Assembly: GCA_022511225.1 (NCBI GenBank)
Contig: JAFLRZ010000020.1
Coordinates: 1-35,662, forward strand
Direction of reading: 5' to 3'
DNA: 35,662 bases
From: Eubacterium sp.
GTDB taxonomy: Bacteria; Bacillota; Clostridia; Oscillospirales; Acutalibacteraceae
A program made the translations under genes and the position numbers. Positions 1-35,662 of this stretch are shown piece by piece. Below the pieces are notes generated by a model. The model did no database searches, was not told the origin of the DNA, and saw nothing but the letters and a program-made list of their open reading frames with translations. How positions within the stretch are numbered: the stretch's first letter is position 1; each line of letters begins with the position of its first letter.

Positions 1-47
1 GTTTGTGGCACTGGAGGTCATCGGTTCGAATCCGATATCCCACCCCA
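1..47 (+). tRNA. tRNA-His (GTG), 5' truncated by window edge
   Basis: Only the 3' half is present. The anticodon loop TTGTGGC (3-9) gives anticodon GTG, followed by the anticodon-stem 3' strand (10-14), a T arm (ATCGG, TTCGAAT, CCGAT), the acceptor 3' strand ATCCCAC, and an encoded CCA at 45-47. The discriminator is C (44), the hallmark of bacterial tRNA-His, which agrees with the anticodon. The 5' acceptor strand, D arm and G-1 position lie outside the window. It is the first of three tRNAs in tandem. Confidence 0.9.
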
Positions 48-75
48 CTTTTTTTTTACCCAAAATCGTTGATAT

Positions 76-150
76 TGGGGTGTAGCCAAGCGGTAAGGCA
101 ACGGACTTTGACTCCGTCATGCGTGGGTTCGAATCCCGCCTCCCCAGCCA
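76..150 (+). tRNA. tRNA-Gln (TTG)
   Basis: A complete cloverleaf. The acceptor starts TGGGG and is matched by CCCCA near the 3' end, the D arm contains AGCCAAGCGGTAAGGC, the anticodon stem ACGGA/TCCGT encloses a loop with TTG, and the T arm is GTGGG-TTCGAAT-CCCGC. The discriminator is G and CCA is encoded. The U1:A72 opening pair and G73 are normal for bacterial tRNA-Gln. It lies 28 nt after tRNA-His and 29 nt before tRNA-Lys, so the three are probably cotranscribed. Confidence 0.96.
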
Positions 151-179
151 CACCTCAGTAAACAGCATTGAGGTGGTAC

Positions 180-255
180 GAGCCATTAGCTCAGGTGGCA
201 GAGCACTTGACTTTTAATCAAGGTGTCCGGGGTTCGAATCCCCGATGGCTCACCA
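180..255 (+). tRNA. tRNA-Lys (TTT)
   Basis: A complete cloverleaf. The acceptor GAGCCAT pairs with ATGGCTC, the anticodon stem CTTGA/TCAAG holds loop CTTTTAA with anticodon TTT, the T arm is CCGGG-TTCGAAT-CCCGG-like, the discriminator is A and CCA is encoded. It is the last gene of the tRNA cluster and is followed directly by a terminator. The accessory AraC/kinase/hydrolase module begins just downstream, a common location for inserted DNA, although no duplicated tRNA 3' end was found. Confidence 0.96.
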
Positions 256-299
256 AAAATAAAAGACAATCTTCCTCAGGAAGATTGTCTTTTATTTTT
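256..299 (+). terminator. Rho-independent terminator of the tRNA cluster
   Basis: A near-perfect inverted repeat (about 19 bp arms) begins directly after the CCA of tRNA-Lys. The core is AAGACAATCTTCC, loop TCA, GGAAGATTGTCTT, followed by TTATTTTTG. The A-rich 5' arm and U-rich 3' arm mean it could also end transcription arriving from the minus-strand AraC gene, whose stop codon is 72 nt away. Confidence 0.9.
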
Positions 300-370
300 G
301 TTCTCTTCACACTTCTCTTTTCACTATTCACTAACGTCATTTCAGCAGAGAAGATAAAATAAGAAATAAA

Positions 371-1099
371 TTACATTTGATTTCTAAACTGCTTTGGCGT
401 TTTGCCGAATTCCTTTTTAAAGCAGGATATAAAATAACTTTCAGAGCAAAATCCAAGGTAATACCCGATATCTGATACAGTATAATTACCATTTAACATT
501 TCTTTTGAAGCTTGTAATCTTTGATTTCTGATATAGCTTGATAAATTGATACCTAAATTCTTCTTGAATAAAAATGATAAATAATCTTCTGACAGTCCGC
601 ATTCTTTTGATAAAGTTGATACATTTAGCTTTTCGTGTAAATGGGTGTTTATATAATGCAGACATTTTCTTATCGGTTGCGGGTATACGCTGTTCTCTCT
701 GCTTTCTGCTATCATATCGGTTAGTTCAATGCATTTTTGCATAATGTATTCAACGATTTCATCAATCATTGTCATACTGTCTACCGCCATTATGCAGTTA
801 TCCGAAAAATTATAGGCAGTAGTTTCATCAAGACCGCCGTCAATTGCAGCACGAGTAATGAGCGTAAAAACCGATATTGCCCAATATTGCATTTGCCTTA
901 AACTGTCATCAGACATTTTGCCGATATTTATACCGCTTTGTATCATTTGATTAATCATCGTCTTAACGTCAGTACGGCTGCCTTTTTTTACGCTTGATAA
1001 AAAGGCAGTTTCAAATTTATACGGAGTATGAATTATGCCGTTTTCTCTTTCACCGAAAATATGGCTTTCATCAAGAACGTTAATTTTGTATTTGCTCAT
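371..1099 (-). CDS. AraC-family transcriptional regulator
   Basis: A 242-residue protein. The last 100 residues are a double helix-turn-helix AraC/XylS domain: LSKECGLSEDYLSFLFKK is the first HTH and VSDIGYYLGFCSESYFISCFKKEFGKTP the second, with the family signature around GF-x2-SYF-x-FKK-x-G-x-TP. The first 140 residues are helical and match no ligand-binding fold I recognise, so the inducer is unknown. The longest ORF starts at 1111, but the ATG at 1099 is preferred because GGTGAT lies 5 nt upstream of it, the same site used by uvrA and groES here. The gene diverges from the APH-like/hydrolase pair across a short AT-rich gap, so it probably controls them and perhaps itself (inference). Composition is AT-rich like its partners and unlike the uvr operon. 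Confidence 0.88.
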   Translation of the reverse strand: MSKYKINVLDESHIFGERENGIIHTPYKFETAFLSSVKKGSRTDVKTMINQMIQSGINIGKMSDDSLRQMQYWAISVFTLITRAAIDGGLDETTAYNFSDNCIMAVDSMTMIDEIVEYIMQKCIELTDMIAESRENSVYPQPIRKCLHYINTHLHEKLNVSTLSKECGLSEDYLSFLFKKNLGINLSSYIRNQRLQASKEMLNGNYTVSDIGYYLGFCSESYFISCFKKEFGKTPKQFRNQM

Positions 1100-1231
1100 T
1101 ATAATCACCATAATAAAAATATCACAATTTTTTTAATTTATCAACGGAAATATAATATAAATCACGGAATAATTATATAATCATAATGGATTCAAGATTA
1201 AAATAAGGGCATAACAACAGGAGGTGTTCTT

Positions 1232-2221
1232 ATGATTAGCCGAACTAAACCCGAATTAACAGCGAAGCAAATAGAGTCGATGTTTGACTCTGCTTGTCTT
1301 GGAAAAGTTAAATCATTTGATAAGCTTGGAGATGGTGAATATAATGCCGTATTTGATGTTGTTACAGATATGGGTAATTATGTTTTAAAAGTGGCTCCGC
1401 TTGACAAAACCGGAATACTCACTTATGAACAGGATATGATGCGTGGCGAAGTGTTTTGGTACGCGCAAATAAGAGCACGTACCGATGTTAAAGTGCCTTA
1501 TGTATATTATAAAGATTTTTCTCATACCGTATTCCCATCTGATTATTTCATTATGGAGCGTATGGAGGGCGAACAGCTCAATAATGCCGATTTAACTGAA
1601 AAAGAAAGAATTTGGTGCAAAGAGGAAATTGCACGAATAACTGCAAAGTTTCATAAGGTAACCAATGATAAATACGGATATTTGCAAAATGATTTATATG
1701 ATAATTGGTATCTCGCTTTAAGAAGTATGACCTTGTATCTCATTAACGATACAAAGAGAGCGGGCAAATCAACAAGACGAGGTGACAAACTGCTGTCATA
1801 TATAGATAAATACAAAGACCTTTTGGAAAAAGTGCCTTCAACTATGGTTAACTGTGATTTGTGGTATGGAAATATTCTTTGCGTAAAAAAAGATAGTAAA
1901 ATACAACTGATTATTATTGATCCGGAACGCACGTTCTGGGGTGATAGTCTTTTCGATTTTATAAACTTAGAAGTTACAAAAATGCTTAATGAAAAGACGA
2001 CTACCGTTAACGCTTACAATGCTGTTGCAAAATCTAAGGTTACTTGTACCGATGAGGAAATGATACGCTTTGCATTTGGTATAGGATATTTAGCCTTGGT
2101 GCAGGAGGCAGAAAAGTATTATCGGTATACACCGCATCATTTTGGCTGGTGGAGAAATGTGGCGTCCTGCAAATTCTTATACAAGAACGCTTTTAAGATT
2201 TTGAAAAGAGGCTTGCAATGA
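1232..2221 (+). CDS. APH/choline-kinase-fold phosphotransferase (substrate unknown)
   Basis: A 329-residue protein with the aminoglycoside phosphotransferase fold. It has an N-lobe with VLKVA (candidate ATP-binding Lys53), then the Brenner-type catalytic segment NCDLWYGN (Asp209, Asn214) and the metal-binding segment IIIDPERTFWGD (Asp230). The catalytic motif is normally H-x-D-x4-N; here Asn207 replaces the His, and the DLWxGN ending resembles fructosamine kinases. AGGAGGTG ends 6 nt before the ATG. Upstream, TATAAT at 1176-1181 is a plausible -10, but I see no convincing -35. The stop overlaps the next gene's start (ATGA), so the two are translationally coupled. The substrate could be a small alcohol, sugar or antibiotic; nothing in the sequence decides. 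An antibiotic-resistance role is not shown. Confidence 0.8.
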   Translation: MISRTKPELTAKQIESMFDSACLGKVKSFDKLGDGEYNAVFDVVTDMGNYVLKVAPLDKTGILTYEQDMMRGEVFWYAQIRARTDVKVPYVYYKDFSHTVFPSDYFIMERMEGEQLNNADLTEKERIWCKEEIARITAKFHKVTNDKYGYLQNDLYDNWYLALRSMTLYLINDTKRAGKSTRRGDKLLSYIDKYKDLLEKVPSTMVNCDLWYGNILCVKKDSKIQLIIIDPERTFWGDSLFDFINLEVTKMLNEKTTTVNAYNAVAKSKVTCTDEEMIRFAFGIGYLALVQEAEKYYRYTPHHFGWWRNVASCKFLYKNAFKILKRGLQ

Positions 2222-3135
2222 AACAATCTTTAATATCAAAGATAGTAACGTCTGTTTTATGCTTTGTATTTCATTCAAACTATGAGCGTAGTGCCACTCG
2301 TTCAACGACGCAGGCAAAGAAAGTGAATAACAAAAAATCGCACTATAAACCTTTTGGATATACTATAATCAGGGAAAAATGCGGCAAATGTTTTGTTGAA
2401 TGTACAAAACCCAATAAGGTAAAAACAGACAAAATAATTTTTCATATTCACGGTGGCAGCTTTAAGGCGGTATTAACTGATTTCTATAGAAAACAAGCAG
2501 TCTTTTACAGCAAGTTATTTGGTGGGGCAGTTGTATACAGTGTTGATTATAGAGTATACCCAAACGTAAAATTCCCAATACCGCTTGAAGATGTTTACAA
2601 TTGTTATCTGAAATTAATTGAAAGCGAAAATCCTGATAACGTTATTGTTATCGGTGACAGCTGCGGAGCAAATATGTCTGCCGCACTTTGTATGAAGCTT
2701 CGCAAAAATAATAATCCGTTGCCAAATGCAATAATACTGTTTTCATTTTGGGGCGACCTTTCGAATTCGGGCAAATCATATAGGGATAATTGCTATCGTG
2801 ATCCTTTTTATGGAATACCTAAAAAAATACCGTATGAAATGGCAAAGGATAAAATACACAGAATAACTTTATATGCACGGGGTGAGGATTTATATAATCC
2901 GTATCTATCTCCCTGCTTTGGTGATTTCACAAGCTTTCCAAAAACTATTCTCGTTTCAGGTTCAGCCGATTTAGCTCAGAGTGACAGCTTTTCGGCATAT
3001 CAAAAATTGAAGCAGGCGGGTGTTGACGTTTATCATTTTGATTACGAAAATATGTTTCATGACTTTCAATTTGTCAAATTCCTTCCCGAATCAAAAGATG
3101 TTTTTAAGAAAATTAAATCTATATTTAATGTCTGA
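2218..3135 (+). CDS. Alpha/beta hydrolase, hormone-sensitive-lipase-type esterase
   Basis: A 305-residue protein with the HSL/alpha-beta-hydrolase-3 pattern: oxyanion-hole motif HGGS (78-81, HGGG in most members), nucleophile elbow GDSCG (Ser148), acid in SGSADLAQSD (Asp250 or Asp255) and catalytic His280 in MFHDF. The intact triad predicts an active carboxylesterase or deacetylase on small acyl esters. Its first 20 residues are hydrophobic (SLISKIVTSVLCFVFHS) and may act as a membrane anchor. The start overlaps the kinase stop by 4 nt, so the pair is one operon under the divergent AraC regulator, which suggests successive steps on one compound (inference). Codon use is AT-rich. Confidence 0.87.
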   Translation: MKQSLISKIVTSVLCFVFHSNYERSATRSTTQAKKVNNKKSHYKPFGYTIIREKCGKCFVECTKPNKVKTDKIIFHIHGGSFKAVLTDFYRKQAVFYSKLFGGAVVYSVDYRVYPNVKFPIPLEDVYNCYLKLIESENPDNVIVIGDSCGANMSAALCMKLRKNNNPLPNAIILFSFWGDLSNSGKSYRDNCYRDPFYGIPKKIPYEMAKDKIHRITLYARGEDLYNPYLSPCFGDFTSFPKTILVSGSADLAQSDSFSAYQKLKQAGVDVYHFDYENMFHDFQFVKFLPESKDVFKKIKSIFNV

Positions 3136-3166
3136 GCGAAGGAAAAGCTCAAATTACTTATAAGCT

Positions 3167-3196
3167 AAAGCAGACCTATGTCTGCTTTTATTTTTT
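3167..3196 (+). terminator. Rho-independent terminator after the hydrolase
   Basis: Stem AAAGCAGAC / GTCTGCTTT with loop CTAT, followed by TATTTTTTG. It separates the accessory AraC-module operon from uvrB. Confidence 0.9.
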
Positions 3197-3246
3197 GCAA
3201 AAATATTCATATGAGAACAAAAGTTCGTATTTTACTTAATTTACTA

Positions 3247-3274
3247 TTTACTTTTAAAATTTTTAGCGTATAAT
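3247..3274 (+). promoter_or_regulatory. Sigma-A-type promoter of the uvrB operon
   Basis: TTTACT (3247-3252), a 16-nt spacer and TATAAT (3269-3274). The predicted start near 3281 lies downstream of the first in-frame ATG (3279), which supports the later uvrB start at 3321. No LexA-box-like operator was recognised around it. Confidence 0.7.
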
Positions 3275-3320
3275 AGTCGTGTATGTAAAATTTTATGCAA
3301 AACAGACTAAGGTGCACAGT

Positions 3321-5279
3321 ATGGACAAGTTTAAGCTGGTAAGTAAATATAAGCCGACAGGTGATCAGCCGCAGGCTATAGAGTCTTTGGTAAACGGTGT
3401 TCTTCGCGGAGACAGGGAGCAGACTCTTATGGGTGTAACAGGTTCGGGAAAAACCTTTACTATGGCTAATATTATTGAAAAAGTAAATAGACCTACACTT
3501 GTGCTTGCTCATAACAAAACTCTTGCTGCACAGCTTTGCAGTGAGTTTCGTGAGTTTTTTCCTGATAATGCCGTTGAGTATTTTGTGTCCTACTACGACT
3601 ACTATCAGCCCGAAGCATACGTGCCGACAACCGATACTTATATAGAAAAGGATTCCGCCGTTAATGAGGAGATTGATAAGCTTCGTCATTCGGCAACGGC
3701 GTCACTTTTTGAAAGAAGAGACGTTATAATTGTCGCTTCCGTATCGTGCATATATTCTATTGGCGACCCTGTAGATTACGAAAGTATGGTGATTTCACTT
3801 CGCTCGGGTATGGAATATAGCCGTGATGAGCTTATAGCAAAGCTCGTTGCGATTCAGTACGAAAGAAATGATATTAATTTTGTCCGAAATAAGTTCAGAG
3901 TAAGAGGCGATACGCTCGAAATTTTCCCCGCAGGCTCTTCGGGCAACGCAGTCAGAATCGAGTTTTTCGGTGATGAGATTGACCGCATCTGTGAAATTCA
4001 GCCTCTTACGGGCAAGGTAGAAGCGGTCGTATCGCACATCAGCATTTTCCCTGCCTCGCATTACGTCGTAGGTGCAGAAAAGATGAACACTGCTATCGAG
4101 AAAATCTATAACGAAATGGTAGAAAGAGTTGCCTATTTCGAAGAAAAGGGAAAGCTCCTTGAGGCGCAGAGAATAAAAGAACGTACAATGAATGATATCG
4201 AAATGCTCCGTGAAACAGGCTTTTGCAAGGGTATCGAAAACTATTCTGCCGTTATGAGCGGCAGAAAAACGGGTGAAGCACCGTTCACTCTTATCGACTA
4301 TATGCCTGATGATTTTCTGCTTTTCTGCGATGAAAGCCACGTTATGCTTCCACAGGTGAGAGGTATGTATGCAGGCGACAGAGCGAGAAAGGAAAGTCTT
4401 GTCGAATACGGCTTTCGTCTGCCGAGTGCTCTTGACAACAGACCGCTTCAGTTTGATGAATTTTACAAGAAAATAAATCAGGTAATATTTACGTCTGCAA
4501 CTCCTAACGTGTTTGAAAAGGAACACAGCACGCAGATCGTTGAGCAGATAATAAGACCTACCGGACTTCTTGACCCGATAATCACCGTTAAACCTACAGA
4601 GGATCAGATGGATGATTTGCTGTCAGAAATCAATATCCGTGCCGAGAAAAAGGAGCGCATACTCGTTACTACTCTTACAAAGGCAATGGCAGAGGATTTA
4701 ACGGAATATCTCGAAGGCTTCGGTGTTAAGGTTAAATATATGCACCACGATATTGATACGATTGAGAGAATGGAAATTATCCGTGATTTGCGCCTCGGCG
4801 AGTTCGACGTGCTCGTAGGAATCAACCTTCTTCGTGAGGGTCTTGATATTCCCGAGGTGTCTTTAGTTGCCATTCTTGATGCCGACAAGGAGGGTTTTCT
4901 GCGCTCGGAAACCTCACTCGTGCAGACAATCGGACGAGCTGCAAGAAACGAAAACGGCGAGGTTATTATGTATGCCGACAGCGTCACTCCGTCTATGGAG
5001 AGAGCTATTACCGAAACTGTAAGACGAAGAAATATTCAGCAAAGCTACAATGAGGCTCACGGAATCACTCCTAAAACAATCAAAAAAGACGTTCATCAGA
5101 TAATCGAAATTACGTCAAGAGAAAAGCTTGAGGGAAGAAAGAAACGACTTACAAAGAAAGAAAAACAGCTTCTCATTCAAAAGCTTACAAAGGAAATGAA
5201 GGAGGCTGCAAGGCTTCTTGAATTTGAGCATGCTGCATTTCTGCGCGATCAGATTGCTGAACTTGAAAAGGAAAACTAA
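3321..5279 (+). CDS. uvrB: Excinuclease ABC subunit B (UvrB)
   Basis: The damage-verification helicase of nucleotide excision repair, loaded on DNA by UvrA and the platform for UvrC incision. At 652 residues it is normal for the family. It shows Walker A GVTGSGKT (38-45), the beta-hairpin [12 protein letters not shown] (91-102) that inserts between DNA strands, the DESH Walker B, helicase motifs such as TSATPNVFE and QTIGRAARN, and a C-terminal UVR domain ([18 protein letters not shown]) for UvrC contact. ATG 3321 is chosen because AAGGTG sits 6 nt upstream and the promoter's predicted start excludes ATG 3279. It is the first gene of a unit with a MATE exporter (4-nt gap) and uvrA. Confidence 0.97.
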
Positions 5280-5283
5280 TAAA

Positions 5284-6696
5284 ATGACTAAATTATTTAA
5301 TGATAAAGGCTTCTGGAAAACGATGATAAGGCTCACCGTACCCGTTGCACTCCAGAATTTGCTTACAAGCTCTTTTGCGCTTGTTGATACTCTGTTTGTA
5401 AGCTCACTCGGTACGGTGTCGCTTTCTGCCGTCGGTATGGGCGGTCAGTGGTCGTGGCTGATGTTTATGGTGCTTGTCGGATTTTGTTCCGCCTGCTCAC
5501 TGTTTACCTCACAGTATTGGGGAGTTAAGGATATAGAAAAAATCAGAAGAACATCGGGAATGTCAATTTTATTTTCACTTTTGGTATCACTGATTTTTAC
5601 TGTGTTCGCATTCTTCACTCCGTCACTTGTAATGAAACTTTTTAATTCGGATGCAAATGTTCTGAGTGTCGGAACTCAGTACCTGAGAATAGCGGCTTTT
5701 TCGTATATCCCTATTGCACTTACCAATATACTGTCGGCAGCACTCCGTGCAACCGAGGAGGTAAAACTCCCGATGTACGCATCACTTTCTACCACGGTGC
5801 TGAATATTTTTCTTGATTATTCGCTTATTTTCGGCAAATTCGGCTTCCCGAAAATGGGAATCAGAGGTGCCGCAATTGCAACAGTAATTGCCGCGTGGCT
5901 CGGACTTGTTGTAATTGTATTCGTATCAGTTATCAAAAAGAATATTCTCGTAGCGAAAATGAGTGAATTCTTCACCTTTTCAAAAAACGAGCTTAATACA
6001 TATCTCAAAAAAGCAACGCCCGTTGTAATCAACGAAAGTATGTGGGGACTTGGTACGTTTGTCTATAACATAATATTCGGCCATATGGGCTATGAATATT
6101 TCTCATCACTCACCATTGTAAGAAGTTTCGAAAACGTAGCATTCGTTATATTTATAGGTATAGCATCTTCCGCCGCCGTTATGGTCGGCAAATCAGTCGG
6201 CAAGGGTAATATAGAACGCTGCATTGAGGATTCAAAGAAGTTTTTGATTATAGTTCCGCTTCTTGCTATAGCTATGTCGGCTCTTATAATCGTCTTTAGA
6301 AATCAGCTCGTAAGCGTTTTCAATATGGGCAATAATATCAGTGAGCTTACTGTGATAACTGCTTCGCTGATGATGGTTATTTATTCTGTGTTTTTCCCGC
6401 TTCGTATGCTTACGTATCTCGAAATAGTGTCAATCTTCCGCGCCGGCGGCGAAACGGTTACAGGCGCAAAGTATGAGCTTATATGCCTTTGGGCACTCTC
6501 TGTTCCTGCGACCCTCATTGCAGTATATGTGCTCAAGGTGCCGTTTCTCGTAGCTTATGCAGTAATGCTTGCTTTTGAGGATATTCCTAAGGTGACGTTG
6601 ACTCTCAAATTCTATTTCTCTAAAAAGTGGCTTAAGCCTGTCACCAAGGAAGGTAGACAGGGACTTAAAGAGTATATGAAATCCAATCATATATAA
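5284..6696 (+). CDS. MATE-family multidrug/cation efflux transporter
   Basis: A 470-residue integral membrane protein with about 12 hydrophobic segments in two halves, the MATE layout. Characteristic segments are [37 protein letters not shown] near the N terminus and the matching second-half region [26 protein letters not shown] proteins export cationic drugs or metabolites by Na+ or H+ antiport; the substrate cannot be read here. The longer ORF start at 5218 lies inside uvrB, and the ATG at 5284 is preferred, 4 nt after the uvrB stop, with AAGGA in the uvrB tail serving as a somewhat distant ribosome site. Its place between uvrB and uvrA is unusual; shared expression with repair is inferred. 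Confidence 0.92.
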
Positions 6697-6705
6697 GGTG
6701 ATATA

Positions 6706-9528
6706 ATGAACAAAGATATTATCGTAAAAGGTGCAAAAGAGCATAATCTCAAAAATATCGACGTAACAATCCCGAGGGACAAGTTTATAGTGTTCACAGG
6801 TCTTTCGGGCTCGGGCAAGTCATCCCTTGCCTTTGATACAATTTATGCCGAAGGGCAGAGGAGATACGTTGAATCTCTTTCGTCGTATGCAAGGCAGTTT
6901 TTAGGTCAGATGGAAAAGCCTGACGTTGATTATATAGACGGACTTTCTCCTGCCATTTCGATTGACCAGAAAACCACATCAAGAAATCCACGTTCTACTG
7001 TCGGAACAGTTACCGAAATCTACGATTATCTCAGACTCCTTTACGCCCGGATAGGCAGACCTCATTGCACCAAGTGCGGCAGAGAAATCTCTCAGCAGAC
7101 AGTTGACCAGATTGTTGACAGAATTATGTCATTAAGCGAGGGTACTAAAATTCAGATTATGGCACCTATCGTAAGGGGCCGCAAGGGCGAATACGTTAAG
7201 GAACTTGACAATATTCGTAAATCAGGCTTTGTCAGAGTGCGTGTTGATGGCTCTGTTTATGATTTGTCGGAGGAAATAAAGCTTGATAAAAATAAAAAGC
7301 ATAACATCGAAGTTATAGTTGACAGACTTGTAATCAAGGATTCAATCAAATCCCGCCTTTCCGACTCTGTAGAAACTGCAACTCATCTTACTGACGGTTT
7401 ACTGCTCGTTGATATTATCGGTGACAAGGAGGAGCTTTTCTCTCTTAATTATGCCTGCCCTGAGCACGGCGCAGTTATTGAGGAGATGAGCCCGAGAATG
7501 TTCTCCTTCAACAACCCCTTCGGTGCGTGCAAGAAGTGCGGAGGTATAGGCTCGTACCGTGAGGTGGATCCTGATTTAATTATACCTAATAAAAAGCTTT
7601 CGATTAATCAGGGTGCAATCAAAGCGTCGGGCTGGAACATCAAGGACGGCGGAAGTATTGCGAAAATGTATTTCGAAGGCTTGGCAAAGGAATACGGATT
7701 CTCGCTTGACGTACCTGTTGAAATGATTTCAAAAGAAGGACTTAACGCTATTCTTTACGGCACAAACGGCAAAAAGATTTCTATGAAACGCGTGACGTCG
7801 TACGGCACAGGAACGTATAATACGGATTTCGAGGGTGTTGTTTCAAACCTTAAGCGCAGATATGAGGAAACGAACTCCGAGTGGTCAAGAAGTGATATTG
7901 AAACGGTAATGACTACCTGCACCTGCCCCGATTGTAACGGCTCTCGACTTACTCCTGAAATTATGAGCGTAACAGTCGGCGGACTTAATATACACGAATT
8001 CTGCTCGCTTCCGATAGGCGAGGAGCTTAAATTTATAAATAATCTTGAGCTTACAGAGAGGGAAAAGCTTATAGGCACTCTCGTTGTAAACGAAATCAGA
8101 GAAAGGCTTACTTTCCTTAATTCCGTAGGTCTTGATTACCTTTCTCTTGCGAGAGAAGCGGCGACACTTTCGGGCGGTGAGGCTCAGCGTATCCGTCTTG
8201 CTACACAGATTGGCTCATCTCTTATGGGAGTGCTCTATATCCTCGATGAGCCTTCTATCGGACTTCATCAGAGAGATAACGATAAGCTTATAAATACTCT
8301 TAAGCATCTTCGGGATCTCGGCAACACGCTCATAGTTGTTGAACACGATGAGGATACTATGCGCAGTGCCGATTATATTGTTGATATCGGACCGGGAGCA
8401 GGAGTTCACGGCGGCGAGCTTGTTGCAGCAGGAAGTGTTGACGATATTATAAATTGCGAAGAATCAATTACGGGTGCTTATCTGAGCGGAAAGAAAGAAA
8501 TCCCCGTACCTCAAAATCGAAGAAAGGGAACAGGCAAGAAGCTTACAGTATTCGGTGCGAGTGAGAATAATCTCAAAAATATTGATGTTGAAATTCCGCT
8601 CGGGAAATTTGTTGCCGTTACAGGTGTATCAGGCTCAGGTAAATCGAGCCTTGTCAACGAAATTATCAATAAGCATCTTTCTGCCGTTCTTAACGGAGCA
8701 AAGAAAAGAGCAGGCAAGTTTGATAAAATGACGGGTGTTGATAATCTTGACAAGATAATCAATATCGACCAGTCACCCATAGGCAGAACTCCTCGATCAA
8801 ACCCTGCAACGTATACGGGCGTGTTTAATGATATCCGTGACCTTTTCGCGCAGACGGCAGAGGCAAAGGCGAGGGGATATAAAACAAACCGCTTTTCGTT
8901 TAATGTAAAGGGCGGACGTTGCGAAGCCTGTCAGGGTGACGGTATAGTTAAAATTGAAATGCATTTTCTTGCAGACGTTTACGTACCGTGCGAGGTTTGC
9001 GGCGGAAAAAGATATAACAGAGAAACTCTTGAAGTGAAATTCAAGGGCAAATCAATTTTTGATATTCTTGAAATGACTGTTGACGAGGGAGTTGAATTTT
9101 TCTCTCAGCAGCCGAAAATTTACAGAAAGCTCAAAACTATCTCCGACGTCGGACTCGGCTACATCAAAATCGGTCAGAGCGCAACGACCCTTTCAGGCGG
9201 CGAGGCTCAGCGTGTTAAGCTTGCAACGGAGCTTTCAAGAACAGGAACGGGCAAGACGATTTACGTTCTTGATGAGCCTACAACAGGTCTTCATACTGCA
9301 GACGTACACAGGCTTGTGAACGTACTCAATATGCTCGTTGATGCAGGTAATACTGTCCTTGTTATCGAGCATAATCTTGACGTTATAAAAACGGCAGATT
9401 ATATTATCGACCTTGGACCCGAGGGTGGTAACGGCGGCGGCACAATCGTTGCTACAGGCACACCCGAGGAAATTGCAGAGTGTCCCGACTCATACACAGG
9501 ACAATACCTAAAAAAAGTATTGCAATAA
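6706..9528 (+). CDS. uvrA: Excinuclease ABC subunit A (UvrA)
   Basis: The dimeric ABC-type ATPase that first recognises bulky DNA lesions and hands them to UvrB. It is 940 residues, full length. It has two ABC modules: Walker [11 protein letters not shown] (31-40) and [10 protein letters not shown] in the second half, each with its LSGGEAQR signature and DEPS/DEPT Walker B. The second zinc module (CEACQGDG...CEVCGGKR) is intact. In the first zinc module, Cys251 is followed by His254 where most UvrA proteins have Cys, then Cys275 and Cys278, so zinc would be held by Cys3His. AAGGTGAT precedes the ATG by 4 nt, and the gene starts 9 nt after the MATE stop. A hairpin about 60 nt downstream closes the operon. 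Confidence 0.98.
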
Positions 9529-9568
9529 AAACTTGCATACTAAAAAGTGCATAACTGCATCAATATTG

Positions 9569-9618
9569 TTATTAAATAGAATTTTGTATGGAGCGATGAT
9601 CACATCGCTCCGTTTTTT
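9569..9618 (+). repeat. Dispersed intergenic repeat, copy 1, acting as uvrA terminator
   Basis: It consists of the AT box TTATTAAATAGAATTTTGTAT and then a perfect 9-bp hairpin, GGAGCGATG, loop ATCA, CATCGCTCC (9590-9611), followed by GTTTTTTAT. The hairpin plus T run makes a good Rho-independent terminator for the uvrB operon. The same two-part sequence recurs at 20714, 27083, 30822 (partial) and 35527. Confidence 0.85.
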
Positions 9619-9658
9619 ATATTACCTGTATTATTTGATTACATCCTTGTAACAATTC

Positions 9659-9687
9659 TTGTCTACTTTGTCGGATTGTGTTATTAT
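9659..9687 (+). promoter_or_regulatory. Promoter of upp-uraA
   Basis: TTGTCT (9659-9664), a 17-nt spacer and TATTAT (9682-9687). The predicted leader is only about 27 nt long, so there is no room for a PyrR-type attenuator or riboswitch. Confidence 0.65.
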
Positions 9688-9720
9688 TAACAAAATAAGA
9701 TTATATTAGGAGGAGATTTT

Positions 9721-10353
9721 TTGGAAAGAAAAGTTGTTGTCTTTGACCACCCCTTAATTCAGCACAAGCTCAGCATCCTTCGTTCTACCGAAACAAGCAC
9801 TAAGGATTTTCGCCAGCTTATCAACGAAATTACGGTGCTTATGACTTACGAAGCTACCCGTGATTTACCTACCGAGAACGTCAAGGTCGAAACTCCTTGC
9901 GGTATTGCAGACTGCAAGCAGATTTCAGGCAGAAAGCTTGCTTTCGTGCCTATTCTTCGTGCAGGTCTTGGTATGGTTGACGGTTGCTTAGAGCTCGTTC
10001 CGTCTGCAAGAGTAGGTCATATCGGACTTTACCGTGACGAAAGCACTCACACACCTGTTGAGTATTACTGCAAGCTTCCAAAGGATATTGAAAGCAGAGA
10101 TGTTTTCGTAGTTGACCCTATGCTTGCAACAGGCGGCTCGGCAATTGACGCTATCAATCAGATTAAGCTCAGAAAGCCACGCAAGGTTGTATTTATGTGC
10201 ATCATTGCAGCACCTGAAGGACTTGAAGCTCTTAAGGAAGCTCATCCTGACGTAGATATCTTCTGCGCTGCTCTTGATGAAAAGCTTAATGACGATTGTT
10301 ACATCATCCCCGGTCTTGGTGATGCAGGCGACAGAATTTTCGGCACAAAATAA
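9721..10353 (+). CDS. upp: Uracil phosphoribosyltransferase
   Basis: Converts uracil plus PRPP to UMP in the cytoplasm, the main uracil salvage step. The 210-residue length matches the family. The PRPP-binding loop is [16 protein letters not shown] (about 130-145), and the uracil-site region near the C terminus includes [15 protein letters not shown]. The start codon is TTG at 9721, supported by AGGAGG (9708-9713) 7 nt upstream and by the protein beginning [21 protein letters not shown], the usual Upp start. It forms a transport-plus-capture pair with the permease 39 nt downstream. Confidence 0.97.
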
Positions 10354-10392
10354 TTTTTAATTATTTTAATTTAATAATGAAAAGGAGAAATT

Positions 10393-11766
10393 ATGGCTAA
10401 AGGAAAAATCAAAGTCGGCACAGACGGCATCTATGATGCTCGCAAGCTCGGCGGCGGAAGAATGGTTGTTCTCGGATTTCAACATATGTTTGCTATGTTC
10501 GGCGCAACTGTAACAGTTCCGCTTTTAACAGGACTTGACATTTCAACAACTCTTTTAATGGCAGGTCTCGGCACACTTTTGTTCCACGTTTTCACAAAGT
10601 TTAAGGTTCCCGCATTCTTAGGCTCATCCTTTGCATTTATCGGTGGTTATACAACGATTGCACCAATGCTTGAGAACGACACACCTAATAAGGAAATGCT
10701 CCCGTACGCTTGCCTCGGTGTAGCCTGTGCAGGTCTTATTTACTTAGTTCTTGCAACTGTTATCAAGCTTATAGGCATCAACAGAGTAATGAAGCTTTTC
10801 CCACCTGTTGTTACAGGTCCTATCATTATCGCTATCGGTCTTGGACTTGCTCCGTCAGCAGTTTCTAACTGTTCATCAAACTGGTGGCTTGCACTTATCG
10901 CACTTGCACTTGTAATTATCTTCAACATCTTCGGTAAGGGTATGGTTAAGATTGTTCCTATCCTCTTAGGCATAATCGGCGCATACACTGTAGCTGCCAT
11001 TGTCGGCAACGGTTTTGGTGTTGAAGGCTTTGCAATCGACTTCTCAGGTGTTAAAGAGGCAGCTTGGATTGGCTTCCCGATTGAGTGGAGCTCAACAGTG
11101 TTCGGCGGTGTACACGACGCAACTAAGGCAATTACTGCAATCATTGCAATTACTCCTATTGCACTTGCTACGGTTATGGAACATATCGGAGACATCTCTG
11201 CTATCAGTGCTACCTGCGGTAAGAATTTCATCAATGAGCCGGGTCTTCACCGTTCACTTGCAGGTGACGGTCTTGCTACAACCATTGCATCACTATTTGG
11301 CGCTCCTGCCAATACAACATACGGCGAGAACACAGGCGTACTTGCTCTTTCAAAGGTTTATGATCCGAGAGTAGTAAGAATTGCAGCTTACTTTGCAATT
11401 TTATTCTCCTTCTGTCCTAAGTTTGCCGCTGTTATCGAGTCTATCCCAGGCGCAGTTGTAGGCGGTATCTCATTCGTTCTTTACGGTATGATTTCTGCAA
11501 TCGGTGTAAGAAATATCGTAGAGGCAAAGGTAGACTTCTCAAAGGCTCGTAACACAATTATCGCGGCTGTCATTCTTGTTTGCGCACTTGGTATTGACAG
11601 TCAAAAAGGTGTTCCGTTCACAATTGGACAGTTTAATGTTAAGCTTTCTGCTCTCGCAGTTGCTGCTATTGCAGGTATTGTTCTTAATGCAATCTTCCCT
11701 GGTAAGGATTACAAATTCTCAGCAGACCCTGTAGCAGAAACAGCAGAAGCATCTGAAGAAAAATAA
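10393..11766 (+). CDS. uraA: Uracil permease, nucleobase:cation symporter-2 family
   Basis: A 457-residue polytopic membrane protein of the UraA/PyrP (NCS2) family with about 14 hydrophobic segments. Family markers include GFQHMFAMFGATVTVPLL near the N terminus, ATVMEHIGDISAISATCGKNF in the middle (the substrate-binding Glu and Asp region) and GAPANTTYGENTGVLALSKVYDPRV. Together with upp it imports uracil by cation symport and traps it as UMP. AAAGGAG precedes the ATG. The tail after about residue 440 is short, acidic and Ala/Glu-rich. A UUCG-loop terminator follows. Confidence 0.95.
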   Translation: MAKGKIKVGTDGIYDARKLGGGRMVVLGFQHMFAMFGATVTVPLLTGLDISTTLLMAGLGTLLFHVFTKFKVPAFLGSSFAFIGGYTTIAPMLENDTPNKEMLPYACLGVACAGLIYLVLATVIKLIGINRVMKLFPPVVTGPIIIAIGLGLAPSAVSNCSSNWWLALIALALVIIFNIFGKGMVKIVPILLGIIGAYTVAAIVGNGFGVEGFAIDFSGVKEAAWIGFPIEWSSTVFGGVHDATKAITAIIAITPIALATVMEHIGDISAISATCGKNFINEPGLHRSLAGDGLATTIASLFGAPANTTYGENTGVLALSKVYDPRVVRIAAYFAILFSFCPKFAAVIESIPGAVVGGISFVLYGMISAIGVRNIVEAKVDFSKARNTIIAAVILVCALGIDSQKGVPFTIGQFNVKLSALAVAAIAGIVLNAIFPGKDYKFSADPVAETAEASEEK

Positions 11767-11780
11767 TTTCAACACAATCT

Positions 11781-11809
11781 AAAGAGCGACTTCGGTCGCT
11801 CTTTTTTTG
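11781..11809 (+). terminator. Rho-independent terminator of upp-uraA
   Basis: Stem AAGAGCGAC, tetraloop TTCG, GTCGCTCTT, then a run of T. It starts 15 nt after the uraA stop. Confidence 0.93.
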
Positions 11810-11857
11810 CCTCCCTTGTTAAAGGGAGGGGGACCACCCCGGTGGCGAGGGATTTCT
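11810..11857 (+). repeat. REP-like palindromic intergenic element
   Basis: A hairpin CCTCCCTT-GTTA-AAGGGAGG (11810-11829) is followed by the small palindrome CCACC-CC-GGTGG and then GCGAGGGATTTCTC. The arrangement resembles the short G-rich palindromic elements scattered in gut Clostridia genomes. Only one copy is seen in this window, so its repeat nature is inferred from general knowledge. It abuts the uraA terminator and lies upstream of the groES promoter. Confidence 0.5.
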
Positions 11858-11954
11858 CACTAACTTTTCTACCCTGACATTTGAAATAAATACACAATTT
11901 TATTTATATAATTTATTGTGTACTAAATATTTTTTGAATTATTTGTTAATACTC

Positions 11955-11982
11955 TTGACAAATGGAAAATTATTGGTAAAAT
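11955..11982 (+). promoter_or_regulatory. Sigma-A promoter of groESL
   Basis: TTGACA (11955-11960), a 16-nt spacer and TAAAAT (11977-11982). The predicted transcription start (about 11989) is immediately before the CIRCE operator, the standard geometry for HrcA repression. Confidence 0.88.
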
Positions 11983-11990
11983 AGAATTTG

Positions 11991-12017
11991 TTAGCACTCG
12001 AAGCACAAGAGTGCTAA
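11991..12017 (+). promoter_or_regulatory. CIRCE operator (HrcA binding site)
   Basis: TTAGCACTC, 9 nt, GAGTGCTAA: a perfect match to the consensus CIRCE inverted repeat, placed between the promoter and groES. This shows heat-shock control of groESL by HrcA. hrcA itself is not in the window. Confidence 0.98.
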
Positions 12018-12042
12018 CCGAAAAATGTAAATCTTATGATGA

Positions 12043-12324
<282 letters not shown>

Positions 12325-12339
12325 TTTTCGAAAGGATGA

Positions 12340-13986
<1,647 letters not shown>

Positions 13987-14003
13987 TATTAATTCCTGAT
14001 TTC

Positions 14004-14034
14004 AAAGGGCGGTGTTTTTCATCGCTCTTTTTTT
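14004..14034 (+). terminator. Rho-independent terminator of groESL
   Basis: An 11-bp stem, AAAGGGCGGTG, loop TTTTT, CATCGCTCTTT (two G-U pairs), followed by TTTT. It directly precedes the padR promoter. Confidence 0.88.
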
Positions 14035-14035
14035 C

Positions 14036-14089
14036 TTGACAAATTTAATACCTCGTGTTATTATGTATATACATCGAAAATAGAGGTAT
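14036..14089 (+). promoter_or_regulatory. padR promoter with palindromic operators
   Basis: TTGACA (14036-14041), a 17-nt spacer and TATTAT (14059-14064). Overlapping the -10 is the perfect palindrome ATGTATATACAT (14063-14074), which carries the ATGT...ACAT half-sites typical of PadR operators. A second inverted repeat, ATACCTC (14048-14054) / GAGGTAT (14083-14089), brackets it and ends next to the ribosome site. Autorepression by the PadR protein is the likely function (inference). Confidence 0.75.
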
Positions 14090-14101
14090 GAGGTGATTGC
14101 T

Positions 14102-14428
14102 ATGAAGATTAGTAAAGAATTATTGAAAGGAAGTTCAGCTGTTCTTGTTTTAAGCGTGCTGAAGAACAAGGATTTATACGGCTACAAAATTATCAGAGAA
14201 ATAGAAATTCGTTCAGATAATACTTTTTCTATGAGCGAAGGGTCACTCTATCCTATTCTCCACGCGCTTGAAAAGGAAAAATATCTTGTTTCATACTGGG
14301 AAGAGCACGATGGCAGAAACCGAAAATACTATCATCTTACAAAGAACGGATTAAAACTTCTCGAATCAAAGAAAGAGGAATGGAAGTTATACTCGAGCTC
14401 TGTGAATAAAGTACTCAGCTTTTCTTGA
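14102..14428 (+). CDS. PadR-family transcriptional repressor
   Basis: A 108-residue winged-helix regulator: KISKELLKGSSAVLVLSVLKNKDLYGYKIIREIE is the PadR N-terminal signature, and MSEGSLYPILHALEKEKYLVSYWEEHDGRNRKYYHLTKNGLKLL is the recognition helix and wing. ATG 14102 is chosen over the upstream GTG (14093) because GAGGTG sits 6 nt before it and includes that GTG. PadR proteins commonly repress their own operon and respond to membrane or antimicrobial stress. The downstream gene encodes a HAAS-type membrane protein, the usual PadR partner in Firmicutes. Atypically short C-terminal dimer region, as in PadR subfamily 2. Confidence 0.92.
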   Translation: MKISKELLKGSSAVLVLSVLKNKDLYGYKIIREIEIRSDNTFSMSEGSLYPILHALEKEKYLVSYWEEHDGRNRKYYHLTKNGLKLLESKKEEWKLYSSSVNKVLSFS

Positions 14429-14448
14429 TTTTGCAGGAGGAAAACAAT

Positions 14449-15681
14449 ATGAAAGATTACGTTTCTGCTGCTTTGGATAAAATTTATAATAAAAACCATA
14501 AAAAGCTAATAAGCAAAGAGCTGCAGGCTCATATTGATGACAGGACAGAGTATTATATCAGCGCAGGCTATGATGAAGAAACGGCTCGTATTAAAGCAAA
14601 CGACGATATGGGCGAGGATGCCGAAACAGTAGGTCAGCAGTTGAATTTTATTCATGCGAATTACTCTTTTTTGAATATAGTTTTTGCACTTCTTAATGTT
14701 GCACTGCTTCTCTATGTTTTTATATTTGTATTTTTCAGCGGGGAATATGAGGAGAACGCTGGTATATTTTTTAATCTTATGGGATACAGGCATTTTTATA
14801 TTCTTTCGGCATTTGTTATTATAATGCTCGCCGAGCTTTATGTTGCATTAAAGCTCAAGCTGATGTTTACCACAGTCTGTATTGTGCTGAATTTTATTAT
14901 CTATGGCTTTACGACAGGCTACGTTCCGACAATGTTTGCACTCTATAAGCTTCTTAAAGGGGAGCTTCAAAGCTATGCAAATTTCACTGCTTTTTATCAT
15001 GTAAAGCTTGAAAATGAAGGTGTAGTAAGCATTATGTCCGGAGCGTTTGTCGCAGTCTGTATTTTGCTTTCGCTGTTATCACTTTATGTCGTCTTTCGCT
15101 TTTTGATGATGAAATACAGGCATAAAACAGTCAGGTTAGAAAGCAGATTAAAAAGTATGATTTTAATACTGCTGTTTTTTGTAAGTGCCATATTCGGCTG
15201 TGCCTGCTTTGCACTTGAACGGGTAGGTGATGATACTGCACCGTTATTTAATGGCGTCTATGTAATAGAGAGTGATGAGCCTGTCAATCCTGAAAGTATA
15301 AAGGATTACGATATAAACTACTTGTATGTGCACGATGACTGGGGAGATGTGCATATGCACTATGATGAACAGACCTTCTATTCAGAGAACGGTGAATCCG
15401 AAGCTATAGAAGAATCTGAATCGTATGAATTCATTATTGAAGGCGAGACGGATGTTTCCTGCAAGGTTGAGAAGGCTTACGCTGAGTTCAAGCCGACCAA
15501 AAAGTATGTAATGGTTGTACCTGTTTTTGATGTTCAAGACAAAAATGGTGATTATATTACAGAAGCAGATTTTGATAAGGGTGAGTGGCTCGATACCTCG
15601 AAAGAACATACGGTTGTTCTTGATGACTGTAAACTCTATGGAATAGTTTACAAAACGACGATAAAGACTCATAAAAGATAG
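14449..15681 (+). CDS. Membrane protein with N-terminal HAAS-like domain
   Basis: A 410-residue protein. Residues 1-65 (KDYVSAALDKIYNKNHKKLISKELQAHIDDRTEYYISAGYDEETARIKANDDMGE) match the HAAS/DUF1700 pattern, a small helical cytosolic domain nearly always paired with PadR. Five or so hydrophobic segments follow (about 70-280), then an acidic C-terminal region of about 130 residues without recognised fold, probably outside the membrane. The ORF is open from 14425, but AGGAGG (14435-14440) supports ATG 14449. It lies 20 nt after padR. Role: probably a membrane sensor or effector working with the PadR repressor (inference from context). Confidence 0.8.
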   Translation: MKDYVSAALDKIYNKNHKKLISKELQAHIDDRTEYYISAGYDEETARIKANDDMGEDAETVGQQLNFIHANYSFLNIVFALLNVALLLYVFIFVFFSGEYEENAGIFFNLMGYRHFYILSAFVIIMLAELYVALKLKLMFTTVCIVLNFIIYGFTTGYVPTMFALYKLLKGELQSYANFTAFYHVKLENEGVVSIMSGAFVAVCILLSLLSLYVVFRFLMMKYRHKTVRLESRLKSMILILLFFVSAIFGCACFALERVGDDTAPLFNGVYVIESDEPVNPESIKDYDINYLYVHDDWGDVHMHYDEQTFYSENGESEAIEESESYEFIIEGETDVSCKVEKAYAEFKPTKKYVMVVPVFDVQDKNGDYITEADFDKGEWLDTSKEHTVVLDDCKLYGIVYKTTIKTHKR

Positions 15682-15734
15682 CCTTCGTTTTCACCTGAAA
15701 AATTGCTGACAAATGATTGATTGCATTTTAGACA

Positions 15735-15803
15735 TATTGATGGTATAAAAAGCTGTTCAACCCTTTTTTAGGGTGCTGTCAGGCAACATCGGCAGCGTTT
15801 TTG
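15735..15803 (+). promoter_or_regulatory. T-box-like partial leader / attenuator upstream of the XRE gene
   Basis: The stretch from ATTGATGG to AACCCTTTTTTAG (15737-15771) closely matches the 5' strand of the stem I proposed for the leader at 17374-17408, sharing AAAAAGC-x-G-TT-x-AACCCTTTTTT. It is followed by a hairpin GCTGTC / GGCAGC (15775-15796) and GTTTTTG, which could also be a weak terminator for the padR pair. No T-box antiterminator sequence (GGTACC-like) follows before 15911. It is therefore either a truncated T-box copy or an independent structured leader. The rest of the 229-nt gap (15682-15910) holds only an imperfect CTGACA/TAACAA promoter candidate near 15858. Confidence 0.45.
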
Positions 15804-15910
15804 TTAAAATTCTCACTTTGCGAGAGTAAATAACGCTTTAAGTTCTGTATTTCTCTCTGACAGTTTGGTAGGATAAAGATAACAAATACGTTTCATTTGG
15901 AGGGAACAAT

Positions 15911-17305
15911 ATGGAAGAAAAATCTATAGGCAGATTTATTGCTGTACTGCGCAAGGCAAACGGTATGACACAAAAGCAGTTAGCTGAAAAGCTTAATGTG
16001 TCCGATAAGGCTGTCAGCCGTTGGGAAAGAGATGAAACCGCACCTGATATATCTTTGATACCAGTTATTGCGGATTTATTCGGGATAACATGTGATGAAC
16101 TTTTATGCGGTGAACGCAAATTTAAAAATGATAGTTTTTCAGGCGATGAAGAAGCATTATCTGCAAAAGGGGAAAAGCAACGCCGCAGAATTATATCGGT
16201 TAGCTTATCTGAATTTAAAAACAGAAGTATCATTTCCTGTTCGATTGCTTTTGCCGGACTGATTGTCGCAATGATATGCAATTTTGCTTTTTCCAGAGCA
16301 GTGATCGGATTTTTTATCGCTGTAATCTTTTATTTGGTTGCTACCGTATGTCATGCAATATTTGTTAATAAGGCATTTTTGTCTGTTGCGGATGATGATT
16401 TTTCGCAAACGGAAATAAAGCAATTCAAATCATCTGTTATTAAAATTGCAGAATATATTGCAGCTCTTGTTTCGTTTTTGTTCGCTGTTTCCTTGCCGCT
16501 CGTTGCAAATCCTATAAATTTTGATATGGATGCTTACATAGGTATACTTCCTGTTACGTGGCTTGCATACGGCGCGTTGTATGGTGTTGTTATATTGATA
16601 ATATGCTTCGCCGTTTGCCGTATTATCAATTTAACGCTGACCAAAAGAGGATTACTTGCCCCGAAAGTAAATAGCAGAGCGGAGCATAATTTAATACTTC
16701 TTTTAATCTGCACGGTAGTTTTATCGATTGTTGTAGCTTCTACATTCGGTATTTATTGTGCAATTACAGATGACGGCTATTGGCCCAAATTTGCAGACGG
16801 AACTGTTTTTGAGGACTATGAGAGTTTTGCCGAATTTATGGAAAAGGATGTTTCAATCGCAGAAACGAACTTAAATTCTGATAATGCAAATTCTCATATT
16901 AGCGAAGAAGTTTATTTGGAATACGATGATGACGGTTACGTAGATCCCGCTCCGAATACAGACGAATATTATAATATATATATCAGTGACTATTTTGAAG
17001 ATTCGCCTTACGGAATTTATGATGATTATGTCCGAATAGTAATAAAAGATGCTGATGGCAAAACAGTTGTTGACTGCATAAGAAAGAATGAAACAGTAGT
17101 CAACATTGAATACGGCGACTTAGAGAACGGCTTTCTGCCGATAAAGGTTGTTACCTTGGATGAGAGTGCCGTCGGTCAACAGCGTTTGATGCGTATTAAA
17201 ACAGCATTTATTGCGGTATATGTGATAGAAACGGTTATTGCGATTTTTGTTTATATTAAAAAAAGACAAAAGGTCGGCGATAAAAATACAAATTTTGGAT
17301 ATTAA
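15911..17305 (+). CDS. XRE-family HTH regulator fused to a membrane domain
   Basis: A 464-residue protein. Residues 6-65 form a classic XRE/Cro-type helix-turn-helix (RKANGMTQKQLAEKLNVSDKAVSRWERDETAPDISLIPVIADLFGITCDELL). After a linker come about four to six hydrophobic segments (residues 100-290), then an acidic Asp/Tyr-rich region (about 290-430) likely on the outside, and a final membrane segment. This is the architecture of membrane-tethered one-component regulators common in Clostridia. Ligand and targets are unknown. GGAGGG precedes the ATG. It sits between the PadR module and the T-box operon and has its own leader; the AT-rich composition resembles the accessory genes at 371-3135. 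Confidence 0.82.
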   Translation: MEEKSIGRFIAVLRKANGMTQKQLAEKLNVSDKAVSRWERDETAPDISLIPVIADLFGITCDELLCGERKFKNDSFSGDEEALSAKGEKQRRRIISVSLSEFKNRSIISCSIAFAGLIVAMICNFAFSRAVIGFFIAVIFYLVATVCHAIFVNKAFLSVADDDFSQTEIKQFKSSVIKIAEYIAALVSFLFAVSLPLVANPINFDMDAYIGILPVTWLAYGALYGVVILIICFAVCRIINLTLTKRGLLAPKVNSRAEHNLILLLICTVVLSIVVASTFGIYCAITDDGYWPKFADGTVFEDYESFAEFMEKDVSIAETNLNSDNANSHISEEVYLEYDDDGYVDPAPNTDEYYNIYISDYFEDSPYGIYDDYVRIVIKDADGKTVVDCIRKNETVVNIEYGDLENGFLPIKVVTLDESAVGQQRLMRIKTAFIAVYVIETVIAIFVYIKKRQKVGDKNTNFGY

Positions 17306-17314
17306 AAAATATTG

Positions 17315-17343
17315 TTGACAAAAGCAGTTTCTTGTATTATAAT
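17315..17343 (+). promoter_or_regulatory. Consensus sigma-A promoter of the T-box/oxidoreductase operon
   Basis: TTGACA (17315-17320), a 17-nt spacer and TATAAT (17338-17343), a perfect match at both boxes. Such strength is typical when control is by downstream attenuation. It starts 10 nt after the XRE stop codon. Confidence 0.92.
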
Positions 17344-17349
17344 CTATTC

Positions 17350-17612
17350 ACTAATAAATATTTTTAAACACGTTGACGGGAACAAAAAGCGGTTTAACCC
17401 TTTTTTCAGAGAACTGCCGGATGGTGCGAGGCAGTAAAAGATAGACCGTAATATCATCCCCGAGTGGCTGTGCTGAATTTCAGTAGGTGCAGACGGCATT
17501 CGCCGTTATCGGATAGTCTATGTTAGTAGATAAAGTGCGTTAGTGATAACGAAAAAGAGTGGTACCACGGTAATTTTATCGTCTCTTTGCCTTAGGGCAG
17601 AGAGGCGTTTTT
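17350..17612 (+). promoter_or_regulatory. T-box riboswitch, probable tRNA-Ile sensor (AUC specifier)
   Basis: The gap between 17305 and 17652 is filled by this leader. The T-box core AAGAGTGGTACCACGG is at 17555-17570; its TGGT would pair with an ACCA tRNA end. It is followed by a 12-bp terminator hairpin (17580-17607, loop TTAG) and TTTTTG. Distal stem I is seen as ACTGCC / GGCAGT around the loop GGATGGTGCGA, below it CTTTT/AAAAG with an AGAGA bulge, then GCGGTTT / AGACCGT. The lower stem CGGG/CCCG leaves AATATCATC on the 3' side of the specifier loop, reading ATC (17453-17455, Ile) followed by A. tRNA-Ile has discriminator A, consistent with TGGT. The T-box call is firm; the specifier is my manual fold. 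Confidence 0.88.
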
Positions 17613-17651
17613 GTTTTATATATAATTCTCTAAAGAAAGAGGTAGATTATA

Positions 17652-18224
17652 ATGTCAGATTTAGTAGAAATCCGTTGGCACGGCAGAGGAGGTCAGGGCG
17701 CAAAAACTGCGGCACTGCTTCTTGCCGACGTTGCATTTAAGACAGGCAGATACGTTCAGGGCTTCCCTGAATACGGTCCCGAGCGAATGGGCGCTCCGAT
17801 TACTGCATATAACAGAATAAGCTCTGATGAAATTCGTGTTCATTCAAATATCTATGAGCCTGATTTTGTCGTAGTCGTTGATTCAGGACTTCTTGACGTT
17901 GTAGACGTAACAAACGGACTTAAGGAGGAAGGCGCAATCGTTGTCAATACCTCTCGTCCGGCAGAGGAAATCCGTGCTAAACTTAACGGCTATAAGGGCA
18001 AGCTCTATTGCATCAACGCAAGAAAGGTTTCCGAGGCCTGCCTTGGCAGATATTTTCCTAATACACCAATGCTTGCAGCAATCGTTAAGGTTTCAGGCGT
18101 AATGGATAAGGAAACGTTCTTCAAGGAAATGGAAATTTCATTCCGTCATAAATTTGCATCAAAGCCGGAAGTAATAGAGGGCAATATGAACGCTCTTCAT
18201 ATGGCTTTTGATGAGCTGAAATAA
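17652..18224 (+). CDS. 2-oxoacid:ferredoxin oxidoreductase, gamma subunit
   Basis: A 190-residue subunit of the four-subunit POR/VOR/KOR family, with the gamma motif EIRWHGRGGQGAKTA (about 6-20) and GFPEYGPERMGAPITAYNRIS, which help bind CoA. The complex interconverts a 2-oxoacid plus CoA with acyl-CoA, CO2 and reduced ferredoxin in the cytoplasm. It is the first gene after the T-box, with GAGGT 9 nt before the ATG. Gene order gamma-delta-alpha-beta is that of archaeal and Thermotoga pyruvate and 2-ketoisovalerate enzymes. Sequence motifs alone cannot fix the 2-oxoacid, but the isoleucine-type leader points to branched-chain substrates. Confidence 0.9.
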   Translation: MSDLVEIRWHGRGGQGAKTAALLLADVAFKTGRYVQGFPEYGPERMGAPITAYNRISSDEIRVHSNIYEPDFVVVVDSGLLDVVDVTNGLKEEGAIVVNTSRPAEEIRAKLNGYKGKLYCINARKVSEACLGRYFPNTPMLAAIVKVSGVMDKETFFKEMEISFRHKFASKPEVIEGNMNALHMAFDELK

Positions 18225-18239
18225 GGAGGTACATAGAAT

Positions 18240-18542
18240 ATGAAATCAGATATCAATAAGCTTCATCTTGAATGCTCTTGGAAAGATTTGACCGAGGGCA
18301 TGCAGATATACGGTGAAAAGACCTCCGAATCATTTAATACAGGTGAGTGGACTTCCGTTCAGCCTGAAATTGATGAAGAAAAGTGTATTCATTGCATGAT
18401 GTGCGTTCCTGTTTGTCCCGACAGCTGTATTCCTGTTGTTGACGGCAAACGCGGTGCATTCGACTATGACCATTGTAAAGGCTGCGGCATTTGCGTAAAG
18501 AGCTGCCACGTCGGTGCAATCACTATGAAGGGGGTAAGATAA
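18240..18542 (+). CDS. 2-oxoacid:ferredoxin oxidoreductase, delta (2x[4Fe-4S]) subunit
   Basis: A 100-residue ferredoxin-like subunit that passes electrons from the catalytic core to external ferredoxin. Two cluster motifs are visible: Cys49-x2-Cys52-x2-Cys55-x3-Cys59-Pro, and Cys79-x2-Cys82-x2-Cys85-x3-Cys89. The second has His instead of the usual Pro after the last Cys. About 45 N-terminal residues precede the clusters, as in PorD/VorD proteins. AAGGAGG precedes the ATG; the alpha-subunit gene starts 1 nt after its stop, implying tight coupling. Confidence 0.93.
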   Translation: MKSDINKLHLECSWKDLTEGMQIYGEKTSESFNTGEWTSVQPEIDEEKCIHCMMCVPVCPDSCIPVVDGKRGAFDYDHCKGCGICVKSCHVGAITMKGVR

Positions 18543-18543
18543 T

Positions 18544-19725
18544 ATGGCTCGTAAGGACAGATTAAGCGGTAACGAGGCAGTAGCAGAGGCTCTTCGCCAG
18601 ATTAATCCTGACGTAATGGCGGCATTCCCGATTACTCCTTCAACCGAAATTCCACAGTATTTTTCAAAGCTTGTTGCAAACGGACAGGTTGACAGCGAGT
18701 TCATCCCTGTTGAGTCAGAGCATTCTGCAATGTCTGCAGTAATCGGTTCTCAGGCAGCAGGCGCAAGAAGTGTTACAGCTACCTCGTCAGCAGGTATGGC
18801 GCTTATGTGGGAGGAGCTTTACCTCGCCTCATCTAACAGACTTCCGTGCGTTCTTACACTTGTAAACAGAGCACTTTCAGGTCCTATTAATATCAACTGC
18901 GACCACAGTGACTCTATGGGCGCAAGAGATTCAGGCTGGATTCAGATTTACGCTGAAAACAATCAGGAGGTTTACGATAATCTTTGTATGGCATACAGAA
19001 TTGCCGAGCATAAGGACGTTATGCTTCCTGTAATGATTTGTCAGGACGGTTTCATTACCTCTCACGCAGTTGAGAATATCGTTCTCAACGAGGACGACGA
19101 GGTTAAGAATTTCGTCGGTGAGTATAATCCCGAAAATTCACTTCTCAATCCTGAATGTCCTATGGCTGTTGGTCCGTATAGCGTAAGTAACTATTACTTC
19201 GAAGCTAAGAGAGCACAGGCTGAGGCACTTAAGAATGCTAAGCAGGTTACTCTTGACGTTGCTAAGGAGTATGCAAAGTTTTCAGGCAGAGAATACGGAC
19301 TGTTTGAAGAATATAAAATGGACGATGCAGAATATGCAGTAGTTATTATCGGTTCTGCAGCAGGTACCTCAAAGGATGCTGTTGATAAGCTTCGTGCTAA
19401 CGGTGTCAAGGCAGGACTTATTAAGATAAGACTCTTCAGACCTTTCCCCGCAGAAGAAATTGCCGAAAGCCTTAAGGGTGTCAAGGCAGTAGCTCTTATG
19501 GACAGAACTGAAAGCTACAACGATAACTGCGGTCCTATCGGTGCAGAGGTAACAACTGCACTTTACAGAGCAAAGAGCGATACTCTTGCAGTAAACTACG
19601 TTTACGGTCTTGGCGGAAGAGACGTCAAGGTTTCGGATATGATTAACGTATATAACGAGCTCGAAAAGATTGCCGCTGACGGCAAGGTTGAAAATCCGTA
19701 TCGCTATATGGGCGTTAGAGAGTAA
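18544..19725 (+). CDS. 2-oxoacid:ferredoxin oxidoreductase, alpha subunit
   Basis: A 393-residue alpha subunit (domains I and II of the POR fold). Visible features: SGNEAVAEALRQINPDVMAAFPITPSTEIPQYF near the N terminus, ESEHSAMSAVIGSQAAGARSVTATSSAGMALMWEELY (the conserved region contacting TPP and the substrate), then the domain II segment AVVIIGSAAGTSKDAVDKLRANGVKAGLIKIRLFRPFP. The closest named types are PorA and VorB; the length fits either. GGGGGTAAG just before the ATG serves as ribosome site and overlaps the end of the delta gene. Confidence 0.92.
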   Translation: MARKDRLSGNEAVAEALRQINPDVMAAFPITPSTEIPQYFSKLVANGQVDSEFIPVESEHSAMSAVIGSQAAGARSVTATSSAGMALMWEELYLASSNRLPCVLTLVNRALSGPININCDHSDSMGARDSGWIQIYAENNQEVYDNLCMAYRIAEHKDVMLPVMICQDGFITSHAVENIVLNEDDEVKNFVGEYNPENSLLNPECPMAVGPYSVSNYYFEAKRAQAEALKNAKQVTLDVAKEYAKFSGREYGLFEEYKMDDAEYAVVIIGSAAGTSKDAVDKLRANGVKAGLIKIRLFRPFPAEEIAESLKGVKAVALMDRTESYNDNCGPIGAEVTTALYRAKSDTLAVNYVYGLGGRDVKVSDMINVYNELEKIAADGKVENPYRYMGVRE

Positions 19726-19738
19726 GGAGGCGATTTTA

Positions 19739-20683
19739 ATGTATAATTTCAAGGAATATGCAGGAAGAGAGGATCGCCTTGCAGGCGGTCATAGAATGTG
19801 CGCAGGCTGCGGAGGTACTATCGCAGTAAGAAACGTTCTCAAAGCAATTAAGCCTGAGGATAAGGCAGTAATCGGCAACGCTACAGGCTGTCTTGAGGTT
19901 TCAAGCTTTATGTACCCGTATACTGCTTATAAAGATAGCTATATCCATAACGCATTTGAAAATGCAGGCGCAACAATGTCAGGCGTTGAGGGGGCATATA
20001 ATGCTCTTCGCCGTAAGGGCAAGCTTGATGATACATATAAGTTCATCACTTTCGGCGGTGACGGTGGTACGTATGATATCGGCTTCCAGTCACTTTCAGG
20101 TGCAATGGAAAGAGGTCACGATATGGTTTACGTATGCTACGATAACGGAGCATATATGAACACGGGTATTCAGCGTTCCTCAGCAACACCTATGTTTGCC
20201 GATACAACTACTACTCCTGTCGGCAAGGCAGTTCCTACAGGTAAATCTCAGTACAGAAAAGACCTCTCTGCAATAATCGCAGAGCATCAGGTGCCTTACG
20301 TTGCACAGACTACTTTTGTTCAGAATTTCAGAGATTTGTACAGAAAGAGCGAAAAAGCTATCTACACAAAGGGCGCTGCTTTTCTTAACATTATGGCTCC
20401 GTGTCCGAGAGGCTGGAGATATAATACACCCGATATTATGGAGATATGCAAGTTAGCGGTAGAAACTCGCTACTGGCCGCTTTTTGAGGTAATTGACGGC
20501 AAGTGGATACTCAACTATCAGCCTAAAAATTACGTTCCTATCGAGGAATGGCTCATTAAGCAGGGTAGATTCAAGCATATGTTCAAGCCGCAGAATGAGT
20601 GGATGATCGAAGAATTCCAAAAAGAAGTTGACAGAAGATGGGATCAGCTTCTCGCTCGCTGCACAGAAGTCCGCGGCGCATAA
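19739..20683 (+). CDS. 2-oxoacid:ferredoxin oxidoreductase, beta (TPP) subunit
   Basis: The 314-residue thiamine-diphosphate subunit with one [4Fe-4S] cluster. CAGC (21-24) plus Cys51 and a later Cys supply the cluster; GDGGTYDIGFQSL with YDNGAYMNTG (107-145) is the GDG-x-N TPP/Mg motif. The ORF is open from 19670, but AAGGAGG sits 7 nt before ATG 19739, 13 nt after the alpha stop. The C-terminal part (NEWMIEEFQKEVDRRWDQL) matches the PorB/VorB-partner family. It completes the operon; a dispersed repeat hairpin and a bidirectional terminator follow. Working in reverse with reduced ferredoxin it would carboxylate branched acyl-CoA toward Ile/Val/Leu precursors (inference from the leader). Confidence 0.93.
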   Translation: MYNFKEYAGREDRLAGGHRMCAGCGGTIAVRNVLKAIKPEDKAVIGNATGCLEVSSFMYPYTAYKDSYIHNAFENAGATMSGVEGAYNALRRKGKLDDTYKFITFGGDGGTYDIGFQSLSGAMERGHDMVYVCYDNGAYMNTGIQRSSATPMFADTTTTPVGKAVPTGKSQYRKDLSAIIAEHQVPYVAQTTFVQNFRDLYRKSEKAIYTKGAAFLNIMAPCPRGWRYNTPDIMEICKLAVETRYWPLFEVIDGKWILNYQPKNYVPIEEWLIKQGRFKHMFKPQNEWMIEEFQKEVDRRWDQLLARCTEVRGA

Positions 20684-20713
20684 AAAAGAGCATAACCGCA
20701 CAAAACAAAAGCT

Positions 20714-20757
20714 TTATTGAATAGAATTTCTGTAGGGAGCGATGACCGCATCGCTCC
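20714..20757 (+). repeat. Dispersed intergenic repeat, copy 2
   Basis: TATTGAATAGAATTTCTGTA followed by GGGAGCGATG, loop ACCG, CATCGCTCC (perfect 9-bp stem, 20736-20757) and TTT. It lies between the beta-subunit stop and the shared terminator. It has the same layout as copies at 9569, 27083 and 35527. Confidence 0.82.
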
Positions 20758-20801
20758 TTTATCAAAGTATGAACGAGCATTGCTCGTCCGCCAAATAACT
20801 A

Positions 20802-20838
20802 AAAAAGCTGTATCGACAATCAGTCGATACAGCTTTTT
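20802..20838. terminator. Bidirectional Rho-independent terminator
   Basis: Stem AAAAGCTGTATCGAC, loop AATCA, GTCGATACAGCTTTT, with A and T runs on the two sides. It serves both the oxidoreductase operon (plus) and the trpB-type gene (minus, stop at 20864). Confidence 0.93.
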
Positions 20839-20863
20839 CTCGTTTATTTTTCTGTTTTGCAGA

Positions 20864-22240
20864 TTAAAGATCAACTTTAGGAAGTCCTGCAAAGCCAACA
20901 GCAAGCTCCTCATCAGTAGGAATATAATCACCCATCTTGCCGTCATTGAAGCTCTGATATGCGTACATATCAAAGTAGCCTGTTCCGGTAAGACCGAATA
21001 CGATTGTCTTTTCCTCGCCTGTTTCCTTGCACTTAAGAGCTTCATCAATAGCAACACGGATTGCGTGACTGCTTTCCGGAGCAGGAAGAATACCCTCAAC
21101 TCTTGCAAATTGTGTAGCAGCATCAAATACTGCCGTCTGCTCAACTGCAACTGCTTCCATATACTTGTCGTGATAAAGCTGAGAAAGAGTAGAGCTCATA
21201 CCGTGGAAACGAAGACCACCTGCGTGGTTTGCTGACGGAATAAATCCACTGCCGAGTGTGTACATCTTTGCAAGAGGGCAAATCATACCTGTATCAGCAA
21301 AGTCATAAGCAAACTTACCGCGGGTAAAGCTTGGACAGCTTGCAGGCTCAACAGCAATAATTCTGTAATCAGCCTCACCTCTGAGCTTTTCACCCATAAA
21401 CGGAGAAATAAGACCGCCAAGATTTGAGCCACCTCCTGCACAACCGATAATTATATCGGGCTTGATGTCGTATTTATCGAGAGCAATTTTTGTTTCAAGA
21501 CCTATGATAGACTGGTGAAGAAGCACCTGATTGAGAACTGAGCCGAGAACGTATCTGTATCCCTCGTTAGTTGTAGCAACCTCAACAGCCTCAGAAATAG
21601 CACAACCAAGGCTTCCTGTAGTACCGGGATGCTCAGCAAGAATTTTCTTACCGATTTCTGTGTTTTCTGATGGGGAAGGAGTAACGTCTGCGCCGTATGT
21701 TCTCATAACCTCGCGTCTAAACGGCTTCTGCTCGTAAGAGCATTTTACCATAAATACCTTACAGTCAAGACCGAAATATGAGCAAGCCATTGAAAGAGCT
21801 GTGCCCCACTGACCTGCACCTGTTTCGGTTGTAACGCCCTTAAGTCCCTGCTTCTTTGCATAGTATGCCTGTGCAATAGCAGAATTAAGTTTGTGGCTTC
21901 CCGATGTGTTGTTACCCTCAAATTTGTAGTAAATCTTAGCAGGTGTGCCGAGTGCCTTTTCAAGATAGTAAGCACGAACAAGCGGTGCCGGACGATACAT
22001 CTTGTAGAAGTCGAGTATTTCTTCAGGAATATCAATAAATTTTGTATCCTCATCAAGCTCCTGCTTAACAAGTTCTTCACAGAAAATCGGAGCCAGCTCC
22101 TCTGCCTTAAGAGGCTGAAGCGTTGCAGGGTTGAGAAGCGGTGCCGGTTTAGTTTTCATATCTGCACGCAAATTGTACCACTGCTTTGGCATTTCGCTTT
22201 CATCAAGATAAATTTTGTATGGTATTTTCTTTTCTTCCAT
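20864..22240 (-). CDS. trpB: TrpB2-type tryptophan synthase beta chain (PLP enzyme)
   Basis: A 458-residue fold-type II PLP enzyme that condenses indole with serine. PLP lysine is Lys117 in NTSGSHKLNSA, ETGAGQWGTALS supplies the catalytic-Glu region, and GCAGGGSNLGG (266-276) binds the phosphate. The length, the extended N terminus and the segment around MYRPAPLVRAYYLEKAL mark the TrpB2 (TIGR01415-like) branch, not the shorter TrpB1 that pairs with TrpA. No trpA or other trp gene is near, so indole salvage or a serine-linked side role is more likely than the de novo pathway (inference). AAAGGAG lies 8 nt before the ATG. Its promoter has a dyad over the -10. Confidence 0.9.
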   Translation of the reverse strand: MEEKKIPYKIYLDESEMPKQWYNLRADMKTKPAPLLNPATLQPLKAEELAPIFCEELVKQELDEDTKFIDIPEEILDFYKMYRPAPLVRAYYLEKALGTPAKIYYKFEGNNTSGSHKLNSAIAQAYYAKKQGLKGVTTETGAGQWGTALSMACSYFGLDCKVFMVKCSYEQKPFRREVMRTYGADVTPSPSENTEIGKKILAEHPGTTGSLGCAISEAVEVATTNEGYRYVLGSVLNQVLLHQSIIGLETKIALDKYDIKPDIIIGCAGGGSNLGGLISPFMGEKLRGEADYRIIAVEPASCPSFTRGKFAYDFADTGMICPLAKMYTLGSGFIPSANHAGGLRFHGMSSTLSQLYHDKYMEAVAVEQTAVFDAATQFARVEGILPAPESSHAIRVAIDEALKCKETGEEKTIVFGLTGTGYFDMYAYQSFNDGKMGDYIPTDEELAVGFAGLPKVDL

Positions 22241-22266
22241 GACTTTTCTCCTTTAGTGCAATAAAG

Positions 22267-22304
22267 TATGAAGCTATTATATCACTTCATAAACGTAATG
22301 TCAA
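22267..22304 (-). promoter_or_regulatory. trpB2 promoter with overlapping dyad operator
   Basis: On the minus strand, TTGACA (22304-22299), a 17-nt spacer and TATAAT (22281-22276), both consensus. A 7-bp inverted repeat, TATGAAG / CTTCATA (22267-22273 and 22285-22291, 11 nt apart), spans the -10, suitable for a dimeric repressor. The regulator is unknown. Confidence 0.82.
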
Positions 22305-22314
22305 ATAATTTAAC

Positions 22315-22343
22315 TTGTCTAAATCGTTGTTATGATATATAAT
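22315..22343 (+). promoter_or_regulatory. Promoter of the radical SAM/lipoprotein pair
   Basis: TTGTCT (22315-22320), a 17-nt spacer and TATAAT (22338-22343), about 32 nt before the ATG. It is arranged back to back with the trpB2 promoter, about 11 nt apart. Confidence 0.72.
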
Positions 22344-22374
22344 TAATAACAGATAATCGGTTAAGGAGATTAAT

Positions 22375-23457
22375 ATGTCAATTTCCGTGATGCTCAAGCC
22401 TGCTTCAGGCATTTGCAATCTTAAATGTGAATATTGCTTTTACCGTTCACTGACTGAAAGCCGTGCCGAAAGCTTAAAAGGCTTTATGAGCCTTGATACT
22501 GCTAAATCGGTAATTGCATCAGCACTCGATTTTGCAAAGGGGAGTGAAGTCATTTTTACCTTTCAGGGCGGTGAGCCGCTTCTCAGAGGTCTTGACTTTT
22601 TCAAAGAATTTGTTGACTGCGCAAATAGCAGTAATAAGAATAAAGCAAGGATTTCATACTGCCTGCAAACAAACGGCACATTGATAGACGAGGAGTATGC
22701 AAGGTTTTTCAAAGAAAACAGATTTCTTATCGGTGTGTCGCTTGACGGCGACAGTGAAATAAATAAATACAGAGTGTATCCCGACGGAAGCGACTCATTT
22801 GATGACGTTATAAAAGGAATAAATCTGCTGAAAAAATATGACGTAACATTCAATATTCTGTCCGTACTTACAAAAAATACTGCACTGAATTTCAGAAAAG
22901 CATACAGGTTTTTCAAGCAGAATGATCTCAGGTATCTTCAGTTTATTCCCTGCCTTAAGCCGTTTGATGAAAGCTTTGACGAAAGCATTTATATGAATAA
23001 TGATGACTATGAGTACTTCCTGAAAAAATGCTTTAATATCTATTTCAACGATTATATGAGAGGGGACTACGTGTCGGTTCGCTCCTTCGATAATTATATG
23101 TCGCTGATGAAGGGCGGCAATGCAGAACAGTGCGGTATGAACGGCTTTTGCTCAACCCAGTTTGTAGTCGAGGGTGATGGAAGCGTCTATCCCTGTGATT
23201 TCTACTGCACGGATGACTGGTATCTCGGCAACATTAACGAAAGCTCCTTTGATGAGCTTTATCATGGCGAAAGAGCCGTAGAATTTTTAAAAAATTCTTT
23301 TTTGGTTGACGATAAATGCAAGTCGTGTGATTATTTCTATATTTGCAGGGGTGGCGGATGCAAGCGAAACCGCGTATCTGCCGACTTTTGCAAAGCGTAT
23401 AAAAATTTTTTTTCTGACTGTGTATACAAAATGCAGCAGATGAAAGGTAGGTCATAA
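22375..23457 (+). CDS. Radical SAM enzyme, anaerobic sulfatase-maturase (anSME)-like, SPASM
   Basis: A 360-residue enzyme. The radical SAM cluster motif is Cys14-x3-Cys18-x2-Cys21 (GICNLKCEYCFYR), with the GGEP motif in FTFQGGEPLLRG. The C-terminal SPASM region carries CGMNGFCSTQFVVEGDGSVYPCDFYCTDDWYLGNI and CKSCDYFYICRGGGCKR, ligands for two auxiliary [4Fe-4S] clusters. PCDFY-x4-W-x-LGNI is characteristic of anSMEs, which oxidise Cys or Ser to formylglycine in sulfatases. No sulfatase is nearby; the only partner is the lipoprotein gene 1 nt downstream. The target may be elsewhere in the genome. AAGGAG precedes the ATG. Confidence 0.9.
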   Translation: MSISVMLKPASGICNLKCEYCFYRSLTESRAESLKGFMSLDTAKSVIASALDFAKGSEVIFTFQGGEPLLRGLDFFKEFVDCANSSNKNKARISYCLQTNGTLIDEEYARFFKENRFLIGVSLDGDSEINKYRVYPDGSDSFDDVIKGINLLKKYDVTFNILSVLTKNTALNFRKAYRFFKQNDLRYLQFIPCLKPFDESFDESIYMNNDDYEYFLKKCFNIYFNDYMRGDYVSVRSFDNYMSLMKGGNAEQCGMNGFCSTQFVVEGDGSVYPCDFYCTDDWYLGNINESSFDELYHGERAVEFLKNSFLVDDKCKSCDYFYICRGGGCKRNRVSADFCKAYKNFFSDCVYKMQQMKGRS

Positions 23458-23458
23458 A

Positions 23459-24355
23459 ATGAAAAAGTTAATTTCGGTTTTACTTTCAGTTGTAATGCTT
23501 ATATCCTGTTTTTACGGCTGTTCAAAGCAAGCAAATACATCAAAGAGCGATTTCATCCTCAAGTATACCCTTGACAGTCACTATTCCACTGCAGACGAAG
23601 CTACCTTGCGCTCGTATGAAAAGTTTTGCTCTGCCGTTGAAAACGGTGAGCCTGAAGTAAAAATAAGCGCATCAATGATTGATGCCGTAACACAGCTGTT
23701 TTATACCTGCTTTCCGTTATATCCGCTCGTTAAGTCTATGGCACCGCTTGAAAACGGTGCAGGCTTTTCGTTAACCTATACCAATGATATAGATACTCAT
23801 AATGCTCTTGTCGCTCAGTTTAAGAATAAGATAAGTGATATTATGAATGAGTGCAGCTACGGCAAGGTAAACGTTAATGAATACATATTCAACGTCTATA
23901 CTTATATCACTCAGAATTTCACGCTTGATAATAATGCATCAAGCACGTTTGACACAATCATTAACAGCAAGGGGCATTATTCATACGTCAATTCTGCATT
24001 CGAGTATCTCGCACTTCAGGGAGGAGGCAGAGCGTGCCACGTTGTTAATTACGACGGCGCATCAACAATAATTTCAACCGTTAAGTTTAATGACGAATGG
24101 TACTTCTTTGACCCTGCAGCAGAAATTTCCGATAACTCAGGCAAGGCACTTAAATACTTTGCTATGAATAACAAGGACGTCAAGAGCATTTATTCAACAG
24201 ATTCATTCCTCTATACCGACGGTCAGAAAATTGAAAAAATCAAGAATGACACCTATAAAGAGCTTAGAAATTCCACCTCATTTACGGCTGATAATTCGCA
24301 GGTAAAGGTAACAATTTCAGGCAAGAATGACGACTTTATTATCAATTTTAAATAA
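23459..24355 (+). CDS. Lipoprotein with degenerate transglutaminase-like domain
   Basis: A 298-residue protein with a lipoprotein signal peptide: KK, a hydrophobic stretch and lipobox LISC (Cys17; a second candidate is FYGC, Cys21). Residues about 140-225 resemble a transglutaminase-like fold: YITQNFTLDNNASSTFDTIINSKGHYSYVNSAFEYLALQGGGRACHVVNYDG and then FNDEWYFFDPAAE, where the WYFFDP strand keeps the Asp position. The catalytic Cys expected after the glycine (here KGHYSY) and the His before the W strand are not evident, so it is probably inactive or misassigned. It starts 1 nt after the radical SAM gene, so the two are co-translated. Function unknown. Confidence 0.65.
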   Translation: MKKLISVLLSVVMLISCFYGCSKQANTSKSDFILKYTLDSHYSTADEATLRSYEKFCSAVENGEPEVKISASMIDAVTQLFYTCFPLYPLVKSMAPLENGAGFSLTYTNDIDTHNALVAQFKNKISDIMNECSYGKVNVNEYIFNVYTYITQNFTLDNNASSTFDTIINSKGHYSYVNSAFEYLALQGGGRACHVVNYDGASTIISTVKFNDEWYFFDPAAEISDNSGKALKYFAMNNKDVKSIYSTDSFLYTDGQKIEKIKNDTYKELRNSTSFTADNSQVKVTISGKNDDFIINFK

Positions 24356-24371
24356 AAATATAAAATTTCTT

Positions 24372-24400
24372 TTGTGTTTATTTGATATATATGTTATACT
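24372..24400 (+). promoter_or_regulatory. Promoter of the GPH/MFS transporter gene
   Basis: TTGTGT (24372-24377), a 17-nt spacer and TATACT (24395-24400), 31 nt before the ATG. Confidence 0.65.
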
Positions 24401-24431
24401 CTATATATAAAACACGACAGGGGAGATAAAA

Positions 24432-26981
24432 ATGGCTGATTTAGATGTAAAGAAAAAGGCTATGGAATTACTTGACAACGTGCGCTACTTCTGGAAGGAA
24501 CCGCCAAAAGGCAGATATATGTCCTTCAAGGAAATTGCGTCGTATGCATTCGGAGGTATCGGCTTTTACTTCGTCGTATGTATGAGCATATCGTGTATTC
24601 TCGGTGCAACAAACGTGTTTATTTCAGGCACAATCGGTATAGGTATGACCGATATGTACATACTCTACGTTATCGGTGTGCTGTCAGGTATTCCACTTAC
24701 CGGCATAAGAGCCCATATAATTGATAATACCAGAAATAAAGCGGGTAAGTACCGCCCGTATATTCTTTCTATGGGTATTCCGTCAGTTATCCTTTTTGTC
24801 GGTATGGTGTGGTTTCCGTACGATATTCTTAAGACTATTTTCGGCGAGTCACTTGTATTCGGCAAGCCTGCTTACTACGTTGCTAAGTGCGCAGTAGTTA
24901 TGCTTTTCAACATAGGAATGCAGTTTTTCTATTATTTCTTTTATGATTCATATGAAAATCTCATTCACGTATTATCTCCTAATTCACAGGAAAGAGCTGA
25001 CGTTGCTTCAATAAAAAGCGTTATTTATTCTTTTGGCCCGTCAGTCTTTAATATGATAATGCCTTTTATTGCGCAGAATATTTTCCATACTAATCAGACG
25101 GATATTCGTGTATACCGACTTGCTTTTCCGATTGTCGGCGTTATAGGTATTCTTATGTGCGTTATCATTTACGCTAACACTCAGGAGAAGATTATTCAGG
25201 CAAAAACCCACGTAGTACAGATTAAATTTACTGATGCTTTTAGGGCAGTTGCAAAGAATAAGTATTTCTGGATTATTTCTCTTGCCGTATGGATTGGATT
25301 TTTAGAGAACGCTTATTCAAATATTCTTTACTGGTTATATAACTACGGCGGTGCCGCTTCGGGTAATGTTTATATGATTATTGTTACTCTTAACGGAAAC
25401 GCTGCCCTTTGGGGTATGATTATGGCACCGTTTTTCATCAGAAAATGGGGCAAGAAAAAGGTACAGATAGTAACGAATCTTTTAAATATACTGTTCATCA
25501 TTATGATGCTTCCTATTGTTTCGGGAGGTACGGATGCAACAGGCAACCTTAAGCCGTTTATTATCTGGGGTGTCCTTGTCTGCCTTTACTGTAACGGTAT
25601 CGTCGCTGCGTTTGCACATATCCTTAATCCGTCAATTCAGGCGGACATCAGGGATTATCAGCAGTATCAGACGGGCGAAAGAATCGACGGTATGTTTTCT
25701 GCTGTAACTGCAATAGGAAACGTTATTATGCTTGTTACCGCCGGCGTCCTTCCTGCACTCCAGGAGCGCTACGGTATGACAATGGCTAACGCAAAGAAAG
25801 TTGTTGCCAACAGTGATCTTATGTCAAGAATACTCCCCGGAACAAAGCAGACGATAGGTCAGTTACTTTCCGAGCAGGCAGCAAACGGACAGGATATGTT
25901 TAACCCCTCAAACGCACTTTATGACGTCACCGGAACTCTTGTTCCGTTACTCAGAATTCTTGTTGTCGTTGCGGCTATCGGTGCGCTGATGAATGTTATT
26001 CCGTTCTTCTTCTATGATTTAACAGAGGATAAGCAGAAGTCCATTATTCGCGTGCTTAAGGTAAGAGCTCTATTTGAGGACTATGCAAATAATGCTCTTA
26101 AGGATAAAGAGCTTGTTGAAGCTATCGACCTTGTAAATGACGCAAGAGAAATGGCATTGGCAGAGCCGAAGGCTGTAGACAAAAACAGCTATAAGGGTAT
26201 CACCGATAAGGCAGAAAAGAAACTTGCCAAGAAAGCGTACAAGGAAGCCCTTGAATTTAACGAAGAAATTGAGATTTCTAAATTCGTATGTGCCGAGCTT
26301 GATAAATTCAATTCACCTATCGTTCAAAAACAGCTCTCACTTTATAAGGCAGTATGTGACCAGGGTCTTGACGGAATTAAGAATACTGACATCGATGCCG
26401 TTAAGAAGGAGCTTAAAGATGCAAAAAGACTTCCTAAAGGCACTGCTGATGAAAAAGAATTCAGAAAAATCAGTATCGAGCTTGCAAAGAAAAAGCTTTC
26501 ATCTTACAAGAATTTCGTTAAGCATTTCGGCACAGTCAATGAGTTTGTAGAGCCTGATATGTCAATAATCGAAGACTTCTTTAATATTGAGGACGAGTGC
26601 GACGAGCTCATCAGTGCACTTACAAAAGAGCTTTCACTTGCTAAAAAGGATAAGAATGAGGCAAGAATTGCCGAATTGAAGCAGCAGATTAAAACTGCAT
26701 CTAAAAAGCGTAAGAACGCAAGGGAAGCTTCTAAAAAGGAAATGGATACACATGCAGTATTCAACCGTGCAGCAGACGTGTATATCACAGCAAGAAAGCT
26801 TCTTGTTCAGCAGGAGAATTTCTCTCACTTTGATGAAATTGCCGCCCTTTATGACGAGGCAAAGGCTCGTGCCGAGGAGGAAGACAGATTAAAGGCTGAG
26901 GAAACAGCTCGCAAGAAGAAGGAACTCGAAGAAGAGCTTGCTCAGCAGAAAGCCAAAAAAGCAAAGAAAAAGAATAAGTAA
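24432..26981 (+). CDS. GPH/MFS-type transporter with long charged C-terminal tail
   Basis: An 849-residue protein in two parts. Residues about 30-527 are a 12-segment transporter of the glycoside-pentoside-hexuronide/MFS_2 type: ASYAFGGIGFYFV opens it, and the loop with DNTRNKAGKYRPYILSMGIP matches the DxxxxxxGKxRPY motif of the family. Residues about 528-849 form a hydrophilic tail very rich in Lys, Glu and Ala, with coiled-coil-like stretches (ELSLAKKDKNEARIAELKQQIKTASKKRKNAREASKKE) and a final EEDRLKAEETARKKKELEEELAQQKAKKAKKKNK. Usual GPH transporters are about 450-500 residues, so the tail is an addition. Substrate unknown, likely a sugar or glycoside. GGGGAG precedes the ATG; no sugar catabolic gene is adjacent. 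Confidence 0.85.
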   Translation: MADLDVKKKAMELLDNVRYFWKEPPKGRYMSFKEIASYAFGGIGFYFVVCMSISCILGATNVFISGTIGIGMTDMYILYVIGVLSGIPLTGIRAHIIDNTRNKAGKYRPYILSMGIPSVILFVGMVWFPYDILKTIFGESLVFGKPAYYVAKCAVVMLFNIGMQFFYYFFYDSYENLIHVLSPNSQERADVASIKSVIYSFGPSVFNMIMPFIAQNIFHTNQTDIRVYRLAFPIVGVIGILMCVIIYANTQEKIIQAKTHVVQIKFTDAFRAVAKNKYFWIISLAVWIGFLENAYSNILYWLYNYGGAASGNVYMIIVTLNGNAALWGMIMAPFFIRKWGKKKVQIVTNLLNILFIIMMLPIVSGGTDATGNLKPFIIWGVLVCLYCNGIVAAFAHILNPSIQADIRDYQQYQTGERIDGMFSAVTAIGNVIMLVTAGVLPALQERYGMTMANAKKVVANSDLMSRILPGTKQTIGQLLSEQAANGQDMFNPSNALYDVTGTLVPLLRILVVVAAIGALMNVIPFFFYDLTEDKQKSIIRVLKVRALFEDYANNALKDKELVEAIDLVNDAREMALAEPKAVDKNSYKGITDKAEKKLAKKAYKEALEFNEEIEISKFVCAELDKFNSPIVQKQLSLYKAVCDQGLDGIKNTDIDAVKKELKDAKRLPKGTADEKEFRKISIELAKKKLSSYKNFVKHFGTVNEFVEPDMSIIEDFFNIEDECDELISALTKELSLAKKDKNEARIAELKQQIKTASKKRKNAREASKKEMDTHAVFNRAADVYITARKLLVQQENFSHFDEIAALYDEAKARAEEEDRLKAEETARKKKELEEELAQQKAKKAKKKNK

Positions 26982-26998
26982 AACTTTATAAAAATTGC

Positions 26999-27025
26999 AG
27001 GGGAGGCAGATTACCTCCCCTAAAA
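26999..27025 (+). terminator. Hairpin terminator 1 after the transporter
   Basis: AGGGGAGG, loop CAGATTA, CCTCCCCT (26999-27021), then AAAAAT; its T tract is poor on the plus strand. It forms a pair with the similar hairpin 34 nt downstream, so the two may be related repeat units. Confidence 0.6.
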
Positions 27026-27054
27026 ATATAACAGAAGCATTATTGCTTGCTTGT

Positions 27055-27081
27055 AGGGGAGGATATTATCCTCCCCTTTTT
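27055..27081 (+). terminator. Hairpin terminator 2 after the transporter
   Basis: AGGGGAGGA, loop TATTA, TCCTCCCCT (27055-27077), followed by TTTTCT. It is a strong Rho-independent terminator. Its arms are nearly identical to those of the hairpin at 26999, suggesting duplication. Confidence 0.85.
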
Positions 27082-27082
27082 C

Positions 27083-27121
27083 TACTCATTGCATAGGGAA
27101 CGATGACCGCATCGTTCCGTT
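27083..27121 (+). repeat. Dispersed intergenic repeat, copy 3 (compensatory stem change)
   Basis: A short TACTCATTGCATA box is followed by GGGAACGATG, loop ACCG, CATCGTTCC (stem 27097-27118). Relative to copies 1 and 2, the G-C pair in GGAGC/GCTCC is changed to A-T on both arms, preserving pairing. The following stretch (27122-27222) has an inverted repeat ACCCCT (27165-27170) / AGGGGT (27210-27215) next to the DUF3343 start. Confidence 0.8.
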
Positions 27122-27222
27122 AATGACCACTTCACTGTGTCTATAACCTCATTAAACAACATTAACCCCTCTGCATAGAATATTGTATGCTATAAATATA
27201 TCTATGAATAGGGGTATCATAT

Positions 27223-27438
27223 ATGAAATTGTTAATAAAGGTAGGCTCAATAACCAATGCACAGCGAAGTGTTCGGATACTTTCCTCAAAAGGCTATAAG
27301 GCACATCTAAAGAGAATAACTCCCAATAAATCCGACAGCGGATGCGGATGGGCAGTTTTGGCATATACTGAGGACAGGGATGCGGTTAAAGCCATAGAAA
27401 ATGCAGGAATCAGGGTCAGAGGTGTAGAGCGCGTATGA
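27223..27438 (+). CDS. DUF3343 protein, putative Se/S carrier
   Basis: A 71-residue protein matching DUF3343 by its size, N-terminal MKLLIKVGSITNAQRSVRILSSKGYKAHLKR and its single conserved SGCGWAV motif (Cys41). The family is annotated as a putative selenium or sulfur carrier, with Cys41 as the predicted persulfide acceptor. The stop overlaps the next start (ATGA), so it is coupled to the cysteine desulfurase, an arrangement known for this family. AGGGGT lies 7 nt before the ATG and could be masked by the upstream ACCCCT. Whether this organism uses selenium cannot be told; no selD or selA is in the window. Confidence 0.87.
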   Translation: MKLLIKVGSITNAQRSVRILSSKGYKAHLKRITPNKSDSGCGWAVLAYTEDRDAVKAIENAGIRVRGVERV

Positions 27439-28565
27439 TTTATCTTGACAACAGCGCAACCACCTATCCAAAGCCGCAAAGCGTTGTTGCAGCAGTCTGT
27501 AATGCATTAAGGCGTTACAGCTTTAACAGCGGCAGGGGAGGTTATGCACAATCTGTTAACACTGCCGAAATGATTTTTTCCTCTCGGCAGTCAATTGCCG
27601 AGCTTGTTAATGCCGAGCCTCAGAATATTGTGTTCACCCAGAATTGTACTCTTGCTCTCAATATGGCAATCAAAGGTCTTGCAAGGGAAGGAGACCATAT
27701 AATCATTTCATCCCTTGAACATAACGCCGTTTACCGTCCGGTGTATGCCTTGTCAAAAAGAAAAGGCATTTCCTATACAGTTGTACCGTATGATTATGAC
27801 GAGGATAAGCTTCTGTCAAATTTTGAAAACAGTATACAGGAGAATACATCGTTTATCGTGTGCACAGGCGCATCCAACGTTTTCGGATGTGCAATGCCGA
27901 TTTCAAAAATAGGTGCTCTCGCCAAAAAACACGGTATACGATTTGTCGTTGACGGAGCGCAAATCGTTGGTGTGACTGATATCGATATTGTAAGAGATAA
28001 TATAGACATTCTCTGCGCCGCAGGTCATAAGGGACTTTACGGACCGCTTGCAACAGGCTTTATGGCTCTTAATGACAGTGTACTGCCCCAAACAATCATT
28101 GAGGGCGGTACGGGTTCGCTTTCTATGGAGCCTGACCAGCCTGATTTCCTTCCGGACAGATTTGAAGCAGGCACGCTCAATAATTCAGGTATTATCGGAC
28201 TTGCATCAGGTGTGACGTTTGTAAAGAAAAAAGGAATAGAAAGCATTTATTCTCACGAAATGAAGATTATAAAATATATTTATTCTGCTTTATCGGCTGA
28301 CAGCAACGCAGTTTTATATACTCCGTCACCCGATGGATTTAACTCAGCTCCGATTCTTTCGTTTAATTATAAGGATTATTCTTCGGAGGAAACGGCATCA
28401 CTTCTCGGAAACGGAAATATTGCAGTGCGTGGAGGATTCCACTGTGCACCGCTTGCCCATATGAGTTTCGGTACCGATGAACGTGGAACAGTAAGAGTCA
28501 GTCCGTCAGTATTTACAAGCTTTAAGGATTGTGAAAATTTTATAAACTATTTGAAAAAACTCTAA
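27435..28565 (+). CDS. Cysteine desulfurase family protein (EGC-type class V aminotransferase)
   Basis: A 376-residue PLP enzyme of the NifS/SufS-like EGC subfamily (TIGR01977). Visible residues: the start MIYLDNSATTYPKP, His96 (SSLEHNAVYRP) stacking on PLP, Asp173 and Gln176 (VVDGAQ), PLP-lysine Lys199 (AAGHKGLYGP), the family ending of RFEAGTLN, and catalytic Cys337 in RGGFHCAPLAH. It takes sulfur (or selenium) from cysteine (or selenocysteine) as an enzyme-bound persulfide; the adjacent DUF3343 is the likely acceptor. No iron-sulfur scaffold gene is nearby, arguing against the main Isc/Suf route (inference). Confidence 0.92.
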   Translation: MIYLDNSATTYPKPQSVVAAVCNALRRYSFNSGRGGYAQSVNTAEMIFSSRQSIAELVNAEPQNIVFTQNCTLALNMAIKGLAREGDHIIISSLEHNAVYRPVYALSKRKGISYTVVPYDYDEDKLLSNFENSIQENTSFIVCTGASNVFGCAMPISKIGALAKKHGIRFVVDGAQIVGVTDIDIVRDNIDILCAAGHKGLYGPLATGFMALNDSVLPQTIIEGGTGSLSMEPDQPDFLPDRFEAGTLNNSGIIGLASGVTFVKKKGIESIYSHEMKIIKYIYSALSADSNAVLYTPSPDGFNSAPILSFNYKDYSSEETASLLGNGNIAVRGGFHCAPLAHMSFGTDERGTVRVSPSVFTSFKDCENFINYLKKL

Positions 28566-28637
28566 TATTCCCTTTATTTCTCACAAACAATATGTTACTA
28601 TATAAATATAAATATTTAAGGAGTAAAGGATAGTAGG

Positions 28638-29507
28638 ATGTTTACTTCCATTTCAGAATTTTTCAACAGAATAATAAGTGTTTTTTCAACCTTCACGATA
28701 TTTGATTTTCTTGATATTTTAACAGTTACGGTCATTATTTATATCTGTATTCGTATTCTTAGAGAAACAAGGGCAATGCAGCTTGCGAAAGGACTTGTCC
28801 TTATCGCTGTTGCTTACGGAATTGCAACACTGCTGAATATGGAGGCTACGACTGTTATTTTCAGGGCAGTGTATTCAAATATTCTTATAATTGTTGTAAT
28901 TCTATTCGGTCCCGAGATAAGGCACATTATCGAGCAGGTCGGTCACGGAGCTACTGCAAAGAGCCTTAAAACTATAATCCACCCTGGTGTAGCAGTTGAT
29001 ATTGCAGAAATGTCGGGCACGATAACCTCGGTCTGCAAAGCCTGCTCTAATATGAGCGACCAAAAGATTGGCGCACTTATATGCTTTGAAAATGCAACAC
29101 TTCTCGGTGATATTATCGCAACAGGCACAGAGGTTAATGCCAAGGCTTCACGTGAGCTTATTGAAAATATATTCTTTCCTAAATCACCGCTTCACGACGG
29201 TGCAATGGTGATTCGTGACGGCAAGGTGTATTCGGCAGGCTGTATACTTCCTTTAACGCAGAAAACAGTTTCCTCGTCCTTCGGAACAAGGCACAGAGCT
29301 GCCATAGGATTAAGCGAGCAGAGTGATGCGATAGTTGTAATCGTCAGCGAAGAAACGGGCGCAATTTCTGTTGCTAAGGGCGGTGTGCTTCAGTTTGACA
29401 TTTCTGACGGTGACTTAAGAGATATTCTTACAACTGCATTCATTCCTACAGGCTCATCTGCAGATGATAAGATTATTACAAGGCTTGTTAGGAGGATTAA
29501 AAAGTAA
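28638..29507 (+). CDS. cdaA: Diadenylate cyclase CdaA (c-di-AMP synthase)
   Basis: Makes cyclic di-AMP from two ATP, controlling potassium and osmolyte transport and cell-wall homeostasis. The 289 residues hold three N-terminal membrane segments (about 22-40, 50-66, 73-92) and a cytosolic DAC domain with catalytic DGA (187-189, SPLHDGAMVIRDG) and GTRHR (216-220). GGAGT and GGAT precede the ATG. The stop and the cdaR start share one base (TAATG). In most Firmicutes the order is cdaA-cdaR-glmM; here glmM does not follow. Confidence 0.96.
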   Translation: MFTSISEFFNRIISVFSTFTIFDFLDILTVTVIIYICIRILRETRAMQLAKGLVLIAVAYGIATLLNMEATTVIFRAVYSNILIIVVILFGPEIRHIIEQVGHGATAKSLKTIIHPGVAVDIAEMSGTITSVCKACSNMSDQKIGALICFENATLLGDIIATGTEVNAKASRELIENIFFPKSPLHDGAMVIRDGKVYSAGCILPLTQKTVSSSFGTRHRAAIGLSEQSDAIVVIVSEETGAISVAKGGVLQFDISDGDLRDILTTAFIPTGSSADDKIITRLVRRIKK

Positions 29508-30799
29508 TGGCTCGTAAGAAAAAAAGCGGCTTCTCTATTAGAAAGCTTATTTATAATGATAAGTACCTGATTATCTTTTCAATCGTCTGTGCACTCGTAA
29601 TCTGGGTGGGAACGTCAATGAATCTTTCGCCCGAAACAACTAAGACTGTATCAGTTTCGGTAGTTGCCGATTTTTCCAAATCTGCAGCATCACAGCTCGG
29701 TCTTAAATGCTACGGAGAAGAGAGCATTAATGTTGATGTTAATGTAAGATGCAAGAAGTATCTTGCTAAGGATATAACTGCAGATGATATTATCGCAAGC
29801 TTGCAGACTAATTACGTTACGGAGAGCGGACTTGCTCAGGTACCGATAAGAATACAGGCTGAGGATAACGCCGATTTTGAAATTCTCAGCTTTTTCCCCA
29901 CAACCTACAGTGCTTTTTTTGATGTAGAAGCACAAAAGGTTATGGAGGTTAACGCTAACTTAGGCAACGAGAAAATCGTTGAAGACGGCTATATTTTGGG
30001 TCAGACTATTATGAGCGAAAGCTCTGTTACTGTTTCAGGCCCTGCAACCTACGTTTCCCGAGTTAATTCTATAGAATGCGATGTTGATTTACAGGGTGAA
30101 AAGCTAACGGATACTAAGAATATTTCAGTTTCACCGGTAGCACTTGATAAATATAATAACAAAGTCGATTATATCACACTCCTTGACAGCAACGGCAGTG
30201 AGATAAGTCTTCTTGACCTGACTATTCCGATTCTTAAGCAGACTGAGCTTCCGGTGGCAGTTGAATTTACTAATAAACCGGCTTCAATCAAAGAGAATAT
30301 TCTTGACGTAAGCTACAGCGTAAGCAAGGTGAACGTAGGCGTTCTTGATGATGTTGACATAGAGAGCTGTATAATAGGGCAGATTGATTATTCTGACCTT
30401 ACTGTAGGCGAAAATCAATTCACCTTTGACGTTCATAATCTTGACAGCCTTGTTATTCTTGATGACGTTACTGAAATCACCGTTACAGTCAAGGTTGCAA
30501 ACACTTATAGCTCAAGCACAGTTTCTGTTACAGATGAAAATGTAAAGGTGTCAAATCTTCCCGATGGCTATAAGTTCGAGGTAATTTCCTTAAGTGATTA
30601 CAGAGTTACCACAGTCGGAACAAATAAGGCTCTTAAAGAAGTAAGCACCAAAAATGTTTCGTTAACTGTTAATGCAAAGCAGAATTCAAGCAAAATCAGC
30701 GAAGGCGAGTTTACACTTGATGTAATTCCTTCAATCGAGGGCGTAAGCAATTGCTGGGTATACGGTGACTACACCGCCACTATCAGAATATATAAATAA
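29507..30799 (+). CDS. cdaR: CdaR, YbbR-domain regulator of CdaA
   Basis: A 430-residue membrane-anchored protein with one N-terminal transmembrane helix (about 20-36) after a basic KKKSGFSIRK stretch, and an extracytoplasmic part built of several YbbR-like repeats (for example TKTVSVSVVADFSK..., KVMEVNANLGNEKIVEDGYILGQTIMSESSVTVSGPATYVSRV, LDLTIPILKQTELPVAVEFTNKP, EITVTVKVANTYSS). CdaR binds and modulates CdaA. It overlaps cdaA by one base. A partial copy of the dispersed repeat and a bidirectional terminator follow. Confidence 0.93.
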   Translation: MARKKKSGFSIRKLIYNDKYLIIFSIVCALVIWVGTSMNLSPETTKTVSVSVVADFSKSAASQLGLKCYGEESINVDVNVRCKKYLAKDITADDIIASLQTNYVTESGLAQVPIRIQAEDNADFEILSFFPTTYSAFFDVEAQKVMEVNANLGNEKIVEDGYILGQTIMSESSVTVSGPATYVSRVNSIECDVDLQGEKLTDTKNISVSPVALDKYNNKVDYITLLDSNGSEISLLDLTIPILKQTELPVAVEFTNKPASIKENILDVSYSVSKVNVGVLDDVDIESCIIGQIDYSDLTVGENQFTFDVHNLDSLVILDDVTEITVTVKVANTYSSSTVSVTDENVKVSNLPDGYKFEVISLSDYRVTTVGTNKALKEVSTKNVSLTVNAKQNSSKISEGEFTLDVIPSIEGVSNCWVYGDYTATIRIYK

Positions 30800-30821
30800 A
30801 AATCGCATAATCACTCCCAAA

Positions 30822-30853
30822 TTGTATTGAATGGAATTTCCGTTGTCCGCACC
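30822..30853 (+). repeat. Dispersed intergenic repeat, copy 4 (partial)
   Basis: TTGTATTGAATGGAATTTCCGT matches the AT box of the family, but the hairpin is lost; only TGTCCGCACC, reminiscent of the GACCGCATC loop side, remains. It lies between cdaR and the terminator. Confidence 0.6.
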
Positions 30854-30860
30854 AATTACA

Positions 30861-30898
30861 AAAACCTGTCTTGTTCAATGAACAAGACAGGTTTTTTT
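30861..30898. terminator. Bidirectional terminator between cdaR and rodA
   Basis: A 16-bp perfect stem, AAAACCTGTCTTGTTC, loop AAT, GAACAAGACAGGTTTT, then TTT. The rodA stop codon (minus strand, 30897-30899) overlaps its edge. Confidence 0.95.
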
Positions 30899-32051
30899 AC
30901 TGATAAAGAAGCGATTTTCTCTGTGCCTTCGAGTACCTGAATACACTCATCTCTAATCCGAGTGCCAGATAAATACAAAGTGATGACGATCCGCCTGCCG
31001 AAAAGAGAGGCAGCGTAATGCCAATACAAGGAAGCCACGAAAGCTCCATACCGATATTAATAAACATTTGTGCAAACAGCATTACGGAAATGCCTGCACA
31101 CATCAGGTAAGCAACGTTATCTCTTGCCTTAAGTCCCGTAAACAGTACCCTCAAAACAAGAACGAGCAGAATACCGATTACTGCAAGAGAGCCGATAAAT
31201 CCGAACTCCTCTCCTGCAACGGTGAGCACCATATCGTTCTGATTCTCAGGAACTCCGTTTGAAAGCGATTGCGTCATACTTCCGTTAAGGTAGCCTTGTC
31301 CGAGCCATCCGCCTCCACCAAGGGCAATCTTGCCGTGATTTTGCTGATACAATGTGTCTGCATAAATATCAGGGTAAAACAGCGCAGTAATTCTTTCTCT
31401 TTGAATACCGTTTATTATTCCAAGCTTCCACGCAGATGTAAAGCCTACGATTATTGCACATATTCCTGCAACGAAGTAACCTATATGTACCCTTGCAAAA
31501 AACAGCATTCCAATAAACATTATCATAAAGATAAGCGCAGAGCCCGAGTCGCCTGTCGCTACAACAAGCGCAATAGGCACAATTCCGTGAATGACTAACG
31601 GTACGATTGTCTTAAGCCTGTTTATCTTGTCCTTAACCATATCAAGATGATATGAAAACGAAATAATAAAGCCGACCTTAAGAAGCTCAGACGGCTGGAA
31701 ATAGAATACCTTAAGATCAAGCCAGCTTCTGGCATCCTGCCTTGCTGACGGTGCAACACCGAAGAACATTGTAAATATCATCAGTCCGACGCACCCCGCC
31801 GCAATAAGAGGCCACAGCTTTGATATGATTTCATAGTCGATATTCGATACTATAAGCGCAATAACAAGTCCCACACTAACGGAAACGAGCATACTTCTGA
31901 CATCACTGCTGATTATTTTGCCGTCAGTAAGCGAAGAATAGGTGGCACTGTAAACGAGAGCAAGACCATACGCAGAGCCTATGACTGCTGTCAGAACAGT
32001 TACAAAATCAAGACCGCCGAAAAATCCAATCTTCTTTTGCGTATTATTCAA
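30897..32051 (-). CDS. rodA: RodA/FtsW-family peptidoglycan polymerase (SEDS)
   Basis: A 384-residue SEDS glycosyltransferase that polymerises lipid II, partner of a class B PBP in side-wall elongation. Ten or so membrane segments; signature GDSGSALIFMIMFIGMLFFARVH and the segment HGKIALGGGGWLGQGYLNGSMTQSLSNGVPENQNDMVLTVAGEEFGFIGS (with the conserved E and H region of the central cavity), and the ending LPLFSAGGSSSLCIYLALGLEMSV. The RodA-like length and GSMTQ-x-NGVPE region favour RodA over FtsW. The start codon is TTG (32051), with AGGAGG 11 nt upstream; no ATG alternative is near. It is convergent with cdaAR and divergent from fhs. Confidence 0.9.
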   Translation of the reverse strand: MNNTQKKIGFFGGLDFVTVLTAVIGSAYGLALVYSATYSSLTDGKIISSDVRSMLVSVSVGLVIALIVSNIDYEIISKLWPLIAAGCVGLMIFTMFFGVAPSARQDARSWLDLKVFYFQPSELLKVGFIISFSYHLDMVKDKINRLKTIVPLVIHGIVPIALVVATGDSGSALIFMIMFIGMLFFARVHIGYFVAGICAIIVGFTSAWKLGIINGIQRERITALFYPDIYADTLYQQNHGKIALGGGGWLGQGYLNGSMTQSLSNGVPENQNDMVLTVAGEEFGFIGSLAVIGILLVLVLRVLFTGLKARDNVAYLMCAGISVMLFAQMFINIGMELSWLPCIGITLPLFSAGGSSSLCIYLALGLEMSVFRYSKAQRKSLLYQ

Positions 32052-32094
32052 TTTTACAGTAACCTCCTCTTCAAAGAATAGTAAGAATAGTATT

Positions 32095-32123
32095 ATTATA
32101 TTAAAATATTTTGCCTATTTCAA
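32095..32123 (-). promoter_or_regulatory. Promoter of rodA
   Basis: On the minus strand TTGAAA (32123-32118), a 17-nt spacer and TATAAT (32100-32095), about 44 nt before the TTG start. Confidence 0.8.
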
Positions 32124-32163
32124 GTGCAGATTAAAATAATACATATATTGTTAAAATTTATAT

Positions 32164-32191
32164 TTGATTATTATGTTTTGTATGATATAAT
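32164..32191 (+). promoter_or_regulatory. Promoter of fhs-tsaE-tsaB-rpiB
   Basis: TTGATT (32164-32169), a 16-nt spacer and TATAAT (32186-32191), back to back with the rodA promoter. Confidence 0.75.
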
Positions 32192-32243
32192 AAGTGCGTA
32201 AAATTATAAGAATTAACCTTTGACTACAAAAGGAGATTTAATT

Positions 32244-33911
32244 ATGTTAAGTGATATCGAAATTGCTCAGCAGGCAAAGATGAAAAAAATAAGCGAAGTC
32301 GCTCAGACTATCGGCATTACTGCTGATGAGCTTGAACCCTACGGCCATTATAAAGCAAAGATAAGTGACAGCGTTTATGACAGATTAAAGGATACGCCTG
32401 ACGGCAAGCTTGTGCTTGTTACTGCCGTTAATCCTACACCGGCAGGTGAGGGCAAAACTACCGTTTCAATCGGACTCGGTCAGGGAATGAATAAGATAGG
32501 CAAGAAGGCTGTTATAGCACTTCGTGAGCCATCTCTCGGTCCTGTATTCGGTATCAAAGGCGGTGCAGCAGGCGGCGGATATTCTCAGGTTGTTCCTATG
32601 GAGGATATTAATCTTCACTTCACAGGCGATATGCACGCTATTACAAGTGCAAATAACCTTATGTGCGCAATGCTTGATAATCATATTCAGCAGGGAAACG
32701 AGCTTAATATCGACCAGAGAAGAGTACTCATTAAGCGTTGTCTTGATATGAATGACCGTGCACTGCGCAATATCGTTTGCTCCCTTGGAGGTAAGCTTAA
32801 CGGTATTCCGAGAGAGGATCATTTTATCATTACTGTTGCAAGCGAGGTTATGGCAATTCTCTGCCTTGCTTCTGATGTTTTTGACCTTAAGAAAAGGCTC
32901 GGCAATATCTTAGTTGCATATACATATGACGGCAAGCCTGTTTATTGCCGGGACATCAAGGCTAACGGCGCAATGACCGTGCTTCTTAAGGACGCAATCA
33001 AGCCTAATCTTGTACAGACTCTTGAGAACACTCCTGCAATTATGCACGGTGGTCCGTTTGCAAATATTGCTCACGGATGTAACTCAGTACGTGCCACAAA
33101 GACTGCACTTAAGCTCGGTGATTACTGTATTACCGAGGCAGGCTTCGGCTCTGATCTTGGTGCAGAAAAGTTCCTTGACATCAAGTGTCGCTTTGCAGGG
33201 CTTACACCGTCCTGTATCGTTCTCGTTTCAACCGTTCGTTCAATGAAATATAACGGTGGTGTGCCAAAGACTGAGCTTGCTGAGGAAAATCTTGAAGCTC
33301 TCGAAAAGGGCAGTGTAAACCTCGGCGCACATATAGACAATCTCAAAAAGTTCGGTGTACCTGTAGTCGTTGCAATCAACCACTTCTATGCCGATACCGA
33401 CAAGGAAATAGAATTTGTCAAGAGCTACTGCGAGAGCAAGGGCGCAGATTTTGCAGTAACAAAGTGCTTCGCTGAGGGCGGCGAAGGCTCAAAGGAGCTT
33501 GCCGAGAAGGTTGTTTCTGCCTGCGAAAAGGAAAACAATTTCCACCATCTCTACAACCTCGATATGCCTGTATATGACAAGATTGAAACTATCGCAAGAG
33601 AAATTTACGGTGCAGACGGTGTTGATTATACAAAGGAAGCAAGAAAGAGCATTGACGAGTTTATTGAGCTTGGAGCAGATAAAATACCTGTATGTATGGC
33701 AAAAACTCAGTACAGCCTTTCCGACAATCCTCAGGCACTCGGTAAGCCGAGCGGCTTTAGAATTACAGTGTCCTCGGCAAATCTTTCAAACGGTGCAGGC
33801 TTCCTCGTTTGCCAGACAGGCTCAATTATGACTATGCCGGGGCTTTCAAAGTCACCTGCCGCATATAATATCGATATTGACGAAAACGGAAACACAGTAG
33901 GTCTTTTCTGA
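32244..33911 (+). CDS. fhs: Formate-tetrahydrofolate ligase
   Basis: ATP-dependent formation of 10-formyl-THF from formate, feeding purine and serine synthesis and, in acetogens, the methyl branch of the Wood-Ljungdahl pathway. The 555 residues match the family (about 556). P-loop TPAGEGKTT (65-73), [42 protein letters not shown] and the later [13 protein letters not shown] are diagnostic. ATG 32244 is preferred over the upstream in-frame TTG (32220) because AAAGGAG sits 8 nt before it. The stop overlaps tsaE by one base (TGATG). No other acetogenesis gene is present here. Confidence 0.98.
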
Positions 33912-34342
33912 TGAATACTTATACTACCAATAGCTATGAGGAGACCGTTGAGCTCGCAAACGAATTTGCCAAGACTCTCCCTAAAGGCTCTGTAATCGCT
34001 TATCTCGGTGGGCTTGGAATGGGTAAAACAGCATTTACCACAGGTGTCGCAAGGGGACTTGGAATTGACTGCGACGTGTCATCTCCCACCTTCGCAATCT
34101 GCAATACGTATATAGGCGATGAAAATACGCTTTACCACTTTGATATGTACCGTGTTGACGGTTGGGATGATCTTTATTCAACAGGCTTTTTCGATTTTCT
34201 TGAAACAGACGGATATATGGCAGTTGAGTGGAGCGAAAATATTTACGGTGCTCTGCCTGAGGACTGCTATATTGTCGAAATAGAGCGTTTGTCGGAGACT
34301 CAAAGAATAATTAAAATTTACAGGAAAAATGAGGATATATAA
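33911..34342 (+). CDS. tsaE: tRNA threonylcarbamoyladenosine biosynthesis ATPase TsaE
   Basis: ATPase partner of the TsaBDE complex that forms t6A37 in ANN-decoding tRNAs. It is 143 residues, with P-loop GLGMGKT (34-40), SSPTFAICNTY (switch-like region) and HFDMYRVDGWDDLYSTGFFDFLE, and the W-containing AVEWSENI. It starts on the last base of the fhs stop and shares one base with the tsaB start (TAATG), so translation is coupled on both sides. Confidence 0.96.
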   Translation: MNTYTTNSYEETVELANEFAKTLPKGSVIAYLGGLGMGKTAFTTGVARGLGIDCDVSSPTFAICNTYIGDENTLYHFDMYRVDGWDDLYSTGFFDFLETDGYMAVEWSENIYGALPEDCYIVEIERLSETQRIIKIYRKNEDI

Positions 34343-35007
34343 TGCTTTTATCTTTTGATTCATCAGCAGTAACGGCATCAGCGGCTCTTACTGACGGTGA
34401 CAGAGTAATTAAAAGTGAATTTATTAATGCAGGACTTACGCATAGCGAAACCCTGCTTCCTATGATTAAAAGAGTTATGGAAGGCTACAGCTTTGATGAG
34501 CTTGAGGCAATTGCCGTTACTTCAGGACCGGGCTCTTTTACAGGGGTCAGAATCGGTGTAGCCACTGCAAAGGGACTTGCATTTAATGCAGATATTTCCT
34601 GTGTCGGAATCTCAACTCTTGAAGCGATAGCACATAATTTTGAAAACGGCATTGTCTGTGCAGTAATGGATGCAAGAAGAATGCAGTTTTATAACGCTCT
34701 TTTCAGCGTTAAAGACGGAAACGTAACTCGTATGTGTGATGACCGTGCCATATCAATCGAGGAGCTTAAAAGTGAGCTTTCAAAGTATGACGAGGTTATT
34801 ATTGCGGGTGACGGTGCACGCCTATGCTATGAAAATATAGGACTTGAAAACGTTGTCTTAGCTGATGAGGACAAGCTTTATCAGAATGCCGTCGGCGTGT
34901 CAAAGGCGGCAGAAAATAAAGAAAGAATACCGGCAGAAAGGCTCATTCCTGTTTACTTAAGATTAAGTCAGGCAGAAAGAGAGCTAAAACTTAAAAAAGG
35001 AGAATGA
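34342..35007 (+). CDS. tsaB: tRNA threonylcarbamoyladenosine biosynthesis protein TsaB
   Basis: Scaffold subunit of the t6A complex, ASKHA fold without its own catalysis. It is 221 residues: MLLSFDSSAVTASAALTDG, HSETLLPMIKRVM (dimer helix with TsaD) and VTSGPGSFTGVRIGVATAKGLA are typical. In many Firmicutes tsaE-tsaB is followed by rimI and tsaD; here rpiB comes next, so tsaD must be elsewhere in the genome. Confidence 0.96.
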   Translation: MLLSFDSSAVTASAALTDGDRVIKSEFINAGLTHSETLLPMIKRVMEGYSFDELEAIAVTSGPGSFTGVRIGVATAKGLAFNADISCVGISTLEAIAHNFENGIVCAVMDARRMQFYNALFSVKDGNVTRMCDDRAISIEELKSELSKYDEVIIAGDGARLCYENIGLENVVLADEDKLYQNAVGVSKAAENKERIPAERLIPVYLRLSQAERELKLKKGE

Positions 35008-35010
35008 ATT

Positions 35011-35460
35011 ATGATAGCTATTGGAAGTGACCACGCAGGATTTCCTCTTAAGGAGGAAATTCGTTCATATCTCGACGAAAAAAATATTGATTATATAGAT
35101 GTAGGATGCTATACCCCCGAACGCTTTGATTACGCAATCAGTGCGCAGAAGGCTTGCGATAAGGTTGTGGCAGGGGAGTGCGAGTTTGCAATTCTTTGCT
35201 GCGGCACAGGTGTAGGAATATCAATGGCGGCTAATAAGGTTAAAGGTATCCGAGCTTGCTGTTGCTCTGATTATTTCAGCGCAAAGTACACAAGAGCGCA
35301 CAATGACGCTAACGTGCTTTGTATGGGCGACAGAGTTATCGGCGCAGGACTTGCAATAGAAATGGTCGACGTTTTCCTTAATACAGAGTTTGAGGGCGGC
35401 AGACATCAAACTCGCATTGATCAGATAATGGCAATTGAAGCCGGAGAAAAACTCTATTAG
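35011..35460 (+). CDS. rpiB: Ribose-5-phosphate isomerase B
   Basis: Interconverts ribose-5-phosphate and ribulose-5-phosphate in the pentose phosphate pathway. It is 149 residues; GSDHAGFPLKEEI at the start, catalytic-region CCGTGVGISMAANK (Cys64 as general base) and TRAHNDANVLCMGDRVIG are characteristic. The distinction from LacA/LacB galactose-6-phosphate isomerases rests on the typical Cys-Gly-Thr-Gly motif and the lack of a lac context. GGAGA precedes the ATG, 3 nt after tsaB. Confidence 0.95.
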   Translation: MIAIGSDHAGFPLKEEIRSYLDEKNIDYIDVGCYTPERFDYAISAQKACDKVVAGECEFAILCCGTGVGISMAANKVKGIRACCCSDYFSAKYTRAHNDANVLCMGDRVIGAGLAIEMVDVFLNTEFEGGRHQTRIDQIMAIEAGEKLY

Positions 35461-35482
35461 ACTCCCCCAAAAGCGCATAAGC

Positions 35483-35513
35483 GTGGCAAAAGCATTTATG
35501 CTTTTGCCACTTT
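35483..35513 (+). terminator. Hairpin terminator after rpiB
   Basis: A 12-bp perfect stem, GTGGCAAAAGCA, loop TTTA, TGCTTTTGCCAC, then TTTGC. The T tract is short, so termination strength is uncertain. Confidence 0.75.
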
Positions 35514-35526
35514 GCATCGAAGTCGC

Positions 35527-35569
35527 ATTGAATAGAATTTTCTTAAGGAGAGATGACCGCATCGCTTCG
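35527..35569 (+). repeat. Dispersed intergenic repeat, copy 5
   Basis: ATTGAATAGAATTTTCTTAA followed by GGAGAGATG, loop ACCG, CATCGCTTC, a stem with one mismatch and one wobble (35547-35568). Of the copies, its AT box is closest to copy 2. The remaining 93 nt to the window end show no gene or structure I can support. Confidence 0.78.
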
Positions 35570-35662
35570 TGTACTAATCACCTCGTAAAATAAAAAAATC
35601 AGGAACACAAGGGACGCCCTGCATAACGATGTACAGCCTCACAATTTTGATTTTTTGCGAAC

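Follow-up and report, generated by a model that had tools for sequence, protein, structure and literature searches.

A predicted isoleucine-specific T-box leader precedes the operon for a four-subunit, ferredoxin-dependent 2-oxoacid oxidoreductase (OFOR) in Eubacterium sp. (contig JAFLRZ010000020.1, of which 35,662 nucleotides, hereafter the window, were analysed). What is new is that this link, judged from sequence, is conserved within the genus and at 14 loci outside it. Enzymes of this kind are usually tied to amino-acid breakdown, whereas here control would lie with an RNA switch responding to isoleucine shortage. Placement under an isoleucine T-box suggests that the OFOR helps to make isoleucine rather than to break it down, and a sensor of this specificity in front of a reversible oxidoreductase provides a candidate gene for isoleucine synthesis fed by 2-methylbutyrate. 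In the openly licensed literature we found no paper on T-box control of a ferredoxin oxidoreductase; T-box surveys may mention it.

The leader RNA and its specifier codon

A covariance search with the Rfam T-box model RF00230 matched positions 17364-17589 (forward strand) over the full model (1-219), with a score of 134.6 bits (E 5.2e-30), above the gathering cut-off of 93 bits. A sigma-70-type promoter, TTGACA-17 nt-TATAAT, lies upstream at 17315-17343 on the same strand and agrees with the consensus at 12/12 positions; since promoter-like matches as a class are no commoner than in shuffles (6 observed, 6.6 expected), the evidence lies solely in the perfect agreement and the location. The T-box core, AGAGTGGTACCACGG, with a TGGT bulge that is present in 52/52 genus loci, was located by the covariance match at 17556-17570 (+) and constitutes the 5' half of the antiterminator. 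Terminator search and folding both identified an intrinsic terminator at 17580-17617 (+), in which a hairpin at 17580-17607 is followed by a T run; the hairpin has a folding energy of -20.9 kcal/mol (z -6.75), a stability equalled by none of 200 shuffles, and terminator-like matches numbered 8 against 2.8 expected. The antiterminator (T-box core) helix and the terminator share sequence, the 3' arm of the former overlapping the 5' arm of the latter, so that the two structures would compete. Free folding of the antiterminator piece (z -0.18) and of the stem I piece (z 0.08) is ordinary, so the assignment of these two elements rests on the covariance match. The T-box, the consensus promoter and the terminator had been called in an earlier, sequence-only reading, which put the core at 17555-17570; each is recovered here by an independent search.

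The specifier was read by a rule derived from eight T-boxes of the same genome, in which the triplet stands 6 nt (7 nt in pheS) before a conserved GAG. The rule yields GUA for valS, AUC for the OFOR operon, AAC for aspS, CUC for leuA, ACC for thrS, UGC for cysE-cysS, UUC for pheS and UGG for trpE, the names leuA and aspS being taken from NCBIfam and the others assigned by eye from the translations. For leuA, the cmscan alignment has a 2-nt insertion at the specifier, and CUC is the reading by the GAG rule. The triplet agrees directly with the regulated gene in six of the seven other T-boxes; that of aspS, an Asn codon, agrees only if AspRS also serves tRNA-Asn. With this calibration, the specifier of the OFOR leader is ATC (Ile) at 17453-17455 (+), and the specifier columns are invariant in 48/48 informative rows of the leader alignment. 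Three other readings were considered: TAT (Tyr) is broken in one leader (L031), and the CTC (Leu) of most genus members corresponds to ATC in the window, the calibrated distance pointing to ATC in both cases. TCN (Ser), kept as Ser across the genus, is ruled out by the calibrated distance alone. Calibration and conservation hence converge on the codon and position at which the sequence-only reading had arrived, and they exclude a specifier outside the branched-chain amino acids, one of the two outcomes that would have told against it.

The leader shares with the isoleucine T-box at ileS, which acts by transcription antitermination, a stem I with the specifier, the core, the AUC codon, the TGGT bulge and the overlap of antiterminator and terminator, but it would control a ferredoxin-dependent oxidoreductase and no synthetase, classical ilv gene or transporter. 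No ileS was found downstream of the eight T-boxes that a covariance search (E 0.001) detected in the genome, and a pattern search of the genome for tRNA-Ile gave 0 matches.

The operon and its enzyme class

The operon begins 62 nt after the end of the T-box and comprises four consecutive forward-strand frames, whose domains bear out the gamma-delta-alpha-beta order previously read from the sequence: gamma (17652-18224, 190 aa; PF01558), delta of the 4Fe-4S ferredoxin type (18240-18542, 100 aa; PF12838), alpha (18544-19725, 393 aa; PF01855, PF17147) and the thiamine diphosphate-dependent beta (19739-20683, 314 aa; PF02775), for which the ATG at 19739 was picked by eye within a longer frame that opens at 19670. 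A bidirectional terminator-like hairpin, recognised by terminator search at 20801-20839, separates the operon from a convergent TrpB-like gene. The neighbours of the operon are not conserved, the largest other cluster comprising 9/84 sequences.

Only broad subfamily models for gamma (TIGR02175, 211.6 bits, cut-off 81.1) and delta (TIGR02179, 88.6 bits, cut-off 60.05) exceed their cut-offs. The PorA and PorB equivalog models score 491.4 bits for alpha (NF040682, cut-off 550) and 332.2 bits for beta (NF008819, cut-off 405), and the VOR models, which presumably rest on archaeal sequences, 337.4 against 646 and 288.4 against 405, so that for both subunits the pyruvate-type models outscore the 2-ketoisovalerate-type models with all scores below cut-off. 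The four-subunit pyruvate:ferredoxin oxidoreductase (POR) of PDB 9bt4, which we take to be that of Methanosarcina acetivorans, aligns over most of its length with alpha (311.6 bits) and beta (252.1 bits); the subunits described here differ from it in falling under the PorA/PorB equivalog cut-offs, and the genome encodes another POR_N protein, of 1174 aa, whose POR_N match is stronger and whose length is that of a single-chain POR. At three pocket positions compared with 9bt4 in a by-eye alignment, Ile and Val are the same and Tyr stands for Phe. The residues at alpha 115 (Ile) and 212 (Tyr) occur in 16/16 T-box loci and also in 49/67 and 39/67 of the others, respectively; being common among those other loci too, they are not decisive for the substrate.

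The VOR/porA cluster of C. sporogenes (CLOSPO_00146-00149) is likewise a four-gene OFOR, and its enzyme, when assayed, acts on pyruvate and on branched-chain 2-oxoacids including ketoisoleucine, which speaks for an isoleucine-related role here; it differs in being described in amino-acid oxidation, with no T-box mentioned in the available part of that source (PMC13290082).

Conservation within and beyond the genus

Within the genus, a T-box precedes 52/52 operons with usable upstream sequence, and the specifier is ATC in 51/51 readable cases, the presence counts being made without regard to kinship among the genomes. A restriction of the link to this genus was at first indicated by a strict motif search, which matched only two loci (L132, L155) that stand near genus members; it was overturned by an Rfam T-box in a further locus (L135) and then by a profile search that found T-boxes at 16 of the 81 best-listed loci. 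The wider scan took the best 80 loci by similarity to a Peptoclostridium protein, so 16/81 is no frequency. Enough sequence upstream of alpha was present at 71/80 loci; the other nine had less than 1400 bases, of which seven were scanned and two lay outside the profile search, and T-box absence is only partly covered there. All 16 leaders carry ATC, and 14 of them, among these best-listed loci, precede the same operon outside the genus, in hosts that include Syntrophomonas, Agathobaculum, Emergencia, Faecalicatena and Dorea; A. desmolans ATCC 43058 is one such T-box-bearing strain. Thirteen of the 14 were scored with RF00230 and gave 48.5-104.5 bits (E 1.4e-7 or better). Compared with the Rfam model these leaders are divergent, and the cut-off hides most of them (11 of the 13 scored). 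On a tree of the alpha subunit, the T-box label is clustered and requires at least five changes, which indicates that distinct lineages have retained or regained the T-box, always with isoleucine specificity. The pairing of a predicted isoleucine T-box with the OFOR operon is therefore conserved in the genus and in several families.

Direction of the reaction and the likely substrate

In the mechanism that we propose, transcription would start just upstream of 17364 and the T-box would pair with tRNA-Ile through the AUC codon. With charged tRNA-Ile, the terminator at 17580-17617 would form and the operon would be off, whereas the acceptor end of uncharged tRNA-Ile would stabilise the antiterminator and allow transcription of the gamma-delta-alpha-beta genes. 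The enzyme, with reduced ferredoxin and CO2, would then carboxylate an acyl-CoA to a 2-oxoacid precursor of isoleucine. The most likely substrate would be 2-methylbutyryl-CoA from salvaged 2-methylbutyrate, a plausible candidate, giving 3-methyl-2-oxopentanoate and, by transamination, isoleucine. We give this scheme as a whole about an even chance. The conserved, isoleucine-only T-box argues for the carboxylating, isoleucine-making direction, and the earlier suggestion that such control points to synthesis gains strength from the ATC leaders in several families. The same reaction and physiological logic have been proposed in the rumen, where 2-methylbutyrate is an isoleucine precursor in fermentation (PMC7356843) and probably so in Methanobrevibacter ruminantium (PMC2812497), with no gene or regulator tied to the reaction in the portions of these two papers at hand. 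Nothing usable on R. bromii nutrition was found in the openly licensed literature.

Several observations stand against the 2-methylbutyrate scheme: the model scores lean to the pyruvate type, the operon holds no gene for a 2-methylbutyrate-activating ligase, no T-box was found by profile search at 65 of the 81 best-listed loci, and KARI is kept in 14/14 T-box hosts outside the genus. Moreover, the operon is missing from the eight genomes of the genus for which searches detected none of IlvA, KARI and IlvD (the IlvD search covered 32 genomes), which argues against salvage alone, since salvage predicts survival of the operon there. As the operon mostly accompanies the ilv pathway, a live if rather unlikely rival is that the same switch drives a 2-oxobutyrate synthase, with propionyl-CoA, CO2 and reduced ferredoxin giving 2-oxobutyrate for ilvBN-ilvC-ilvD and so sparing threonine. 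Carboxylation of propionyl-CoA would account for the isoleucine T-box equally well; the strict specificity of the switch, with Ile as specifier in every readable leader and Val or Leu in none, the nearness of alpha and beta to pyruvate-type models, the universal KARI of the non-genus hosts and the eight operon-free genomes all fit it. Against it, 2-oxobutyrate is already available from threonine ammonia-lyase in the window genome and in G123 and G141, and one genome (G056, a draft in 420 contigs) has the operon with neither KARI nor IlvD found.

The 65 scanned loci at which no T-box was found would also suit a catabolic enzyme that converts branched-chain 2-oxoacids to acyl-CoA, or oxidises pyruvate, the T-box being accidental or serving, for example, the supply of 2-methylbutyryl-CoA for branched fatty acids, as would the aminotransferase-like and hydroxyacid-dehydrogenase-like frames read by eye near the operon of G141. 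We regard this as improbable, because induction on isoleucine shortage would destroy isoleucine precursors and the isoleucine T-box is conserved across several families. Least probable, and by our estimate very much so, is a back-up pyruvate synthase, placed under isoleucine control as a reflection of general biosynthetic demand for pyruvate; the PorA/PorB scores and the three pocket positions resembling 9bt4 favour it, but the 1174-aa frame already has the size of a single-chain POR and a sensor specific for isoleucine would be an unexpected means of governing the supply of pyruvate.

Returning to the isoleucine-making direction, we tentatively propose that a dispersed, so far unrecognised isoleucine T-box regulon of Clostridia may mark gut and rumen enzymes that make isoleucine from environmental acids by ferredoxin-driven CO2 fixation, and that presence or absence of the T-box may distinguish cases in which this reversible enzyme serves biosynthesis from those in which it serves catabolism. 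Inspection of the DNA for a T-box would then help to tell which enzymes of a bidirectional family work toward synthesis.

The window genome has threonine ammonia-lyase, acetolactate synthase, leuA, KARI and dihydroxyacid dehydratase, so that the OFOR would be an extra route and no replacement. Within the genus, IlvA matches (E 1e-60) occur in 67/80 genomes, among them 50 of the 54 operon-bearing ones, which rules out the operon as a replacement for threonine deaminase. Two genomes with the operon and no IlvA or KARI match (G030, G036) were considered as proof of the 2-methylbutyrate route and set aside, as both keep IlvD; ilvA and ilvC lie close together on one contig in several relatives, for example G023, G029 and G053, so that a single missing stretch of draft sequence may explain both cases. 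Counting in favour of the 2-methylbutyrate scheme, an acyl-CoA-ligase-like gene of the window genome is lined up with iorA and an iorB-like gene, and AMP-binding matches in that genome number three in total.

The T-box leader and its specifier

The operon for the gamma, delta, alpha and beta subunits of the 2-oxoacid:ferredoxin oxidoreductase is headed by the only T-box that cmscan with Rfam 15 detects in the window, a forward-strand match at 17364-17589 that covers the whole model and scores 134.6 bits (gathering score, 93). The promoter at 17315-17343 agrees with the consensus at 12 of 12 positions, and the terminator at 17580-17607, followed by a T run, folds at -20.9 kcal/mol (z -6.75); free folding of the antiterminator and stem I pieces gave nothing unusual. 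Downstream of the T-box lie open frames for the gamma (190 aa), delta (100 aa), alpha (393 aa) and beta (314 aa) subunits. The specifier, AUC (isoleucine), occupies 17453-17455, 6 nt before GAG. The sequence-only reading had proposed an isoleucine T-box with coordinates correct to within one base, and both the Rfam match and the placement of AUC by its distance from GAG bear it out; we consider this assignment practically certain. Directly upstream of the promoter, on the same strand (15911-17305), lies a gene for a protein of 464 aa that has an HTH_3 domain at its N-terminus and no family match for its C-terminal part.

The window genome (2.23 Mb, 48 contigs, 98.65% complete) contains eight T-boxes at E 0.001. 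The specifier rule, which takes the triplet lying 6 nt ahead of the GAG downstream of the specifier loop, reads GUA for valS, CUC for leuA, ACC for thrS, UGC for cysE-cysS and UGG for trpE; for pheS the distance is 7 nt, giving UUC. The aspS T-box (locus L003, 1501-1721, minus strand) reads AAC (Asn), which is what one would expect if AspRS serves tRNA-Asn too. None of the eight has ileS downstream; the presence of ileS in the genome is assumed.

Conservation and history of the leader

Of 148 related genomes, 57 have an alpha subunit match at E 1e-60; the window's own genus, with 80 genomes, accounts for 54 of these. Upstream sequence was available for 53 of the 54 (the contig of G014 starts inside alpha) and, with L073 of genome G021 too short upstream, 52 were assessed, all of which have the T-box core with the bulge TGGT. 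The ATC specifier is present in 51 of 51 readable loci (L059 is incomplete), a count biased by a script that searches for ATC itself. That bias is absent from an alignment of leaders from 47 genus genomes and two close named relatives, L132 and L155 (49 in all). Its specifier columns read ATC in 48 of 48 informative rows; flanking TC and GA columns are likewise invariant, and other flanking columns vary. Five more genus loci, outside the alignment, were read separately. In G042 (contig C8) and G068 (C88) an in-frame TGA falls within the alpha match, with the T-box still upstream.

Beyond the genus, named genomes were scanned and the best 80 loci listed. A first motif search upstream of the operon missed divergent T-box forms; a profile search across 81 such regions found 16 leaders, ten of which served as seeds. 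The six others (L056, L057, L101, L117, L122, L129) were recovered in the first round with E under 1e-3; once the model included all 16, the weakest leader scored 120 bits in the second round, versus 3.1 for the best decoy (three decoys per locus). All 16 carry ATC 6 nt before GAG. Leaving aside L132 and L155, at least 14 T-box loci lie outside the genus: those of Syntrophomonas MAGs (L114, L118), Agathobaculum desmolans (L145), Emergencia (L101), Dorea (L117), Faecalicatena contorta (L135, 104.5 bits with the Rfam model), genomes G123 (L056) and G141 (L057), and L108-L111, L122 and L129. Their alpha subunits are 62-76% identical to that of the window, whereas full-length genus matches reach at least 83%. 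Thirteen of these leaders (L110 omitted) score 48.5 to 104.5 bits with the Rfam model. Eleven (L101, L108, L109, L111, L114, L118, L122, L129, L145, L056, L057), at 48.5-85.8 bits and E 1.4e-7 or better, fall under the curated cut-off of 93, which would overlook them in annotation; specifier region, core and terminator-like end are visible in them by eye. No such leader was found in 65 of the 81 regions, seven of which have little upstream sequence. T-box-less hosts among the matches listed include Peptoclostridium acidaminophilum, Clostridium thailandense, Fusibacter, Dethiosulfatibacter and Cetobacterium; amino-acid fermentation is the way of life of some of them.

In a phylogeny of 84 alpha subunits, 17 are labelled as T-box-carrying. 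The label requires 7 changes (no fewer than 5 when judged by well-supported branches) and is clustered, none of 500 shuffles giving so low a number, although near-copies add to the clustering. It forms three groups, with cores read by eye: the window with L132 and L155 (window core AGAGTGGTACCACGG), twelve loci from a single region of the tree (GGTGGTAxA in 8, GGTGGTT in 4), and the Faecalicatena-Dorea pair (GGTGGTTGxGGA). L133, whose operon is a close relative of the window's and groups with it, has no upstream T-box by Rfam or profile search and retains GGCAGAGAGGCGTTTTTTG before the operon, resembling the end of the window's terminator (a terminator-end remnant, GGCAGAGAGGCG plus a T run). 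This is probably a relic, and the switch was probably lost recently.

Enzyme type, direction and substrate

The gamma and delta subunits score above the cut-offs of the broad models for the POR/VOR subfamily. Alpha reaches 491 with PorA (cut-off 550), 388 with POR alpha (625) and 337 with 2-ketoisovalerate alpha (646), and beta scores 332 with PorB and 288 with 3-methyl-2-oxobutanoate dehydrogenase beta (NF008818; cut-off 405 each); three other T-box alphas and the T-box-less Peptoclostridium alpha score similarly. Judged by sequence, the enzyme is of the POR/VOR type, within which the models do not separate POR from VOR. When the pyruvate-pocket positions that PMC5020499 lists for the D. africanus enzyme are aligned by eye, their counterparts here are alpha Arg109, Ile115 and Tyr212 and beta Val54, with Asn kept, a comparison that does not discriminate. 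According to PMC13290082, a four-gene C. sporogenes enzyme is active on pyruvate and on each of the three branched-chain 2-oxoacids, and a pair of enzymes VOR-like by sequence turned out to favour aromatic acids; for these reasons substrate should not be trusted to sequence alone.

T-boxes are described in PMC2494555 at synthetase, biosynthesis and transport genes, sites which imply genes wanted when the amino acid runs short. A T-box of exclusively isoleucine type kept across several families is difficult to reconcile with a degradative role, and the operon's role is likely to be anabolic, for isoleucine. A search of openly licensed papers returned no report of T-box control over such an enzyme. 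That the main substrate is 2-methylbutyryl-CoA, carboxylated to an isoleucine precursor, has roughly an even chance; conversion of 2-methylbutyrate to isoleucine has precedents in PMC2812497 and PMC7356843. Against this substrate count the pathway genes of the window genome, which encodes acetolactate synthase, a threonine ammonia-lyase (472.7 bits, cut-off 378.75), leuA, KARI and IlvD, with leuC and leuD adjoining ilvBN by eye.

Carboxylation of propionyl-CoA to 2-oxobutyrate seems rather unlikely as the main reaction. The company that the operon keeps also counts against the 2-methylbutyrate reading. With thresholds of E 1e-60 for IlvA and E 1e-50 for KARI (list read by us), neither is matched in 10 of the 80 genus genomes, and the operon occurs in 2 of these 10 versus 52 of the 70 others; for the 19 with KARI unmatched the figures are 6 of 19 versus 48 of 61, all these pathway counts being raw, with kinship ignored and many genomes drafts. 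IlvD was not found in 9 of 30 genus genomes searched. In eight of these, IlvA, KARI and the operon are missing too; the remaining one, G056, has IlvA and the operon, KARI and IlvD not being found. G030 and G036 have the operon and IlvD, with IlvA and KARI unmatched. Outside the genus, all 14 T-box hosts have KARI (E 1e-50 or better), versus 10 of 14 T-box-less hosts searched among the matches listed. The operon therefore mostly travels with isoleucine synthesis, which suits synthesis of 2-oxobutyrate no less than salvage of 2-methylbutyrate.

Convergent with the operon is a gene for a TrpB-like PLP enzyme (20864-22240, minus strand; NF009057, 685 bits). On the plus strand, 22375-23457 encodes a radical SAM/SPASM protein similar to anaerobic sulfatase maturases, though under their cut-offs, and next comes a gene for a 298-aa protein with no Pfam or NCBIfam match. 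Elsewhere in the window genome, at L171 3356-7393 (G000, C48:10000-20000), acyl-CoA-ligase-like, iorA (IOR alpha) and iorB-like genes, the last identified by eye, stand in a row on one strand; this may be another case in the style of the operon, and a candidate for reductive carboxylation of aryl acids.
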